Source of the DNA: Halolamina pelagica | GTDB taxonomy: Archaea; Halobacteriota; Halobacteria; Halobacteriales; Haloferacaceae | Assembly (NCBI RefSeq): GCF_900115675.1 | Contig: NZ_FOXI01000011.1 | Coordinates: 1 to 64,000, forward strand | DNA: 64,000 bases | Direction: 5' to 3' | Shown here: positions 1-64,000 of the stretch, piece by piece | How positions within the stretch are numbered: position 1 is the stretch's first letter | Layout: each line of letters starts with the position of its first letter | The notes under the pieces: model-generated | What the model saw: the letters and a program-made list of their open reading frames with translations, nothing else | Database searches by the model: none | What the model was told of the DNA's origin: nothing | Translations under genes and position numbers: made by a program

Positions 1-331
1 TATGCAGGAACTTGTTCGTCTCTGGATCGACAGCGGCGTACAGCCAATACTGCTCATCGTTGATTCGGATCGACTTCTGATCGACCGCAACCCGATCCGG
101 ACGTTCACCAGCAGCTGGCTGTAGATCGGCTTTCTGCACCCAGTTGTGCACAGCGACGCGACTCCGTTCGACACCCAAATCCTCAAGAAGCGTAACTGTA
201 TTCGAAAGTGACAGTCCCGCAAGATGGTACCGAATACCCTTTTCAATGATCTCGCGGGGTGTCCGCTCTCGCTCCACAAAATCCAAGTCGATCCACTCGG
301 TAGACTCACTGAGGCGGTCGAATTCGGCCAT
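1..331 (-). CDS. IS6-family (ISH14/ISH15-like) transposase, 5' part
   Basis: The gene runs off the left edge, so only the first 110 residues are present. They show a helix-turn-helix stretch (about residues 42-66, ending VAVHNWVQKA), then the start of the DDE catalytic core. VAVDQKSIRI holds the probable first catalytic Asp (D84), and INDEQYWLYAAVDPETNK is the usual continuation in haloarchaeal IS6/IS240 transposases. The start is the ATG at 329-331, giving MAEFDRLSES, the typical N-terminus of this family. No terminal inverted repeat could be delimited between 332 and 426, so the element end is not marked. It lies next to a frameshifted nuclease gene, which fits a locally decaying region. 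The transposase itself is intact as far as it can be read; whether it is full length cannot be told. Confidence 0.85.
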   Translation of the reverse strand, partial: MAEFDRLSESTEWIDLDFVERERTPREIIEKGIRYHLAGLSLSNTVTLLEDLGVERSRVAVHNWVQKADLQPAAGERPDRVAVDQKSIRINDEQYWLYAAVDPETNKFLH

Positions 332-426
332 AGGCATCCGAACTAACGACCGCCTCATCCTCTAACTTAACGCGACCGGTCGTGCCCGGCCCAGACTTAT
401 GCGCACGAGCGCCCAACGGGCGGAAT

Positions 427-1103
427 ATGGCACCGTCCGAGGCGTCGGGCGACGGGGCGCCGGCGCTCTCGCCGGCGCGGCTGAACCTCCTCCGTGACTG
501 CGAGCGCTGCTTCTGGGTCCGGATGCAGCGGGGGGAGTCCCGGCCGACGGAGGCGTTCCCGTCGGTCGTCTCGGGCGTGGAACGCGAGGTACGGGCGCTG
601 TTCGACCGCCACCGGGAGGCCGGGACGCTGCCGCCGGCGCTGCGGACTGCCCGCCTCGATGCGACGCTGGTCGACGACGAGTCGTTTCTGACGGCCTGCC
701 GGACATGGCAGCGAGAGCCGACGGTCACGGACCCCGACACCGGCGCAGTGCTCCGGGGCGCGCTGGACGACCTGCTCGAACTGGCCGGGGGCGTGTACGT
801 CCCGCTGGACTCAAGACCCACGGATCGTCGCCCGAGGCGGTACATCCGGACTACCAGCGCCAACTGGAGTGTTACGCCCACCTGCTGGCGGAGAACGGCC
901 ACCCGACGGCGCCGTTCGGCCTGCTGCTGTACGTCTTCCCGACGGGCGACGGCTCCATCACGTTCGACACAGAACTCCGCTGGGTTCGGCTGCGACCAGA
1001 CCGGCCACGAGCGCTGATGCGGCGAGCGGTGCAGGTGCTCGCGGAGCCGATCCCGGACTACTCCGAGGACTGTGAGTTCTGTTCCTGGGCGCAGACCGCC
1101 TGA
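427..1103 (+). pseudogene. PD-(D/E)XK (RecB/Cas4-like) nuclease gene, frameshifted
   Basis: Two consecutive frames together read as one protein of about 225 residues. The first (from ATG 427) carries DCERCFW near residue 25 and the nuclease motif LRGALDDLLELAGG, then VPLD. The second frame resumes at once with KTHGSSPEAVHPDYQRQLECYAHLL and ends in EDCEFCSWAQ, a terminal CxxC pair. The join lies at 810-813, where GAC-TC-AAG stands for an expected GAC-TTC-AAG (D-F-K), so one base is missing inside the catalytic D-x-K motif. RecB/Cas4-like enzymes share this layout: Asp, DxK, QLxxYAxLL helix and flanking cysteines. As written the gene cannot make the enzyme. A sequencing error, a recent mutation or recoding cannot be separated from sequence alone. 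Confidence 0.75.
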
Positions 1104-1121
1104 GCGCCCGGGCGTCGACGG

Positions 1122-2258
1122 CTACCGGACCTTCCCGCGGGCCTGCACCTCCCAGAGGTCCGCGACCGCGCCGTCGCGGACGCCGACGATCAGGTCGTGG
1201 AGGTTGATCGTCGTACAGACGTGCGGCACGATGAACTCCAGCCGGTCGCCGACCTCGAACGACTCGTCGGCCTCGCTCGTGTCGATCCAGCCGTGTTCCT
1301 CGCTGGCGTTCACGTACTCGATGTCGTCGCGGTGTTTCGGAACGGGGAGTTGGGGCTTGTCCAGCGAGAACGTCTTACTCCCCCCATCCACCACCAACCG
1401 GTCCTCGTCGGGCACCGAGATCACCGTCGTCAGCACCGTCGCCGTGCAGTCGGTCTTCGACACCTCCCACGGCCGGAGTCGGAGTTCGCCCACGTCGTTG
1501 AACGGGTACATCCCGGGGTTGATCTCGGTGACGACGGGGTGGCGGGCGCTGTACCGGGAGGTCGCGGTGCCGCCGACTTTCACCTCCCCGACCGGGATCC
1601 CGGCGGCCTCGATGCCGTCGACGACCTCCTGTGCGAGCTCCATCGCCGCCCAGCAGCCGTCCTCGAGCTCAGCTTCGGTCGACGCCTCGCTCTTGACGTG
1701 GGAGTCGTAGGCGAGGATCCCGTCGAACGCCAGATCGTCGGCGTCGGCGATCCGTTCCGCCAACCCCACCGCGTCGTCGGGGTCAACGCCCGTCCGGTGT
1801 AGCCCCATGTCGATCTCGAGAATCGCGTGGAGGGTCCGGTCGTTGCGCTCGGCGGCCGCGTCGAGGGCGTCGATCGTGGCCGCGGAGTCGACCGTCGTCG
1901 CCAGCGCCTCGACTCGCTCGTCGAGCCAGCAGAGTCGGTCGAGTTTCGACTCGCCGACGACCTGGTAGGAGAGGTAGACGTCGTCGATCCCGTTGCGGGC
2001 CATCGTCTCCACCTCGCCGAGGGTCTGACAGCAGATCCCGGTGTCGCCGGTGAGTTCGACCTCGCGAGCGGCCAGCGCCGCGTTCTTGTGGGTCTTGACG
2101 TGTGAGCGCAGGTCGACGTCGTGCTCGTCGGCGACGGCAGCGTACTCGCGGATGTTTCGCTCCATCGCGTCCACGTCCGCGAGTAGGACCGGCGTCTCGA
2201 GGTCGTCGATCGGTTCGCCGAGTCGGGGCGCCATCTCGTCGCTGGTCCACGTGGTCAT
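1122..2258 (-). CDS. D-threonine aldolase / D-serine dehydratase-like PLP enzyme (fold type III)
   Basis: This is a 378-residue alanine-racemase-fold enzyme. RSHVKTHKN (residues 51-59) holds the predicted PLP lysine (K55), as in DSD1 and D-threonine aldolase proteins. IVPHVCTTINL near the C-terminus supplies the His/Cys metal pair (about H346 and C348) of that family. Members cleave D-threonine to glycine and acetaldehyde or deaminate D-serine, with PLP and a divalent metal in the cytoplasm; which reaction applies here cannot be decided. I start it at the ATG at 2258 (MTTWTSDEMAPRLG) rather than a possible upstream start at 2285, because the nine extra residues have no family resemblance. It ends 18 bases from the broken nuclease gene (convergent), and amzA lies just upstream in the same orientation. 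Confidence 0.85.
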   Translation of the reverse strand: MTTWTSDEMAPRLGEPIDDLETPVLLADVDAMERNIREYAAVADEHDVDLRSHVKTHKNAALAAREVELTGDTGICCQTLGEVETMARNGIDDVYLSYQVVGESKLDRLCWLDERVEALATTVDSAATIDALDAAAERNDRTLHAILEIDMGLHRTGVDPDDAVGLAERIADADDLAFDGILAYDSHVKSEASTEAELEDGCWAAMELAQEVVDGIEAAGIPVGEVKVGGTATSRYSARHPVVTEINPGMYPFNDVGELRLRPWEVSKTDCTATVLTTVISVPDEDRLVVDGGSKTFSLDKPQLPVPKHRDDIEYVNASEEHGWIDTSEADESFEVGDRLEFIVPHVCTTINLHDLIVGVRDGAVADLWEVQARGKVR

Positions 2259-2309
2259 GCAGCAGAAGCCGGCCGGCGACGACAAAAACTGACGGGAAGG
2301 GGCGACCCG

Positions 2310-2831
2310 CTACCGCAGCATCCGCGAACAGGAGCCACAGAGGTTCTCCTCCTTCACGTCGACCTCGCGCACCGTCGGCGAGAACGACATCACGCACTTG
2401 CTGTTGTCGCAGTGTTCCAGCCCGAAGTTGTGGCCCATCTCGTGGACCACCTCCTTCCGGATGCGGTCGGCGAACACCTCCGAGGTGGGCTTGGTGGAGA
2501 TGCCGCCGTCGGAGGAGGTGTTGAGCCGGTGGGTCGAGATGACCGAGCCACGGCCGTTGAGGTAGGCGAGGCCGAACACGTAGTTGCGCTGGCGGTAGTA
2601 GAGGTCCTCCGTGGTGAGGGCGATGTTTTTCTCCCCGTTCCCGGTGTTGCTCGCCACCTCGATGAACCGCTCGGCGCGGTACTGGTTGCGCCCGTGGTCG
2701 AGCGCGTCGTCCGGGATCGGCTGCTCGTTCCGAACGCCGACGTCGCAGTCGTAGACGGCCCGCAACGCCTCTGACGCCTCGCGTTTGGCGCGGCTCGGGA
2801 CCGACCCGACTGGAACGATGTCGACGTGCAT
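2310..2831 (-). CDS. amzA: archaemetzincin (zinc metalloprotease)
   Basis: The protein has 173 residues and carries the full archaemetzincin signature. HEMGH (130-134) is followed by G and H140 as the third zinc ligand. C141 and C146, the Met-turn M148, a Lys and a final CGSC (C165, C168) form the second, structural zinc site typical of AmzA. Archaemetzincins are compact cytoplasmic metzincin peptidases whose natural substrates are poorly known. The start chosen is the ATG at 2829-2831 (MHVDIVPVGS), which matches the family N-terminus; an upstream in-frame start at 2894 would overlap the divergent neighbour. It is transcribed away from the UPF0146 gene, with 38 bases between the two starts. 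Confidence 0.95.
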   Translation of the reverse strand: MHVDIVPVGSVPSRAKREASEALRAVYDCDVGVRNEQPIPDDALDHGRNQYRAERFIEVASNTGNGEKNIALTTEDLYYRQRNYVFGLAYLNGRGSVISTHRLNTSSDGGISTKPTSEVFADRIRKEVVHEMGHNFGLEHCDNSKCVMSFSPTVREVDVKEENLCGSCSRMLR

Positions 2832-2869
2832 ATGCCATCCCACGCCGACGATCAGCATAAACCCTCGGC

Positions 2870-3304
2870 ATGAACAGCCAAACAACCCCCGCAATCGTCC
2901 GATGGCTCCGGGGCGCCAGGACGCTGCTGGAGGTCGGCATCGGCGACCGGGCGGGGGTCGCGGCCGGCCTCGTCGACGCCGGCGCCGACGTGCGCGCCAC
3001 CGACGTGTACCCGGTGTCGGTGCCCGAGGGCGTCCGGTTCCGCGTCGAGGACGTGACGACGGTCGAGGCGCCCGAGGAGTTCCACCGCGTCGAGGTCGTC
3101 TACGCGCTCAACTGCCCGCCCGAACTCCACCGACCGATCGCCGACCTCGCTGAGTCAGTTGGGGCGACGTTCGTGTTCACCACGCTCGGCTACGACGAGC
3201 CGTCGATCCCCGTCGAGCGCGAGCAGCTGGGCGGCGGCGACGCCCCGCGAGTGACGCTCTACACCGCCTCACTCGGGGAGGGCCGGCACCGGGGCAGTCG
3301 GTGA
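2870..3304 (+). CDS. UPF0146 family protein
   Basis: This 144-residue protein resembles the UPF0146 family of archaea. A glycine-rich segment near the N-terminus ([16 protein letters not shown], about 19-34) followed by ATDVYPV looks like the nucleotide- or SAM-binding start of a truncated Rossmann-like domain. [19 protein letters not shown] is a conserved block further on. No catalytic activity is established for the family. The last dozen residues (GEGRHRGSR) are low complexity. It is divergent from amzA and lies 49 bases before the HAD phosphatase gene in the same direction, so cotranscription is possible. Confidence 0.8.
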
Positions 3305-3353
3305 CGGCACCGCGAGCCGCAAACGCCTTTCACCCCCGGCCCGGAGCGGGGGT

Positions 3354-4229
3354 ATGCACGCGGACGCGGTCGTCCTCGACGTCGACGGGGTGCTCGTCGA
3401 CGTGGCCGACTCCTACCGGCGGGCGATCATCGAGACGGTGCAGCGACGCCACGGCGAGACCATCGAGCGCGCGACGATCCAGCGCTTCAAGGACGCCGGC
3501 GGCTTCAACAACGACTGGGAGCTCACCGACGCGGCGACGCTGCTCGTGCTCGCCCGCGAGGCGGGTTACACGGGCGACGCAGCCGACTTCACCGACGCCG
3601 TCGCCGCCCACGAGGACGGTGGGCTCGCGGCCGCCCGCGCGGTCCTGCGTGAGGCCGCGGGCCGTGACGGCTTCGACGCCGACGCCGTCGAATCGCAGTG
3701 GGACCCCGAGGGCGTCCGCGAGACGTTTCAGGCGCTCTACCTGGGCGCCGACCTGTATCGCGAGATCGAGGGCGAGGAGCCCCCCTTCGAGGCGCCGGGG
3801 TACATCCACGACGAGCCGGTGATTCCGGAGCCCGGAACCGTCGAGGCGCTCCAGTCCCGGTTCTCGGTGGGCGTGCTGACCGGCCGGCCCAGCGCGGAGG
3901 CCGACATCGCGCTGGAGCGAGCCGGGCTCTCGGTCCCCGACGAGCACCGGTTCACGATGGACGACTGGGACGAGGGGAAACCCCACCCCCACGCCCTGAC
4001 CACGCTCGCCGGGCGCTTCGGCGCCGATTCGGTGGTGTTCGTCGGCGACACGCTTGACGACGTGCGGACGGCCGTGAACGCCGCCGAGGCCGACGGATCT
4101 CGGAGCTACCACGGCGTCGGCGTCCTGACTGGCGGGCTGACGGGCGAGTCCGGCCGCCGGAAGTACGAGGCCGCGGGCGCGGCGGCGGTGCTCGACTCGG
4201 TGAACGACCTCCCGGACCTGCTCGAGTAA
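3354..4229 (+). CDS. HAD-superfamily phosphatase (TIGR01548-like)
   Basis: This is a 291-residue HAD hydrolase. Motif I is [10 protein letters not shown] (nucleophile D9, acid D11), motif II is VLTGRPS, motif III Lys lies in [10 protein letters not shown], and motif IV is FVGDTLDD. A helical cap occupies about residues 20-140. The overall build fits the archaeal/cyanobacterial subgroup TIGR01548; the substrate is unknown, presumably a small phosphomonoester. The tail [19 protein letters not shown] is typical of the family. The gene ends only 11 bases before the stop of the convergent tnpB gene, so the insertion sequence sits directly against its 3' end and has left the reading frame intact. 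Confidence 0.88.
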
Positions 4230-4240
4230 ACTACCCCACC

Positions 4241-5524
4241 CTACTCGCTCACGGCGTCGCCGTTCGCTTCGTTGAGGGTGGGGCTTTCGCGTGGACTCCC
4301 GTTCTGGCCTTCACAGGCAGACGAATACTCGCCGTTCACGTTCAGCGTCCCGCGATTCAAGCGCACGTTTACGGGTGCGCCTCCGCCCGACGACTTTTGC
4401 GCCGAGCGGAGATACTTCAGACCGATGTTCTTCGCCGCGTTGTAGTCCGCATGGGGTGAGTAGCCGCACTTCAGGCACTCGAATACGTCCTGCCCGTCCG
4501 AACTCGGGCGGTTATCCTCGTGGGTGAACCCGCACTTCGAACACCGCTGGGAGGTGTAGGCGGGGCTCACTTGTTCGACCGAGATACCGACCACTTCGGC
4601 CTTGTACTCGACGTACTCGAACAGGCGTCGGAACGCCCATGCGTGGAACTTTTTCGCGTTCGGCATCCGCTCACGAATCCCCGTCAGGTCCTCGAACGCG
4701 ATCACGTCGGAGTCGTTCTCGATGGCTTCTGCGACAAGTTCCTTCGAGACTGTGTGTAAGAAGTGGTCGTAGCGGCCCGTCTCAGTGCGTCCGACAGATT
4801 GGATGGTTTCGTGGGCGGCTCGCGTCCCACGCTGTTGGAGCGACCCACGTCGTTTCTCGAACTCACGATGCCAGTGGTTCAACTCCGACCCGTTCCAGAA
4901 CGTCCCTGTTGAGGTGACGGCGATGTTTTCGATGCCGAGGTCAACGCCGAGGACTGTGCTGTGCTCGTCGTTGCCGTCGTCGGCAGTCTCGGACTCCACG
5001 TCCGCCTTTGTTCGGACGTGAAGGTAGAACTCGCCGTCGCGGTAGTGTAGCTCCCCACCGGTCACTTCGTAATCATCGTTGAACAGATACTCCGAGTGAG
5101 GTGTCTCGCGGCTCTTGTCGGGAAGAACGTACTCGGCAGTGATGCGTCCTTCAACGGTCGAGAGCGTCACGTGGTCGTCGTTGAACGTCGCACACCGCTT
5201 GTCGTAGACGAGTGTCGGGGCTGTGAAGTGCGGTTTCCCCGCGTAGTCACCGTGCTTCCAGCGAGCGACGACGCTCTGGATGGCGTCAGCGGCCTTGTTG
5301 CGGGCGTTCTGGACGAGGTTCGCTTGAAGGCGTGTCTCGGCCCGCACGTCGTCGTAGGTTTCGCGTTGGAGTTCGGCTTTGCTCGTGGTCTTGCACTCGC
5401 CTTGCCATGCGTGGTCGACGACGTAGTTGGCGGCCCACAGGAACTCGGAGATAGTTTCGTGGAGGAGGCCGGCGTCGCTGTCGGCCACGTCGAGTTTGAT
5501 GGGAACGGTGCGACGGACCTCCAT
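4241..5524 (-). CDS. tnpB: TnpB RNA-guided nuclease, IS200/IS605 (IS1341-type) element
   Basis: This is a full-length 427-residue TnpB. The RuvC residues are D195 in [11 protein letters not shown]278 in [12 protein letters not shown] and D360 in [13 protein letters not shown]. The zinc ribbon is C328/C331 and C350/C353 (RCSKC, FECLKC). The N-terminus ([17 protein letters not shown]) is that of a common haloarchaeal IS1341 clade. There is no tnpA alongside, so this is a TnpB-only element needing a transposase in trans. In this family a guide (omega) RNA is made from the 3' end of tnpB and the adjoining right end; here that would run toward 4230 and into the HAD gene's 3' end. The left end lies somewhere in 5525-5750, which contains AT-rich sequence near 5545-5560 and a short GGAG/CTCC hairpin near 5665, but exact ends could not be set. 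Confidence 0.93.
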
Positions 5525-5748
5525 CCGTAGTTCAGATGTCTTCGCTTGTCTTTATATTGGTAACGGTTCGATGGGGAGTTGGTCAGCCATCGATCGTGGC
5601 TGGTATAATCCCGTGTCGGTTTCCTCTCCGGCCTACTCGCTCCCGTCGGTCGCTCCTTGAGGTCGGAGGCTCCTCCTTGAATTACGCTGAATCTGCTCCG
5701 CGCGCCGCTCGCGCAATCCTTACGTCCCGACCGGCCGCAGTGTCGGGT

Positions 5749-6417
5749 ATGGATATCGCGATCCTGGGCGGCACTGGCGAGATCGGCGAGGGGCTCGCCC
5801 TGCGTCTGGCCTACCACACGAACCACGACGTGCTGATCGGCTCGCGAGACGCCGAGAAAGCCGAGACCAAGGCCGGCGAGTACGAGACCGAACTCGACTC
5901 CCGCGGCGTCGAGACGACGATCGAGGGCGGGGTCAACGCGGACGTGACCACGCTCGCGGACGTGGTGATCGTCGCCGTGCCGCCGTACTACGTCGCCGAC
6001 ACCATCGAGGCCGTCGCCGCCGACCTCGACGACGGCGACATCCTCGTCACGCCCGCGACCGGGATGGATCGCGACGACGACGGGTTCCACTACGCGCCGC
6101 CGCCGGCCGGCAGCGTGACGGAACACGCCGCGAGCGCGGTGCCCGACGGCGTCGAACTGGTCGGCGCGTTCCACAACCTCGCGGCCGGGCGGCTGGCCAA
6201 CTTAGACGCCGACCTCGGCGTCGACACGTTCGTCGTCGGCGACGACGCGGACGCGAAGGGGATCGTGACCGACATCGCCGAGGGGATCGACGGCCTGCGC
6301 GCGCTCGACGCCGGCGGGCTCGGGAACGCCGCCGAGGTGGAGTCGCTCACGCCGCTGCTCATCAACGTGGCGGCGAACAACGACGGGCTGCACGATCTGG
6401 GGCTGGAGCTGAAGTAG
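5749..6417 (+). CDS. npdG: NADPH-dependent F420 reductase
   Basis: The protein has 222 residues with a GGTGEIGEG dinucleotide-binding loop at residues 7-15 and a DVLIGSRDAEKA strand-helix that reads the NADP phosphate. VIVAVPPYYV and the C-terminal GNAAEVESLTPLLIN block are typical of NpdG. The enzyme moves hydride between NADPH and coenzyme F420 in the cytoplasm. The start used is ATG 5749, because the Rossmann strand begins immediately (MDIAILGGTG). A longer in-frame extension to 5536 would cover the end of the neighbouring insertion sequence and has no family resemblance. A TATA-like CCTTACG sits about 30 bases upstream. Confidence 0.93.
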   Translation: MDIAILGGTGEIGEGLALRLAYHTNHDVLIGSRDAEKAETKAGEYETELDSRGVETTIEGGVNADVTTLADVVIVAVPPYYVADTIEAVAADLDDGDILVTPATGMDRDDDGFHYAPPPAGSVTEHAASAVPDGVELVGAFHNLAAGRLANLDADLGVDTFVVGDDADAKGIVTDIAEGIDGLRALDAGGLGNAAEVESLTPLLINVAANNDGLHDLGLELK

Positions 6418-6522
6418 TCGGCTCTATCGGGATCCTCGGCTGATGGTCGATTCGGGTATCGGGAAGCGGAGGCCCGTATCGCCTGATGGCTGCGGACGCC
6501 GATCGAACGGGGTGGGATCGTC

Positions 6523-6843
6523 CTACGCGGGCGGGTCGGGGTCGTCGCCGAACCCGCTCCCGTACGACTCGACGACTTCTGTAACCGTGACTTCGTACGC
6601 GTCGTACCACTCAGTCCACCGCCGTTTCGCCTCCCTGTGGTCCGCATCCGCGCCAAACGACTCCAGTGCGTCGAGCGACGCCCAGTAGTAGACGACGAGC
6701 ACTTCCTCGCTCTCCGGGGCATGCCACGTCCGCTTCCCCAGATAGCCGTCCGTGTCCTCGGCAGCCGCCTGTACCGCGTCGTTCAGCTCGTGGAACTCCG
6801 CGTCGTACGTCCCTGGATCGAGGCGAAACGTGACGAGAAACAT
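6523..6843 (-). CDS. antibiotic biosynthesis monooxygenase (ABM) domain protein
   Basis: This 106-residue single-domain protein starts MFLVTFRLDPGTYDAEFHEL and has a WHAPESEEVLVVYYWASLDAL stretch. These are strand 1 and the central strands of the dimeric ferredoxin-like alpha+beta barrel shared by ABM, EthD and YbaW-type proteins. WTEWYDAYEVTVTEV forms the last helix and strand. Members are small quinol or polyketide monooxygenases or stress proteins; the substrate cannot be inferred. It converges on npdG, with a gap of about 105 bases. Confidence 0.75.
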   Translation of the reverse strand: MFLVTFRLDPGTYDAEFHELNDAVQAAAEDTDGYLGKRTWHAPESEEVLVVYYWASLDALESFGADADHREAKRRWTEWYDAYEVTVTEVVESYGSGFGDDPDPPA

Positions 6844-6989
6844 TACGTCGGTTCACTACCGCCCGGACCAAGACGCTTCCCGTCCGAAACCGACGACTGC
6901 ACCGCTCCGTTGCGGCCCGTTCGTGAGCTAGTTGCCCGAGATGTGGGAGCGGATCCGAGAGCGGTACGTACGGAGAAACGACGTACCCC

Positions 6990-7331
6990 CTACCCGAGCG
7001 TGTTGCGGAGTGTGGCCAGGACGACGAGACACCACAGAAAGACGCCGAGTCCGTAGAGGAGGAGGACGAGGCGGAGTGGCGTATCCGGGTTCGTCTGCGG
7101 TACCAGCCCCGTGGTTTCGAACTCCGACTCGCCCTCGTCGGAGTTTTCGGGCCCGGCGAGGCTCGTTCGTCCGGCGGTTCCGCCGTTGAGAACGACGACC
7201 AACAGGCCGCCCGCCGTTAAAACGAGGATATACAGTAGCGAGTGCGTCGCGAGGTACACGGTGCCAACCGTGAGGAGACCGAGGAGACCAGTGTAGAGCA
7301 GAACCGGTTCGAGGAGGGGCTTGAGCGTCAT
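6990..7331 (-). CDS. hypothetical membrane protein, four predicted helices
   Basis: The protein has 113 residues. Two hydrophobic helices (about residues 8-29 and 33-52, through LYILVLTAGGLLVVVL) are followed by an acidic loop (ENSDEGESEFETT) and one or two further helices (LVLLLYGLGVFLWCLVVLA, about 88-107). I do not recognise a characterised family. The start is set at ATG 7331 (MTLKPLLEPV) because the six residues further upstream (from 7349) are basic and off-style. Topology suggests a small integral membrane protein with a cytoplasmic acidic loop. No operon partner is evident. Confidence 0.6.
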   Translation of the reverse strand: MTLKPLLEPVLLYTGLLGLLTVGTVYLATHSLLYILVLTAGGLLVVVLNGGTAGRTSLAGPENSDEGESEFETTGLVPQTNPDTPLRLVLLLYGLGVFLWCLVVLATLRNTLG

Positions 7332-7513
7332 CTGTGGCGGTCGTGGCAACCCGTTGTCGCAACGAGGGCATATCTCTTGGGGTAGCTTCCCACCCCGGCC
7401 GAGCAGCTGGTTCTGTCGCCGGGTGAACGAGCAGCTAGGTCTCCGAGGCGGCCAGTGGACACGAGAACCCGGGACCGGGAAGTAAAGGTCGCGACAGCCG
7501 TAACCCTGGTCGT

Positions 7514-7786
7514 ATGAGCAAGACCGTGGACGAACTCCGGAACGAGATCCGAGTCGGTGTCGGCCGCTACGAACGACAGGTGTCCTCCGGGTTCACGAAG
7601 GAGGCGTTGGCTGCCCTTTGTGAATCGTTGGATGCCGACGTGGAGACGGCGGTGATTCCCGGGAAGGACGTGATGCGGCAGGCCATCAGCGACGAGGTGG
7701 CCGGCGTCGACAGCAGTCGGGACCAAACCAGCGGGTTTCGGAAAGGGGAACTGGAAGCGATCGCCGCCGAACTGGACGAGGACTAG
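7514..7786 (+). CDS. conserved haloarchaeal protein, function unknown
   Basis: This is a 90-residue acidic protein without membrane segments. Two similar halves can be seen: GFTKEALAALCESLD (about 29-43) and GFRKGELEAIAAELDED (74-90) repeat a Gly-Phe-x-Lys-x-x-Leu-x-x-x-x-x-x-Leu-Asp pattern. It may therefore be two copies of a short helical motif that bind a common partner. I do not recognise a named family. The start at ATG 7514 follows a purine-rich leader. The 3' end overlaps hisE (convergent) by four bases. Confidence 0.6.
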   Translation: MSKTVDELRNEIRVGVGRYERQVSSGFTKEALAALCESLDADVETAVIPGKDVMRQAISDEVAGVDSSRDQTSGFRKGELEAIAAELDED

Positions 7787-8115
7787 AACCGCGCTTCGAG
7801 TTCCTCGCGCAGGTCGTCCGGGCTCATCCCCTTCATCGAGAGCAGCACCAGCAGGTGGTAGAGGAAGTCCGCGCTCTCGGCGGCCAGTTCCTCGCGGTCG
7901 TCGTCCTTGGCGGCGAGGATCAGCTCCGTCGACTCCTCGCCCAGCTTCTCGAGCACCGCGTTCTCCCCCTTCTCGTGGGTGAACAGCGAGGCGGTGTAGC
8001 TGTCCTCGGGCAGGTCGCGCTTGCGCTGCTCGATCGTCCCGAACAGGGCGTCGATGGTGTCGGCATCGAGGTCCGCGTCCGCCTCGGCGTCTGTCGACGC
8101 GTCGGGGTCGCTCAC
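7783..8115 (-). CDS. hisE: phosphoribosyl-ATP pyrophosphatase
   Basis: The protein has 110 residues. The core matches HisE: EKLGEESTELILAAKDDD, then the ExxD pair in ELAAESADFLYHLLVLL, which binds magnesium in the all-alpha NTP pyrophosphatase fold. It hydrolyses PR-ATP to PR-AMP in the second step of histidine synthesis. An acidic N-terminal extension (DPDASTDAEADADLDAD) precedes the domain, as in other haloarchaea. The start codon overlaps the stop of pdxT by four bases, so the two are likely translated together. No other his gene lies in this window. Confidence 0.92.
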   Translation of the reverse strand: MSDPDASTDAEADADLDADTIDALFGTIEQRKRDLPEDSYTASLFTHEKGENAVLEKLGEESTELILAAKDDDREELAAESADFLYHLLVLLSMKGMSPDDLREELEARF

Positions 8116-8774
8116 TGGCCGCTCACCTCGACGGTGTCGAAGAAGGCGAGATCGTGGATCCGGGAGTCCGACGTGAGTTCGGGGTGGAACGAGGTGCCGA
8201 CGACGGGACCCTGACGCACGGCCACGGGGTCACCGTCCCAGCGCGCGAGCACCTCGACGGCGTCGCCATCGGGGTCGGCGGTACGCTGTCGACCGCCGTC
8301 GCCGCCGTTGATCGGCACTCCCGAGCCGTCGCCGACCTCGTCGATGAGGGGGGCGCGGATGAACACCGCCGGGAACGGCGACTCGAGGCCCTTCACGGCG
8401 AGCGGCGCCTCGAAGGAGTCCTTCTGCCGCCCGAACGCGTTGCGGTCGACGGTCACGTCGATGAGGTCGAGCGTGTCGACGCGCTCGTCCTTCGCGTCCG
8501 TGGCGGCGACGATCAGGCCCGCACACGTCGCGAGCACGGGCTTGCCCGCGGCGACGTGGTCGCGGATCTCGTCGTCGATCCCCTCGCGGGCGAGGAGTCG
8601 GGAGATGGCCGTCGACTCGCCGCCGGGCATGAGGAGCACGTCGCAGTCGGGGACGGTGCCGGACTGGCGGATCTCCACCACCTCGGCCGCCTCGCCGTGG
8701 GCCGCGGCGGCGCGCTCGATGGCGGCGGCGTGTTCGCTCACGTCGCCCTGGACCGCGATGACGCCTGCTTGCAT
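8112..8774 (-). CDS. pdxT: pyridoxal 5'-phosphate synthase, glutaminase subunit
   Basis: The protein has 220 residues of class I glutaminase type. The family motif GGEST lies at residues 51-55, the catalytic Cys is C84 in VLATCAGLI, and the His/Glu of the triad are in SFHPEL (H197, E199). PdxT feeds ammonia to PdxS for PLP synthesis; pdxS is not in this window. A glycine-rich acidic insertion around INGGDGGRQRTADPDGD lengthens it relative to bacterial PdxT. I use the ATG at 8774 (MQAGVIAVQG), the family start, rather than an upstream start at 8801. It is the first gene of a two-gene unit with hisE. Confidence 0.95.
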   Translation of the reverse strand: MQAGVIAVQGDVSEHAAAIERAAAAHGEAAEVVEIRQSGTVPDCDVLLMPGGESTAISRLLAREGIDDEIRDHVAAGKPVLATCAGLIVAATDAKDERVDTLDLIDVTVDRNAFGRQKDSFEAPLAVKGLESPFPAVFIRAPLIDEVGDGSGVPINGGDGGRQRTADPDGDAVEVLARWDGDPVAVRQGPVVGTSFHPELTSDSRIHDLAFFDTVEVSGQ

Positions 8775-8824
8775 GGCTACGGGTCGGCGGGCGGCGCGCA
8801 AAAAGGGTGCGTTCGGCCCCGGGC

Positions 8825-8980
8825 TCAGAGCGCCCGGAGGACGAGGATCAGCACGCCGAACAGCATCCCGGCGGCGACCACGGTGCGCGGGTCCATTCGG
8901 ATGGCGTTGCGGTCCTCGGCGTCGAAGTAGCGGACCAGCCCCGCGCTGGACATCAGTCCGCCGCTGTCGCTTCCGCTCAT
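8825..8980 (-). CDS. preprotein translocase subunit Sec61-beta (SecG)
   Basis: This 51-residue gene is easily missed. It reads [20 protein letters not shown], then [15 protein letters not shown] and a single C-terminal hydrophobic helix ([16 protein letters not shown]). The pattern SSAGLxRYFxxED plus one tail-anchor helix is the archaeal Sec61-beta signature. It is the small subunit of the SecYE-beta channel, held in the membrane by the helix with the N-terminus in the cytoplasm. A TATA-like GGTTTAGG on the minus strand (9005-9012) sits about 25 bases before the ATG, consistent with a leaderless mRNA. It lies upstream of pdxT-hisE with about 50 bases between. Confidence 0.95.
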
Positions 8981-9004
8981 ACGCTCACGTCGTCACCTGA
9001 GCCG

Positions 9005-9012
9005 CCTAAACC
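9005..9012 (-). promoter_or_regulatory. TATA box of the Sec61-beta gene
   Basis: GGTTTAGG on the minus strand ends 25 bases before the ATG at 8980, the spacing expected for a leaderless haloarchaeal transcript. Confidence 0.5.
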
Positions 9013-9098
9013 TTCCGGAACGGAGGCCGGGACGGCGAGGACGGATCCGGGACGTGGGAAACCCTTATGCGCTGTCACGGCCAACCTCGGGTCACGCT

Positions 9099-9380
9099 AT
9101 GACTGTCCGACTGAAGGATTTCTACGCCGACTGGTGTGGCCCGTGTAAGACCCAGGACCCGATCCTCGAGGAGCTCGAGGAGGAGTACACCGACGTCGAG
9201 TTCGAGAAGATCGACGTGGACTCCGACCAGGAGACCGCCAACGAGTACTCCGTTCGCTCGCTCCCGACGCTGGTGATCGAGAACGACGACGGCGTCGTCG
9301 AGCGCTTCGTCGGCGTCACCCAGCGTGACGACCTCGAGGATGCGATCAACCGGGCCCAGCAGGGCCAGCAGGCGGCCTAA
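9099..9380 (+). CDS. thioredoxin
   Basis: This is a 93-residue thioredoxin. The active site is DWCGPC (C13 and C16), the conserved cis-Pro is in [10 protein letters not shown], and the usual [12 protein letters not shown] strand follows. It is shorter than bacterial thioredoxin because it lacks part of the first strand and helix, as some archaeal paralogues do. The start at ATG 9099 ([10 protein letters not shown]) places the catalytic Cys early. An upstream in-frame start at 9054 would add residues with no thioredoxin character. It probably reduces protein disulphides in the cytoplasm, alone in its transcription unit. Confidence 0.92.
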
Positions 9381-9452
9381 CCCGCTCGCGATTCTTCACC
9401 GTTTTCACCCGCCCGAGAGCGGCGGCGCCGTCGTTCGACCCGAAAGTAAGGG

Positions 9453-9457
9453 TTAAA
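9453..9457 (+). promoter_or_regulatory. TATA box of the L40e gene
   Basis: GGGTTAAACG is centred about 27 bases before the ATG at 9482. A GGGAGGT also touches the ATG but is too close for a normal ribosome binding site, so a leaderless message is more likely. Confidence 0.45.
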
Positions 9458-9481
9458 CGCCCGCCGAGAGAACCGGGAGGT

Positions 9482-9631
9482 ATGGCTAAGTTCGAAGAAG
9501 CGGAGGAGCGCATCCTGAACAAACAGATCTGCATGCGCTGTAACGCCCGCAACCCCCAGCGCGCCCAGCAGTGCCGGAAGTGCGGCTACGGGAATCTCCG
9601 ACCCAAGGCGAAGGAACCGCGCTCGGCCTGA
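9482..9631 (+). CDS. rpl40e: 50S ribosomal protein L40e
   Basis: The protein has 49 residues: [20 protein letters not shown], then a second CxxC in [20 protein letters not shown]17, C20, C31 and C34 form a C4 zinc finger, and the rest is basic, as expected for an rRNA-binding protein of the large subunit. Length and sequence match archaeal L40e closely. It stands alone, converging with the metallo-beta-lactamase gene downstream. Confidence 0.96.
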
Positions 9632-9682
9632 TCTCGCCGCGTTTTTCGCCGGTCCGCTATCCCCGCCAGCGGCGCCGCCGGC

Positions 9683-10306
9683 CTACTCGTCGGGGTACTT
9701 CGGCTCCCGGCGCTCGGCCCGCTCGAGCGCGCGCTCGATCACGTCGCCGACCGTCTCCGACCCGGTCGCCTCGAACGGGTCGCCGTGGCCGGCGTACAGC
9801 CCACTCACCGAGTCCGGTAGTCGGTCGAGGATCGTCCGCAGGCTCTCGATCAGGCGCTCGCGGTCGCCGGTCGCGTGGTCGGTCCGGCCGAAGCTGCCGT
9901 CGTCGAACGCGCCGTCGTTGTACACCACCACGTCGCCGCTGAACAGCGCCGTCTCGCCGACGAAGGAGACGTGGTCGGCGGCGTGACCCGGCGTGTACAC
10001 CACCTCGTGGGTCTCGTCGCCGATCTGGACGGTGTCGCCGTCGTCGATCTCGTGGGTCCGGCGCGGGTGGTCGTCGTAGGCGAACAGGTCGGCATCGAAA
10101 GCGTCGAGCACCGCGTCCAACTGCTCGACGTGGTCGCCGTGCTGGTGGGTGAGAACGACGCGGTCGAGGTCGTCGACGCCCTCGCTGATCTCGTCGACGA
10201 CGCCCAGCATCGTGCCGGCGTCGACCAGCGTCGTGACCTCGCCGTCGACCAGGTAGGCGTTGCAGGTGAACTGCTCCGCGTCCGCGGTGACGTTGACGGG
10301 AGTCAT
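9683..10306 (-). CDS. metallo-beta-lactamase-fold hydrolase
   Basis: This is a 207-residue MBL-fold protein. LTHQHGDHVEQL supplies H54, H56, D58 and H59; VYTPGHAADHVSF, ALFSGDVVVY and LYAGHGDPF supply the later metal ligands. That is the glyoxalase-II-like group of cytoplasmic hydrolases; the natural thioester or other substrate is not evident. I start it at the ATG at 10306 (MTPVNVTADAEQFTCNAYLV), a typical beginning for haloarchaeal members. Upstream in-frame codons fall in a 36-base repeat tract and are unlikely to be translated. Confidence 0.85.
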   Translation of the reverse strand: MTPVNVTADAEQFTCNAYLVDGEVTTLVDAGTMLGVVDEISEGVDDLDRVVLTHQHGDHVEQLDAVLDAFDADLFAYDDHPRRTHEIDDGDTVQIGDETHEVVYTPGHAADHVSFVGETALFSGDVVVYNDGAFDDGSFGRTDHATGDRERLIESLRTILDRLPDSVSGLYAGHGDPFEATGSETVGDVIERALERAERREPKYPDE

Positions 10307-10338
10307 GGGTACGGGTTCGGGGGAAGTCCGTAAAACGG

Positions 10339-10430
10339 CGGCGGCAGCGGACGCCGACAACGGTCAGTCGGCGTCGGCGGCAGCAAATGTCGGCAACGGT
10401 CAGCCGGGTTCGGCGGCAGCGAACGCGGCG
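10339..10430. repeat. 36-bp tandem repeat, two full units and a partial third
   Basis: Units begin with CGGCGGCAGC at 10339, 10375 and 10411, exactly 36 bases apart, and share ACAACGGTCAG or CAACGGTCAG further along. The tract lies in the 5' leader of the MBL gene and in front of the DUF5786 promoter. The length is a multiple of three, and the plus strand could be read as a 12-residue repeat rich in Ala/Asn/Gly, but no good start or family supports a gene there. Confidence 0.8.
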
Positions 10431-10546
10431 GAACGCTGCCGACGCCGACGATCGTGAACAGTCGTAACTACCGGACGGCGTCGACGAGAGCGGCCATTCA
10501 GGATCCACGTCCATGTGGTATGGTACCAACCGTTATCGCCCAAGCG

Positions 10547-10551
10547 TTTAA
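10547..10551 (+). promoter_or_regulatory. TATA box of the DUF5786-DUF99 unit
   Basis: CAAGCGTTTAACC ends about 28 bases before the ATG at 10580. The CAAGCG part resembles a BRE. This fits a leaderless start. Confidence 0.45.
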
Positions 10552-10579
10552 CCCGAGGGAGCCACAAAATTGACGTGTA

Positions 10580-10753
10580 ATGGGCTTCGGGAGCTACGAT
10601 GAATCCGAGCAGGAGAATCAGCAGCTCGACATGAACGACGGCGACGACGCAGTCGACGCCGACGGCGGGGCCCACGAGGGCTCCGTCGAGTTCGACAACG
10701 GGGCCTCCAACGACGAGCTCCTCGACCGCTTGGAGGAGATCAAGGACGATTAA
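10580..10753 (+). CDS. DUF5786 small acidic protein
   Basis: The protein has 57 residues: MGFGSYDESEQENQQLDMND at the N-terminus, then an acidic low-complexity middle and GASNDELLDRLEEIKDD at the C-terminus. Both ends match the haloarchaeal DUF5786 family, which has a conserved MGFGSYDESEQENQ start and a helical NDELLxRLxEIK tail. Function is unknown. The gene overlaps or abuts the DUF99 gene: its TAA stop shares bases with the likely AUU start of DUF99, so the two are probably one translationally coupled unit. Confidence 0.88.
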   Translation: MGFGSYDESEQENQQLDMNDGDDAVDADGGAHEGSVEFDNGASNDELLDRLEEIKDD

Positions 10754-11363
10754 GCCGGGGCAGCGCGCGCTCGGGATCGCGTTCTCCGACGCCGAGTCCG
10801 TCGCCACCTGTGCCGGCGCCGTCGTGCGCGCCGACCGGGTCGTCGACGGCCTCGCCTACGAGCGCTGCACCGTCGGCGGCGACGACGCGACCGCCGCGGT
10901 CGTCGCGCTCGTCGACGGTATCGACAGGCCGGACGTCTCCGCCCTCCTGCTCGCGGGGGTCGCCCCCGCGTGGTTCAACGTTCTCGACCTGCCCCGGATC
11001 CACGAGGTGACGGGGCTTCCCACCCTCGCCGTTTCGTTCGAAGCCAGCCCCGGGCTCGCGCCGGCGATCCGGGCGCAGTTCGACGGCGCCGACCGAACGC
11101 GGCGCCTCGACACCTACGAGTCGCTGCCGCCGCGGCGCTCGCTCGCGGTCAACGACGAACAGGTGTTCGTACGTGTTCTCGGCGTCGACGCGCCGGTCGC
11201 CGAGGACGCCGACACCGACGCCGTCCCGCCGCTGGCGCCGAACTGCGAGGCCGCCCAGCTCGTCCGCGGGTTCACGCCCGAGGGCGGCCGGCCCGAACCG
11301 CTCCGCGTGGCCCGGGTGGCCGCGCGGGCCGGGCGCGAACTGGGCGAGCGACTGACCGAGTGA
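10749..11363 (+). CDS. DUF99 family protein (possible AUU start)
   Basis: The protein has about 204 residues. RALGIAFSDAES, LLLAGVAPAWFNVLDL, VSFEASPGLAPAIRAQF and the closing FTPEGGRPEPLRVARVAARAGR are characteristic of archaeal DUF99, an endonuclease-V-like fold protein of unknown function. The reading frame has no ATG, GTG or TTG ahead of the conserved N-terminus. The residues encoded from 10749 are I-K-P-G-Q-R-A-L-G-I-A, aligning exactly with the usual M-K-P-G start, so an AUU start overlapping the DUF5786 stop (GATTAA) is the best reading. The next standard start, GTG 10824, would remove the conserved first strand. Confidence 0.8.
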   Translation: MKPGQRALGIAFSDAESVATCAGAVVRADRVVDGLAYERCTVGGDDATAAVVALVDGIDRPDVSALLLAGVAPAWFNVLDLPRIHEVTGLPTLAVSFEASPGLAPAIRAQFDGADRTRRLDTYESLPPRRSLAVNDEQVFVRVLGVDAPVAEDADTDAVPPLAPNCEAAQLVRGFTPEGGRPEPLRVARVAARAGRELGERLTE

Positions 11364-11422
11364 CCGGGCCGGCGGCGAGCGGGAGCGACGCCGATAAGCC
11401 CCGGCGCGACCAATCGCCGCCA

Positions 11423-11713
11423 ATGAGCGAGGAGCCGCCCGAGCCGTCGGTCGCACCGCTGCTCGAAGCGCTGTCGGTGCGGCGCAACGCCGCCGTCGGC
11501 GCCGCGACCGGGGTGGCGCTGGCCGTGCTGGCGTACGTGTTCCGCCTCGGCCGCGCCGCCGGCCCGTTCGCGGGCACCCGGCAGTTCCCCGTCCTCGGGG
11601 AGACGGGCTGGTTCCTGCTGCTCTCCGTTGTCCTCGCCAGCGCCGCGGCGCTGCTGGTGACGACGCTGTTGACGCTGGTCGCGCTCGTCGGACTCGTCCG
11701 CGAGGAGGCGTAG
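11423..11713 (+). CDS. hypothetical membrane protein (haloarchaeal)
   Basis: The protein has 96 residues: a short acidic, proline-rich N-terminus (MSEEPPEPSVAPLLEALSV) and hydrophobic helices at about 23-43 and 62-92 (FLLLSVVLASAAALLVTTLL). The arrangement, with a cytoplasmic Arg pair before helix 1, suggests two to three membrane passes. I recognise it only as a conserved haloarchaeal small membrane protein. It follows the DUF99 gene by 59 bases in the same direction and converges with the PhoU/TrkA-C gene, whose stop touches its own. Confidence 0.6.
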   Translation: MSEEPPEPSVAPLLEALSVRRNAAVGAATGVALAVLAYVFRLGRAAGPFAGTRQFPVLGETGWFLLLSVVLASAAALLVTTLLTLVALVGLVREEA

Positions 11714-12937
11714 CTACGCGTCGAACTCCCGGGGATCGCCCGCCAGCGTCGAGAGCCGTTCGGCGCCCGCGCGGGTCCCCTTCGCGACCAGTACGTCCCC
11801 CGCCGTGAGCCGGGTCGCGGCGTCGGGCGAGACCACCCACGACTGTTCGCCCTCCGGGCGCCGGACCGCGATCACGCGCATCCCCGTCTCGGTAGCGAGT
11901 TGGAGCTCGCCCAGCGTCCGATTCGCGATCTCGGCGTCGGCGGCGACCGTGAGTCGGACGATCACCTCGTCGCTCTCCTCGACGGCGGCGGCGACGACGG
12001 GGTGGGCGTCCAGCCCCCGGAGCACGCCCTCGCTGATCTCCAGGGCCGCGTCGCTGATCGTCTCCGTCGCGGCCGCGAGGTGGACCAGCCCCCGGAGTTC
12101 CACGGGGTCGTCGACGCGGCCGGCCGCCTGTAGCGTCCACGCCTCGAGGCGGGACTTCAGCGCGTCGACCTCCGCCTCGAGTTCGACGACCTCCTCGGCG
12201 ACGGCCTCGCTGTCGAACAGCACCGAGACGTAGGCGAGGTCGACCGCGAGCTCGCTCATGTCCTTCATCGTGACGATCGAGTCGACCGCGCGCTCGAGGG
12301 CCGCGCCTGGGGGCTCGGTCGCCTGCGGAGGGCGGTACGGTTCGCCGGTCGCCGTCTCGTACACCGCGACCAACCCCTCGTCGACCCCCCGGAGGAGGAG
12401 GCCGTCGCCCGCGTGGAGCTCGGTGTCCTTGTCGGGGTTGGTGATCCACGCGCGCTTGCTGGTCTCGCTGGCGCGGTGGATCGCGATCACGCGGACGCCG
12501 CGCTCGGTCCCCATGTTGATCTCGCCCAGCGTCCGCCCGACGTAGTCGGCGTCATCGGCGACGGTCGCGCGCACGAGCGCCTCGGTCGCCTCGGGGATCG
12601 CCGCCCGCATCGCGTCGGGGAGGCCGATCTCCTCCAGTACCACTTTCGCGATGTCGCCCGCGGCGTCGGCGATCTTCTCGGCGGCGCCGACGACGCCCAG
12701 CACGGGCGCCAACTGTTCGGCGTCCTCGGGGCTGCGGGCGGCCATGAGGACGCTCATCCGGGCCTGGAGTTGGAGCACGTCCATGCGCTCCTCGAGCGCG
12801 AGCACCTCCTCGGCGACCTCGTCGCTGCCCGACAGTACCGCGGAGTAGGAGAGGTCGATGAGGAGCTCCGCGGTGTCTTTCATCTCGGACAGCACGTCCT
12901 TGACGCTGACCGGTTCGTACGCCACGTCGGGCGCCAT
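11714..12937 (-). CDS. tandem PhoU/TrkA-C domain protein (potassium transport regulator type)
   Basis: The 407-residue protein is an internal duplication. Each half starts with a PhoU-like helical bundle (VKDVLSEMKDTAELLIDLSY at 12-31 and TMKDMSELAVDLAYVSVLF near 223). Each ends in a TrkA-C domain (GRTLGEINMGTERGVRVIAI near 134 and NRTLGELQLATETGMRVIAV near 340). There is no ion-channel or membrane segment. Related haloarchaeal proteins sit beside or within K+ channel and Trk systems, so a regulatory, ligand-sensing role in cation transport is a fair inference. No transporter lies next to it here; the citrate synthase gene is divergent. Confidence 0.82.
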   Translation of the reverse strand: MAPDVAYEPVSVKDVLSEMKDTAELLIDLSYSAVLSGSDEVAEEVLALEERMDVLQLQARMSVLMAARSPEDAEQLAPVLGVVGAAEKIADAAGDIAKVVLEEIGLPDAMRAAIPEATEALVRATVADDADYVGRTLGEINMGTERGVRVIAIHRASETSKRAWITNPDKDTELHAGDGLLLRGVDEGLVAVYETATGEPYRPPQATEPPGAALERAVDSIVTMKDMSELAVDLAYVSVLFDSEAVAEEVVELEAEVDALKSRLEAWTLQAAGRVDDPVELRGLVHLAAATETISDAALEISEGVLRGLDAHPVVAAAVEESDEVIVRLTVAADAEIANRTLGELQLATETGMRVIAVRRPEGEQSWVVSPDAATRLTAGDVLVAKGTRAGAERLSTLAGDPREFDA

Positions 12938-13061
12938 ACCTCACGATTCAGCGGGACGGGGGATAAGAGTTGTCGGCCGACGGGGGGTTCCGACGGACGG
13001 TTCCCAACCTCATCGCCCGGAACGGCAACGCTTTTTCGTCGACCGGACCAACCCTTAGCCT

Positions 13062-14213
13062 ATGTCAGGAGAGGTTCAGAAAGGCCTGGAAGGTGTCGTC
13101 GTCGGCGAGTCACAGCTCAGCTACATCAACGGGGACGAGGGACGGCTGATCTATCGCGGCCACGAGATCGAGACACTGGCGGAGCACGCCACCTACGAGG
13201 AGGTGCTCTACCTGCTCTGGCACGGCTCCCTCCCGACCGAGTCCGAGCTCGCGGAGTTCACGGCGACGATGGCCGAGGAGCGCGCCGTCGACGACGAGGT
13301 GCTCGGGACGCTGGCCGATCTGGCGGCCGCCGACGAGGCGCCGATGGCCGCGCTCCGGACCGCGGTGTCGATGCTGTCGGCCAGCGACCCCGAACCCGAC
13401 GCCGCCCCCGACGACCAGGCCGCGACCCTCCGACAGGGCCGGCGCATCACCGCCAAGGTCCCGACGATCCTCGCGGCCTACCAGCGCCTCCGCGACGGCG
13501 AGGAGCCGCTTTCGCCCAAGGAGGACCTGAGCCACGCCGGGAACTTCCTGTACATGCTCACCGGCGAGGAGCCGGACGACGTGGCCGAGGAGACGCTGGA
13601 CATGGCGCTGATCCTCCACGCCGACCACGGGCTCAACGCCTCGACGTTCGCGTCGATGGTGATCGCCTCCACGCTCGCGGACACCTACGCCGCGGTCACC
13701 GGCGGCGTCGGCGCGCTCTCGGGGCCGCTCCACGGCGGCGCGAACCAGGACGTGATGGAGACGCTGCTCGAGGTCGACGACTCCTCGAAGGACCCGGTCC
13801 AGTGGGTCAAAGACGCCATCGACGACGGCCGGAAGATCCCCGGCTTCGGCCACCGCGTCTACAACGTCAAGGACCCGCGGGCGGTGATCCTCGAGGAGAA
13901 GTCCCGGGACCTCGGCGACGCCTCCGGCGAGCGCAAGTGGTACGACCACGCCAACGAGATCGAGCAGTACCTCGTCGAGGAGGCCGGCTTCGCCGAGAAG
14001 GGGCTCGCGCCCAACGTCGACTTCTACTCCGGCACGGTGTACTATCAGCTCGGCATCCCCGTCGACATGTTCACGCCCATCTTCGCGATGAGCCGCGTCG
14101 GCGGCTGGGTCGCCCACGTGATCGAACAGCTCGGGGACAACCGCATCTTCCGACCGCGGGCGAAGTACACCGGCGCGAAGGAGGCGGAGTGGACGCCGGT
14201 CGAGGACCGGTAA
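13062..14213 (+). CDS. citZ: citrate synthase
   Basis: The protein has 383 residues of type II citrate synthase length. Active-site residues are visible: HADHGLNAS (H189), SGPLHGGANQ (H224), PGFGHRVYNVKDPR (H264) and VDFYSG (D320). It condenses oxaloacetate with acetyl-CoA at the entry of the TCA cycle. The related 2-methylcitrate synthase cannot be excluded by sequence alone, but the haloarchaeal citrate synthase N-terminus (MSGEVQKGLEGVVVGES) is present. It is transcribed alone, divergent from the PhoU/TrkA-C gene. Confidence 0.93.
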   Translation: MSGEVQKGLEGVVVGESQLSYINGDEGRLIYRGHEIETLAEHATYEEVLYLLWHGSLPTESELAEFTATMAEERAVDDEVLGTLADLAAADEAPMAALRTAVSMLSASDPEPDAAPDDQAATLRQGRRITAKVPTILAAYQRLRDGEEPLSPKEDLSHAGNFLYMLTGEEPDDVAEETLDMALILHADHGLNASTFASMVIASTLADTYAAVTGGVGALSGPLHGGANQDVMETLLEVDDSSKDPVQWVKDAIDDGRKIPGFGHRVYNVKDPRAVILEEKSRDLGDASGERKWYDHANEIEQYLVEEAGFAEKGLAPNVDFYSGTVYYQLGIPVDMFTPIFAMSRVGGWVAHVIEQLGDNRIFRPRAKYTGAKEAEWTPVEDR

Positions 14214-14359
14214 CCGATCGCGGCGCGTAACCGACGACGGCTACCGGGCCACGACCGCGGAGCCGAACGCCGTCGTCGTGTGGGAGCCGCCACGACCGCC
14301 GTGTCTCAGCCACGGAACCGACGCCGGGATCGTGTCGGCAACAAAGGCGACTTCTCCAC

Positions 14360-15574
14360 TTACTCCCGCCCGCGTAGCACGATCACCACGCTACTGAGCA
14401 GCAGACAGCCCACCAGTCCCGTGAACGCGATGTCGTAGTTGACGTACTGGGCGACGACGCCGACGTAGGTCGCGCCCAGCGAGCCGATCCCGATGTAGAC
14501 GCTGCGCATCGCGCCCAGGTCGCCGCCCATACTGTCACCCGGGAACGAGTCCATCAGGTACGCCTGCATCACCGGCGGGTACGCCAGCAGCCCGGCGGCG
14601 AACACCCCGACCGCGATCAGTGCCGCCGTGGGCGTCGACGCCAGCACCAGGCCGACCAGCGCCACCGCCGCGATGACCAGCACGCCCGGCGCGAGCAGCC
14701 CCCGCGGGACGCGGTCGCCGAGCCCGCCGGCCAGCGGCTTCGCGAGCGCGCCGACGACGAACAGTAGCGCAAAGGAGGCGTTCGCGACGACCGGCGAGAG
14801 CTCCTTCGCCCGGAGGTACGTCGGGAGGAAGCCCGTCGCCGACTGCCAGGTGAACGCGTAGAGCGCGTAGGCGAAGAGCAGCCAGCGCAGCCGCGGGACG
14901 CCGAGGATCCGGCGGAACGTGTCGCCGACCGCGAGGTCGACCTTCGCGACCTCGTACCCCTCGTTGCTCCAGAGATGGAGCAGGAGCGCGATCAACAGCA
15001 GCGCGACGGCGATCGGGCCGAAGGCCGCCCGCCACGTCGCCACCGCGAGCACGACCGTCCCGATCCCGGCGGCCAGGATCCCGCCCACGTCGCCCGAGCC
15101 GGTGTGGAGGCCGAACGCGCGGCCGCGCTTGGCGACGAACAGGTCCGAGACCATCCCCCGGGCGGGCGTGGGGTAGAACCCGACGCCGACACCGATGACG
15201 ACCGCCCCGAACAGGAAGGCGGGATACGTCGGCGCCGCCGAGAGAGTGAGGAAGCCCACCGCCGCAAGCGAGAGCCCCGAGACGAGCAGCGTCGTCCGGG
15301 AGAGCCGGTCCGAGAACCGGCCGCTCGGGTACTGGAGGATCGCGTACGTCCCCCAGACGACCGTGATGGCGAAGCCGGCCGCGCCGCTGGAGATCTGCAG
15401 ATCCCCCGCGATGGCGGTCAACAGCGGCGAGATGCTCAGTCGCCCGGCCTGCAGCAGCGCCCAGCCCAGCGAGATGACGAGCAGCAGGCGCCCCGAGTAG
15501 CCCCGGAACAGGCGCTCCTCGTCGGTCGAGTGACTCACTGGTGTCACTCCCGCACCGACGTACTTGAACGCCAT
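14360..15574 (-). CDS. MFS transporter
   Basis: This is a 404-residue protein with about 12 hydrophobic helices. The MFS loop motif is seen after helix 2-3 (QYPSGRFSDRLSRTTLL), with a second copy after helix 8-9 (KPLAGGLGDRVPRGLL). The N-terminus before helix 1 is short and polar (SHSTDEERLFRGYSGR). The substrate is not predictable. I start it at ATG 15574 (MAFKYVGAGV); the longer reading to 15718 adds Arg-rich residues that overlap the divergent or upstream region and lack family character. Confidence 0.88.
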   Translation of the reverse strand: MAFKYVGAGVTPVSHSTDEERLFRGYSGRLLLVISLGWALLQAGRLSISPLLTAIAGDLQISSGAAGFAITVVWGTYAILQYPSGRFSDRLSRTTLLVSGLSLAAVGFLTLSAAPTYPAFLFGAVVIGVGVGFYPTPARGMVSDLFVAKRGRAFGLHTGSGDVGGILAAGIGTVVLAVATWRAAFGPIAVALLLIALLLHLWSNEGYEVAKVDLAVGDTFRRILGVPRLRWLLFAYALYAFTWQSATGFLPTYLRAKELSPVVANASFALLFVVGALAKPLAGGLGDRVPRGLLAPGVLVIAAVALVGLVLASTPTAALIAVGVFAAGLLAYPPVMQAYLMDSFPGDSMGGDLGAMRSVYIGIGSLGATYVGVVAQYVNYDIAFTGLVGCLLLSSVVIVLRGRE

Positions 15575-15602
15575 CGTTCCGGCCGTTCTCCTCCCTACCT
15601 CG

Positions 15603-16037
15603 CTACGTCGGGTCGTAGCGGTAGCGGCGCGTGGGGTCGCCCCGGAACTGCGGCCCCGACCCCGCGGCGTCGAACCCGACCGCCTCCACCGCGGTCCGCA
15701 TCGCGTCGTCGCCCTCACGGAGCATCACCTCGACCGGCAGCCCCGCCCCGCGGGCGAACGCGATCGGCTCGGCGAGCAGGCGCTCGCAGGCGTCGCTGTC
15801 GCCGCCGAACTGCGTGACGAACACGGCGTCCTCCCGGGCGTCGAAGCTCACGAACCCGCGCAGGTCGGCGTCGTCGTCGGCCGCCGCGGGCCCGTTGTCG
15901 CGCGCCGTCTCCTCCCCGTCGCCGACCAGCACCCGGACGCTCCGCTCGTGAACCACGTTCCGGAGCACGGGCTCGGGGGCGTCGGTCAGGGCAGCCATCG
16001 CCGGCGCGTCGCGCTCGACGGCGTCGCGGACCTCCAT
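15603..16037 (-). CDS. GNAT-like acetyltransferase-fold protein
   Basis: The 144-residue protein begins MEVRDAVERDAPAMAALTDAPEP, the usual first strand and helix of GNAT proteins, and ends with FDAAGSGPQFRGDPTRRYRYDPT. The middle (VRVLVGDGEE, LRGFVSFDAREDAVFVTQFG) fits strands 2-4. The acetyl-CoA loop Q/RxxGxG/A is not clear, so activity is doubtful; it may be a degenerate or regulatory member. It lies 28 bases upstream of the MFS gene in the same direction and may be cotranscribed with it. Confidence 0.6.
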   Translation of the reverse strand: MEVRDAVERDAPAMAALTDAPEPVLRNVVHERSVRVLVGDGEETARDNGPAAADDDADLRGFVSFDAREDAVFVTQFGGDSDACERLLAEPIAFARGAGLPVEVMLREGDDAMRTAVEAVGFDAAGSGPQFRGDPTRRYRYDPT

Positions 16038-16096
16038 TCGCTCGTTTGTTCCGCCCGAGTGGGCTTAAACGCCAGGGCGGGGACGCCGCGAGATTC

Positions 16097-16864
16097 ATGT
16101 CGGCGCCGGACGAGGATCGGGCCGTGTCCGACGCTCCCGGCCGTCCGATCGCGCTCGTGATCGCCCTCACCCTCGCGGTCGGTGGGCTCGTCGTGAGCAC
16201 TATTACCGGGCTGGTCGGCACCCTGCTCGGCGCGCTGGTCGGCGCTAGCACGAACCCGGACGCGGCGGTCCCCGCGCTCGTCGGCGTGCTGCTGGTGACC
16301 GCCGAAGCCGGGTTCGTCGTCGTGGGCTACGCGTTCCGGCAGACCGACGACGGCGCGGCGATCGTCGTCGACTGGATCGACCGGCACGGGTCGAGACTGC
16401 GGGACGCCGCGCTGGTCGTCGGCGCCACCGTCGCCCTCGTCGCGTTCAACCGCGCGGCCTTCGCGGTGGGCTCGCTGCTGGGCGTCGACCCCGTGACCGC
16501 CGTCTCGGCGCCCGACGAGCTCTCGGTCGCGGTGCTGGCGTTCATGCTGCCGGCGATGCTGCTCGCGGTCGGGCCGGCCGAAGAGTACCTCTTCCGCGGG
16601 GTCGTGCAGGGCTACCTGCGCCGGTCGTTCTCCCCCTGGGGCGCCGTCGGCTGGAGCGCGCTGCTGTTCGCGCTCGTGCACCTCCCGAACCTGCTCGCGA
16701 ACCTCGAGGCGGGGATCGTCTCGGTTCCGGTCTGGCTGGCCATCGGCGTCGTGCTCGGCTGGCTCTACGAGCGAACGGGGGCACTGCTGGTGCCGGTGCT
16801 GGTCCACGGGCTCTACAACGCGGCCGTGATCACGCTGCTGTTCGCCGAGTTGGGGATCGTCTAG
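16097..16864 (+). CDS. CPBP-family intramembrane metalloprotease (CAAX/Abi)
   Basis: This 255-residue polytopic membrane protein carries the CPBP motifs. EEYLFR (E162, E163, R167) forms motif 1, LLFALVHLPN (H195) forms motif 2, and VLVHGLYNA (H237, N241) forms motif 3. About seven hydrophobic helices are present. Family members are glutamic/metallo proteases of the membrane, acting in CAAX processing, immunity to peptides or stress. I start it at ATG 16097 (MSAPDEDRAVSD), 51 bases inside the longest frame, because the upstream codons overlap the promoter region. Confidence 0.88.
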   Translation: MSAPDEDRAVSDAPGRPIALVIALTLAVGGLVVSTITGLVGTLLGALVGASTNPDAAVPALVGVLLVTAEAGFVVVGYAFRQTDDGAAIVVDWIDRHGSRLRDAALVVGATVALVAFNRAAFAVGSLLGVDPVTAVSAPDELSVAVLAFMLPAMLLAVGPAEEYLFRGVVQGYLRRSFSPWGAVGWSALLFALVHLPNLLANLEAGIVSVPVWLAIGVVLGWLYERTGALLVPVLVHGLYNAAVITLLFAELGIV

Positions 16865-16887
16865 CGGAAGAAACCGTTGCGGGACAG

Positions 16888-17721
16888 TCAGTCCAGCAGT
16901 TCGTCCAGCCCGCGTGCGGGGTAGCCGACGACGGTGTCGACGCCGGCGCCGTGGAGGCCCTCGACCCGGCCGCGGATCGTCCCCTCGTCGCCGACGATCG
17001 CGAAGTCCGTGCTGGCGGCGAGCAGCACCTCCCTCGCCCGGCCGGTCGCCGACGAGTCGGTCTCGCAGTCGTCCGGGAGCGCGCGCCTGACGGGGCCGCG
17101 CCGGGAGACGTACGCGCCGACGGCGTCGAGGATCTCGTCCTCGTCGTCGGTCAGGACGGTGGGGGCGTACACCGCGAGGTCGCCCTCGAAGCCGGCGGCC
17201 CGCAGCGAGCGGGCGTCGCGCTCGGTCGACCGCGAGAGCAGTTCGAACTGGGTCGCGCCGGTCGCGAGCGCGACGCGTTCGACGCCCTCGGTGCCGACCC
17301 AGGCGTCGGAGTGCTGCTCGCGGCCCTCACCCAGTCGCGGCGCGATGGCGCGCTGGCTCTCCTCCTCGGAGAGGTAGGCGCCGTGGCCCGCGACGAGCAC
17401 GCGCCCGACGCCCTCGGGGATCGACGCCGCGAGCGAGTCGTCGCCCAGCGGGTCGAGGCCGTCGGCGCGGACGGGCGTGGTGACCCGGACCGTGGCGGCC
17501 GCCGCGAGCGCGCGGAGTGTTTCAGTGTCCGGGAACGCCTCGCGACCCTCGTAGTCGATTACGAGCGTCGACGCCGGGAGGTCGGTCGCGCGGGCGAGGT
17601 CGACCTCCGTGGGCTTGAGCGCGACCGCGTCGATGCCGACACGCGGGAACGGCCCGACGGTGGCGTCGCTCGTGGTTCGCTGGCTGGTGCTGTCGGGCGT
17701 GGTGGTGTCGGGCGTGTTCAT
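16888..17721 (-). CDS. conserved haloarchaeal protein (luciferase-like TIM barrel remnant?)
   Basis: The protein has 277 residues. An N-terminal Thr/Ser/Asp-rich tail (TPDTTTPDSTSQRTTSDAT) precedes a compact domain starting VGIDAVALKPTEVDLARATD. The C-terminal block FAIVGDEGTIRGRVEGLHGA, then GVDTVVGYPARGLDELLD, resembles the end of F420-dependent luciferase-like enzymes. The middle lacks their cofactor loops, so it may be a structural relative rather than an enzyme. I cannot assign a function. It converges with the CPBP gene, 23 bases away. Confidence 0.6.
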   Translation of the reverse strand: MNTPDTTTPDSTSQRTTSDATVGPFPRVGIDAVALKPTEVDLARATDLPASTLVIDYEGREAFPDTETLRALAAAATVRVTTPVRADGLDPLGDDSLAASIPEGVGRVLVAGHGAYLSEEESQRAIAPRLGEGREQHSDAWVGTEGVERVALATGATQFELLSRSTERDARSLRAAGFEGDLAVYAPTVLTDDEDEILDAVGAYVSRRGPVRRALPDDCETDSSATGRAREVLLAASTDFAIVGDEGTIRGRVEGLHGAGVDTVVGYPARGLDELLD

Positions 17722-17922
17722 AGCGAGAGCTCCTGGGTACTGCGGTGGCTATGCGAGAACTGCGCGGATCTAGAATCGCGGAACGCGATCCATCGCCTGT
17801 GCGGCCATGCACTCCCCCATACCTCGCTCACCGTGATAAGCGTGTCGTCACTCCGAGCGGAACGAGAAGCCAGTCGAGCAGGCTCGAACACCCCCAACCG
17901 AACGACGACCTGACTCCGCCGA

Positions 17923-18522
17923 CTACACCGGGAACTCGGCTTCCGGCTCCACGACCCGGTCCACGGTCTCCGGCGCGCGCCAGTCGGTCGTGAGTTCGAG
18001 TAACTGCACCAGCATCCGGCCGGTCGCGCCCCAGACCGTGTAGTCGCCGACGTGGAAGTAGTGGAGGCGCACGTCGCCCACCTCGGGGCGTTTCCGGCGC
18101 TCGGACTCGTAGTTCGCGGGGTCGATCAGGGCCGAGATCGGGAGTTTGGCGACCTCCACCGCCTCGACGCCGTCGGGTTCGTAGCTGCGGTCTGGCACCC
18201 GCGCGACGAACGGCCGGATCGCGTAGCCCGAGGTCGTCGTCGTGTCATCGAGGCGGCCGACGATCGAGGGTTCGGACTCCCGGAGCCCGATCTCCTCCCA
18301 CGCCTCCCGGCGGGCGGTGTCGACCAGGTCCGGGTCGAACGGCTCGCGGCCGCCGCCGGGGAAGGCCATCTGGCCGGCGTGGGAGCCGAGGTCGTCCGAG
18401 CGTTTGATGAACAGCAGCGCGGGCTCCTCGCCCCCGTCGACGACCGGGGCGAGCACGCTGGCCCAGCGCTCCGCGTCGGCGACCGTCACCGGTTCGTAGC
18501 CGCCGACCCCCGAGAGTTCCAT
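17923..18522 (-). CDS. Nudix hydrolase, CoA pyrophosphatase type
   Basis: The protein has 199 residues. The Nudix box lies around residues 56-80 (PGGGREPFDPDLVDTA and REAWEEIGL), preceded by SHAGQMAFPGG, the signature of CoA-type diphosphatases such as NudL. VWGATGRMLVQLLELT and the DDTTTTSGYAIRPFVARV block also match that subgroup. Predicted action: cleavage of CoA or its oxidised forms to phosphopantetheine and ADP in the cytoplasm. The ATG at 18522 (MELSGVGGYEPV) is chosen over an upstream codon at 18549. Confidence 0.88.
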   Translation of the reverse strand: MELSGVGGYEPVTVADAERWASVLAPVVDGGEEPALLFIKRSDDLGSHAGQMAFPGGGREPFDPDLVDTARREAWEEIGLRESEPSIVGRLDDTTTTSGYAIRPFVARVPDRSYEPDGVEAVEVAKLPISALIDPANYESERRKRPEVGDVRLHYFHVGDYTVWGATGRMLVQLLELTTDWRAPETVDRVVEPEAEFPV

Positions 18523-18565
18523 ACGTGAGTGTCGGCGCCAGTCGGGCAAAAACGCTTCGTCGGTC

Positions 18566-19111
18566 TCAGTCCACGAGGGCGAGCAGGCGGTCCCGCGTCT
18601 CGCCCAGCTCCACCGGTCCCCACGCCTCGGCGTCGTACGTCACGTCGACCAGCGTCGCCGCGCGCTCGGCGTCGTCGTCGTCGACGACCGTCTCGGACTC
18701 CTCGCGTAGGCGCTCGGCCACGTGCTCGGCCGCGGCCGCGTGGTCGACCGAGCGCTCGGGCACGTCGAGGATGTGGGGCAGGTCCTCGCCCTCCGCGGGC
18801 AGCATCGGGAACGCGACCGGGCCGACGACCAGCGCCTCGTCGGCGTCGCCAGAACGCTCCGTGTTCCCGCTGGCTAACGGATCGCTACGCGATTCGTGAA
18901 CGTCGACGTCGCCAGCGACGGCCTCGGCCGGGAGCTCGACGAGGTAGTACTCCCGAACCGCCTCCGCGACGGCCGCCGAGACGGCGTCCTCGCGCACGTC
19001 GGCGCCGCGACGGTAGGCGAGTTCGACCAGCGCCCGCTCCAGTTCCGCGCGGGTCAGCGCGTCGAACAGGTCGACGACGCCCGCGAGTTCGTCGTGGGTG
19101 GCCTCCTCCAT
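18566..19111 (-). CDS. conserved haloarchaeal acidic protein (DUF7109-like)
   Basis: The protein has 181 residues and is strongly acidic. The N-terminal part (DELAGVVDLFDALTRAELER, about 7-26) resembles a short helical DNA- or protein-binding segment, followed by LAYRRGADVREDAVSAAVAEAV. The C-terminal half (VVGPVAFPMLPAEGEDLPHIL, DVTYDAEAWGPVELGETRDRL) forms another conserved block. There are no catalytic motifs. The Nudix gene follows in the same direction 43 bases on, so a two-gene unit is plausible. The DUF number is from memory. Confidence 0.6.
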   Translation of the reverse strand: MEEATHDELAGVVDLFDALTRAELERALVELAYRRGADVREDAVSAAVAEAVREYYLVELPAEAVAGDVDVHESRSDPLASGNTERSGDADEALVVGPVAFPMLPAEGEDLPHILDVPERSVDHAAAAEHVAERLREESETVVDDDDAERAATLVDVTYDAEAWGPVELGETRDRLLALVD

Positions 19112-19171
19112 CGCCCGGGAGTGCGACGGGAGCGGGGAAAAGTACGCGGGTCCGTGTGGAGACGGCCGGCG

Positions 19172-19740
19172 TCAGTTCGCGTCGGTGTTCGTCGCCGTCC
19201 CGTCCTCGACGGCGACGGTCACTGTCGTCTCCCCCGTCGGGGTCCGGATGCCGTAGTCGATCTCCCGGCCCGGATCGGCGTCGCGGGCCTCCGCGGTCAC
19301 GGTCGCGGTGCCGGACTCGCCCGGGTCGAGCGGGACGTCGAACCCCTCCGGCTTGTACAGCGGGTACGAGAAGTTCACCGCGCCGCGGAAGGTGCCCGGC
19401 CCGTCGCCGACGTTCTCGGCCGCGATCGTGATCTCGAACGTCTCGTCCGGGGCGACCGCCGCCGGGGCGTCGGCGGCCCACTCCCACGCGGGCGGCGGCG
19501 CCGTCGCCTTCTCGACCGCCAGGTCCCACTCCCGTGGCCCGTCGTTGTCGTCGAGTCGGAGCACCGGCGGGGAGTCGAGTTGGGCCGGCGTCTCGAAGAG
19601 GAGCCAGCCGCGTCTGTCGCCGTTTTCGGGGGCGTACGCGTTGCCGGGTACGTCGAGGTCGACCGGATAGCCGTGCTCGGGGGTGATCGGGGCGTACGAC
19701 TCGCCGTCAGCGACGAGCGTGAACGTCTCCCTATCTTTCT
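19172..19740 (-). pseudogene. DUF4352-like exported protein gene, 5' end lost to an insertion
   Basis: The reading frame preserves a DUF4352-like domain: FTLVADGESYAPITPEHGYP, LDVPGNAYAPENGDRRGW and LLFETPAQ, followed by a CARDB-like adhesive domain (ITIAAENVGDGPGTFRGAVN). Proteins like this normally begin with a lipobox signal peptide. Here the frame upstream of KKDRETF runs straight into an insertion-sequence hairpin (giving FTPAVNGGILSS), and no signal peptide is present. The authentic N-terminus is missing, and I found no matching 5' fragment beyond the element, so the gene is probably dead or at best makes a non-exported protein. The frame can be read to ATG 19804 inside the element. Confidence 0.7.
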
Positions 19741-20112
19741 TCGAGGAGAGAATCCCGCCGTTCACGGCGGGCGTGAATCCGCCAACGCCTCCGCGAACCC
19801 GCATCGGCGCTCATACGGATATTTAAGTAGCATCGTGTTGTAGCATGACGTACACCGAGGCGATTCGTCGCCACTCTAAATGCACAGTATCGGGACTCCG
19901 AGAACCAGACCGTTCGAGACACCCTCTCGAACCGCTGTGGTGTCTCGGTTGCGAGATAACTCCGAGTCCCCTTGCCGGGGATAGGAGTAACGGCGGTGTG
20001 GCCCCGCCATCGACCTGTCATGCCGACGGGTCGTAAACCAGCAAATATCCCAACCCAGCGGTGCGGTGCCGTGGGAAGCCTCGCCGTTTACGGCGAGGAG
20101 GAGGTCACCGCT
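19738..20112 (+). mobile_element. IS200/IS605-derived short element(s) with right-end hairpins, no transposase
   Basis: Two strong hairpins of the kind found at the ends of haloarchaeal IS200/IS605 elements bracket about 375 bases. One is CCCGCCG-TTCA-CGGCGGG at 19754-19771, which with its flanks reads as a right end on the minus strand. The other is CCTCGCCG-TTTA-CGGCGAGG at 20079-20098, preceded by GTGGGAAG and followed by AGGAGGTCAC, as in a plus-strand right end. Between them lie only short frames (for example 19845-20036, MTYTEAIRRHSKC) with no tnpA or tnpB motif. It is either a MITE-like deletion derivative or two remnants placed head to head. It has cut the 5' end from the adjacent gene. 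Exact boundaries are estimates. Confidence 0.6.
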
Positions 20113-20195
20113 ATCGGGTGTGAAAAATTGGAGAACGGTAGTCGACGGAGCGGTTCGGCGGTCGGCCGGGGCGGGCGTGAGTTAGTTTCCGAACG

Positions 20196-21860
20196 TCACA
20201 TCGCGCCGCCCATGCCACCCATACCGCCCATGCCGCCCATGCCGCCGGCGCCGCCCTCGTCCTCGTCGCCCGAGGTCGAGAGGTCGCCGGCCGCGATGAT
20301 GTCGTCGATTTTGAGCACGAGGTTCGCGGCCTCGGTGGCGCTGGAGACGGCCTGCTCCTTCGAGTGGGCCGGCTCGACGACGCCAGCCTCGTAGGTGTCC
20401 TCGACCTCGCCGCTGTAGACGTTCAGGCCGGCAGTCTGATCGCCGGCCTCGTGGGCCGCGCGCAGGTCGACCAGCGTGTCGATGGAGTCCAGCCCCGCGT
20501 TCTCGGCGAGCACGCGCGGGACGAGTTCGAGCGAGTCGGCGAACGCCTCGACCGCGAGCTGCTCGCGGCCGGTGACGCTGTCGGCGTACTCGCGCAGGCG
20601 GCTGGCGAGTTCGACCTCGATGGCGCCGCCGCCGGCGACGACGCGACCGTCCGAGACGGTCGTCGAAACGACGTCCAGCGCGTCGGAGACGCCGCGCTCG
20701 AGCTCGTCGACGACGTGGTCGGTCGAGCCACGCAGCAGGAGGGTGACGCCGTGGGCGTCGTCGCCCTCGACGTAGAACATCTCGTCGTCCTCGTCACGGC
20801 GCACGGAGCCGTGGCCGAGGTCGGCGGCGTCGAGGTCCGCGAAGTTGGAGACGACGTTGCCCCCGAGGACGTTCTTCAGGAAGCTGATGTCCGAGGACTT
20901 CACGCGGCGGGCCGCGAGGACGCCCTCCTTGGCCAGGTAATGCTGGGCGAGGTCGTCGATGCCCTTCTGGCAGAACACCACGTCCGCGCCGGTCGCGGCG
21001 ATGGCGTCGACCTTGTCGCGGAGCTCCTGCTCCTCCTGGTCGAGGAAGGACTGGAGCTGGTCCGGCGAGTCGATCGAGACGTTGGTGTCCACGTCGGCCT
21101 CGTCGACCTCGATGGCCGCGTCGAGGAGGAGCGTGTCGGCGTCCTCGACCTCGCTGGGCATGTTGTCGTGGACGGGGTCCTTCGAGACGACCGCGCCGTT
21201 GAGCAGGTCGCTCTCGGAGACCGCACGGCCCTTCTGGGTCTCGACCTTCAGGTTCGCGAGGTCGACGACGTGGCTGCCGTCCTCGGCCTCGACCGTGACG
21301 GCCTCGACGGCCTCGACGATCAGCTGGGCGAGGTGCTCCTTGTCGAGCTCGGCGCCCTTGCCGGTCATCGACGTCTCGGCGACCTTCGCGAGCAGCTCCG
21401 TGTCGCTCGGGTCGACGGTCCGCGAGATGTCCTCGACCTCCTCACGAGCCTGCTCGCTCGCGAGGTGGAACCCCTTGATCACCGCGGTGGGGTGGATGTC
21501 CTGCTCGAGCAGCTCCTCGGCGTTCTTCAGGAGCTCGCCCGCGATCGCGACGGCCGTCGTCGTCCCGTCGCCGGCCTCCTCCTCCTGGGTCTCGGCGACT
21601 TCGACGATCATCTCGGCCGTCGGGTTGTCGATGTCCATCTCCTCGAGGATGGTGACGCCGTCGTTAGTGATGGTCACGTCGCCCATCGAGTCGACGAGCA
21701 TCTTGTCCATCCCCTTCGGGCCGAGCGTGGAACGAACGGCCTCGGCGACCGCCCGAGCCGCAGAAATGTTGTACTCCTGTGCGTCCTTGTCCTTCACTCG
21801 CTGGGAGTCCTCACCCATGATGATCATGGGCTGGCCTCCGCCGCGCTGTCGCTGGCTCAT
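20196..21860 (-). CDS. ths: thermosome subunit (group II chaperonin)
   Basis: This is a 554-residue chaperonin. The ATPase signatures are RSTLGPKGMDKMLVDSMG and NDGVTILEEMDIDNPTAEM near the N-terminus, GDGTTTAVAIAGELL near residue 97, and VAGGGAIEVELASRLREYA toward the C-terminus. The tail is a run of GGM repeats (SGDEDEGGAGGMGGMGGMGG), typical of haloarchaeal thermosomes. It forms double eight- or nine-membered rings that fold proteins with ATP in the cytoplasm. Which of the several haloarchaeal subunits it is cannot be settled. A strong TATA box gives a leaderless message. Confidence 0.97.
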   Translation of the reverse strand: MSQRQRGGGQPMIIMGEDSQRVKDKDAQEYNISAARAVAEAVRSTLGPKGMDKMLVDSMGDVTITNDGVTILEEMDIDNPTAEMIVEVAETQEEEAGDGTTTAVAIAGELLKNAEELLEQDIHPTAVIKGFHLASEQAREEVEDISRTVDPSDTELLAKVAETSMTGKGAELDKEHLAQLIVEAVEAVTVEAEDGSHVVDLANLKVETQKGRAVSESDLLNGAVVSKDPVHDNMPSEVEDADTLLLDAAIEVDEADVDTNVSIDSPDQLQSFLDQEEQELRDKVDAIAATGADVVFCQKGIDDLAQHYLAKEGVLAARRVKSSDISFLKNVLGGNVVSNFADLDAADLGHGSVRRDEDDEMFYVEGDDAHGVTLLLRGSTDHVVDELERGVSDALDVVSTTVSDGRVVAGGGAIEVELASRLREYADSVTGREQLAVEAFADSLELVPRVLAENAGLDSIDTLVDLRAAHEAGDQTAGLNVYSGEVEDTYEAGVVEPAHSKEQAVSSATEAANLVLKIDDIIAAGDLSTSGDEDEGGAGGMGGMGGMGGMGGAM

Positions 21861-22176
21861 GTGTACCGAAGGATTGTCCGTGGTTCTATATAAATGTTTC
21901 GTAGCGTGTGGGATATACGGCCTCCGGTCAGGACCGGTTTATCCAGCAAAACCGGAAGCAAGCGGTCCATCTCACCTCAATCGTGTGTTCGTTTACCATG
22001 TCACAGTTCACCGCATTTTGCTTCCTTTATGTACTCGTTCGACGGCGGCGAGGACGAGGCGCTCCCCGATCGGGCGAGGAGCGAGCGTCGACGGACTGGT
22101 ACCGAGTCGAAGGCGGTAGTCGGCTAACGGCCGTGCGAAGTCGAGGAGAGAAAGGGGGTCGTTGGCGGGCGAGTCG
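21861..22176. other. intergenic region between thermosome and small conserved gene
   Basis: The 316 bases contain the thermosome promoter and a second AT-rich stretch (GGTTTATCC at about 21936 and CTTTATGTA at about 22027). A 32-codon frame from ATG 22029 to 22127 has no recognisable relatives and I do not call it. I see no RNA gene here. Confidence 0.5.
21887..21894 (-). promoter_or_regulatory. thermosome TATA box
   Basis: TTTATATA on the minus strand ends 27 bases before the ATG at 21860, with an A-rich BRE-like GAAACA just upstream. It is among the clearest core promoters in the window and resembles those of heat-induced chaperonin genes in other haloarchaea. Confidence 0.75.
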
Positions 22177-22356
22177 TCAGGTCTCGGGGAACTCACCTCC
22201 GTCCGGATCCGCCAGGTACTCGGCGTCGGCCGCGTCGGGTTCGGGGAGTTCCTCCGCGTCGAAATCCGTCTCCGCGTCCCGGGAGGCGAGCCGGGACTCC
22301 AGTTGCCGGCGTTTGTTCCGCCCTTTCCGTTCGCGACCGCTTTTCGTGTCTGGCAT
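22177..22356 (-). CDS. small conserved haloarchaeal protein, Lys/Arg-rich N-terminus
   Basis: This 59-residue gene reads MPDTKSGRERKGRNKRRQLE, then SRLASRDAETDFDAEELPEP and an acidic end (AEYLADPDGGEFPET). The first 20 residues are basic and the rest strongly acidic. A MPDTKSGREkxGRNKRxQLE start is shared by small proteins in many haloarchaea, none with a known function. The charge split suggests nucleic-acid or ribosome association through the N-terminus, which is only a guess. It stands alone between the thermosome promoter and the divergent glutamate synthase gene. Confidence 0.75.
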   Translation of the reverse strand: MPDTKSGRERKGRNKRRQLESRLASRDAETDFDAEELPEPDAADAEYLADPDGGEFPET

Positions 22357-22460
22357 CTACACCCGTGGTAACATCACACACAGTTATCAACGTTTCGGGG
22401 GTATGCGACCAGCTACGCCGATCATTCACGAAAGTTCGGACTGTTTCTAGGGACAGGCTG

Positions 22461-22468
22461 ATAAACTA
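22461..22468 (+). promoter_or_regulatory. candidate TATA box of gltB
   Basis: GATAAACTA lies 25-32 bases before the GTG start at 22493, consistent with a leaderless transcript. Confidence 0.45.
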
Positions 22469-22492
22469 TGCGATATACTCTCACCCAAGACC

Positions 22493-25400
22493 GTGTCACA
22501 GAGTACCACGAACAGAACCACGCGCCTCGCGGACCCGACCGAGGCGCGGTCGAACTGCGGCGTCGGCGCCGTCGTCGACCTCGACGGCGGCCCGTCCCAT
22601 CGGACGGTGGCCGACGCACTGGAACTGCTGAGTAACCTCGAACACCGCGGCGCGACCGGCGCCGATCCGGACACCGGTGACGGCGCGGGCATCATGCTCC
22701 AGCGGCCCGATCGCTTCTTCGAGGCCGTCGTCGACGCCGACCTCCCGGAGACGTACGCGGTCGGGAGCGTGTTCATGCCCGACGACGCCGACGCCCGGGA
22801 AGGGCTACAGGAGCGGTTCGAGGCCCACCTCGCCGCCCACGACGTGTCGACCGTCGCGTGGCGGGACGTGCCCACGAACAACGAGCCGCTGGGCGAGACC
22901 GCCCGCGAGTCCGAGCCCGACGTGTGGCAACTGTTCGTCGCACCCGACGGCATCGACGACGAGGCGTTCGACCGCGCGCTCTACGTCGCGCGCAAGGAGC
23001 TGGAACGGGCCGTCGACGACGACGACCCGCCGGGCGCCGAGCGCTTCTACGTCCCCTCGCTTGACCGCCAGCGCCTCGTCTACAAGGGACTGCTCACCAG
23101 CGAGCAGCTCGCCGACTACTACCCCGACCTCCGTGACGGGCGCGTCGAGTCCGAACTCGCGCTCGTCCACGCGCGGTTCTCGACCAACACGCTCGGCGCC
23201 TGGCACCTCGCCCACCCCTACCGCGGGATCGTCCACAACGGCGAGTTCAACACGATCCAGGGGAACGTCAACTGGATGCGCGCCCGCGAGACCGACCTCG
23301 CGGACGACGCGTTCGGCGACGACCTCGACAGCCTGAAACCGATCGTCGACGACCCCGAGCAGTCCGACACCGCCAGCGTGGACAACACGCTCGAACTGCT
23401 CACTAGCACCGGCCGCAGCGTCGAACACGCGCTCCGGATGCTGATCCCCGAGGCCTACCGCGGCGACGAGGAGATGCTCCCCGAGCGCACGGCGTTCTAC
23501 GACTACCACGCCAGCCTGATCGAGCCGTGGGACGGCCCCGCGCTGGTCGTCGCGACCGACGGGCAGAAAGTCGCCGCCGCGCTGGACCGCAACGGGCTCC
23601 GCCCCTGTCGGTACGACGTGACCGAGGACGGGCGACTCGTCATGTCCTCGGAGGCCGGCGCGCTCGACACGGATCCCGCGGATATCGAGCAGCGCGAGCG
23701 ACTCTCGCCCGGCCAACTGCTGGTCGCCGACCCCGAGGCGGGCCGGATCGTCCCCGACGAGGAGGTGTTCGACGATCTCGCCGACGAGAAGTACGCCGAG
23801 TGGGTCGACCAGGAGCAGCAGCGACTTCCCGAGCGCGACTCGTTCGCGCTCCGGGGCGACGACGCCCTTCGCCCCCGCCAGGCCGCGTTCGGCTACACCC
23901 ACGACCAGATCGACCAGCTGCTCGAACCGATGGCCCGCGACGGGAGCGACCCAGTGGGGTCGATGGGCGACGACACCCCCCTCTCGGTGCTCGCGGACCA
24001 CGAGCGCCCGCTGTTCAGCTACTTCAAACAGCTGTTCGCGCAGGTCTCCAACCCGCCGATCGACTACATCCGCGAGGAGTTGGTCACCTCGCTGGAGACG
24101 CGGCTGGGCCACCAGCGCAACCTGCTCGACGAGACGCCCGCCCACGCCCGCCAACTCGTGCTCGACTCGCCGGTGCTCACCGACCCCACCGCCGAGCGCA
24201 TCAAGAACCTCGACGGCGGCGACGCCGCGCTCTCGACGACCGTCGTCGACACGACGTTCGACCCCGAAACGGATCTCGAAACCGCAGTCCAGGACCTGCG
24301 CGCCGACGCGACCGCGGCCATCGAGGCCGGCGCGGACATCGTCGTGCTCTCGGATCGGGAGGTGGGCCCGGACCGACTCGCGATCCCGAGCCTACTCGCG
24401 ACGGGCGCGGTCCACCACTCGCTGGTCCGGAACGGGCTCCGGAACCACGCCGGCCTCGTCGTCGAGTCCGGCGACCCCCGCGAGGTCCACCACCTCGCGA
24501 CGCTGGTGGGTTACGGCGCGGGCGCGGTGAACCCCTATCTCGCCTACCAGACGATCGAGGACGTCGTCGCCGGCCCCGACGGCGCCGACCGCGAGGCGGC
24601 AATCGCGGCCTACGTCGACGCGCTGGAGGACGGCCTGCTGAAGACGATGGCCAAGATGGGCATCTCGACGGTCGAGAGCTACCAGGGTGCGCAGGTGTTC
24701 GAGGCCGTGGGCCTCGACGACGACCTGGTCGCCGAGTACTTCGAGGGGACCCGCATCCGGACGGGCGGCATCACGCTCGACCAGATCGAGGCCGACCTGC
24801 GTGGGCGCCACGAAGTCGGCTTCGGCGACGGCGGCCAGCAGGGCGCCGCCGACACCGACGACCCGGACCTCGAACGCCAGGGGGAGTACGAGAGCCGGAC
24901 GGGCGGCATCAAGCACGGGTGGAACCGGAAGACGACCGGGACGCTCCAGCAGGCGGTCCGGCAGGGGGACTACGGGATCTACGAGGAGTTCGTCGACCTC
25001 GTCGAGGGCGGCACGGCCCATCCCGAGACGCTGCGGAGCCTGCTCGCGTTCGACAGCGACCGCGAGCCCGTCGACGTCGACGACGTGGAGTCGATCGAGT
25101 CCATCGCCGAGCACTTCTCGACGGCCGCGATGAGTCTCGGCAGCCTCTCACCGGAGGCCCACGAGAACAACGCGGTCGCGATGAGCCGCACCGGCGGGAA
25201 GGCCAACACCGGCGAGGGCGGCGAGCCGCCCGAGCGGTTCGACACCGAGCGCGCCTGCGAAGTCAAGCAGGTCGCGTCGGGCCGGTTCGGCGTCACCGCC
25301 GATTACCTCAGGGACGCCGAGGAGATCCAGATCAAGATGGCCCAAGGATCAAAGCCCGGCGAGGGCGGCCACCTCCCCGGCGAGAAGGTCAACGAGATGA

Positions 25401-27034
25401 TCGCCCACGTGCGCTACGCGACGCCCGGGGTCGGCCTCATCTCGCCGCCGCCGCTGCACGACATCTACTCGATCGAGGACCTGAAACAGCTCATCTTCGA
25501 CCTGAAGTCGGCCAACCCCGACGCCGACGTGAACGTGAAGCTGGTCTCGGAGGACGGCATCGGCACCATCGCCGCCGGCGTCGCCAAGGCCAACGCGGAC
25601 GTGCTCCACGTCTCGGGCCACTCCGGCGGCACGGGGGCGTCGCCGAAGACCTCGATCAAGAACGCCGGCCTCCCGTGGGAACTCGGCCTCGCCGAGGCCA
25701 ACCAGTTCCTCCGGCAGACCGGGCTACGCGACCGCGTCCGGGTCAGCGTCGACGGCGGGTTCAAAACCGGTCGCGACGTGGCCGTCGCCGCCGCGCTGGG
25801 TGCCGAGGAGTACGTCTTCGGTACCGGGTCCCTGGTGTCCTCCGGTTGCGTGATGGCCCGGCAGTGTCACGAGAACACCTGCCCGGTCGGCGTCGCCACG
25901 CAGGACCCGGACCTGCGCGATCGGTTCCCGGGCGAGCCCGAGCACGTGGTGAACTACGTCACGTTCGTCGCCAAGCAGCTCCGGGAGATCATGGCCGAAC
26001 TGGGGGTCACCGACCTCGACGAGCTGATCGGCCGCCCGGAGCTGCTGACCCAGCGCGAGAGCGGTCACTCGCGGGCCGACCAGCTCGACCTCTCGCCGAT
26101 CCTCGCCGATCCCGGGCCGGAACCGCGGACGAAGGTGCGCGAACAGGCTCACCCGGGCGTCGACGACCACTACGACCGCGACCTGCTCGAGGCCGCCGAA
26201 CCGGCGATCGAGGACGGGCAGGCGGTCCGCATCGAGCGCGAGGTGACCAACGCCGACCGCGCGGTCGGGACGTTGCTCTCCGGGGAGATCGCCGACCGCG
26301 TCGGCCTCGACGGCCTCCCGGACGGGACAATCCAAGTGGGCCTGACCGGTACTGCGGGGCAGTCCTTGGGCGCGTTCTGCAAGCAGGGCGTCTCGCTCGG
26401 GCTGACGGGCGCGGCCAACGACTACGTCGGCAAGGGGCTCTCCGGCGGGCGGATCACGGTTCGTCCCCCCGACCGAGCGGCGTTCACCCCGACCGAGAAC
26501 GTCGTCGTCGGCAACGTCGCGCTCTACGGTGCGACCGACGGCGAACTCTACGTCAACGGCCGGGCCGGCGAGCGGTTCGCGGTGCGGAACTCCGGCGCGA
26601 CGGCGGTCGTCGAGGGCCTCGGCGACCACGGTTGTGAGTACATGACCGGCGGCATCGTCGCTGTGCTGGGCGACACCGGGACGAACTTCGCCGCGGGGAT
26701 GTCCGGCGGCGTCGCGTACGTCCACGACCCCGACGGCGACCTCGCGGATCGCGCCAACACGGGGATGGTGACGCTCTCCGGGCTGGGCGAGAAGGACGAA
26801 CGGGTGCTCCGCCGGCTGATCGAGAACCACGTCGCCCGGACCGACAGCGAGCGCGGGCACGACCTGCTCGCGGACTGGGCGGCGACGTGTTCGGCGTTCA
26901 CGAAGGTGATGCCCAACGCCTACAGCCGCGTGATCGAGGAGGAGGGCCGCGAGGACGTTCGCGACAGCCCGCCCGCGGCCGTCGACGACGCGCCCGCGAC
27001 CGGTCCGGCGGCCTCGGCGGTGACCGACGACTGA
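22493..27034 (+). CDS. gltB: glutamate synthase, large subunit (probably ferredoxin-dependent)
   Basis: This is a 1513-residue protein. Residues 1-21 form a propeptide before the nucleophile Cys22 of RSNCGVGAVVDLDGG, which starts the class II glutaminase domain (about 22-430). A central domain follows. The FMN-binding synthase domain contains GRFGVTADYLRDAEEIQIKM (split here from a longer motif), HVSGHSGGTGASPKTS and the 3Fe-4S cysteines in CVMARQCHENTCPVGVA (C1119, C1125, C1130). The GXGXG domain lies near the C-terminus (GLTGAANDYVGKGLSGGRI). It converts glutamine and 2-oxoglutarate to two glutamates. No gltD-like NADPH subunit lies beside it, so ferredoxin is the likely electron donor. The start is the GTG at 22493. 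Confidence 0.96.
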   Translation: MSQSTTNRTTRLADPTEARSNCGVGAVVDLDGGPSHRTVADALELLSNLEHRGATGADPDTGDGAGIMLQRPDRFFEAVVDADLPETYAVGSVFMPDDADAREGLQERFEAHLAAHDVSTVAWRDVPTNNEPLGETARESEPDVWQLFVAPDGIDDEAFDRALYVARKELERAVDDDDPPGAERFYVPSLDRQRLVYKGLLTSEQLADYYPDLRDGRVESELALVHARFSTNTLGAWHLAHPYRGIVHNGEFNTIQGNVNWMRARETDLADDAFGDDLDSLKPIVDDPEQSDTASVDNTLELLTSTGRSVEHALRMLIPEAYRGDEEMLPERTAFYDYHASLIEPWDGPALVVATDGQKVAAALDRNGLRPCRYDVTEDGRLVMSSEAGALDTDPADIEQRERLSPGQLLVADPEAGRIVPDEEVFDDLADEKYAEWVDQEQQRLPERDSFALRGDDALRPRQAAFGYTHDQIDQLLEPMARDGSDPVGSMGDDTPLSVLADHERPLFSYFKQLFAQVSNPPIDYIREELVTSLETRLGHQRNLLDETPAHARQLVLDSPVLTDPTAERIKNLDGGDAALSTTVVDTTFDPETDLETAVQDLRADATAAIEAGADIVVLSDREVGPDRLAIPSLLATGAVHHSLVRNGLRNHAGLVVESGDPREVHHLATLVGYGAGAVNPYLAYQTIEDVVAGPDGADREAAIAAYVDALEDGLLKTMAKMGISTVESYQGAQVFEAVGLDDDLVAEYFEGTRIRTGGITLDQIEADLRGRHEVGFGDGGQQGAADTDDPDLERQGEYESRTGGIKHGWNRKTTGTLQQAVRQGDYGIYEEFVDLVEGGTAHPETLRSLLAFDSDREPVDVDDVESIESIAEHFSTAAMSLGSLSPEAHENNAVAMSRTGGKANTGEGGEPPERFDTERACEVKQVASGRFGVTADYLRDAEEIQIKMAQGSKPGEGGHLPGEKVNEMIAHVRYATPGVGLISPPPLHDIYSIEDLKQLIFDLKSANPDADVNVKLVSEDGIGTIAAGVAKANADVLHVSGHSGGTGASPKTSIKNAGLPWELGLAEANQFLRQTGLRDRVRVSVDGGFKTGRDVAVAAALGAEEYVFGTGSLVSSGCVMARQCHENTCPVGVATQDPDLRDRFPGEPEHVVNYVTFVAKQLREIMAELGVTDLDELIGRPELLTQRESGHSRADQLDLSPILADPGPEPRTKVREQAHPGVDDHYDRDLLEAAEPAIEDGQAVRIEREVTNADRAVGTLLSGEIADRVGLDGLPDGTIQVGLTGTAGQSLGAFCKQGVSLGLTGAANDYVGKGLSGGRITVRPPDRAAFTPTENVVVGNVALYGATDGELYVNGRAGERFAVRNSGATAVVEGLGDHGCEYMTGGIVAVLGDTGTNFAAGMSGGVAYVHDPDGDLADRANTGMVTLSGLGEKDERVLRRLIENHVARTDSERGHDLLADWAATCSAFTKVMPNAYSRVIEEEGREDVRDSPPAAVDDAPATGPAASAVTDD

Positions 27035-27384
27035 CGGTTTCGTTTTCCTTTTTGCCCGATTTCGGGGCGGAAAGACGTACTACAGACTCGGGGTGGCCAC
27101 CGAAGCACAAGCGAAGGCGATGCACGAACTTGCCTCGAAGGTCCACCAGAATCTGGTCAACCGAAGTCAAGTACGGTACGAATGTCTCTGCTGAGCAGTT
27201 CATTCAGGCCTTTTCCGGTTTGTTAGCAGAGCATCCCCTTGACCGAGTTCAACGGCACGAGTGAATTGGCCAACTCGGAACGACAGATTTCGAGGAATCG
27301 CTCCGCACGTTTTCGTCCGTCACGGAAACGGCCTATGGTAACTACCCACACGCTTAACACGGTTCCCGACGTACTGCCGCGTGC
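27035..27384. other. intergenic stretch with decayed coding sequence
   Basis: These 350 bases have lower GC and more even codon positions than the flanks. Reading frames such as LGVATEAQAKAMHELASKVH (plus strand, about 27090-27150) and SAEQFIQAFSGLLAEHPLDR (about 27190-27250) look like pieces of real proteins in different frames with stops between. No parent family was recognised. A poly-T tract just after the gltB stop (GTTTTCCTTTTTG, about 27045) could act as its terminator. Confidence 0.4.
27043..27054 (+). terminator. T-rich candidate terminator of gltB
   Basis: CGTTTTCCTTTTTGCC begins about ten bases after the gltB stop. Haloarchaeal termination often uses T runs without a hairpin. Confidence 0.4.
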
Positions 27385-27696
27385 ATGGTGCGTACGGTTC
27401 CACCGAACGAGGAAGCACGGAGCGTCTTCGAACGCCTCGGCTACGCGGTCTCCGGCGACGGCCCGGAGTTCGTCGCGGAACGGAAGTGGCGGTCCGTCCG
27501 GGTACGGACACTCTGCGCGGAGGACGCCACCAAGCCGGGAACCCTCGACGGGGAGTATGGCCTCGAATGCCTCGTAACGTGGACCGACTGCGTCGACGAA
27601 CTCGACGAACGACTCAGCGAACAGGCGCCGGAGGGCGAGTGGGCGATCATCGGCGTCGACGACGACGGGGAGTACGAAGTCCACCGCGCCGCCTAA
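27385..27696 (+). CDS. conserved haloarchaeal protein (DUF7116-like)
   Basis: The protein has 103 residues: MVRTVPPNEEARSVFERLGY, then VSGDGPEFVAERKWRSVRVR and ECLVTWTDCVDELDERLSEQ. EWAIIGVDDDGEYEVHRA closes it. The build, a helix followed by mixed strands with no membrane segment or catalytic motif, recurs in small haloarchaeal proteins of unknown function. The family number is a recollection. It stands alone between the decayed region and the MscS gene. Confidence 0.6.
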   Translation: MVRTVPPNEEARSVFERLGYAVSGDGPEFVAERKWRSVRVRTLCAEDATKPGTLDGEYGLECLVTWTDCVDELDERLSEQAPEGEWAIIGVDDDGEYEVHRAA

Positions 27697-27826
27697 CCGA
27701 CCACGGCTCGTGACCTGCCGGTGCCGTCGTGTGCCGGTGACGAAACGCGACGCCGTGGTCGCATCCGTGCGGCACGACCACCGATCGCCTCCCACCTTTT
27801 TACGCGCGACCGCCGAGGGCTAGCCC

Positions 27827-28426
27827 ATGCTGGCGCTCCAGTTCGGGCTGATCGAGGAGGGGATCAATCGGTTCGTGGACGGGATCGCGGGCGCCATCCC
27901 CCGTGTGCTCTCGGGGATCGTCTTCCTGGTGATCGCGGCGGTACTGGCGAAACTCGTGATGGTCGTCGTCCGGGTCGCCCTCGACCGCGCGCTGCCGAGC
28001 GAGTCGGACGTGTATCGTCGCTTCGTCAGCACCATCGTCGCCGCCTTCCTCTGGTTCGGGATCGCGCTCTCCTTCCTCTCGATCGTCGGGCTCGAGCAGA
28101 TCGCCGCCTCGATGGGGACCGCCGCCGGCTTCCTCGCGCTGGGGATCTCCTACTCGCTCTCGAACATGATCGCCGACGCCGTCGCCGGGGTCTACCTCAT
28201 CCGGGATCCGGACTTCATGCCGGGCGACCGGGTGAAAGTCGGCGACGTGTCCGGCACGGTCACGACCATCGAACTCCGCAAGACCCGGTTCCGCGACGAG
28301 AACGACGACACGGTGGTCCGGGGCAACGCCGAGATCGAGAAGAAGTGGACGAAACTGGACGATACCGACGAGACGGGGGAGTCCGACGCTGACGGGACGG
28401 CCGAATCGAGCGATACCACGGCATAG
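27827..28426 (+). CDS. small mechanosensitive channel (MscS) family protein
   Basis: This is a 199-residue protein with three membrane helices (about 25-50, 65-85 and 92-118). The third is followed by SYSLSNMIADAVAGVYLIRD and the start of the MscS beta domain (MPGDRVKVGDVSGTVTTIEL, then RKTRFRDENDDTVVRGN). It lacks the large C-terminal alpha-beta domain of bacterial MscS and ends in an acidic tail (DETGESDADGTAESSDTTA). It is likely a minimal osmotic-release channel. Confidence 0.85.
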   Translation: MLALQFGLIEEGINRFVDGIAGAIPRVLSGIVFLVIAAVLAKLVMVVVRVALDRALPSESDVYRRFVSTIVAAFLWFGIALSFLSIVGLEQIAASMGTAAGFLALGISYSLSNMIADAVAGVYLIRDPDFMPGDRVKVGDVSGTVTTIELRKTRFRDENDDTVVRGNAEIEKKWTKLDDTDETGESDADGTAESSDTTA

Positions 28427-28482
28427 CAGGGCATAACGGATTGGGCGAGAGGCTTATCACCACGAGCCCCGAAATTCCGGTA

Positions 28483-29427
28483 ATGTTCGTCGGTCACGCG
28501 CTGCTGGCGTTCGCCCTCGTCGGCGGGACAGCAGCGCTGCTGACCGACCGCCGGGTCGCCCTCCGCCTCGGCATCGTCGCCGCGGCGTTCGCGACCGTCC
28601 CCGACGTGGACATGGTGTACGCGCTGGCCGGCCTCGTCGGCGCCGAGGGCGGCGTGATGGGCACCGTGAGCTCCTTCTGGGCGGCCAGCACCGCCGTCCA
28701 CCGCACGATCACCCACTCGCTGCTGGTCGCACCCGTCGCGGCCGGCCTCGCGGGTGCGTGGCTCCACGGCCGCCGCACTAACGCCCCCCAGTGGCTCGGC
28801 GTCGCCGTCGTGCTCGGTGCCGGCCTCGGAACCGTCGCGACGCTGGTCAGCGGGGCGCTCGGCGGCGCCGTGATGGCCGTCTTCGTCGTCGCCGCCGTCG
28901 CGGTCGCGGAGGGCGTCGAGCAGTACACCGAGTTCGGCCCGCGGGCGACGGCCGCCGCCGGCCTCGTCGGCCTGCTCTCGCACCCCTTCGGCGACCTCGC
29001 GACCGGCGAGCCGCCGGCCTTCCTCTACCCGCTGAACGCGCCGCTGGTGACCGAGCGGGTCGCCCTCGCCGACGACGCGACGCTCCACCTGCTGGGCGCG
29101 TTCGGCGTCGAGCTCGCCGCCATCTGGGCCGGCCTGCTGGTGGCGATGTGGCTGCTCGAGCGCCCGATCCGGACGGCGATCGACTTCCGGGCGGTCGTGG
29201 GCGTCGGCTACGCGCTGGCCGCGCTGGCGATCCCGGCGCCGACGCTCGACTTCTCCTACCACTTCGTGTTCTCGGTGCTCTCGGTGGGGATGATCGGCGC
29301 CGTCCCCCGGGTTCGGTTCCCGAACGTGGCCGTCGAGCGCCCGGACGCCATCAGCGCCGCGCTGACCGGGCTGGCTGCGGTGACGCTGGCCGGCATGGCC
29401 TACGCAGTCACGTACACCCTGGTTTAG
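28483..29427 (+). CDS. YdjM-like (metal-dependent hydrolase family) membrane protein
   Basis: The protein has 314 residues and about eight hydrophobic helices. MFVGHALLAFALVGGTAALL, then VPDVDMVYA and STAVHRTITHSLL provide the His/Asp pattern (GHA, PDVD, HRxxTHS) of the YdjM/LexA-regulated membrane hydrolase family. It may be a phospholipase-like or undecaprenyl-pyrophosphatase-like enzyme; no substrate is established. The start is ATG 28483. Its stop codon overlaps the stop of the convergent TctA gene (29424-29427). Confidence 0.82.
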   Translation: MFVGHALLAFALVGGTAALLTDRRVALRLGIVAAAFATVPDVDMVYALAGLVGAEGGVMGTVSSFWAASTAVHRTITHSLLVAPVAAGLAGAWLHGRRTNAPQWLGVAVVLGAGLGTVATLVSGALGGAVMAVFVVAAVAVAEGVEQYTEFGPRATAAAGLVGLLSHPFGDLATGEPPAFLYPLNAPLVTERVALADDATLHLLGAFGVELAAIWAGLLVAMWLLERPIRTAIDFRAVVGVGYALAALAIPAPTLDFSYHFVFSVLSVGMIGAVPRVRFPNVAVERPDAISAALTGLAAVTLAGMAYAVTYTLV

Positions 29428-30725
29428 AGCCCGAGCGCCAGCGGGCCGAGCAACACCCCCATGAGGTACACCCGGCGCGCGCCGATCCGGACCGCGATCA
29501 GCCCGACGAGCGTCGCGAGCGCGAACACGGCGATCCCCGCCGCCCCGGTGAACAGCGCCGCGAGCACGACCAGCAGCCCCAGCACGGCGAACGCCAGCCG
29601 GCGCTGATCGAGCCGTGAGACCACACGAAACGCCGCGTCGCCCAGCAGGCCGACGAGCACGAACCCCACCGCGGCCGCGACGACGACGACCGGCAGCAGC
29701 ACCGACAGCGAGAGCGGCACCCCGGCGTCGTCGACGGCCACGAGCACGCCCGACCGCGGCGCGCCGAGGGCGACGAGCGCGAACAGCGAGAACACCGCCG
29801 TCGAACTGTTCGCCCCGCTGGTGGCGACGACGAACCCCCGGAGGTCGCTCCGGGCCGGCACCGCGGGCAGCGAGACGGTCGCGGCGACGCCCGCCGAGAC
29901 GCCCGGGAGGTAGCCCACCGCCGCGCCCGAGAGTCCACCCGCGCCCGCGGCGATACCCAGATCCACCGGCGGGATGGCGAGCTGGGCGTCGTCCTGCTCG
30001 GGCACGCCGCCGCCGTGGACCGCGTCGAGGAGCACGGGCGCACCGAACAGCCCGCCGAACAGCGGCGCGAGCACGCCGCCGGCGACGGGCCCGGAAAGGG
30101 AGAGCCCCAGCACCGCCGCGCCGAGCGCCGTCGCCAGTCCGAACGCGAGCAGCCCGGCGAGCCGGGCGGCGTGGGAGGGTTCGGTCGCGAGCATGAGCGC
30201 GAGCACCGCGGCGGCGACGACGGGGAACCACGCCGTGAGCAGCGGCGCGAGTCGGAGCATCGCCCACGTCACCGGGAACGCGAGCAGGGTCGCGACGGCG
30301 ACCGCGGAACCGGAGCCCAGCGCGGAGAGTCTGAGCGCTTCGCGTCCCCGTCCGCGGAGGACGAGTCGGTGCCCCGGGAGCGCGGCCGCCGCCATCGCGC
30401 CGTCGGGCACGCCCAGCGCGAGCGACGGGACGATGTCGAGGAACGTGTGGACCACGCCGGCCGCGAGCATCGCCGCGCCGAGGGCGAGCGGATCGACGGG
30501 GACGTGCGGCGCCGCGCCGGCGAGCAGCAGCGCGAAGTTGTTGGCGTGCAGGCCCGGCACCAGCCCCGAGCAGGTGCCGAGCAGACAGCCCGCGACGGTG
30601 GCGACGACGACGGGGAGGAGGAGTTCGGGCTCGGCCCGGGGGCCGAGCGGGACCCCGGCGACGCTGCCGATGGCCGTCGCTCCGGGGGTGGGCGTGTCGA
30701 CGGTCACACCGGGGCCGAGCCACAT
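29424..30725 (-). CDS. TctA-family (tripartite tricarboxylate transporter permease-like) protein
   Basis: This is a 433-residue protein of about 11-12 helices. GTCSGLVPGLHANNFALLLA and VVHTFLDIVPSLALGVPDGA are the N-terminal repeat motifs of the archaeal TctA branch, and VGYLPGVSAGVAATVSLPAV is the second-half counterpart (the inverted Gly-Pro-Gly hairpin). Bacterial TctA is the large membrane subunit for citrate-type acids, working with TctB and a TctC binding protein, neither of which is seen here. Archaeal members stand alone. The UspA-family gene lies 29 bases upstream in the same orientation, suggesting one mRNA. Confidence 0.82.
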   Translation of the reverse strand: MWLGPGVTVDTPTPGATAIGSVAGVPLGPRAEPELLLPVVVATVAGCLLGTCSGLVPGLHANNFALLLAGAAPHVPVDPLALGAAMLAAGVVHTFLDIVPSLALGVPDGAMAAAALPGHRLVLRGRGREALRLSALGSGSAVAVATLLAFPVTWAMLRLAPLLTAWFPVVAAAVLALMLATEPSHAARLAGLLAFGLATALGAAVLGLSLSGPVAGGVLAPLFGGLFGAPVLLDAVHGGGVPEQDDAQLAIPPVDLGIAAGAGGLSGAAVGYLPGVSAGVAATVSLPAVPARSDLRGFVVATSGANSSTAVFSLFALVALGAPRSGVLVAVDDAGVPLSLSVLLPVVVVAAAVGFVLVGLLGDAAFRVVSRLDQRRLAFAVLGLLVVLAALFTGAAGIAVFALATLVGLIAVRIGARRVYLMGVLLGPLALGL

Positions 30726-30754
30726 CCGGGCCGGAGTGGTCCCGGTCTCCTACT

Positions 30755-31174
30755 TCAACTCTGGGTCTGCCCGTCGGCGGAGACCGTGATGACTGTACAG
30801 TCGAGCTGTTCCTCCAGATACCGGCCCACGTCGGGCGACTCGAACAGCTTGTTCAGCATCTTCCGGAAGCGGCCGGCCTGCTTCGAGCCGATCACGACCA
30901 CGTCGGCGCCCTCGTCGGCGACCTCCTCCATGATCGTCTCCTCGACCAGGAACCCCTGGCGGACGACGTAGCGCGAGCGGTCGATCGGCCCGACCTTGGC
31001 CTCGACCGCCCGCTTGAGGTCCACGCGGCTCACGTTGTGGTTGTTCTGGAACAGGTCGACGTGCAGCACCGACAGGTCGGCGTCGCGCTCCTCCGCGATG
31101 CGGACGGCCTCCCGGAGGGTCGCCGCGGAGTGTTTCGAGAGCGGGTAGCGAACCGGGACGACGACCAACGTCAT
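30755..31174 (-). CDS. universal stress protein (UspA family)
   Basis: The protein has 139 residues of Usp alpha/beta fold: MTLVVVPVRYPLSKHSAATL at the start, DLSVLHVDLF, and ADVVVIGSKQAGRFRKML near the end. The usual ATP loop GxxGxxxxxxxGSxxxxxxxx is altered (GSKQAGRFRKMLNKLFESPD), so nucleotide binding is uncertain. The ATG at 31174 is used, since the upstream codons from 31201 give MSSGLGGDR with no Usp character. It appears to lead the TctA-like permease gene in an operon, a pairing that suggests a regulatory or stress role for the transporter. Confidence 0.88.
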   Translation of the reverse strand: MTLVVVPVRYPLSKHSAATLREAVRIAEERDADLSVLHVDLFQNNHNVSRVDLKRAVEAKVGPIDRSRYVVRQGFLVEETIMEEVADEGADVVVIGSKQAGRFRKMLNKLFESPDVGRYLEEQLDCTVITVSADGQTQS

Positions 31175-31222
31175 ACGATCACCTCCGAGGCCGGACGACA
31201 AATGCGTACCCCTTCGGGCGGC

Positions 31223-32644
31223 TCAGGGCTCGAAGACCATCCGCCCCTCCACCTTCACGTCGAGCCCGCCGCGTCGGGCGTGTTCGGCCAGCACGTCGTG
31301 CTGGATCCCGACCTCGCCGGCGCGGTGGCGCTGTTCGATCGTCGGGAACTCGTGGTCGGAGTGGAGCAGGTACTCCGCGGTCGCGACCGTGTAGCGCTGC
31401 TCCGGGTCGATCGGCTCGCCGTCGACGCGCGCGTCGAGCAGTTCGCCCGCCTCGTGGTCCCAGCGCAGGCTGGCGCCGCTGAGGTGGGCGTGCCACCAGT
31501 GGGGCTCGCCGAAGTCGAGTTCGCTGCCGTCGGCCTCGCTGAAGGTCTCCAGGAGTTCGCGGCCGGTGAGTTCGACGACCACCACTGGCTCCTCGAAGGG
31601 GAGCACGCTCACGAGATCCGCGAGCGTCACGTCGCCCGACAGCGCCGGGCCCTCGCGGATCCCGCCGCCGTTCTGGAGCCCCACGTCGGCGTCCGCCGCG
31701 GCGCGGTAGGCGTCGGCGACGAAGTTACCGATCCTGGACTCGCCGCCGAAGGTGGTCTCGTCGGTCCGGGCGAGCGGTTCGTCGACGGTCGCGACCGTCT
31801 CGGTCAGGCCGGCCGACTCGCGGCGGCGCTCGAGCGCGTCGGTCAGGTCCTCGTGGACGGGCCCCTCGCTGGGGTCCTCGTGGACGGGCCCCTCGCTGGG
31901 GTCGATCACGCGCGCGCTCGCGGCAACGCCGCCGTCGCCCCGGGCCGCCGCCGCGTCGTCGGCCCCGAGTTCGATCTCGACGAACTCGTGACCGTTCACG
32001 CCCGGGCGCGTACAGAGCGCCCCGTCGACGTACTCGGTACGGACGCTGTGGACGTGGCCGCCGAGGATCGCGTCCACGTCGACCCGGCGGGCGAGTTCGT
32101 CGTCGCCGCCGCCGAGGTGGGAGAGCGCGACGACGTAGTCGACACCCTCGTCGCGGAGTTCCGCGACCGCTTCGTCGGCGGCCGCGTAGGGGTCAGTGAA
32201 CGTGAGCGGTGCGGCCTGGGGGTTGATCGAGTCGGTCGTCGGGTCAGTCAGGCCGAAGAAGCCGACGCGCTCGCCGTCGGCCTCGGCGATCGTCCACGGG
32301 ACGACGCCCTCCGCGGCGCCGAAGGGCTCGCCGTCCTCGTCGAGCGTGTTCGCGCTGACCCACGTGAACTCGCTGTCGGCGACGATCTCCCGCGTGGCGT
32401 CGGGGCCGTAGTCGAAGTCGTGGTTGCCGAACGTGTCGGCGACGGTGTCGACGGCGTCGGCGAAGTCGAGCACCTGTCGCCCGCTGGCCGCGAGCGAGAC
32501 GACGCCGGGTGCGGTGGTGTCGCCCGTGCCGACGACGAGGGCGTCCTCGCCGTCGCGTTCGCGGATCCGGCCCGCGAAGCGCCCCGCCCGCTCGGCGTCG
32601 TCGTAGAGGTTCTCGATATCGGAGTAGTGGAGGAGACGAACCAT
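31223..32644 (-). CDS. 5'-nucleotidase / bifunctional metallophosphoesterase
   Basis: The protein has 473 residues and no signal peptide, so it is cytoplasmic. The N-terminal metallophosphatase domain starts MVRLLHYSDIENLYDD and includes VVGTGDTTAPG, FGNHDFDYG, VALSHLGGG and LGGHVHSV. The C-terminal 5'-nucleotidase domain (about 270-473) includes RIGNFVADAYR, LQNGGGIREG and SGASLRWDHEAGE. An internal duplication of nine residues (DPSEGPVHE twice) lies in the linker. It probably removes phosphate from nucleotides or sugar nucleotides. The start is the ATG at 32644, dodecin lying upstream. Confidence 0.88.
   Translation of the reverse strand: MVRLLHYSDIENLYDDAERAGRFAGRIRERDGEDALVVGTGDTTAPGVVSLAASGRQVLDFADAVDTVADTFGNHDFDYGPDATREIVADSEFTWVSANTLDEDGEPFGAAEGVVPWTIAEADGERVGFFGLTDPTTDSINPQAAPLTFTDPYAAADEAVAELRDEGVDYVVALSHLGGGDDELARRVDVDAILGGHVHSVRTEYVDGALCTRPGVNGHEFVEIELGADDAAAARGDGGVAASARVIDPSEGPVHEDPSEGPVHEDLTDALERRRESAGLTETVATVDEPLARTDETTFGGESRIGNFVADAYRAAADADVGLQNGGGIREGPALSGDVTLADLVSVLPFEEPVVVVELTGRELLETFSEADGSELDFGEPHWWHAHLSGASLRWDHEAGELLDARVDGEPIDPEQRYTVATAEYLLHSDHEFPTIEQRHRAGEVGIQHDVLAEHARRGGLDVKVEGRMVFEP
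31847..31900. repeat. 27-bp exact tandem duplication inside the 5'-nucleotidase gene
   Basis: GTCCTCGTGGACGGGCCCCT and the following bases recur exactly at 31847-31873 and 31874-31900. The unit is nine codons, giving DPSEGPVHE twice in the interdomain linker, so the frame is kept. Confidence 0.9.
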
Positions 32645-32715
32645 TGGGTAGCCGGAAGCAATCGGGCGGCGGGCAAGAAGCCGTCGGGAGCGGATCGATC
32701 GCCCCCGCAGGCAGC

Positions 32716-32916
32716 TCAATCCTGCAGTTCGAACGCGACTTCGACTTCCGCCTGGTACTGCCGGTCGTCGACGCTCGCGAGTTCGACGCCGAACTCCTGT
32801 ACTTCCGCCCACTTCACGTTGTCCAGCGTGTCCTCCGCGCGGTCGATGGCGTCGTCGGCCGCGGCGTCGAAGCTCTCGCTGCTCGATCCGATCAGAGTGA
32901 TCTTCTTGTGAACCAT
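32716..32916 (-). CDS. dodecin (flavin-binding protein)
   Basis: The 66-residue protein is [20 protein letters not shown], then [20 protein letters not shown] and [20 protein letters not shown]. The dodecin family shows the same K-x-I-x-L-x-GSSxxSxxxA start and a flavin-stacking Trp in VKWAEV. Twelve subunits form a hollow sphere that stores riboflavin or other flavins in haloarchaea. It is upstream of the nucleotidase gene in the same direction (71 bases). Flavin handling and a nucleotide phosphatase being adjacent may be chance. Confidence 0.95.
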
Positions 32917-33022
32917 CACGTCGTGCTTCGGCGGGCGACCACATAAACGGGCCGGCCAGTCGACCGCCCGACCGTCACCCCGTGGCCGACAGCTTTTGCT
33001 TCCCCTCGGCCCAACGACCGGT

Positions 33023-33373
33023 ATGGACACCGGCAACTCGTACGTCAACGCCCTCCTCGGCGCGGCCGTGACGATCGTCTTCTCCTTCGCCGGCGTTTCG
33101 CCGCTGCTCGGCGGCGCAGCCGCCGGCTTCCTCGAGCGCCGCGACGGCGCCCGGATCGGCGCGCTCGCGGGGCTGTTCGCCGCCCTCCCGATGGCCGCCG
33201 TCGTGGTGTTGTTCGGCGGCTTCGCCTTCCTGCTGATGGGGTTCGGTGAACCGTTCGCCGGCGGGGTCGTGATCCTGCTGTTCGCGGTGCTGTTCGTCGC
33301 CGTCTACACCGTCGCGCTCTCCACCGTTGGTGGCGTCCTCGGCGTCTACCTCGCCGAGGAGTTCCGCGACTGA
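33023..33373 (+). CDS. DUF5518-type membrane protein
   Basis: The 116-residue protein has four hydrophobic segments: [20 protein letters not shown] at the N-terminus, [39 protein letters not shown] and [20 protein letters not shown]. The [21 protein letters not shown] pattern resembles DUF5518 proteins, small haloarchaeal membrane proteins of unknown role. It converges with and overlaps the VanZ-type gene by 28 bases. Confidence 0.75.
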
Positions 33374-33774
33374 GCCGGGAGTCGTCGATAGGCGAGGTAG
33401 CGCTCCGCCGCGAACCAGAGGCTGCCGAGCGCGACGCCGATGACGTTCGCGAGCAGGTCGGCCGGGCTGAAGTACCGATCCGTGAGCGTTCCCTGCACCA
33501 GTTCGATCCCGAGGCCGTAGAGCAGGACTCCGAGCAGGACCGCCGCCGCGCGTCGACGCCCGGGCCGCTCCCACGTCGCCGTCGCGTACGCCGTCGCCGC
33601 CGTGAGCCCGGCGTAGGCGAGGAAGTGGAGCTGCTTGTCCCACAGCGGCCCGCCACCGCCGCCCGGCGCTGCCACCGTATCGAGCACTGAGAAGTAGAAG
33701 ATGACCGCCGCGGCACTGAGAACTCCCAGCCAGCGCACGAGTCGGGGCAGGAGCGGGACGGGGAGGTTCCGCAT
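33346..33774 (-). CDS. VanZ-family membrane protein
   Basis: The 142-residue protein has four helices: VLSAAAVIFYFSVLDTV, then PLWDKQLHFLAYAGLTAATA (the VanZ D-K-xxH-xxAYxxL motif), VLLGVLLYGLGIELVQ and YFSPADLLANVIGVALGSLW (the D-xxANxxG motif). VanZ is tied to teicoplanin resistance in bacteria; in archaea its role is unknown. The C-terminus ([14 protein letters not shown]) is coded inside the convergent DUF5518 gene. The start is ATG 33774. Confidence 0.82.
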   Translation of the reverse strand: MRNLPVPLLPRLVRWLGVLSAAAVIFYFSVLDTVAAPGGGGGPLWDKQLHFLAYAGLTAATAYATATWERPGRRRAAAVLLGVLLYGLGIELVQGTLTDRYFSPADLLANVIGVALGSLWFAAERYLAYRRLPAQSRNSSAR

Positions 33775-33843
33775 GGATCCGTGCTCCGCCTCCCGACGCA
33801 AAAAGTGCTCGACTGACCGACAAGCCGGGATGGGGTAGGGAGG

Positions 33844-33849
33844 TTTATA
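33844..33849 (+). promoter_or_regulatory. TATA box of the STT3-like gene
   Basis: GGTTTATACG ends about 26 bases before the ATG at 33875, consistent with a leaderless message. Confidence 0.55.
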
Positions 33850-33874
33850 CGCCGCGGCTGAATTCCTTCCCCCA

Positions 33875-36220
33875 ATGAGCGACGTGCGGGAGGCGACAGC
33901 GACCCTCCGTTCGGAACGCCCTGCCGTCGACGACGACCTCCGGGCCGTTCTCGACGTCGACGCCGCCAAGGAGACCTGGACGTTCGACGACATCCCGATC
34001 GACTCGGGGACGTTCGGCGAACTCGTCTCCCGCGGGATCGTCGAGAAGGTCGACGGCGAGTACCGGGTCGCTGACCGGGATGCGGTCCAGGCAGCCCTCG
34101 ATGGCGAAGAGGGACAGCCCACCGCGGACGACTCGTCGCCGTCGCTGGAGTTCGATCTCGATCTGCCCCCCCAACGCGTGGGGGTCGCGCTCGCCGCCGC
34201 ACTCGCCTTTGTCGTCGCCGTCCGGCTGGTCGCGTTCCCATCGGTGTTCCGGAGCGAGCATATCGTGCTGCTCGGGAACGATCCGTACTACTACCGCTAC
34301 CTGCTCCTGCAGTCCCTCGAAGAGGGTGCGAGCGTCACATCGCTGCCAGACGGGGTACTTGTCGGTGAGCCACTCTTGACCGCGACGCTACTCGCCGTGA
34401 CGAAGCTACTCGGCGGGACCGTCGAGGTTGCCGACCTCGTGCTCGCGTGGTACCCGGTCGTTGCCGGGCTGGTGACGGCGGCGCTCGTCTACGTCCTCGC
34501 CGTACAGGTGACCGACGACCGCCGTGTCGGCGTCGCGAGCGTCGTCATGCTCGCGGTGACGCCGGTCCACGCCTACCGGACCGCAGTCGGGTTCGCCGAT
34601 CACCACGCCTTCGACTACGTTTGGCTCGCGATCACTGCCGTCGCCGCCGTGGCGTTGCTGCAGCGTACGTCGACAGGGAAGGAAAGCGAGCGAGGAATGC
34701 TGACTCCGTGGACGCTCGCGCTGGGCGGTATCGTCGCCGTCGGCGTCGCCGGGCAGGTGCTCGCGTGGAACGCCGGCCCGCTACTCTTGCTCCCGCTAGC
34801 GCTGTACGGCGTGGTGCGAGCGACGGCTGCCGTCGACGCCGGCGCGTCGCCGCTCACAGATCTCCCACTGGTGGGCGCTGTCGGTCTAGGTGGGGTGCTC
34901 GCGATCGTCGTCCACACGACACTTGACTGGCAGGAGCTCTACGTCGTTTCGACGCCGCTCCTGCTCGCCGCCGGGCTGGGTGTGGTGCTGGTTGTCGGTG
35001 AAGGTGCACGGCGATACGGCCTCTCCGCCCGGGTGACGACGGGACTGGTCGCCGCAGCCGGCGCCGTGGTCTTCGTCGTCGCGTACACCGTGGTTCCGGA
35101 GTTCGGCGCCGAGTTCTCACAAGAGTTGGGTCGGTTGGTTAATGCCGGATCCGTCGAAGGGATCGCGGAGACGGCCTCACTGTTCGGGACGCAGTACGGG
35201 ACCATCGTCGGTCCGTTCTTTTTCTTCGGGCTGAGCCTCTTCTTCGCCCTCCCGTACCTGGCGTGGTGCCTGGCCGCCGGGTGGTCGCAGAACCGCCCGA
35301 TCTGGCAGTTCGCTGGGAGCTACGGCGGGGTGTTCTTCCTACTCGCGCTTCTGCAGGTCCGGTTCGCGGGACAGTTGGCGCTGTTCTCGTCGGTGTTCGC
35401 GGGCGTCGCCGTCGTCCACCTGAGCGCGGTCACCGGTGCGACCGTGCGGCCGGCGATGGTCGCCGACGACGGGCGGGACTCCTGGAGCGAGCGGGCCCCC
35501 GAACTGCCGGCGTTCTCCATGCCGACCCGCGACACCGTCGTCGCCGTCGGCCTCATCGTGCTGCTCGTCGGCGGCCTCGGCGCCGTGATCAGCCCCGCCC
35601 GGACCACGCAACTGATGGTGAGCGACGAGAGCTACGAGGCGGCGACGTTCATGGACGAGTACGCCACTGAGGAGGGGTGGGAGTACCCACAGAACTACGT
35701 GTTCAGTGAGTGGGGCGACAGCCGGATGTACAACGCGATCGTGAGCGGCGAGTCCCGGAGCTACGGGTACGCCCAATCGAACTACGGTGATTTCCTCACG
35801 TCACCGAACGCGTCGGATTGGTACCAACGGCTCGACGGCCGGACCGGGTTCGTCGTCGTCGATCGCCACAGCGGACTGTCGGACACGGATGAAGAGGTGA
35901 TGTACAACCGACTGCACGGCTGGGGGAACGAAACGGGGCACTACCGAGCGGTGTGGGCCAGCGAGGACGGGTCGATGAAGGTGTTCACGCTGGTTCCGGG
36001 GGCGGCAGTGACCGGCTCGATCGAACCGAACGCGACGGTAACGGCGACGACGACTGTGGAGGTCGGTGGGGAAGAGGTGAGGTACCGCCAGGCGGTGACG
36101 GCCGACGCCGCCGGGAACTACTCGGTCCGGGTGCCCTATCCCGGTACGTACGAGATCGGCGGGACCGAGGTGACCGTGTCTGAAGAAGCAGTGGAGTCCG
36201 GCGGAATCGTCCAGGCTTGA
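33875..36220 (+). CDS. STT3/AglB-like oligosaccharyltransferase homologue with altered active-site motif
   Basis: This is a 781-residue membrane protein. An N-terminal winged-helix-like segment (DSGTFGELVSRGIVEKVDGE, about 47-66) precedes the first helix. The STT3 DxD-like motif is GNDPYYYRYLL (about 133), and FADHHAFDYVW (about 241) is the second acidic motif, then 11 or so helices and a soluble C-terminal domain. In AglB that domain starts with WWDYG; here the equivalent reads SEWGDSRMYN (about 611), lacking the double Trp. The C-terminal end (TATTTVEVGGEEVRYRQAV) is a beta-rich extension. It may transfer a different glycan or lipid-linked substrate, or be a regulatory paralogue. The sugar transferase gene follows in the same direction after 75 bases. 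Confidence 0.8.
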   Translation: MSDVREATATLRSERPAVDDDLRAVLDVDAAKETWTFDDIPIDSGTFGELVSRGIVEKVDGEYRVADRDAVQAALDGEEGQPTADDSSPSLEFDLDLPPQRVGVALAAALAFVVAVRLVAFPSVFRSEHIVLLGNDPYYYRYLLLQSLEEGASVTSLPDGVLVGEPLLTATLLAVTKLLGGTVEVADLVLAWYPVVAGLVTAALVYVLAVQVTDDRRVGVASVVMLAVTPVHAYRTAVGFADHHAFDYVWLAITAVAAVALLQRTSTGKESERGMLTPWTLALGGIVAVGVAGQVLAWNAGPLLLLPLALYGVVRATAAVDAGASPLTDLPLVGAVGLGGVLAIVVHTTLDWQELYVVSTPLLLAAGLGVVLVVGEGARRYGLSARVTTGLVAAAGAVVFVVAYTVVPEFGAEFSQELGRLVNAGSVEGIAETASLFGTQYGTIVGPFFFFGLSLFFALPYLAWCLAAGWSQNRPIWQFAGSYGGVFFLLALLQVRFAGQLALFSSVFAGVAVVHLSAVTGATVRPAMVADDGRDSWSERAPELPAFSMPTRDTVVAVGLIVLLVGGLGAVISPARTTQLMVSDESYEAATFMDEYATEEGWEYPQNYVFSEWGDSRMYNAIVSGESRSYGYAQSNYGDFLTSPNASDWYQRLDGRTGFVVVDRHSGLSDTDEEVMYNRLHGWGNETGHYRAVWASEDGSMKVFTLVPGAAVTGSIEPNATVTATTTVEVGGEEVRYRQAVTADAAGNYSVRVPYPGTYEIGGTEVTVSEEAVESGGIVQA

Positions 36221-36295
36221 GGCGAGTCCAAGAACGGTAGCCAGTGATTAATCGAGTCGGTGTACTTAACCTTCCAAGCGTCAGAACGAAAAGTG

Positions 36296-37711
36296 ATGAA
36301 CGGCGGCTGGCGCTATCGGGCGACGAGCGTGTTCGGCGTCGCGATACTGACCGCCCTCGCGGTCGGCATCGCGAACAGTCCGACCGCTCAGGCGATTTTC
36401 GCCTCGCTGCCGGTCGTCGGCGCGCTTTCCACGGATCCGCCGTCGGGTGCCGAGGGATTCCTCGAGATCGCGACGACGGTCGTGGTCGTCACGGGCGCGT
36501 TCGTCCCGCTGTACAAGCCCCGACCGCGTCGGATCCTCGACGCCGTCGTGCTCGCCCAGAAGCGCGTCGTCGTTGCCTTGCTCGCACTGTCGGCGATCGG
36601 CTACTTCGACTACACGTACCGCCTGCCGCGGGCGACGCTGCTGGTGATCACTCCCGTACTGCTGGTCACTCTCCCGGCGTGGTTCGTGTGGATCCGGCGA
36701 CGGCCGACCACTGACCCCCAACGGGGGATCATCGTCGGCGACGACCCCGCGGAGATCGAACGCCTCGCGGGCGACGTGGACGTCCCGCTGTTGGGGTATC
36801 TCTGCCCGACGATTGCGTTCGACCGGCCCGACAGTTCGGCATCGCAGCCGGCCATCGCCGACGGTGGGGTCGGCGGACTCACCCGGCTGGGCGGCCTGTC
36901 GCGTATCGAGGACGTGCTCGTCGAGTACGACGTGGACACGGTGGTGCTCGCGTTCGAACACACCGACCGGGCGGAGTTCTTCGGCGCGCTTGACGCCTGC
37001 TACGAGCACGGCGTCGACGTGAAGGTCCACCGGAACCACGCCGACCAGGTGCTGACTTCCGGGGACGACGTCGGGACGCTCGTCGACGTGGACGTCGAAC
37101 CGTGGGACGTCCAGGACTACGTGCTGAAACGCGGGTTCGATCTGGCGTTCTCGACGTTCGGACTGCTCGCGTTGAGCCCGGCGATCCTCGCGATCGCCGT
37201 GGCGATCGAACTGGACGATGGCGGGTCGGTGCTGTACCGACAGGAACGGACCGCCGTGTTCGGGGAGACGTTCGACGTGTACAAGTTCCGGTCGATGATC
37301 GAGAACGCGGAAGACGAGACGGGGGCGACGATCAGCGACGAGGACGAAGGAGGGGTCGATCCACGCGTGACACGTGTCGGGCGGGTTCTACGTCAGACCC
37401 ACCTCGACGAGATCCCGCAACTGTGGGCCGTTCTGAAGGGCGATATGAGTGTCGTCGGGCCGCGGCCCGAGCGGCCCGAACTCGACTCGGACATCGAGAC
37501 TGGTGTCGTGGACTGGCAGAAGCGGTGGTTCGTGAAGCCCGGGCTGACTGGGTTGGCGCAAGTGAACGACGTAACCGGGGCGGAGCCGGCAAAGAAACTA
37601 CGATACGACCTGCAGTACGTGAAACAGCAGTCGTTCACGTTCGACATGAAGTTGGTCATTCGGCAGGTGTGGAAGGTCGGCGTCGATGCAGTGGGTGCCG
37701 TTTTCGGATGA
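36296..37711 (+). CDS. polyprenyl-phosphate sugar transferase (WbaP/exopolysaccharide type)
   Basis: The protein has 471 residues. The N-terminal half has four or five membrane helices and a central nucleotide-sugar-like domain (GIIVGDDPAEIERLAGDVDV, LVEYDVDTVVLAFEHTDRAE). The C-terminal half is the bacterial sugar transferase domain: LKRGFDLAFSTFGLLALSP, VYKFRSMIENAE, LRQTHLDEIPQLWAVLKGDM, SVVGPRPERPE. It starts lipid-linked saccharide synthesis by putting a phosphosugar on a polyprenyl phosphate at the cytoplasmic face. The start is ATG 36296. With the STT3-like gene it suggests a glycan route, though no glycosyltransferase is adjacent. Confidence 0.88.
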   Translation: MNGGWRYRATSVFGVAILTALAVGIANSPTAQAIFASLPVVGALSTDPPSGAEGFLEIATTVVVVTGAFVPLYKPRPRRILDAVVLAQKRVVVALLALSAIGYFDYTYRLPRATLLVITPVLLVTLPAWFVWIRRRPTTDPQRGIIVGDDPAEIERLAGDVDVPLLGYLCPTIAFDRPDSSASQPAIADGGVGGLTRLGGLSRIEDVLVEYDVDTVVLAFEHTDRAEFFGALDACYEHGVDVKVHRNHADQVLTSGDDVGTLVDVDVEPWDVQDYVLKRGFDLAFSTFGLLALSPAILAIAVAIELDDGGSVLYRQERTAVFGETFDVYKFRSMIENAEDETGATISDEDEGGVDPRVTRVGRVLRQTHLDEIPQLWAVLKGDMSVVGPRPERPELDSDIETGVVDWQKRWFVKPGLTGLAQVNDVTGAEPAKKLRYDLQYVKQQSFTFDMKLVIRQVWKVGVDAVGAVFG

Positions 37712-38134
37712 CCTGAACAGTCCGAGCTTTGGGAAGAACTACAGAGCCGATTCAGTCGCCGGAGAAACTAGACGAGCGGCATGTATGCGGTGGATACATG
37801 CCCAAGCCAAGTGGGCGGTATGGCAGCCAGTAGAAACTCGTTCGAGAGTCAAATCAGCGTCGTACCCACCGTAACTGTCAATTGTCCGGAGGCCTCAACG
37901 TCGATTGTCAGCGGGTTCCCCGCTGACGCAGAGACCCGGCCCGCAGACCACCCTTGGAAAGTCGCTGCCGAGGGGTCAGACCAGGTTCACCGTCGCAGCG
38001 GCTTTCCGCTCCCCACTTACTCTCCGTGAAAAATCCCTCCTACGGTCACGAGGCGGCCGGTTGGAGCTTGTACCGGTCGACTCTCGGTCCCGACCAGTCG
38101 TGACTCGATCGGGTCCGAGAAGTCTCCTAACCAT
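37712..38134. other. 423-base non-coding region with two perfect hairpins
   Basis: No gene is convincing here. Two perfect inverted repeats stand out: GGCATGTAT-gcggtgg-ATACATGCC at 37778-37802, and GTCAGCGGG-TTC-CCCGCTGAC at 37907-37927. The first has a 9-base stem and 7-base loop, the second a 9-base stem and 3-base loop. Codon statistics and short frames are featureless. They could be terminators for the convergent sugar transferase and epimerase genes, structural RNA, or insertion-sequence remains. Confidence 0.5.
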
Positions 38135-39283
38135 TCACAGCGTCACTTCGTACTCTCCGACCTTCTCCTCGTCCAGACTGACACCCAGACCCGGGCCGGT
38201 CGGGACGGGAGTCAGACCGTCGGAGATTTCGAGCGGTGACTCCAACACCGTGTCGGTGAACAGGGTCGGCCCCTTCACGTCGCTCGGGTAAACCGCATTC
38301 GGCACGCTCGCGGCGAAGTGTGCCCCCGCAGCGGTTCCCACACCGAGTTCCACCATGCTCCCGACCGCGACGGGGAGCTGTGCCGCCGCTGCCGTCGAAG
38401 CGATCTGGCGACTGGGAACCAGCCCGCCCGCCTTCATGATCTTGATGTTGAGGATGTCCGCGGCGTTCCGGCTGGCGACGGTGTAGGCATCCTGGGGGCT
38501 GAAGGAGCTCTCGTCGGCGAGTACCGGCGTCTCCAGTGCGTCGGTGACCGCCCGCATGCCGTCGATGTCGTCGCGACTCACCGGCTGTTCGACCAGGAGG
38601 AGGTCGAGGTCCTGTTCGAGGTTGCGGAACAGGGGGATCGCCTGATCGACCGTGTACCCCTGGTTGGCATCGACACGGAGCGTGGTGTCCGCGTCAAGCG
38701 CATCCGCGATCGCCCGCGTGCGCTCGGCCGCCGTCGCGGGGTCGTCGCCGACTTTCACCTTGATCGAGACGAACCCGTCCGCGTGGGCGTACGTCTCGGC
38801 CTCCGCGACAGCCTCCTCGGTCGGTTTGATGCCGACCGACTGGCCCACCCTGATCGCGTCACGGACACGACCGCCGAGGAGTCGACTGACGGGGACGCCG
38901 AGCTGTTTACCCAGGGCATCGTGACAGGCGATGTCGACGGCCGTCTTCGCGAACGGGTTGCCGTTGATTGCCTCGGCCATGGCCTGATGAACAGCCCTGA
39001 GGTTCCCCGCGTCGGTCCCGACGAGCGCCTCCTCGATCTGTTCGATCGCGTGGACGACGCTCCCCGCCGTCTCCGCGGAGAAGAACGGCTTCGGGGACGC
39101 TTCACCCAGTCCGACGATACCGCCCGTCGTTCGGAGGTGTACCAGGACGTGCGTCGGCCGCTCCTGCCCGCCGCCCGAGATGTTGAAGTCCGTCGTCATC
39201 GGGACCGCGACGGGCGTCGTCTCGACGGCCTCGATGGTTAGCGCGTCGTCGCCGCCCTGCTGAGCTTGTGTCGTCCCCGTCAT
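38135..39283 (-). CDS. enolase-superfamily dipeptide epimerase (MR/MLE family)
   Basis: This is a 382-residue protein with the muconate lactonising barrel. SIKVKVGDDPAT gives the catalytic K175-x-K177, TLRVDANQGYT gives D204, LLVEQPVSRDDI gives E232, and ADESSFSP gives D257. NIKIMKAGGL (281-290) holds the second catalytic Lys. This Lys-on-both-faces layout is that of L-Ala-D/L-Glu-type dipeptide epimerases, although N-succinyl amino acid racemases look similar. The start is ATG 39283 and overlaps the creatininase gene by four bases, so the two are one translational unit. Substrate: probably a small N-acyl or dipeptide. Confidence 0.87.
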   Translation of the reverse strand: MTGTTQAQQGGDDALTIEAVETTPVAVPMTTDFNISGGGQERPTHVLVHLRTTGGIVGLGEASPKPFFSAETAGSVVHAIEQIEEALVGTDAGNLRAVHQAMAEAINGNPFAKTAVDIACHDALGKQLGVPVSRLLGGRVRDAIRVGQSVGIKPTEEAVAEAETYAHADGFVSIKVKVGDDPATAAERTRAIADALDADTTLRVDANQGYTVDQAIPLFRNLEQDLDLLLVEQPVSRDDIDGMRAVTDALETPVLADESSFSPQDAYTVASRNAADILNIKIMKAGGLVPSRQIASTAAAAQLPVAVGSMVELGVGTAAGAHFAASVPNAVYPSDVKGPTLFTDTVLESPLEISDGLTPVPTGPGLGVSLDEEKVGEYEVTL

Positions 39284-40020
39284 CGGTCGAGCTCCTCCCT
39301 GATCGCCCCAGCGTAGTAGGCCGTACAATCGTCGATCAGCGTCCTGCCGGCTGCACGGGTCGCGACGGTCTGATCCCCAAGCACGCCGTTCTCCGTGATG
39401 GCTGCGAGCCCGTCACGGATCACGGTCTCGGAGTCGACCGTTCCAACGTATCCCGCCGCGAGCTCGTCCCGACGGACGAGATCGGGCGTCGTCTCCATGA
39501 GGAACGACGTCTCCGCGCCGCCAGCGTGCTTGCCCGCCCGCTCGGGTGACACGCCGTGTTTCTCGAGCGCCCCGAAGCGCACGTCGATGAACTCCTCGCG
39601 GGAGCCGGCCACGAAGACGGTGGCCTCGAGCTCATCGTCCAGTTCCGGGGCGATGGTCTCCAGCGCCGCCGCGTTCCCGCCGTGTGTCGTGACGAGGGCG
39701 ATATCGTCGACGCCGTGGGCGTCGAGGCTCCGACAGTAGTCCCGGACCACCGACCGGAACGTGTCCTCGCCGAGCGAGATCGTCCCGGGGAAGGACATGT
39801 GGTGGTCGGACATGGCCGGCCTGATGGGCGGCGCCAGGAGACAGTCCAGCTCGTCGGCGAGTCGTTCGCCGAGTTCCCGTGCCCTGATCGCGTCGACGGC
39901 CAAGGGGAGTCCCGGGCCGTGCTGTTCGGTGCTACCCGCGACGACGAGCGCGAGCGTGGGGCCGTCGTCGAGGGCCGCCTCAACCTCTGGCCAAGTCATC
40001 TCCGGGAGGTATCCGGGCAT
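39280..40020 (-). CDS. creatininase-family amidohydrolase
   Basis: The protein has 246 residues. The metal motif is GSTEQHGPGLPLAVDA (E32, H34, D43). A second ligand block VTTHGGNAAALETIA holds the conserved His, and AGGAETSFLMET contributes the late Glu. Creatininase relatives open cyclic amides (creatinine, FAPy nucleotides) or cut peptide-like amides with two metals in a hexamer. It lies first in a two-gene unit with the epimerase and faces the ABC importer gene across a 116-base divergent promoter, so imported substrate is likely processed here. Start: ATG 40020. Confidence 0.88.
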   Translation of the reverse strand: MPGYLPEMTWPEVEAALDDGPTLALVVAGSTEQHGPGLPLAVDAIRARELGERLADELDCLLAPPIRPAMSDHHMSFPGTISLGEDTFRSVVRDYCRSLDAHGVDDIALVTTHGGNAAALETIAPELDDELEATVFVAGSREEFIDVRFGALEKHGVSPERAGKHAGGAETSFLMETTPDLVRRDELAAGYVGTVDSETVIRDGLAAITENGVLGDQTVATRAAGRTLIDDCTAYYAGAIREELDR

Positions 40021-40136
40021 GTTCCGAGTAGGTGGAACGACCCATTTAGCGGTTCAGTCGGAAATATCCGGGTGCAGCCCCACCCCGGAAATATCCGGTT
40101 CAAACCTTTTCGTCGGTGACTGTCGAGTGGCAACAC
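40021..40136. promoter_or_regulatory. divergent promoter with duplicated operator CGGAAATATCCGG
   Basis: Two identical 13-base sequences, CGGAAATATCCGG, lie at 40059-40071 and 40086-40098, 27 bases apart. Each is a near palindrome (only the central AATAT is off). On the minus strand CTAAAT (40044-40049) is the TATA-like element about 24 bases before the creatininase start, and the left copy lies ten bases beyond it. On the plus strand CCTTTTC (40105-40111) lies about 26 bases before the ABC binding-protein start, and the right copy lies just upstream. The layout suits a repressor or activator controlling both genes, possibly the HTH_10 protein at 45943. Confidence 0.7.
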
Positions 40137-41876
40137 ATGGCACAACAGCCAGGCGAACCGCGACTCGACCGACGGACCTTGCTCGAAAAGACCGGAGCGA
40201 CGACTGTCGCCGGCGCCATGGTCGCCCTCGCCGGGTGTGGGGGTGGCGGTGGGAACGGCGATGGCTCCCCGGAGGATGGCACCGACGAACGGGAGGGGAC
40301 GCCGGCAGAGGACCTCGAACGGATTGATTCCCTCAACTTCGTCACCTGGACCCAGAGCCAGAAGCCCGGGTACTTCGAACAGACCCGGATGATGCAGTCG
40401 GAGTTCGAGGAGCTCGGGATCCCCTCCGAACTCATCCCCCAGCAGTTCCCGCAGCCGTACACGAACACGCTGTTCGAGACGAGGGAGTACGACATGCTGA
40501 TGCTGGGGATGGAGGGGGCGGCGTACCGACTCGACCCGAGCTTCTACCTGAACACGGTGTTGCACTCCTCGAACGCCGAAACGGGCGGCTGGAACATCAG
40601 CGGGTTCGAGCACGACGAGCTCGACCAGCTCAGCGAGGAGCAGCAGCGCCTCATCGACCAGGAGGAGCGCCAGTCGGTCGTCTACGACATCCAGCGGATC
40701 CAGAAGGACCAACAGGCGTGGACGGTCTACCAGTCCCCGAACCTGGCGTCGGGCTTCAACTCGGACAACCTCGAACATCCCGGGGAGGAGAACACCGTCC
40801 CCGGTGAGGGGTTCTCGAGCCCGTTCACGCTCACCACGATCGAGACTACGGAGGGGGGTGAACTCGACTACGGGAAGGTGCTCACGAGCATCGACTCGTT
40901 CAACCCGCTACAGGCCGACAGCGCCGACGACATCCAGTTCATCGAGCCGTTCTACGACACGCTCACCAAGATCGGCCCCAGCGGCCGGGCGGAGAACTGG
41001 CTGGCCTCGGACGTGACCGTCGAGGACGACACGACGGTCGTGGTCACGCTGAAGGACGGCGTCACGTTCCACGACGGCGAGCCGGTCACCGCCGAGGACG
41101 TCGCCTTCTCCTACCGGTTCCAGCAGGAGAATAAGGCGCCGTACGTCGCGACCTACCTCGAACCGATGTCGGAGGTCACCGCGGGCGACGGCGAGGTGAC
41201 GTTCTCGCTCTCGGAGCCGTACGCCCCCTGGAGCACGCTCACGATGGGGCAGGTGCCGATCCTGCCCCGACACGTCTGGGAGAACGTCACCGAGGAGAAC
41301 GACATCTCCAACCCGGCGAACTACGAGAACAAGCCGCCGATCGGGAGCGGCCCCTTCGAGTTCAGCCGCCACCGGGACGGCTCGCTGCTCGAGATGACCG
41401 CCGTCGACGACCACCCGTTCGCCCCGAACATCGACACGTTCCGGTACCGGCTGTACGGGAACAAGAGCACCGCCCAGCAGGCGCTGCTCAACGGGGACAT
41501 CGACGTGCTCGACCAGCTGCCGAGTACGCTCCGGGGCGGCGTGCGCGACCAGAGCGGCCTCACGCTGAACTTCCAGACCCAGCACGGGCTGCGTACGCTG
41601 CTCCACAACGAGCGCCGCGGGATGCCGTTCACCGATCCCGCGTTCCGACGGGCGCTCTCGTACCTGATCCCGCGCCAGCGCATCGTCAACCAGGTCTACG
41701 ACGGGGAGGCGACCCGCGGGGGGAGCATCATCGCCCAGGGGAACGAGTTCTGGCACAACCCCGAGGTCAGCCCCAACACCTACGACCCGGAGCAGGCCCG
41801 GACGATCCTCGAGGAGGCCGGCTACGCGTGGGACGACGACGGCCGGCTCATGTACCCGACTGACGGGTCCAACTAA
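40137..41876 (+). CDS. ABC importer substrate-binding lipoprotein, family 5 (circularly permuted)
   Basis: The 579-residue protein has a Tat signal (DRRTLLEKTGATTVAG) and lipobox LAGC (C34), so it is a lipoprotein. Family 5 domains are in rearranged order. Residues about 62-215 hold the part normally C-terminal (SEFEELGIPSELI, MLMLGMEGAAYRLDP, ISGFEHDELDQLSEEQQRLI). Residues about 243-579 hold the part normally N-terminal (LKDGVTFHDGEPVTAEDVAF, IGSGPFEFSRH, ALLNGDIDVLDQL, FRRALSYLIPRQRIV). The end, YDPEQARTILEEAGY, is where the usual C-terminal lobe would follow. Start: ATG 40137, though GTG 40116 would add seven residues. It begins an operon with two permeases and two ATPases. Confidence 0.9.
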   Translation: MAQQPGEPRLDRRTLLEKTGATTVAGAMVALAGCGGGGGNGDGSPEDGTDEREGTPAEDLERIDSLNFVTWTQSQKPGYFEQTRMMQSEFEELGIPSELIPQQFPQPYTNTLFETREYDMLMLGMEGAAYRLDPSFYLNTVLHSSNAETGGWNISGFEHDELDQLSEEQQRLIDQEERQSVVYDIQRIQKDQQAWTVYQSPNLASGFNSDNLEHPGEENTVPGEGFSSPFTLTTIETTEGGELDYGKVLTSIDSFNPLQADSADDIQFIEPFYDTLTKIGPSGRAENWLASDVTVEDDTTVVVTLKDGVTFHDGEPVTAEDVAFSYRFQQENKAPYVATYLEPMSEVTAGDGEVTFSLSEPYAPWSTLTMGQVPILPRHVWENVTEENDISNPANYENKPPIGSGPFEFSRHRDGSLLEMTAVDDHPFAPNIDTFRYRLYGNKSTAQQALLNGDIDVLDQLPSTLRGGVRDQSGLTLNFQTQHGLRTLLHNERRGMPFTDPAFRRALSYLIPRQRIVNQVYDGEATRGGSIIAQGNEFWHNPEVSPNTYDPEQARTILEEAGYAWDDDGRLMYPTDGSN

Positions 41877-41879
41877 CCA

Positions 41880-42854
41880 ATGGGTGCGAAAGGGTACATC
41901 GCCCGGCGAGCAGCTCAATCCGTCGTCACGATCTTCGTCGTGGCGGTGCTGATGTTCGTGCTGTTCCGGCTGATGCCCGGCGACCCGACTGCCGTCGCGC
42001 TGAGCCCTGCGCTCGACGAGAGCGTCCAGCAGGAGATGGCTCGACAGTACGGCCTGAACCAGCCGCTCCACATCCAGTTCATCCGGTACATGGCCAGCGT
42101 GGTCACGCTGGACTTCGGCTACTCGTTCTTCCAGAACGAGCCCGTCCGGGACATCCTCATGCGCCGCATCGGGAACACGCTGCTCCTGATGGGGACCGGG
42201 CTCCTGCTGGCGTACGCCTTCGGCACGTCGATCGGCGCGCTCGCCGCCTGGAAGCGCGGGTCGTTCGACACGCGGGTGCTCGTCTCGGCCGTCCTGTTCC
42301 GGTCGACGCCGGTGTTCTGGCTCGCGCTCGTCCTCCTGTACGTCTTCGGGTTCCACCTCGAGTGGTTCCCGATCGGCCACATGGTGGACGCCGAGGCCAC
42401 GTACAGCGGGTTCCTCGACAAGGTGTTCTCGGTCGACTTCCTGCACCACCTGGTCCTGCCGGTGCTCTCGACGGTGCCGTTCTACATGGCCTACCCCCTG
42501 TTGCTCATGCGGACCACGATGCTGCGCATCGAGGGGGAGGACTTCATCACGATGGCCCACGCGAAGGGGGTCCGCGACCGGGACGTGTTCGCGAAACACG
42601 CCGCCCGGAACTCCCTGTTGCCGATCGTGACCACGGCGCCGATCGTGGTCGGCCTGGCCGTGGCCGGGAACGTCCTCGTCGAGACGATCTACTCCTGGCC
42701 CGGCGTGGGCCGGACCCTCGTCCAAGCGGTTCTCCAGTCCGACTACCCGCTGGCACAGGCCGCGTTCCTCATGATCGCGGTCATCGTCATCGTCGGCAAC
42801 TTCGTCGCCGACCTGCTGTACACCGTTATCGACCCCCGAATCACGTATGACTGA
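41880..42854 (+). CDS. dipeptide-type ABC transporter permease, DppB family
   Basis: This is a 324-residue inner subunit with six helices: RRAAQSVVTIFVVAVLMFVL at the N-terminus, MPGDPTAVALSP, GLNQPLHIQFIRYMASV, and the EAA loop DFITMAHAKGVRDRDVFAKH, then YSWPGVGRTLVQAVLQSDYP. It forms the channel with DppC. It follows the binding protein by three bases. The substrate is set by that protein, so unknown. Confidence 0.93.
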   Translation: MGAKGYIARRAAQSVVTIFVVAVLMFVLFRLMPGDPTAVALSPALDESVQQEMARQYGLNQPLHIQFIRYMASVVTLDFGYSFFQNEPVRDILMRRIGNTLLLMGTGLLLAYAFGTSIGALAAWKRGSFDTRVLVSAVLFRSTPVFWLALVLLYVFGFHLEWFPIGHMVDAEATYSGFLDKVFSVDFLHHLVLPVLSTVPFYMAYPLLLMRTTMLRIEGEDFITMAHAKGVRDRDVFAKHAARNSLLPIVTTAPIVVGLAVAGNVLVETIYSWPGVGRTLVQAVLQSDYPLAQAAFLMIAVIVIVGNFVADLLYTVIDPRITYD

Positions 42855-42869
42855 TAGTTGGTACTCCTC

Positions 42870-43790
42870 ATGAGCACGATACCGATCGACGGCGACACGC
42901 GAGCCGGATCACTGCTGGACAGCCTCAGCGAGCTGGCGATGCGCCCGTACCGCATCCTCCGGGGCAACCGGATGGGCGAGGTCGGGCTCGTCATCCTGCT
43001 GGGACTGCTGGTGCTGGCGATGATCGGGCCGGCGATCGCCCCCTACGACCCGGCGACGAAGGACATCAACGAGGACGGCACGCTGGCGTCCAACGAGGGG
43101 CCCTCAGCGGAACACCCCCTCGGCACCACCAGATACGGCCGTGACGTGCTGTCCCAACTGTTGGTCGGGACCCGTAGCGCCCTCCTGGTCGGCTTCCTCA
43201 CCGCAACCATCGTCGTCGTGACGGGGACGACGGTGGGGCTGACGGCCGGCTACTACGGCGGTTGGGTCGACAGCATCCTGATGCGGATCACCGACATCGT
43301 CTACGGCATCCCGATACTCCCGTTCGCCATCATCGTCCTCACGATGCTCGAGCGGTCCATCTTCTGGATCATCTTCATGCTCGGGTTGATCTACTGGCGC
43401 AACTGTGCCCGGATCATCCGGAGCGAGGTGCTCTCGCTCAAGGAGAACGAGTTCGTCCAGAGTGCCGAGACGACCGGGGCCAGCGCCCCGCGCATCATCG
43501 TCAAACAGCTGTTGCCCAACGTGCTGCCCATCTCGTTCCTGTACTTCGCCTTCGCGACGGGGTGGTCCATCGTCACCGCCGCGAGCATCGCGTTCCTCGG
43601 GTTCGGCGACCCGACCCGGGTCTCCTGGGGGCGGATGATGTTCGCCGCCTGGAACACGAACTCCGTGCTCCAGCAGCCGCTCTGGGTGGCCATGCCCGGG
43701 CTGATGATCATCCTGACGGTGGCGTCGGTGTACTTCATCGGTCGAACGTACGAACAGGTCGCGAACCCGCGTCTGCAAGGTGATTCCTGA
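42870..43790 (+). CDS. dipeptide-type ABC transporter permease, DppC family
   Basis: The protein has 306 residues. An N-terminal helix (GEVGLVILLGLLVLAMIGPA) is followed by the family loop APYDPATKDINEDG and HPLGTTRYGRDVLSQLLVGT, then the EAA motif ENEFVQSAETTGASAPRIIV. Sequence and length are those of DppC/OppC. The ATG at 42870 is used. Its stop TGA overlaps the start of the next gene (TGATG at 43788-43792), so translation is coupled. Confidence 0.93.
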   Translation: MSTIPIDGDTRAGSLLDSLSELAMRPYRILRGNRMGEVGLVILLGLLVLAMIGPAIAPYDPATKDINEDGTLASNEGPSAEHPLGTTRYGRDVLSQLLVGTRSALLVGFLTATIVVVTGTTVGLTAGYYGGWVDSILMRITDIVYGIPILPFAIIVLTMLERSIFWIIFMLGLIYWRNCARIIRSEVLSLKENEFVQSAETTGASAPRIIVKQLLPNVLPISFLYFAFATGWSIVTAASIAFLGFGDPTRVSWGRMMFAAWNTNSVLQQPLWVAMPGLMIILTVASVYFIGRTYEQVANPRLQGDS

Positions 43791-44884
43791 TGTTGTTAGA
43801 GATCGAGGACCTCCGGACGACCTACACGGACAGCAGCACCGAGAGCACAGTCACGGCCGTCGACGGCGTCTCCTTCGAGATCGAGGAGGGGGAGTCGTTC
43901 GGCCTGGTCGGCGAGAGCGGCTGTGGGAAGTCGACGATCGCCAAGAGCGTCATGCGGATCCTCCCCGACAACGGGCGAATCACCGACGGGGCCGTCCGGC
44001 TCAACGGCGAGGACCTCACCGAACTGGACGCGGAGCCCATGCGCCAGCGCCGATGGACCGACATCGCACTCATCAGTCAGAGCGCGATGAACGCGCTCGA
44101 TCCCGTCTACACCGTCGATACCCAGATCAAGGAGGCCATCGAGGCCCACGAGTCCTGGAGCGAGCAGCGGATGGACGACCGGGTGGTCGAACTGTTCGAA
44201 CTCGTCGGGATCGACCCCGAGCGTCGCCACGACTACCCCCACCAGTTCAGCGGGGGGATGAAGCAGCGGGCGATGATCGCGATGGCGCTCGTGCTCGATC
44301 CGGACCTCATCATCGCCGACGAGCCGACGACCGCGCTCGACGTCATCAGCCAGGACACGATCCTCCACCACCTGGAGGAACTCCAGGCCGAGACGGGGGC
44401 GTCGATGCTGCTCATCACGCACGACATGAGCGTCGTCGCGGAGATGTGTGACCGTACCGCCGTGATGTACGCCGGGGAGCTGGCCGAACGCGGCCCCACG
44501 GAGACCATCTTCACGAACCCCTACCACCCGTACACGCTCGGGTTGAAGAACGCCTTCCCCAGCATCCACGGGGGGGCGGATTCGCTTATCTCCATCCCGG
44601 GGGCGCCGCCACCCCTGACCGATCCGGCGGACGCCTGCCGGTTCGCCGACCGGTGCCCGTTCGCGGCCCCGGAGTGTCGCTCGAGCGACCCGCCGATGAA
44701 GGAGGTCGCCGACGAGCACGAAGCCGCCTGCGCCCGGATCGACGACGTGGGGATCGAGACGATGCGGGAACAGGCCGCCAAGCGTGAAGTCTGGCACGGC
44801 GTCGACGACGCGCCAGACGGCGCGAGTGCCGGCGATGGGGCGGCCTCGGCCCCGACCGAGGTCTCCGGGGGTGATTCGGCGTGA
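43790..44884 (+). CDS. dipeptide-type ABC transporter ATP-binding protein, DppD family
   Basis: This 364-residue ATPase has Walker A GESGCGKSTIAK, the signature QFSGGMKQRAMIAMAL, Walker B DPDLIIADEPTTALD and the switch His in LLITHDMSVVAEM. The C-terminal oligopeptide/dipeptide extension (ACRFADRCPFAAPECRSSDP) has four cysteines that probably bind an iron-sulphur cluster, as in many DppD proteins. A low-complexity tail (DGASAGDGAASAPTEVSGGD) is unusual. Start overlaps the permease stop; the next gene starts GTG at 44881, overlapping by four bases. Confidence 0.93.
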   Translation: MLLEIEDLRTTYTDSSTESTVTAVDGVSFEIEEGESFGLVGESGCGKSTIAKSVMRILPDNGRITDGAVRLNGEDLTELDAEPMRQRRWTDIALISQSAMNALDPVYTVDTQIKEAIEAHESWSEQRMDDRVVELFELVGIDPERRHDYPHQFSGGMKQRAMIAMALVLDPDLIIADEPTTALDVISQDTILHHLEELQAETGASMLLITHDMSVVAEMCDRTAVMYAGELAERGPTETIFTNPYHPYTLGLKNAFPSIHGGADSLISIPGAPPPLTDPADACRFADRCPFAAPECRSSDPPMKEVADEHEAACARIDDVGIETMREQAAKREVWHGVDDAPDGASAGDGAASAPTEVSGGDSA

Positions 44885-45900
44885 CGGTGCTGGAACTGGA
44901 CGACGCCTCGAAGTTCTTCCGGACCCAGACCGGGTTGGGCGCCCTGCTGTCGCGCGACCAGGAGTACGTCAAGGCGGTCAACGACGTCAGCCTCCAGCTC
45001 GACGACGGCGAGATCGTCGGCCTGGTCGGCGAGAGCGGCTGCGGGAAGACCACCCTCGGGAAGGTAGTCATGCGGATCCACGAGCTGACTGACGGGGAGA
45101 TCACGCTCCACGGCACGCCCATCGAGGAGTACGGGCGCAAGGAGTACTTCCAGGAGGTCCAGATGGTCTTCCAGGACCCGTTCAAGTCGCTGAACCCGCA
45201 GATGACCGTGCGCGAGCAGCTGGCCGAGCCGCTGAAGGTGCACGGGCACGACGACCGCGAGGAGCGGATCCGGGAGTCCCTGGAGTTCGCGAACCTGACG
45301 CCGCCCGACCAGTACCTGGATCGGTACCCCCACGAGATCTCCGGCGGCGAGAAGCAACGCGTCGCGATCGCCCGGGCGCTCGTCCTGGATCCCTCGGTCA
45401 TCATCGCGGACGAGCCGGTCTCGATGCTCGACGTCTCCATCCGGGCCGGGGTGCTGAACCTCTTCCGCCAGCTCGCCGAGGAGCGGGACGTGACGATCCT
45501 CTACATCTCCCACGACCTGGCGACCGTCCGCCATATCTGTACCGAGATCGCGGTCATGTACCTCGGGAAAGTGATGGAGTACGGGCCGACGGAGCGGATC
45601 TGCTCGACGCCCAGTCACCCCTACACCGAGCGGCTGTTGAGTGCGACGCCCGTGGCGGATCCGACCCACGACCGGTCGAAGGTCGTCTACGACGAGGAAG
45701 TCCCGGACCCGGTCGATCTCCCCGACGGCTGCTTCTTCAAGCACCGGTGTGAGTTCGCGACCGAGGCCTGTGACGAGGAGGACATGCACCTCCGCCCGCC
45801 CGCGAAAGCGGAGGCCGACGACGAAGACTGGCTCATGGCGTGTCACCGGGCAGCCGACGGGGACCTCGACTGGGAAACGATCCCGTCACACAATCTCTAA
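44881..45900 (+). CDS. dipeptide-type ABC transporter ATP-binding protein, DppF family
   Basis: This is a 339-residue ATPase with GESGCGKTTLGK (Walker A), EISGGEKQRVAIARAL (signature), DPSVIIADEPVSMLD (Walker B) and LYISHDLATVRHI (switch His). The C-terminal extension ends with CFFKHRCEFATEACDEED, again a Cys-rich motif. It pairs with the DppD protein to drive import. Start is the GTG at 44881 overlapping the previous gene; it ends the importer operon, 42 bases before the regulator gene. Confidence 0.93.
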   Translation: MTVLELDDASKFFRTQTGLGALLSRDQEYVKAVNDVSLQLDDGEIVGLVGESGCGKTTLGKVVMRIHELTDGEITLHGTPIEEYGRKEYFQEVQMVFQDPFKSLNPQMTVREQLAEPLKVHGHDDREERIRESLEFANLTPPDQYLDRYPHEISGGEKQRVAIARALVLDPSVIIADEPVSMLDVSIRAGVLNLFRQLAEERDVTILYISHDLATVRHICTEIAVMYLGKVMEYGPTERICSTPSHPYTERLLSATPVADPTHDRSKVVYDEEVPDPVDLPDGCFFKHRCEFATEACDEEDMHLRPPAKAEADDEDWLMACHRAADGDLDWETIPSHNL

Positions 45901-45942
45901 CGGGCGAAATACTCTTCACCCGGGGTGGGGGTAACACAACAC

Positions 45943-46668
45943 ATGGCAACTGATAACTCGACACAGGTGCCGGCCGTCGATGACGGGCAGATATTCCGAG
46001 CCTCCCTGGATATCGCCCATCACGGGTGCCCGAACTCGGACGTGACCGAGGTCTACCCCGCGGCCAGGATCGAGAGCGTCTCCGACGCCCACGTGGAGGA
46101 AGCACAGAAGAAGCAGCTGCTCCGACTGGAGACGGAGCGTGTCCCGGTCGAACAGTTCGTCTCGACTTACGAAGCCCACGAAATCGTTACCGACGTGGCG
46201 GTTTATCCCCACGTCGGGTCAGATCACGTGGCACACCTTTCGACGACGATCGATTACGCGCCGCTGACCAGTGTGAGCCAGATCCTCGCCGACCACGGCG
46301 CCTACCGCGGCCACGGTGCGACCGCGTCGAACGGGAGCGAGAAGTGGTGGGTGTTCTTCGAGTCTCACGAGACCCTCAGCGAGATCATCGAGGACCTCGA
46401 AGCCGAGGGGAGCGACGTTCGGATCAGACGGAAGGAGCGGGTTACGCTCCAGAGCGAGCAGTCGCCCCAGTCCCCGCTCACGGAGTTGAGCCCGCGCCAG
46501 CGCGAGACACTCTTGGTCGCCCAGGAACTGGGTTACTTCGGACCGAACGAGGGGGCCACGCTCGAGGACATCGCGGCGGAACTCGACCTCTCGACGTCCT
46601 CCGTCTGGGAGCACCTCTCGAAAGCGACCGAACAGGTGATCGGCCAAGTGACCGCCAACTACCAGTGA
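45943..46668 (+). CDS. HTH_10 (bacterio-opsin activator-like) transcriptional regulator
   Basis: The protein has 241 residues. The C-terminal region (about 180-241) contains LTELSPRQRETLLVAQELGY and ATLEDIAAELDLSTSSVWEH, the HTH_10 helix-turn-helix of the Bat family, ending in a helix EQVIGQVTANYQ. The N-terminal half is a beta-rich sensing domain (FRASLDIAHHGCPNSDV; EIVTDVAVYPHVGSDHVAHL). It follows the ABC operon by 42 bases and is probably its regulator, with CGGAAATATCCGG as the candidate site. Start is ATG 45943. Confidence 0.88.
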   Translation: MATDNSTQVPAVDDGQIFRASLDIAHHGCPNSDVTEVYPAARIESVSDAHVEEAQKKQLLRLETERVPVEQFVSTYEAHEIVTDVAVYPHVGSDHVAHLSTTIDYAPLTSVSQILADHGAYRGHGATASNGSEKWWVFFESHETLSEIIEDLEAEGSDVRIRRKERVTLQSEQSPQSPLTELSPRQRETLLVAQELGYFGPNEGATLEDIAAELDLSTSSVWEHLSKATEQVIGQVTANYQ

Positions 46669-46909
46669 GACGGCTGCCGACAACTCGTGTGGATGGCTGC
46701 GGAACGCGCCGTCGCGGCGATCGGGCGCGACCTCTACGCGCAGTACGCCGTCGCCAACCGCTTCGCGGCCGCCGCACCCACGGTCGTTCAGCGTGTCGGC
46801 AGTGCGCTCCGTGAGTGAGTTCTGGGGACGATCGCTATCGACTATGCGGTGGGCGCCGATGTCTCGACAGTGCGCTTCGAACCGCAGCCGCGGGACCAAC
46901 TACGACGAG

Positions 46910-47224
46910 ATGGCCGATATCGCCGAGGATCTGGCCGGGGCGCTCGCGAGCCACGATCTCGGCGTCGAGACGCCGGACGGGGTCCTCACCCTCGGCATCG
47001 GTCCGCAGGAAGTCGACGCCTCGTTCGAGCCCGACGAGAACCACCGTGGGGAGCTGGAGATCACGTTCCGGCTGTCGGCGAAGGCGATGTACGTCGCCGA
47101 CGGCGACGAGACGACGGTCGGCGCACGGGGCGGGAAAGGGTTCGTCCCGGTGTCGATGCTGACGAGTGACCGCGAACTGTATCGCTGTTACAACTGGATC
47201 GACGACCCGGAGGAGCCGGAGTAG
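46910..47224 (+). CDS. amphi-Trp domain-like small protein
   Basis: The 104-residue protein reads MADIAEDLAGALASHDLGVE, then VDASFEPDENHRGELEITFR and ends with YRCYNWIDDPEEPE. The segment with LRxxADxL-type helix, a Thr/Leu turn and a beta hairpin (ELEITFRLSAK) is that of the amphi-Trp domain, short proteins often in defence or signalling contexts. The usual N-terminal RxExxxFxxE part lies ahead of ATG 46910 in a different frame style, so the start may be further upstream or the gene truncated. It is not in an obvious operon. Confidence 0.5.
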   Translation: MADIAEDLAGALASHDLGVETPDGVLTLGIGPQEVDASFEPDENHRGELEITFRLSAKAMYVADGDETTVGARGGKGFVPVSMLTSDRELYRCYNWIDDPEEPE

Positions 47225-47254
47225 CGCTAGCGGCTCCGCCGCCACCGGACGGCC

Positions 47255-47899
47255 TCACGAGAGGTGGTCGGCGATGGCGTTGACCAGTTTCTGTTCGGCC
47301 CGGCGGATGTGGTTCTCGACCGTCCGGCGATCGAGGTCGAACGATTCCGCGAGCTCCGCGGTCGTGACCTCGCGGGGAATCTCGTAGTACCCGCGCTCCC
47401 ACGCCGCGAGCAGCACCTCGTGCTGCCGGGGCGAGAGGTCCGGGACGAGATGCTCGGCGCGCAACAGCGGCGATCCCGAGACGGGGACGTTGATCGTCCG
47501 CTTCGAGTCGACCGTCACGTCGAAGTCGTCGGTGAGGTCGCGGAACAGTTCGGTGAGTCGCTGACCATCGAGTGCGAGCACCCGAACCCGCTTGGTGCCG
47601 TGTTCGTACCGAAGCGGCGGGAGGAGGAGGCAACTGTGCCGCTGGACGTACGTCTCGATGTTCCCCTCCTCGTGTTGCTTCAGACAGTCCTGGGTGATGA
47701 TGAGCTCTTCCTCGCCGTCGCGCACGCGGTCCTGGACCCCGACGCGGCGCTCCACGTAGTCGATGACGCCATCCGCGGGGCCGTGCACACGGAGGAGGTC
47801 GCAGTGCTCGTTGCACCAGAGCTCGATCGTGGCCTCGTTTCCGGCGGTCGCCACACCGTAGGCCGTATCGTCGGCGATCCGGATCGTCGTCTCGTGCAT
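47255..47899 (-). CDS. HTH_10 (bacterio-opsin activator-like) regulator
   Basis: The 214-residue protein ends with the family helix-turn-helix LVPDLSPRQHEVLLAAWERG, YYEIPREVTTAELAESFDLD and RRTVENHIRRAEQKLVNAIA. The N-terminal half (MHETTIRIADDTAYGVATAG; ELWCNEHCDLLRVHG) is the sensory part. A Cys pair (WCNEHC) might bind metal. It reads toward the amphi-Trp gene and is divergent from the ABC exporter genes; it could control them. A TATA-like TTAAAC at 47924-47929 lies 25 bases before the ATG at 47899. Confidence 0.85.
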   Translation of the reverse strand: MHETTIRIADDTAYGVATAGNEATIELWCNEHCDLLRVHGPADGVIDYVERRVGVQDRVRDGEEELIITQDCLKQHEEGNIETYVQRHSCLLLPPLRYEHGTKRVRVLALDGQRLTELFRDLTDDFDVTVDSKRTINVPVSGSPLLRAEHLVPDLSPRQHEVLLAAWERGYYEIPREVTTAELAESFDLDRRTVENHIRRAEQKLVNAIADHLS

Positions 47900-47901
47900 G
47901 C

Positions 47902-47929
47902 GTGGAAGTGCCCGTTTCCACACTTAAAC
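47902..47929 (-). promoter_or_regulatory. promoter with inverted repeat between TATA box and start of the HTH_10 gene
   Basis: GTTTAAG (minus strand, TTAAAC at 47924-47929) is the TATA-like element. Between it and the ATG lies GTGGAA-gtgcccgt-TTCCAC (47902-47907/47916-47921), a 6-base inverted repeat placed where a repressor would block initiation, hence possible autoregulation. Confidence 0.5.
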
Positions 47930-48051
47930 GCTCCCCTCAGCACGCAAAAACCACAGCGCGTAAGGAGAGCGTTGGATGCGCGACCCGGCGACTGCCTCCC
48001 GGCGAGAAACAGGGAGGGGTTTGACGTACGCTGGCGAACAGGTTCCCAGCA

Positions 48052-48840
48052 ATGCCCTCTCACGACGCGGCGACGCCGGCGATCGAGACGCGGGACCTCA
48101 CGAAGCGCTACGGCGACGTGGTCGCCGTCGACGGCCTCGACCTCGCGATCGACAGCGGCGTCGTCTACGGCTTTCTCGGCCCGAACGGCTCGGGGAAGAC
48201 GACGACGATGCGGATGCTCACGACGCTTACCCGACCCACCGCGGGCGAAGCCTTCGTCGCCGGAACGTCGATCACCGATCGCGAGGGTGTGATCGACCAC
48301 CTGGGCTACCTCCCCGAGAGCCCGCCCGTCTTCGACGAGCTCTCCGCCCGGGAGAATCTCCACTACGTCGCCGCCCTGCACGACATCCCGCGTGACGTAG
48401 CGAGCGAACGGATCGCCTCCTACCTCGAGCGGTTCGACCTCGTCGACGCCGCCGATCGCCGTGTCGAAGGCTACTCGAAAGGGATGCGCCAGAAACTCGG
48501 GATGGTCCAGGCCGTGATCCACGAACCCGAGGTCATCTTCCTCGACGAACCGACCTCCGGGCTGGACCCCCGCGCCGCGCGGACGGTGAAGGACCTCGTC
48601 GCCGAACTCGCCGACCACGACGTGACGATCTTCCTCTCGACGCACATCCTCTCGGTCGTCGAAGAACTGGCCGACAAAGTGGGCGTGCTCCACGAGGGCG
48701 ACCTCGTCGCGGAGGGGACGCCGGCCGAACTGAAGCGCCGCGCGGAACGCGACGAGTCGACGAGCCTGGAGAGCGCGTTCCTCAACCTCACCGAGGACCG
48801 CGACGACGAACCCGTCGACGCCGTGGAGGAACCGGCGTGA
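48052..48840 (+). CDS. ABC transporter ATP-binding protein (exporter, CcmA/NatA type)
   Basis: This is a 262-residue ATPase: LTKRYGDVVAVDGLDLAID, Walker A GPNGSGKTTTMRML, signature GYSKGMRQKLGMVQ, Walker B EVIFLDEPTSGLDP and the His loop FLSTHILSVVEELAD. The pattern is that of the DrrA/CcmA family, paired with a membrane protein encoded next door. The next start (GTG 48837) overlaps its stop by four bases. Substrate is unknown (lipid, antibiotic or sodium). Confidence 0.92.
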   Translation: MPSHDAATPAIETRDLTKRYGDVVAVDGLDLAIDSGVVYGFLGPNGSGKTTTMRMLTTLTRPTAGEAFVAGTSITDREGVIDHLGYLPESPPVFDELSARENLHYVAALHDIPRDVASERIASYLERFDLVDAADRRVEGYSKGMRQKLGMVQAVIHEPEVIFLDEPTSGLDPRAARTVKDLVAELADHDVTIFLSTHILSVVEELADKVGVLHEGDLVAEGTPAELKRRAERDESTSLESAFLNLTEDRDDEPVDAVEEPA

Positions 48841-50528
48841 GCGACGCGGACTCCACCGGTGGGCTCGGGAGCGTCGTCGCCGGGACGCTCAGCCACGGTC
48901 GGACCATCGCGGCCGTCGACGTGCGCCGATCCCTCCGGAAGGCAGTGGACTCGAAGAGCCAGCTGATCGTGTTCGTCCTGTTCGTCGGGCTGTTCAGCCT
49001 CGGCACGGGCTACGGCTCGTATCTGTTCGGTCGCGAGGTCGGGCTCGGGGCCGAGTTGCCAGTCGACTGGTCCCTGATCGCGATCGCCCGCGGGGCCTTC
49101 GCGATCCTGGGGCTGTTCCTCACCGTCATCGTCGCCGTGCGGACGGTGGGAACCCGTGGAACGCTCGAGAACGACGTGGGGCTGCTCTCGGTCGTGCCGA
49201 CGCGGGAGGCCGCCGTCGGCATGCTGCTCTCCGAGAGCGTCCTCGCCGGCAGCTACGCGGTGCCGCTGTTCGTCGCAGCCGGGGTCGGTTACGCGGCCGC
49301 GACAGGGGCCTGGGGGCTGGTACTGTCACTCCCGGTCGCGGCGGCGGTGGCCGTCGTCGCCGCTGTCGCAGTCGGCTACCCACTCGGCCTCGGCATCAGA
49401 CACGTCGCCACCCGGATCGGGATCGTCGCGCGCCACCGGACGGTCCTGATCCTGCTCGCGTTCGTCGCCTATATGGCCCTGGTCACGACCGGCGCGCTCG
49501 GGGAGTTCGTCCTCCGGGTGTTCGAGCCGATGCAGCAGGCCCCCACCGGCTGGGTCGCCGACATCGCGCTGGCCGGGACGGCAGCCGTCGCGATCGACCC
49601 CGTTCGTGCGGGTGGTGCGATCCCCCTCGCAGCAGGTCTCGGCGTCGCTAGCGCCGTCGTCACGACCCGGATCGCTGACGCGCACTGGTTCGCCGACTCC
49701 GTCGTAACCGGGTCGAAAGACGACGAGTCGACGAGTGGCGACCGGTTCCGCGCGGTCGAGGACGCCATCGCCGGTGTCGTCGGTCGCCCAACCGCGGCCG
49801 TGACGGTGCTGGCGTGGAAGCGGGCAATCCGGGCGCCGCTGAAGCTGCTGTACGTCGCCTACCCGCTGCTGTTCGTCGTCGGCTTCCTCACCGAGACCAT
49901 CCAGACGGGCGAGGTGCCAGCGATCGGCGCTGGGTTCGCGCTCGTCTTCGTCGCGTGGGGCGGCGCCGTCGTGTTCACGCTCAACCCCCTCGGTGACCAG
50001 GGGGCCGCGTTACCGGCAACGGTCCTCTCCCGCATCGGCGGCCGCGAGTTCGTCGGCGCTCACCTGCTCGCGGGCGCGATCGTCGCCGTCCCGCTCGGGA
50101 CGGTCATCACTGCCGTCGTCGCCGTCCTCTCGCCGCTCGGCCCCGGGTTAGTCACGGCTGTCGTCCTCGCGACGCCGGTGAGTATTCTCGTCGGCAGCGC
50201 GTTCGCTGTCGGGGTCGGCATGGCGTTCCCGCGCTACGAGGCGGTAAACATCACCCGGTCGACCAAAGCGATCGTGCCGAGCCTGCTCGCGTTCGCCGTC
50301 TTCACCGCCTACATCGTCGCGGTCGTCGCCACGGGCGCGATCGTCTCCGAACCGGTCGTCGAGACGGTCGCTGCCGGGATACTGACGTGGGTACTGCCGT
50401 TCGGTATCTCGATCGACGGCGCCGGTCTGGGCTTCGCCGCCCGCGTCGCGTTGGTGCCGTTGGGGATCGCCCCGTTCGCGTCGGCGGCCTACGCCGTTCG
50501 GCGCTTCGAACGGGTGACCGTCGACTGA
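48837..50528 (+). CDS. ABC-2-type exporter membrane protein
   Basis: The 563-residue protein has about 12 helices (for example QLIVFVLFVGLFSLGTGYGS and AIARGAFAILGLFLTVIVAV). GTLENDVGLLSVVPTREAAV is a coupling-helix region, and a cytoplasmic loop lies around KDDESTSGDRFRAVEDAIAG. The halves are only loosely alike. It starts at GTG 48837, translationally coupled to the ATPase. Together they form a minimal exporter. Confidence 0.82.
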   Translation: MSDADSTGGLGSVVAGTLSHGRTIAAVDVRRSLRKAVDSKSQLIVFVLFVGLFSLGTGYGSYLFGREVGLGAELPVDWSLIAIARGAFAILGLFLTVIVAVRTVGTRGTLENDVGLLSVVPTREAAVGMLLSESVLAGSYAVPLFVAAGVGYAAATGAWGLVLSLPVAAAVAVVAAVAVGYPLGLGIRHVATRIGIVARHRTVLILLAFVAYMALVTTGALGEFVLRVFEPMQQAPTGWVADIALAGTAAVAIDPVRAGGAIPLAAGLGVASAVVTTRIADAHWFADSVVTGSKDDESTSGDRFRAVEDAIAGVVGRPTAAVTVLAWKRAIRAPLKLLYVAYPLLFVVGFLTETIQTGEVPAIGAGFALVFVAWGGAVVFTLNPLGDQGAALPATVLSRIGGREFVGAHLLAGAIVAVPLGTVITAVVAVLSPLGPGLVTAVVLATPVSILVGSAFAVGVGMAFPRYEAVNITRSTKAIVPSLLAFAVFTAYIVAVVATGAIVSEPVVETVAAGILTWVLPFGISIDGAGLGFAARVALVPLGIAPFASAAYAVRRFERVTVD

Positions 50529-50618
50529 GGTCGCGCTCCTCGCACTCGAGACAGCGGAAAAACGATCTCCGCCGTTCGCAACCCAGCCCCGCACCCCCGG
50601 GTAGTGGAACGTGACCCC

Positions 50619-51674
50619 TCAGTCCAGCAGTGCGTCGACGTCGGCGTGCTGGTGGAGCAGCTCCTGCATCATCTCGACGGTCGCTTCGTCGCGCACCCGG
50701 CCCCCGTGGATCAGTGACTCGATCCGCTCGATCGTCGTGATCGTGTCCGACTGAACAGTCAACACCGGCATGCCCTGCTCCTCGGCCTCGCCGAGGATCG
50801 CCCCGGACGGTCGGTGCCCGCCCGTGAGCACGAGACAGTTGACGCCGGGGGCGTCGAGTGCCGCCGCCTGCACGTCCGCCCGGTCCCCGCCCGTGATGAC
50901 GGCCGCGTCCTTCGTCCGCCGGAAGTGACTGAGCGCGCTCTCCCCGCTCATCGCCCCGACGAGGACGCGCTCGATCAGGGCGTCGGTCGCGGCGCCGGTC
51001 AGCGAGTCCGCGCCGAGTTCCGTCGTGAGGTCCGCGACCGTGACGCCGGCCATGGAGCGCTCCCACGGCAGCACGCCCAGGACGGGCACGTCGCGGGACT
51101 CGAGGAACGGCACCACGTCGGTCTCGACCTCGTCGTAGGCGGCACTGGAGACCGCGTTGAACACGACGCCGAGACAGCGCTCGCCCAGGTTCTCGGCGGC
51201 CGCGAGGAGCTGGTCGACGTCGCCGGGTTCCTGGTACCGGGCGACGAGCACCGCCTGGCTGTCCAGCACCTCCGCGATGTCGGCGTCCGTGAGGTCGACG
51301 ACGGCGCCCGTCGCGGGGTCGCCGGCGCCCTCGAGGATCATCGTGTCCTTCCCCTCGGCGAGGCCGTCGAACGCGTCACGCACGCGCTTGCGGAGCGCTG
51401 TGGTGTCCTCCTGGCCGCGGATGGCGCCCGAGATGAACGTCGGGGAGTAGACGACCGGTTCCATCTCGTGCATCGCGGCGTCCAGGTCGAGCAGGTCCCG
51501 CGCGAGCATCGGGTCGGCGTCGAGGGTCTTGCCGACGTTGCTCTGCAGGCGCGTGCCCTTCGGTTTCATGTAGCCCACCGTCGCGCCGCGATCGGCGGCG
51601 AGGCGCGCGAGCGCGAGCGTGACGGCGGTCTTGCCGGTGCCTTCGTCTGTCGAGGTTACGAGTAGCGAGTTCAT
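50619..51674 (-). CDS. phosphotransacetylase-family (BioD-like P-loop plus DRTGG) protein
   Basis: The 351-residue protein starts MNSLLVTSTDEGTGKTAVTL, an extended P-loop as in BioD/CobQ-type AAA_26 domains. The C-terminal half is the DRTGG domain (DLTTELGADSLTGAATDALI; RTKDAAVITGGDRADVQAAA). Bacterial Pta has these two in front of the catalytic phosphotransacetylase domain, which is absent here. It is therefore probably regulatory or ligand-binding. It overlaps the acyl-CoA synthetase gene by four bases, tying it to acetate/acyl-CoA metabolism. Confidence 0.85.
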   Translation of the reverse strand: MNSLLVTSTDEGTGKTAVTLALARLAADRGATVGYMKPKGTRLQSNVGKTLDADPMLARDLLDLDAAMHEMEPVVYSPTFISGAIRGQEDTTALRKRVRDAFDGLAEGKDTMILEGAGDPATGAVVDLTDADIAEVLDSQAVLVARYQEPGDVDQLLAAAENLGERCLGVVFNAVSSAAYDEVETDVVPFLESRDVPVLGVLPWERSMAGVTVADLTTELGADSLTGAATDALIERVLVGAMSGESALSHFRRTKDAAVITGGDRADVQAAALDAPGVNCLVLTGGHRPSGAILGEAEEQGMPVLTVQSDTITTIERIESLIHGGRVRDEATVEMMQELLHQHADVDALLD

Positions 51675-53776
51675 AGCTGGTCTGGATCGATGGTCAGTCG
51701 CACGTCGAGGGCTTGCACGCCGTCGGCGGTGGCGAGCAGGGGGTTCACGTCCAGTTCGAGGATGGCGTCGAAGTCGGTCACGAGCTGGCTCAGCCGCTGG
51801 ATGGCTTCCTCGACGGCCGCCTCGTCAGCCGACGGGCGGCCGCGTGCCCCTCGGAGGAGGGGCGCCGAATCGAGTTCGTCCACCATCTCGCCCGCCTCGC
51901 GGCCGGAGACGGGGGCGATGCGCACGCTCGTGTCCTCGAGCACCTCGACGAAGATGCCGCCGAGGCCGAACAGGAGCAGCGGGCCGAACTGCGGGTCCCG
52001 GTTCATCCCGAGGATTGTCTCCGTTCCCGCCTCGGTGTCGACCATTTCCTGCACCTGCACGCCGAGGATGCTCGCGTCGGGCTGGTAGTTCCGGGCCCGG
52101 GTCATCAGCGTCTCGTAGGTGTCGGCGACGTCCTCCTGGGCGACGCCGACGGCGACGCCGCCGATGTCGGACTTGTGGAGGATGTCCGGGCTGACGATCT
52201 TCATCACCACGTCGCCGTCGATGTCCGCGGCCGCCGATTCGGCGGCATCGGGGTCCTCGACCAGTGCCGAGTCGGGGGTCGGCAGGCCGTACGCGTCGAG
52301 GAGGCCCATCGCCTCCACGCCGAGCCGCCTCGCGCCGCGATCGGCGGCGTCGGTGAGGATCGCGCGGGCCCGCTCCCGGTCGACATCGAACTCCGCGGGG
52401 GCCTCGTAGCTCCGCGCTTCGACGTCCTGCTGGACCGCGAGCGCGTCCAGACTGCTGACGGCCCGGGCCGGGTCGAAGTAGTTCGGGATGCCCGCCTCGC
52501 CGAGGACGTCCGCCGCGGCCTCGGCTCGCTCGCCGCCCATCAGGCACGCGACAACGGGTTTCCCGTGTTCGGCCTGTCGGTCGGCGATGACCGCGGCGAG
52601 CTCCTCGTAGTCGACGATCGCCGTGGGCGCGGAGATGACGATCGCACAGCCCACGTCGTCGTCGGCGAGCACGGTGTCGAGCGCCGTTTCGAAGCGCTCG
52701 ATGTCGGCGTCGCCGATCACGTCGACCGGGTTGTAGATGTTCGCCTCCTCGGGCATCGTCTCCTCGAGCGCCGAGAGCGTGTCGTCGGTGAACGACGCCA
52801 TCGAGAGCTGCGAGTCGCCGACGGCGTCGGTCGCCATCACGCCCGGGCCGCCCGCGTTCGTGACGATCCCCACCTCGTCGCTGTCCGGCATCGGGAGGCC
52901 GTCGAGTGCGCGGGCGTAGTCGAACAGCTCCTGGACGTTCTCCGCGCGGACGACGCCCGCCTGCTCGAACGCCGCCTCGTAGGCCGCCTCGCTCCCCGCG
53001 ATCGTCCCCGTGTGCGAGGACGCGGCGTCGGCGCCGGCCTCGGTCCGCCCGGACTTGACGACGACGACGGGCGTCTCCTGGGTCACCTCCCGAGCCGTGT
53101 CGATGAACGTGCGGCCGTCCGCGACGCCCTCGAGGTAGCCAAGCACCACGTTCGTCGCCGGATCGTCCTGCCAGTGGGTGAGGAAGTCCGACTCGTCCAG
53201 GACGGCCTTGTTCCCGAGCGAGACCACGTCCTTGAACCCGATCCCCTGGTCGTTCGCCCAGTCCAGGACGGCCGTGATGAACGCGCCGGATTGGCTCATG
53301 AACGACAGCGACCCGGGGAGCGCGTTCGACGGGCCGAACGTGGCGTTGAGCCCCTCCGGCGTCGAGAGTACCCCGAGACTGTTCGGGCCGACCAGGTTGA
53401 GGTCGTACTCCGCGGCGACAGCCCGGAGTTCCTGTTCGCGCTGTGCGCCCTCCGACCCGGTCTCGCTGAACCCGGCCGTGATCACCACGACGTTCTTCAC
53501 GCCCGCCTCGCCGGCCTCCCGGACGGCGTCGACGGCGATCGGCGGCGGCACGACGACCACCGCGAGATCGACGGGATCCGGAACCGAGGCGACGTCCGGG
53601 TAGCACGGCTGCCCGAACACGGTGTCGCGACTCGGGTTCACCGGGACCACGTCGCCCGTGAAGTCGGCGAGGTTCTGGATGATGGCGGCCCCGATCGAGC
53701 CCTCACGCTCCGTCGCGCCGATCACGGCGACGCGCTCGGGCGCGAACAGGCCACCTGTGTCTGCCTCCTCGTTCAC
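51671..53776 (-). CDS. acd: acetate-CoA ligase (ADP-forming), fused alpha and beta subunits
   Basis: The 701-residue protein begins with a CoA-binding domain (ERVAVIGATEREGSIGAAII, MSQSGAFITAVLDWANDQGI). Succinyl-CoA-ligase-like domains follow with SSHTGTIAGSEAAYEAAFEQ and IVTNAGGPGVMATDAVGDSQ. A C-terminal ATP-grasp lobe comes last (VVMKIVSPDILHKSDIGGVA, GLGGIFVEVLEDTSVRIAP). In archaea the fused enzyme makes acetate plus ATP from acetyl-CoA and ADP, or activates other acids in reverse. The start at 53776 (MNEEADTGGLFAPERVAVIG) fits the family. Downstream lies the Pta-like gene in one unit. Confidence 0.92.
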   Translation of the reverse strand: MNEEADTGGLFAPERVAVIGATEREGSIGAAIIQNLADFTGDVVPVNPSRDTVFGQPCYPDVASVPDPVDLAVVVVPPPIAVDAVREAGEAGVKNVVVITAGFSETGSEGAQREQELRAVAAEYDLNLVGPNSLGVLSTPEGLNATFGPSNALPGSLSFMSQSGAFITAVLDWANDQGIGFKDVVSLGNKAVLDESDFLTHWQDDPATNVVLGYLEGVADGRTFIDTAREVTQETPVVVVKSGRTEAGADAASSHTGTIAGSEAAYEAAFEQAGVVRAENVQELFDYARALDGLPMPDSDEVGIVTNAGGPGVMATDAVGDSQLSMASFTDDTLSALEETMPEEANIYNPVDVIGDADIERFETALDTVLADDDVGCAIVISAPTAIVDYEELAAVIADRQAEHGKPVVACLMGGERAEAAADVLGEAGIPNYFDPARAVSSLDALAVQQDVEARSYEAPAEFDVDRERARAILTDAADRGARRLGVEAMGLLDAYGLPTPDSALVEDPDAAESAAADIDGDVVMKIVSPDILHKSDIGGVAVGVAQEDVADTYETLMTRARNYQPDASILGVQVQEMVDTEAGTETILGMNRDPQFGPLLLFGLGGIFVEVLEDTSVRIAPVSGREAGEMVDELDSAPLLRGARGRPSADEAAVEEAIQRLSQLVTDFDAILELDVNPLLATADGVQALDVRLTIDPDQL

Positions 53777-53850
53777 GTCGATGGCGTCGCGCCGCCGGCG
53801 CTTAAAACCGACTCCGGGCTCTCACTGGCTGGGAGTCGCCGCAGGCCCCG

Positions 53851-54609
53851 TCAGACCAGCACCGACACGGTGCTGGCCAACGCGATGGCGACGAGCACGC
53901 TGGAGAGCGTGCCGACGAGGAAGTACTCCGCGAACGCCTGTTGCTTGAGCTCCTCGAACCGCGCGATCGACTTCGCCGCCACGACGAGTCCGACCGACCC
54001 CCACAGGCCAGCCACGCCGAGGAAGAGGATGACCCAACGCTCCAAGCTCCCGATGAGCGATCCAGCTTCGAGTTCGTCCTCCGAGTTGGGCGCGGGGTCC
54101 GGATCCGGGAGCACGCCCCGGACGATGGCGTTCCCGCCGTCGTGGGCGAACACGAACGCCGCGAGGTACACCGCCCCGGTGGTCACCTGGGCCCAGGGGA
54201 GTGCGGCCAGCCCACCGACGCCGGCCAGCACCGGCGTGAGCGTCCACGCCGCTGGCTCGACCAGGGTCCACGCACCGAGAATGACGAGCAGATGGGCCAG
54301 TTGATCGGCGAGGAACAGCTGGGCCGAACTCCCTCTCCGCTGTCGGATGCGGGCCGAGACGGCGTCGATGGGGAAGTGCACGACGCCGATCGCGACCACA
54401 GTGAGCGCTGACTCGGCGGTCAACAGGGGGAGGAAGGCGACCACGTGGGCGACGAAGACGATGCCAACGTGGGTGAGCAGCGGCCGGATTCGGTGCTTGG
54501 CCGCCGCGAGTTCGTCCGTCTGGAACGCGAAGTCGCCGAGGACGTGCCCGAGCAGGAGCAGCGAGAGGGCAGTTCCAGCGGGGCCGAGCCCGGTCAGCCA
54601 CCCGCTCAT
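53851..54609 (-). CDS. DUF3307 multi-pass membrane protein
   Basis: The 252-residue protein starts ALSLLLLGHVLGDFAFQTDE, the DUF3307 signature with GDFxxQ. HVGIVFVAHVVAFLPLL, HFPIDAVSARIRQRRGS and LFLADQLAHLLVILGAW follow. Conserved His/Asp residues (HVLGD, HFPID, DQLAH) line the first helices. The C-terminal helices (RWVILFLGVAGLWGSVGLVV, GTLSSVLVAIALASTVSVLV) are less conserved. It overlaps the satD-type gene by four bases. SatD and DUF3307 proteins recur as neighbours in bacteria, as I recall. The protein could be an enzyme or the membrane effector of a signalling pair. Confidence 0.82.
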   Translation of the reverse strand: MSGWLTGLGPAGTALSLLLLGHVLGDFAFQTDELAAAKHRIRPLLTHVGIVFVAHVVAFLPLLTAESALTVVAIGVVHFPIDAVSARIRQRRGSSAQLFLADQLAHLLVILGAWTLVEPAAWTLTPVLAGVGGLAALPWAQVTTGAVYLAAFVFAHDGGNAIVRGVLPDPDPAPNSEDELEAGSLIGSLERWVILFLGVAGLWGSVGLVVAAKSIARFEELKQQAFAEYFLVGTLSSVLVAIALASTVSVLV

Positions 54610-55271
54610 CGTGACTCACCTCCGGGTCGGGTTGCCTCTAACAGCTCGCCCAGCGAGGCCTCGGCGGTGCGGACCTCGTGAACGTGCCCGGCGCTGAGTG
54701 ACTCGCTGACGGTCGACTTCGCGACGTCGTACCGCTTGGCGACGCCCTTCTGGGTCCCCTCCTCGGCGAGGGCCCGGGCGAACTGGGCCTGCCGGTCCGT
54801 CCAGTCCTCACGGAGGCACTGGACCACGTCGAACATCGCGTTGGCGTGACTGTCGCGGGCGCTCGACCAGCCGCCGACGCGGACCCACGCCTCCTCCGCC
54901 TCGGCGTCGTTGATCGCCGCGCGGGCTCGGTGGAAGCACGGGCCGTCCATCCCGATCGCCTGCTCCGGGTTGAGCTGCGTGTCCAGTTCGCCCAGCCCGA
55001 TCCCGAACCGGAGCTTGGCCGGGTGGAACCGGTCGCTGACCGAGACCACCGCGTCGACGGCGACGGCCGCGTCCGTCAGGAGGACTTGGAACTCGTCGCC
55101 CGTCGTGACCGTAAAGCGTGAGGCGATCGCCCGCTCCGGGAGGTCGTGGTTGAGGTCGTTCACGACCTGTTTGAACTCCTGCTGTGCCTCGCTCCGGTCG
55201 GTCAACTCCCGGGAGCCGCGGATGTCGCCGATGACGGCCACGTACTCGGTGTCGTCGGGGTTCTCGGTCAT
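54606..55271 (-). CDS. SatD-family protein with GDIRGSR/GDEF motifs and C-terminal HTH
   Basis: The 221-residue protein has VAVIGDIRGSRELTDR (D16 with G-S-R) and FTVTTGDEFQVLL (D59, E60). These resemble the two acidic metal-binding sites of palm-domain enzymes such as GGDEF and nucleotide cyclases, here as GDEF. PAKLRFGIGLGELDTQL and GPCFHRARAAIN follow. The C-terminus has a helix-turn-helix (EEGTQKGVAKRYDVAKSTVS, 171-190). It leads the DUF3307 gene (start overlap of four bases). Function is not known; a nucleotide-based messenger or a regulator is possible. The start at ATG 55271 is chosen since upstream residues from 55331 are Arg/Lys-rich. Confidence 0.85.
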   Translation of the reverse strand: MTENPDDTEYVAVIGDIRGSRELTDRSEAQQEFKQVVNDLNHDLPERAIASRFTVTTGDEFQVLLTDAAVAVDAVVSVSDRFHPAKLRFGIGLGELDTQLNPEQAIGMDGPCFHRARAAINDAEAEEAWVRVGGWSSARDSHANAMFDVVQCLREDWTDRQAQFARALAEEGTQKGVAKRYDVAKSTVSESLSAGHVHEVRTAEASLGELLEATRPGGESR

Positions 55272-55494
55272 GTGTTCGCCCCGGGTGCCGAACTGGGGTT
55301 GAGTTCGGTGTTTTCGGCGAACCAGCATCAAGATTGTGGCCGCGAGCGAGTTCGGCTACGAGGGCGAACATGGTCCGAGTTCGTCGGAGATGACGAACTA
55401 CTCACAGCCACGACGTGAGACGCAGTGTCGCCTGGGAGTTGCCGAGCGGCAGTTGCCTCCCCCTTGAAGCACTCCCGGTGTCAATTGCTTGCTA

Positions 55495-57645
55495 ATGGCT
55501 GATGATTCCCACGGAAAGGCCGACGGGGCTGACCACAAACATCACGGCGAGGCCGCGGGGAGTGACGACGGCGACGACGAGGGAGACAACGGACACGGCA
55601 GTCACGACGGTCACGATGACCACGGCGGCATGCACGAAGGCCACGAGCAGATGTTTCGGCGGCGCTTTTTCGTCTCGGCGGTCCTGTCCATCCCCGTCCT
55701 CCTGTACAGCGAAACGCTGCAGGAATGGTTCGGCTTCTCCGTCCCCGCGTTCCCGGGGAGCGAATGGATCAACCCGGTGTTCGCCGTCGTCGTCTTCGCG
55801 TACGGTGGGGTCCCGTTCCTCCGGATGGCGGTGCCGGAACTGAAAGACCGGGCACCGGGGATGATGACGCTGATCTCGATGGCCATCTCGGTCGCGTTCG
55901 TCTACAGCCTCGCGACCGTGGTCTTCCCCGAACAGTCGGCGTTCTTCTGGGAGCTCGTGACGCTGATCGACATCATGCTGCTCGGCCACTGGGTCGAGAT
56001 GCGGTCCGTGCGCCGTGCCTCGAGCGCCGTCGACGAGTTGGCGAAGCTGATGCCCGACACCGCCGAGCGGATCACTGACGATGGAGAGACCGAGGAGGTT
56101 CCTGTCAGTGAACTCGCCGAGGGCGACCTCGTGCTCGTCCGGCCGGGCGCGAGTGTCCCTGCTGACGGGATCGTCGAGGAGGGTGATTCGGCCGTCGAAG
56201 AGTCGATGATCACGGGGGAGTCGAAACCGGTCTCGAAGGAGCCCGGCGACGAGGTCATCGGTGGGACGATCAACGGCGACGGCAGTCTTCGCGTCCGCGT
56301 CGGTGCGACGGGCGAGGAGACGACGCTGGCGGGCATCATGCGGCTCGTCGAGGAAGCCCAGCAGAGCAAGTCCCAAACGCAGGTGCTGGCCGACAGAGCG
56401 GCTGGCTGGCTGTTCTACGTGGCCGTCGGGGCGGCAGTCGTGACAGCTATCGCGTGGACGCTCGTGGTCTCGTTCAACGCGACGGTCATCGAGCGCGTCG
56501 TCACGGTGCTCGTCATCGCCTGCCCGCACGCGCTCGGGCTCGCGATCCCGCTCGTGGTCGCGATCAACACGTCACTCGCGGCGCAGAACGGGATGCTCGT
56601 TCGCGACCGGATCGCGATGGAGGAGGCACGGAACCTGGACGCCATCATCTTCGACAAGACGGGGACGCTCACCGAGGGCGAACACGGCGTCGTCGACATG
56701 GCGACCGTCGACGGCGTCGACGCCGAGGACGCACTCGCGCTCGCGGCAGCCGTCGAGAGCGACTCCGAGCACATGATCGCGCGAGCCATCCGCGAGGCCG
56801 CCGACGAGCGGGGCCTCACCCCGCCTGACGCGTCCGGGTTCGAGGCGATCAAAGGCCGGGGCGTCCGCGCGACCGTCGAGGGGGACGAGGTGTACGTCGG
56901 CGGGCCGAACCTGTTGACCCAACTCGATAGTGCGGTCCCCGACCACCTCCAGCGGTTCGCCGACGAAGCCGGGCAGAACGCACAGACGGTGGTGTATCTC
57001 GTTCGTGAGGGGGAGTTGGTTGCTGCGTTCGCGATGGCCGACGTGATCCGCGAGGAGAGCTTCCGCGTCGTCGACGCCCTCCACGATCTGGGTATCGAGG
57101 TCGCGATGCTGACCGGTGACTCCCAGGACGTCGCCACCGCCGTCGCCGACGAACTGGGCATCGACACGGTGTTCGCGGAGGTGCTCCCCGAGGACAAGGA
57201 CGAGAAAGTGCAGGAACTCCAGGATCAGGGGAAGCTCGTGGGGATGGTCGGCGACGGCGTCAACGACGCGCCGGCGTTAACGCGGGCCGATGTCGGTATC
57301 GCGATCGGGAGTGGGACTGACGTCGCGGTCCAGTCGGCCGACGTGATCCTCGTCCAGAACAACCCGCTGGACGTGGTTCGACTCGTCAAACTGAGCACGG
57401 CGAGCTACCGGAAGATGCAGGAGAACATCGTCTGGGCGGCCGGCTACAACGTGTTCGCCCTCCCGCTTGCAGCGGGCGTGTTGGCCCCGATCGGGGTTCT
57501 GCTGTCACCGGCTGTGGGGGCGCTGCTGATGTCGATGAGTACGGTGATCGTCGCGATCAACGCGCAACTGCTTCGCCGGGTGGATCTTTCAGTCCTCGAG
57601 ACCGCAGCGGGCGCATCATCGACGGCGGCCCACGCTGTGGACTGA
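55495..57645 (+). CDS. copB: copper-transporting P-type ATPase, CopB type
   Basis: This is a 716-residue P1B ATPase. The N-terminus is His/Asp-rich ([20 protein letters not shown] and neighbours). [10 protein letters not shown] is the actuator loop. [14 protein letters not shown] carries the CPH motif (343-345) in place of CPC, marking subgroup IB-3 (CopB; Cu2+ or Ag+). [12 protein letters not shown] has the phosphorylated D387; AMLTGDSQD and [20 protein letters not shown] end the P domain. It pumps copper out of the cell with ATP. No copper-responsive regulator is next to it. ATG 55495 is used rather than the TTG at 55489. Confidence 0.95.
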
Positions 57646-57793
57646 TCGACAGCTGGTGGCCGTTTCGGCTGTCGTCGATTCACAACGGACCGGCCAAGTG
57701 GACGCTTGCGACCCCGATTGCGTTGACTACCGAGACGATCCTGGCGATAGTCCACCGTCGGGAGGCCAAGCGATCCCAAGGGGGACAAGATAG

Positions 57794-58684
57794 ATGCCGG
57801 AGCGCGACACCAGATCCGGTATGCCCTCCAGCCGACGTGTCGCACGCAGTCTGTTGGTCGGCCTCCTCCACGCGGCCGTACTCGTGGCTGTCGCCCTCGA
57901 TCTCGGCTACGCAGTCGGTCCGGCGGAGTACACCGCGGTTGGCTTGCTGTGGCGCTATGGTGGACTCGTGGTCGTCGCCGCCCTGCCGGTATGGCTCGCG
58001 CTTCGCTTCCGGCTCGTCGTTCCGCTGCTGGCACTCGTAGTCACGACCGGCTACGTCCTCGGAATGGAGCTCACGCCACCCGGGCCGACGTTCCGCGACG
58101 TCGCCGAACTCGAACGCCTCGACGAACCGACCGGCATCATGGTCGTCGAGAACGGGCTGTACATCGTGCGCTACATGGTGAACGCCTCGGTCTGGCTCGT
58201 CGGGTTCCTGTTCGCCGGGCTGGTCGAAGCCGTCAGTCGGACCGACTGGCGACGGCTGCCCGCCGCCCTTGCCTTGCCGGACTGGCTCTCCCCACCCGTC
58301 TCTCGACGGCAGGCCGCGGGTGTCGCCGCCGTGGGTGGGCTACTCCACCTCGTCGTGATGGTGTGGTTCGCTCGGCGACTCGGTGTGACTATGACGGGTG
58401 GCTACGAGTGGGTGCTCTATACAGTCAGTACGCTCGGGATGTGGCTTCTCGCGGCGGTGCCACTCTACCTGCTCGTCCGGTACCGATTAGTCGTGCCCGC
58501 GACGCTGCTCACCGGCTTCATCTTCCTCGACGTTCGATCGGAGTTTGCTGCGAGCGTCGATGGCGCCCACGCACTCTACTTCGGTGCGTGGTTCCTCTTT
58601 CTCGCGATCGTCCTTGTCGGGGGTGTGGTGGAGTATGGACTGCGTCGGCTCGATCTCGTGGGTCGCATTACGGAGCGTCGGTGA
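57794..58684 (+). CDS. hypothetical membrane protein, about eight helices
   Basis: The 296-residue protein has hydrophobic segments LLVGLLHAAVLVAVALDLGY, WRYGGLVVVAALPVWLALRF, LLALVVTTGYVLGMELT, YMVNASVWLVGFLFAGLVEA, and others after a loop (SRTDWRRLPAALALPDWL). There is internal similarity between the parts starting RRVARSLLVGLL and RRQAAGVAAVGGLL, suggesting a duplication of a four-helix unit. I recognise no named family. Start ATG 57794. It stands after copB (148 bases) and may share its transcript. Confidence 0.6.
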   Translation: MPERDTRSGMPSSRRVARSLLVGLLHAAVLVAVALDLGYAVGPAEYTAVGLLWRYGGLVVVAALPVWLALRFRLVVPLLALVVTTGYVLGMELTPPGPTFRDVAELERLDEPTGIMVVENGLYIVRYMVNASVWLVGFLFAGLVEAVSRTDWRRLPAALALPDWLSPPVSRRQAAGVAAVGGLLHLVVMVWFARRLGVTMTGGYEWVLYTVSTLGMWLLAAVPLYLLVRYRLVVPATLLTGFIFLDVRSEFAASVDGAHALYFGAWFLFLAIVLVGGVVEYGLRRLDLVGRITERR

Positions 58685-59021
58685 CTCGTCGCGCGGTTTG
58701 TAGACTCTTGGACGCCTCTTGATTTCTGCAGACTCACCGACTCTGGGTCATCTGGACTGCCTGACGGGACGAAACGCGCCAGTTCGGAGTTTCGGACGCT
58801 GTCCAGAAGTGATCGATTTCGGTGTGGGGCCAGCTAGGAACCGTTTGTCGCGTTCCAGCCGGTAAGCGGTCGGACCCGATAGCGGTGCTGAACCGCCGGC
58901 TCAGGCACCGCTTGAACCGACCCCAATCTCGCCATGAGTTCTCACAAGCGACCCAATACTACCCATAGGCATTCACACATGATCCACTAACGATGCTACG
59001 TCGACGGCGGTGGTCTGGCGG
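58685..59021. other. 337-base intergenic region ahead of the surface-protein gene
   Basis: I see no coding frame, tRNA or strong repeat. Sequence near 58955-58970 (CCAATACTACCCATA) is AT-richer and may hold the promoter. The GC content falls toward the surface-protein start. Confidence 0.4.
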
Positions 59022-62000
59022 ATGAACCGGCACCGGCGACTCCTCGCGTTCACGCTGGCTGTGTGTGTCGTGACCGCAGGGATTCCGCTAACGGGTGCGT
59101 TCACCAGTATTTCGGCGGATCGGTCGGTATCGGTTTCGGTCGCATCGGACGCGGATGCGTTTCTCGCGTTAGAGCCGAGTGCTGGTCCGAACGGTGCCTA
59201 TGCCGAACAGACGGATGGGACACTGGAACTCCGCTTTGACGGATCGGGCGTCATTGGAGACGGGCTCAATCCAGATGCCAAGACGTCCTTCGGCGACGTG
59301 TTCACCGTCACGAACAAGGGAACCGATCAAGTCCGAGTCCGTATCCGTGACGATACCTCGGATATTGCGTTCTACACGACGATCGGCGAGACGCAGTATC
59401 GACTCGATGGTACGAACGTAAGCGGGGCGCCGCTCCCGGTCGGGGCCGAGCTGAACGTCTCTGTCAGGATCAACTCCGAGAACGCGTCGGCGATCGAGTC
59501 AGTCGACACGATCACTATTGATGCGACCGCCGACGAAGCCAGTGATCGGGGCGCTGACGACAATGAATCCACACCCCCGCCTGGTGGAAGCGACGGGGCC
59601 CCGACGACGAACATCCGTAACGGCGAGCTTCAGCTCACCGGCACGGCCGAGTCGGGTGACTCGCTCCGACTCGACCTCGCTACGCTTCCGAACGCGAGCG
59701 GCGACCGCATCGAGGCCCAGTCGATCCGCATCAACTACACCGAGCAGACCTCGCTGCGTACGACTGTCGACCTCAACTCTACGGCCGGGAACGATTCAGG
59801 GCCGGGCGACGTCTCCCCACCGGAGAACGGAACCGTACTGACGTACCTGAATGTCTCACACCCGCAGACGCCGGACAGCGCGATCGGCGACGCCACGTTC
59901 CGCTTCGTCGTCCCGCACGGAGAGGATCCCCCGGGAACGGTGGATCTCCTCCGATACAACAACACGACTGCGACGTGGGAGACTCAGCCGACCGAGGTGA
60001 GTTTCGTTCGGAACAGCACGGACGGATACGTCTACGAAGCACGCACGGACTCGCTCTCGCTGTTCGCCGTCATCGAGCGCGTCCGGGGGATGCTGATCCG
60101 GACCGAGGAGACGAGTGCGACCATCGATGCGTCCCTGCTCGCTGATCCAGACTCGTCGTTCCCGGTCACCGCCTACGGGACGTATCGGAACCAGTCGTTC
60201 AATGCCTCCTACTGGGACGAGCGCGCAACGCGGAACGCCGACGACGCGGCCGCGGTGATTCGTGAGAAGATCGGGGTAAGTGTTCGCGAGGCGGCGAAGG
60301 ACACACTCATCAGCAAGGCAGTGTCCATCGTCGATGGGGTACTGAAGACGTCGCTGCGGGTCAGCGGGATCGGATCGCTTCTTACCGCACTCGACATCAC
60401 CCTCTCCTCGAGTGAGTTCGTCGGGTCGTTCGGGCCCGCGATCCAACAGAAGACAGTGGCGATTCACGTCGATCCAGGAACGGCAAGCCACGACGCGCTC
60501 CGCACGAAACTCGCAGCCCTTGAGGAGAACTCCCGGGAGCTGAAAACCGCCGTTCGGAACGACAACGTGGCACGCCAGAACGCACTGCTTCGGGAACGCG
60601 AACAGTTACTCGAGGATACCTACCGACTCCTCCCGCAGTACGTCGATGACGTCCATACCGACGTGGTCGGCAACACCGCCGGACTCGAGGACCCGCGGGC
60701 GTACAAGCAGATCCGGTCGAACGCGGAGTCACTCCGCATGCTCCTGCTCCTCGACCACCAGGTCACCACGAAACGCCTCTACGGAGCGCCGGACAAGTCG
60801 CTCGCCCGAGACACCTCGATGCCGACGCACGGCTGGACGGCGTTCAACCGGAGTGAAGTCTACGACACTATCGATCACACCAACGACTACGTCGTCCTAC
60901 GGATCAACGGAAGCCGTGCGGCAGCAGCGAACAACAGCCTCGACATCGACATCAGGGGGACGAACGCCTCCGCCTTCGAGACGCTGCTCGTCTCCGAGCG
61001 GCCTGATAGCCCCCGCCGTGTCGAGGGACGCGAGATCGACGGGGTCGGCTCGCGTGCCAGTGGAGTCGTCGCCCCGGAAGACGAACAGTATCTCGTGATC
61101 CGGTCCGACGGCGCGGTCGGCCCGCTCCGCGTGCTGGTGAGTGCGGGTAACACGACCGTTCCGGTTTCGGTCACCGAACGGGCCGGTCCAGATATCCAGC
61201 GTCCACACGCCGACCTGATCCGGAGTCCTGAGCCGGTGACGCTCCGCGACGGCGATGTGGTGTACCCGACGAACACGAGCGAAACGCGGCTCGCGTGGCA
61301 GCTATGGGACGACAAGACGCCGACCGAGGAGATCGAGTACCGGGTTCGGGTGGACCGAGGTGAGGGCTTCTCTGCCTGGACGGACTGGCAGTTCGCACCC
61401 GCCGACGGCCGGGTCTCCCCAGACCTCAACTACGATGCCGGGATCACTCGGGTCCAACTTCAGGTACGCGACGGCAGCAATCGGACTGCCGTCCGGAACG
61501 CCGATATCGTGGTGAGTCCGGGCGTTCCCCAGACCGCGTTGGCGGCCCCGGACGACCCGACATCGGACGCGATATACGTTCGGGTCCTCCCGGAGCGACG
61601 GATCGAGCGTATCGAGCTCCAGTATCGCCGGGAAGGCGCGGAAACGTTCAAAACGTGGACAAACATCACGGATACGCGGGACATCGGCCGCCTCAGTGCC
61701 CCGGCAGAGGGTGAACTCGTCGTCCGTGCCCGGGCTGTCGGCCTCGACGGCGACGTGAGTGCGTGGGCGACCGAGCGCGTCACGTACGAGAAACGCGACA
61801 CCGAGTCGCCGGATGCCGAACTCGTCCAGGCGCCCGCCCTCCGACCGACACCGACCCAAGGTGGTGTCGCCGAACGACGCGTGACGAACGCAGCCGAGAC
61901 GACTCTGGCCTGGGACGTCGAAGACGACACGACTGCAGCGGACGAGCTTGAGTACCGCGTTCGTACGACCGATGGCTCGTGGTCCGCGTGGCGCTCGACT

Positions 62001-64000
62001 GAGAGTGGGAGGATCGAGACGACTGTCGACGTCCTGCGTGACGGCACGGTTGTATCACTCGAGGTCCGCGACGCTGCCGGCAACGTCGCGACGCGACAGG
62101 TCGCAGTCTACCGAGACACGGACGCGCCGTCGGTCTCGATAACCGCGAGGGACAGCGTGCTGGGCGCCGTCGTGAACCCGAACGCAGACGAACCACTCCG
62201 AAGGGTCCAACTCCAGGTCCGTGGCGAGAACCAGAGCGAGTGGCGGAGCGTCCGGTCGCTCCCCGGCACACAGCAGGAGACCATCAGTGTCGGCTCCGCG
62301 GGGTCGTACGAGCTCAGGGCACGCGGTGTCGACTCGGCCGGCAACGTCGGATCGTGGAGTGAGCCGGTCCAGTTCGACAGTCTCCCCGCCACGTACGGTG
62401 AGTCCGTCATCAATGAGGAGACTGCGGTCGCGGGGGGGACGGTCCAGGAGTTCAACGTCGGTGACGCGGTAGTCGGTGCCGCACAGGGCTACGTCCTCTA
62501 CAACGCGTTCGTCGACGAGATCGACGGCGAACTCCTGTTGAATATGTATATGCTCTCCCGCGAGGGCAACCGCATCCCGGTCTCCTCGATCGAGCTGACC
62601 GAGGAGCGAAACCAGACGATACAGGCCGATCTCCCGGGGAACCTCACCAGCGACGCCAAGCTCCAGGTCGAAGTGCGCGGGAACGGGACGGTCGTGCTGG
62701 CGAGCCTGCGAGCGATCGGTGCCGGGCCCGACGTCCCGCCGCCGACCGTGAGTCCCGAACGACCGACCGTCGACGAGACGGTCCGCCTCTCCGTCCCGGG
62801 CGACTGGCCCGGTGAGAACTACGTCTCGACGTACCAGTGGGACGTCGACGGTGACGGGGCGTTCGAGAACGAGACCGCGTCGCCCTCGCTCAACACCAGC
62901 TACCGGACCGGCGGCACTCGGAACGTCACGGTTGCCGTGACTGACGTCTTCGGGGCGACCCGGACCGCGAACGCGACGGTCTCGGTGAATTCGCCGCCGG
63001 AAGCGGTGCTCCGTGCCCCGACAGCGATCAAAACCGGCGAGGTGGTCACCCTCGACGCCGGCGGGAGTACAGACCCCGACGGAAACCTCACCGCCTACCG
63101 CTGGTCAATCGACGGCGCGGACGACCGCACCGGTTCCGAGACGAGGGTCTCGTTCGCCGACGACGGGACGTACTCGGTGACGCTCGTCGTCGAGGACGAA
63201 GACGGTGCAACCGATCGCGTGACCCGGGCTGTCTCCGTCGAGAACAGGCCTCCGCAGGTCACGGCGTCAGTGAACGAAACCGACCCGCTCGTCGGTGAAG
63301 GGGTTCGTTTCAGCGCCGACGGGAGTCTCGACACGGACGGTTCGATCACGGAGGTCGCGTGGGACCTCGATGCCGACGGCACGTACGAACGCTCCGGCTC
63401 GCAGATCACCAAAGCGTTCGAGGAGCCCGGCGACAAAACGATCGGTGTCCGAGTGACGGACGACGATGGCGCGACGAACACGACGACCGTCCGCGTCCAC
63501 GTCAACGTCCCGCCGGAGTCGCGGCTGAACACGTCAAGCCCCGTCCTCACGAACGAGACTGTGGTCGTCGACGCCACGGAGAGTACCGACCCTGACGGCA
63601 CTATCGCCGCGTACCAGTGGGAGGTTGCCGGCCCGGCGGCCGTTCCGGACGGGACGACGACTGACACGCTCAGTTACCCCGACGACGGTGTGTATCCAGT
63701 CACGGTCACCGTCGTCGACGATGACGGCGCCATCGACACCGTGACGCGAAACGTCACCGTCGAGAACCGCCCGCCCGAGGTGAACGGGGAGGTGGTCAAC
63801 GAAACGCCGGTCGTTGGCGAACCGGTCGAGTTCACTGCCGCCGGCAGCACGGACCCGGACGGTACTGTCGTCAGTACCGGTTGGGACACTGATGGCGACG
63901 GGACTGTCGAGACGAACGGGACCCAAGCGACTGCCGTCTACGACAGCTTCGGCGTCCGGACGGCGACCGTGACCGTCACCGACGACGACGGCGCGACGAG
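59022..64000 (+). CDS. giant PKD-repeat surface protein, 5' part (DUF1102 and PGF-pre-PGF-like domains)
   Basis: At least 1659 residues are visible and the gene runs off the right edge. Domains in order: a signal peptide (MNRHRRLLAFTLAVCVVTAG), a DUF1102-like domain (about 25-165; FLALEPSAGPNGAYAEQTDG), and a Ser/Pro linker (ESTPPPGGSDGAP). A PGF-pre-PGF-like domain follows (about 205-350; RFVVPHGEDPPGTVDLLRYN), then a helical region (360-560) and several beta-sandwich segments (650-1230). From about 1240 there are PKD repeats (QWDVDGDGAFEN; GSTDPDGNLTAYRWSID; GTYSVTLVVEDEDGA). N-x-S/T sites are many. It is an S-layer-linked or adhesive exoprotein; a C-terminal PGF-CTERM anchor would lie beyond the window. 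Start: ATG 59022. Confidence 0.82.
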   Translation, partial: MNRHRRLLAFTLAVCVVTAGIPLTGAFTSISADRSVSVSVASDADAFLALEPSAGPNGAYAEQTDGTLELRFDGSGVIGDGLNPDAKTSFGDVFTVTNKGTDQVRVRIRDDTSDIAFYTTIGETQYRLDGTNVSGAPLPVGAELNVSVRINSENASAIESVDTITIDATADEASDRGADDNESTPPPGGSDGAPTTNIRNGELQLTGTAESGDSLRLDLATLPNASGDRIEAQSIRINYTEQTSLRTTVDLNSTAGNDSGPGDVSPPENGTVLTYLNVSHPQTPDSAIGDATFRFVVPHGEDPPGTVDLLRYNNTTATWETQPTEVSFVRNSTDGYVYEARTDSLSLFAVIERVRGMLIRTEETSATIDASLLADPDSSFPVTAYGTYRNQSFNASYWDERATRNADDAAAVIREKIGVSVREAAKDTLISKAVSIVDGVLKTSLRVSGIGSLLTALDITLSSSEFVGSFGPAIQQKTVAIHVDPGTASHDALRTKLAALEENSRELKTAVRNDNVARQNALLREREQLLEDTYRLLPQYVDDVHTDVVGNTAGLEDPRAYKQIRSNAESLRMLLLLDHQVTTKRLYGAPDKSLARDTSMPTHGWTAFNRSEVYDTIDHTNDYVVLRINGSRAAAANNSLDIDIRGTNASAFETLLVSERPDSPRRVEGREIDGVGSRASGVVAPEDEQYLVIRSDGAVGPLRVLVSAGNTTVPVSVTERAGPDIQRPHADLIRSPEPVTLRDGDVVYPTNTSETRLAWQLWDDKTPTEEIEYRVRVDRGEGFSAWTDWQFAPADGRVSPDLNYDAGITRVQLQVRDGSNRTAVRNADIVVSPGVPQTALAAPDDPTSDAIYVRVLPERRIERIELQYRREGAETFKTWTNITDTRDIGRLSAPAEGELVVRARAVGLDGDVSAWATERVTYEKRDTESPDAELVQAPALRPTPTQGGVAERRVTNAAETTLAWDVEDDTTAADELEYRVRTTDGSWSAWRSTESGRIETTVDVLRDGTVVSLEVRDAAGNVATRQVAVYRDTDAPSVSITARDSVLGAVVNPNADEPLRRVQLQVRGENQSEWRSVRSLPGTQQETISVGSAGSYELRARGVDSAGNVGSWSEPVQFDSLPATYGESVINEETAVAGGTVQEFNVGDAVVGAAQGYVLYNAFVDEIDGELLLNMYMLSREGNRIPVSSIELTEERNQTIQADLPGNLTSDAKLQVEVRGNGTVVLASLRAIGAGPDVPPPTVSPERPTVDETVRLSVPGDWPGENYVSTYQWDVDGDGAFENETASPSLNTSYRTGGTRNVTVAVTDVFGATRTANATVSVNSPPEAVLRAPTAIKTGEVVTLDAGGSTDPDGNLTAYRWSIDGADDRTGSETRVSFADDGTYSVTLVVEDEDGATDRVTRAVSVENRPPQVTASVNETDPLVGEGVRFSADGSLDTDGSITEVAWDLDADGTYERSGSQITKAFEEPGDKTIGVRVTDDDGATNTTTVRVHVNVPPESRLNTSSPVLTNETVVVDATESTDPDGTIAAYQWEVAGPAAVPDGTTTDTLSYPDDGVYPVTVTVVDDDGAIDTVTRNVTVENRPPEVNGEVVNETPVVGEPVEFTAAGSTDPDGTVVSTGWDTDGDGTVETNGTQATAVYDSFGVRTATVTVTDDDGAT

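Follow-up and report, generated by a model that had tools for sequence, protein, structure and literature searches.

Does the window, the whole stretch of 64,000 nucleotides analysed here, encode a substrate-binding protein (SBP) whose two parts have exchanged places along the chain, and if so, how did the exchange arise and what does it mean for transport? Family-5 SBPs rank with the most common transport proteins, and their annotation assumes one architecture. The original prediction held that one gene of the window encodes a circularly permuted family-5 SBP in which both parts are complete. We conclude with high confidence that its product serves an Opp/Dpp-type ABC importer as the substrate-binding lipoprotein and that this lipoprotein is a genuine circular permutant of the family-5 (cluster C) fold. 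The SBP ORF encodes 579 aa from an ATG at 40137 and 586 aa from an in-frame GTG at 40116; residues are counted from the GTG, and numbering from the ATG is lower by 7. The parts of the gene and two unpermuted relatives are as follows.

40137..41876 (+), circularly permuted family-5 substrate-binding lipoprotein gene (ORF, PF00496, two-part HMMs, profile-profile alignment)
40137..40238 (+), twin-arginine signal (DRRTLL) and lipobox ALAGC with lipid-anchor Cys41, GTG numbering (from the sequence)
40311..40853 (+), canonical C-terminal third, placed first, aa 66-246 (DppA 355-488; canonical columns 375-520)
40515..40538 (+), GAAYRLDP, an instance of G..(.)R.[DE]P, near the position of DppA D408 (motif count)
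40842..40859 (+), fusion joint of old C-terminus to old N-terminus with few linker residues (joint alignments)
40851..41828 (+), canonical N-terminal two thirds, placed last, aa 246-571 (Pfam, two-part HMMs, profile-profile alignment)
41829..41876 (+), new C-terminal tail AWDDDGRLMYPTDGSN and stop, with the cut at about DppA 341-345 (tail alignment with DppA and the unpermuted sister L177)
G004:C1:1433000-1441500, locus of the unpermuted SBP L177 (SBP gene on the minus strand) from the same genus as the window, canonical order, permease sister to the permuted-linked clade
L178, 1810-6594, unpermuted SBP from the same phylum as the window, canonical order, permease sister to the permuted-linked clade

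Positions 3-285 of PF00496, which has 368 positions, matched aa 293-577 of the window SBP (E=1.4e-61; 209.1 bits against a gathering cut-off of 32.4), and the profile stopped there. Canonical haloarchaeal SBPs were cut at the equivalent point to give separate N-part and C-part profiles. The N-part profile matched aa 246-571 (E=2.7e-67) and the C-part profile matched aa 92-217 (E=1.2e-12), ahead of the N-part, whereas canonical paralogues in the same genome gave the two matches in the reverse order. In profile-profile alignment, aa 66-246 and the remainder of the protein aligned with columns 375-520 and 46-365 of a DppA-type canonical alignment (E=1.4e-23 and 1e-64, respectively), so that almost the entire canonical chain is present once, with its order swapped. 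When aa 66-246 and 16 relatives were used as a profile against all PDB chains, the best matches were the C-terminal thirds of family-5 SBPs, among them residues 355-488 of DppA (1dpp; E=5e-20), and the whole-length profile gave two matches to B. subtilis AppA, with their order swapped. The canonical order of segments is violated, with the C-part (aa 66-246) ahead of the N-part (aa 246-571), and the signal peptide with its lipobox precedes the moved third.

The same C-part-first order was found in 145 ORFs, several of them repeat fetches of one locus, and no profile match to a second C-part after the N-part was obtained in any permuted protein of this set. Chance is ruled out by the E-values together with these 145 ORFs. 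A single ORF in which both parts are complete, the old termini are joined and the moved part is unrepeated satisfies the criteria for a natural circular permutant. Permutation without truncation was therefore confirmed by the two-part HMMs, the PDB profile search and the coverage of both column ranges, and neither of the results that would have refuted it was found, whether an additional domain next to a full canonical fold or another C-terminal third past residue 579. A profile built in the canonical order stops matching at the cut, and domain annotation can easily miss the moved C-part as a result.

The break had been predicted to lie after the EAGY helix, and alignment of the tail with DppA and L177 agreed. 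The segment past this helix, WDDDGRLMYP, aligned with a turn that continues into the strand LELVISI in L177, whose sequence runs unbroken through the cut site. In OppA, domain III comprises residues 270-486 and domain I holds both termini, at 1-44 and 487-517 (PMC6305025). Given these limits and the cut at about DppA 341-345, homology places the new termini in domain III and the fused old termini in domain I. The N-terminus, and the lipid anchor with it, would be shifted to the opposite lobe, an inference from homology that was not measured on the model. The joint segment was 135-145 aa in all groups, with the same length in archaea and bacteria, and the joint profile scored at least 101 bits in permuted and at most 52 bits in canonical proteins.

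A complete five-gene Opp/Dpp-type importer (SBP, two permeases and two ATPases) was identified at 40137-45900, with the permease starting 3 bp past the SBP stop codon. Relatives had the same importer gene content. The genes and sites around the SBP are the following.

38135..39328 (-), enolase-superfamily (MR/MLE) enzyme (L-Ala-D/L-Glu epimerase and muconate cycloisomerase models, below cut-offs)
39280..40020 (-), creatininase-family amidohydrolase, divergent neighbour (PF02633, E=8.6e-63)
40060-40071 and 40087-40098 (+), two copies of the direct repeat GGAAATATCCGG, candidate operator upstream of the SBP gene (repeat count)
41880..42854 (+), DppB/OppB-type permease of the permuted-linked permease clade (PF00528; trees)
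42858..43790 (+), DppC/OppC-type permease (PF00528, PF12911)
43790..44884 (+), DppD/OppD-type ATPase (PF00005, PF08352)
44881..45900 (+), DppF/OppF-type ATPase (PF00005, PF08352)

The repeat GGAAATATCCGG was observed 2 times in the window against 0.09 expected, and the pair is unique in the genome; lying in the divergent promoter region, it is a candidate operator of the importer genes, the creatininase gene or both. A regulator gene of the HTH_10 (bacterio-opsin-activator) type lies directly 3' of the importer genes (45925-46668). Neighbours of the relatives encoded M28 and M20 peptidases, hydantoinase/oxoprolinase, Asp/Glu/hydantoin racemase, dipeptide epimerase, D-aminoacylase and creatininase. 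Based on these neighbouring amidohydrolases, peptidases and epimerases or racemases, the cargo is likely to be short peptides or other amide-linked, D- or racemised amino-acid derivatives, although this guess rests on neighbour genes only and is weak and of low confidence. The motif G..(.)R.[DE]P was present in 106 of 133 permuted but in only 1 of 25 canonical sequences, and its Arg, near the position of DppA D408, is a candidate that may bind a carboxylate. DppA R355 and D408, the ligands of the dipeptide termini and a feature of dipeptide binders, were not conserved in permuted sequences and were poorly conserved among canonical controls as well.

Three of the eleven family-5 SBPs in the window genome are permuted. 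Of the 292 haloarchaeal genomes sampled, 173 contained the permuted arrangement by the joint profile, as did 60 of 77 genera. Among Halobacteriota outside the Halobacteria, the sole match listed (L178, in genome G436) was to the C-part only, in a protein of canonical order; the C-part-only match in genome G004 was L177, also canonical. Full-length matches on plasmids occurred only in haloarchaea and Alphaproteobacteria, among the matches listed. As a single-sequence query in the genome scan, the window protein retrieved no relatives, and an alignment of the C-terminal third then gave matches. A motif scan of GTDB genomes with this third gave 187 loci, of which 80 were kept, and all 80 had the permuted order with an unrepeated C-part. 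They were mostly from Alphaproteobacteria, and also from Trueperaceae (including one on a complete chromosome), Thermomicrobiales and some soil MAGs, although the taxonomy of MAGs may be erroneous. The bacterial relatives found by scanning include members of Alphaproteobacteria, Deinococcota and Chloroflexota, and this breadth is a lower bound because the scan with the C-terminal third catches mainly one subfamily. The wider haloarchaeal clade that the original prediction had suggested does exist, and its breadth, including Alphaproteobacteria and other bacteria, goes beyond that guess.

In Neorhizobium galegae VafX2 (L077, 6688-8341), the permuted gene is annotated in two frameshift-like pieces, a hypothetical protein and an SBP. 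One permuted subfamily (L011 and L033) had no adjoining permease, so a role in ABC import is not necessary for every member. In a permuted subfamily carrying the motif WQNPFG, a PAP2-family membrane protein and no DppB-like permease adjoined the SBP gene at the two loci examined, L179 (G000:C18, 3637-4500) and L180 (7089-7943); at L180, two permuted SBPs flank the PAP2-family protein. The SBP-like lipoproteins of this subfamily may have a non-transport role.

Permeases linked to permuted SBPs formed one clade (100/97, bootstrap 100). The permeases of the canonical SBPs L177 and L178 were its sister (99/91), and the joined group was supported at 100/99. As these sister permeases serve canonical SBPs, the transporter lineage seems to have split off first and the permutation to have come later; L177 and L178 are living relatives of the pre-permutation state. 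This order of events bears on whether the permutation is functional, with the anchor on the other lobe altering how the SBP is seated on a co-adapted permease. The separate permease clade has diagnostic residues consistent with this, including a position that is Arg in 20 of 20 canonical permeases and Leu in 99% of permuted-linked permeases, the meaning of which is unknown; however, the permease lineage had already split before the permutation. The DppB scoop of E. coli DppABCDF contacts both lobes of the binding protein (PMC12136057), but variation in scoop residues did not separate permuted-linked from canonical permeases. Joint loss of DppB scoop E41/R42 and DppA R355/D408 was also considered and was dropped, as canonical controls vary too.

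By regular expression, a lipobox was present in 56 of 58 haloarchaeal permuted SBPs, 55 of these 56 also carrying a twin-arginine motif, which counts in favour of a functional permutation; only 3 of 70 permuted SBPs of Pseudomonadota from the genome scan had a lipobox. With nearly all bacterial members lacking it, anchoring is unlikely to be the reason for the permutation, and the permutation as a general consequence of lipid anchoring was rejected. Taken together, we regard a functional permutation as rather unlikely. We put forward only tentatively, as possible but doubtful, an unrecognised Opp/Dpp importer subtype ('cluster Cc') in archaea and bacteria that combines a permuted SBP with a co-adapted permease and an altered docking geometry or anchor position. 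If this were true, the docking geometry of lobe to permease, or the anchor position, would be unlike that of every characterised family-5 transporter.

The permutation probably arose once, inside a transporter lineage whose permease type was already distinct. In a tree of rotated sequences, a branch (SH-aLRT 93) set the permuted SBPs apart from the others, and archaeal and bacterial members were interleaved, with the window SBP closest to that of Maritalea (98). When the unpermuted sisters were included in the SBP tree, support fell to 67. The tree of the SBP N-part alone required two changes of the permuted label, as would be expected if the same loop had been opened independently several times in haloarchaea and bacteria; however, a single clade was not rejected (AU p=0.49), and the permease tree shows one clade. 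The joint and the cut are also identical across members, and the interleaving of archaeal and bacterial members, such as the window SBP with Maritalea, likewise makes independent permutations improbable.

Circular permutants usually arise when a gene is duplicated, the copies fuse and the outer parts are lost. For the single origin preferred here, this route is probable but inferred: a tandem duplication would have been fused in frame and then trimmed of its outer parts. Only a few residues join the old C- and N-termini in domain I, and the chain now opens in the loop that precedes the strand at about DppA 345, which in OppA belongs to domain III. The permuted lineage is then inferred to have moved between archaea and bacteria.

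AlphaFold2, with an input alignment of 17 sequences, all permuted, predicted the window SBP as one compact protein (mean pLDDT 84.6, pTM 0.82). Blocks of aa 71-250 had pLDDT values of 81-97, and residues 1-64 were the sole long segment of low confidence. Order-dependent Foldseek aligned about 340-390 columns of canonical family-5 SBPs with the whole model and left about one third of it unaligned. An unaligned third could suggest that the moved part is an accessory domain and that the canonical C-part was lost or is supplied in trans, but this is very hard to credit: the moved third is the canonical C-part by sequence, the model packs the whole chain as one protein, and no C-part was found after the N-part or downstream. 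Modelled alone, the third was predicted less well (pLDDT 71), and its top 20 PDB matches in Foldseek were all family-5 SBPs. The permuted protein is inferred to fold like OppA and DppA and to close on its ligand as a Venus flytrap, in the absence of a solved permuted structure and of an order-independent superposition. An assembly artefact, or an ORF phase within a tandem SBP array, can be dismissed outright, since nothing was found in its support, the order and joint are common to loci of many species, the signal peptide stands ahead of the moved third, the flanks contain no SBP fragments, and the divergent creatininase gene upstream and the permease 3 bp after the stop leave no room for an array.

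The DppA/OppA family (PF00496; E. coli DppA, 1dpp; B. subtilis AppA, 1xoc) is homologous to both parts of the window SBP and shares its operon of an SBP, two permeases and two ATPases, but the order of the parts is reversed in the window SBP, whose new termini lie at about DppA 341-345. Against the NCBIfam equivalog models for named SBPs, the window SBP scored well short of the cut-offs. L177 and L178 have sister permeases next door but canonical SBPs. No permuted cluster C SBP was found in the PDB profile search or in the open-licence PMC literature; SBP permutation is known in cluster B, and within the open-licence literature searched we found no earlier description of a permuted family-5 (cluster C) SBP. 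With its probable single origin, unpermuted sisters and dedicated permeases, the permuted branch makes the role of chain order and anchor in docking directly testable.

The closest known parallel is TpMglB-2 (Tp0684) of Treponema pallidum, a 'Type Ic / Cluster Bc' SBP with a natural circular permutation, which retains ligand binding and closure and for which homologues of the same topology were reported (PMC4990184). TpMglB-2 and the window SBP are both permuted SBPs of ABC importers, and both are lipoproteins. TpMglB-2, however, has the cluster B (type I) sugar-binding fold with the N-lobe strand order 5-4-6-1-2-3, whereas the window clade belongs to cluster C; assignment of the window SBP to Cluster Bc was rejected, as its best structural and sequence matches were cluster C family-5 SBPs. 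The authors of the TpMglB-2 study asked whether permutation suits an SBP to tethering (PMC4990184), and the clade described here tests that proposal. Relatives of TpMglB-2 are mostly tethered, whereas the bacterial members of the window clade are mostly untethered, and the presence of permutation in cluster C proteins without a lipid anchor argues against adaptation to tethering as a general rule.
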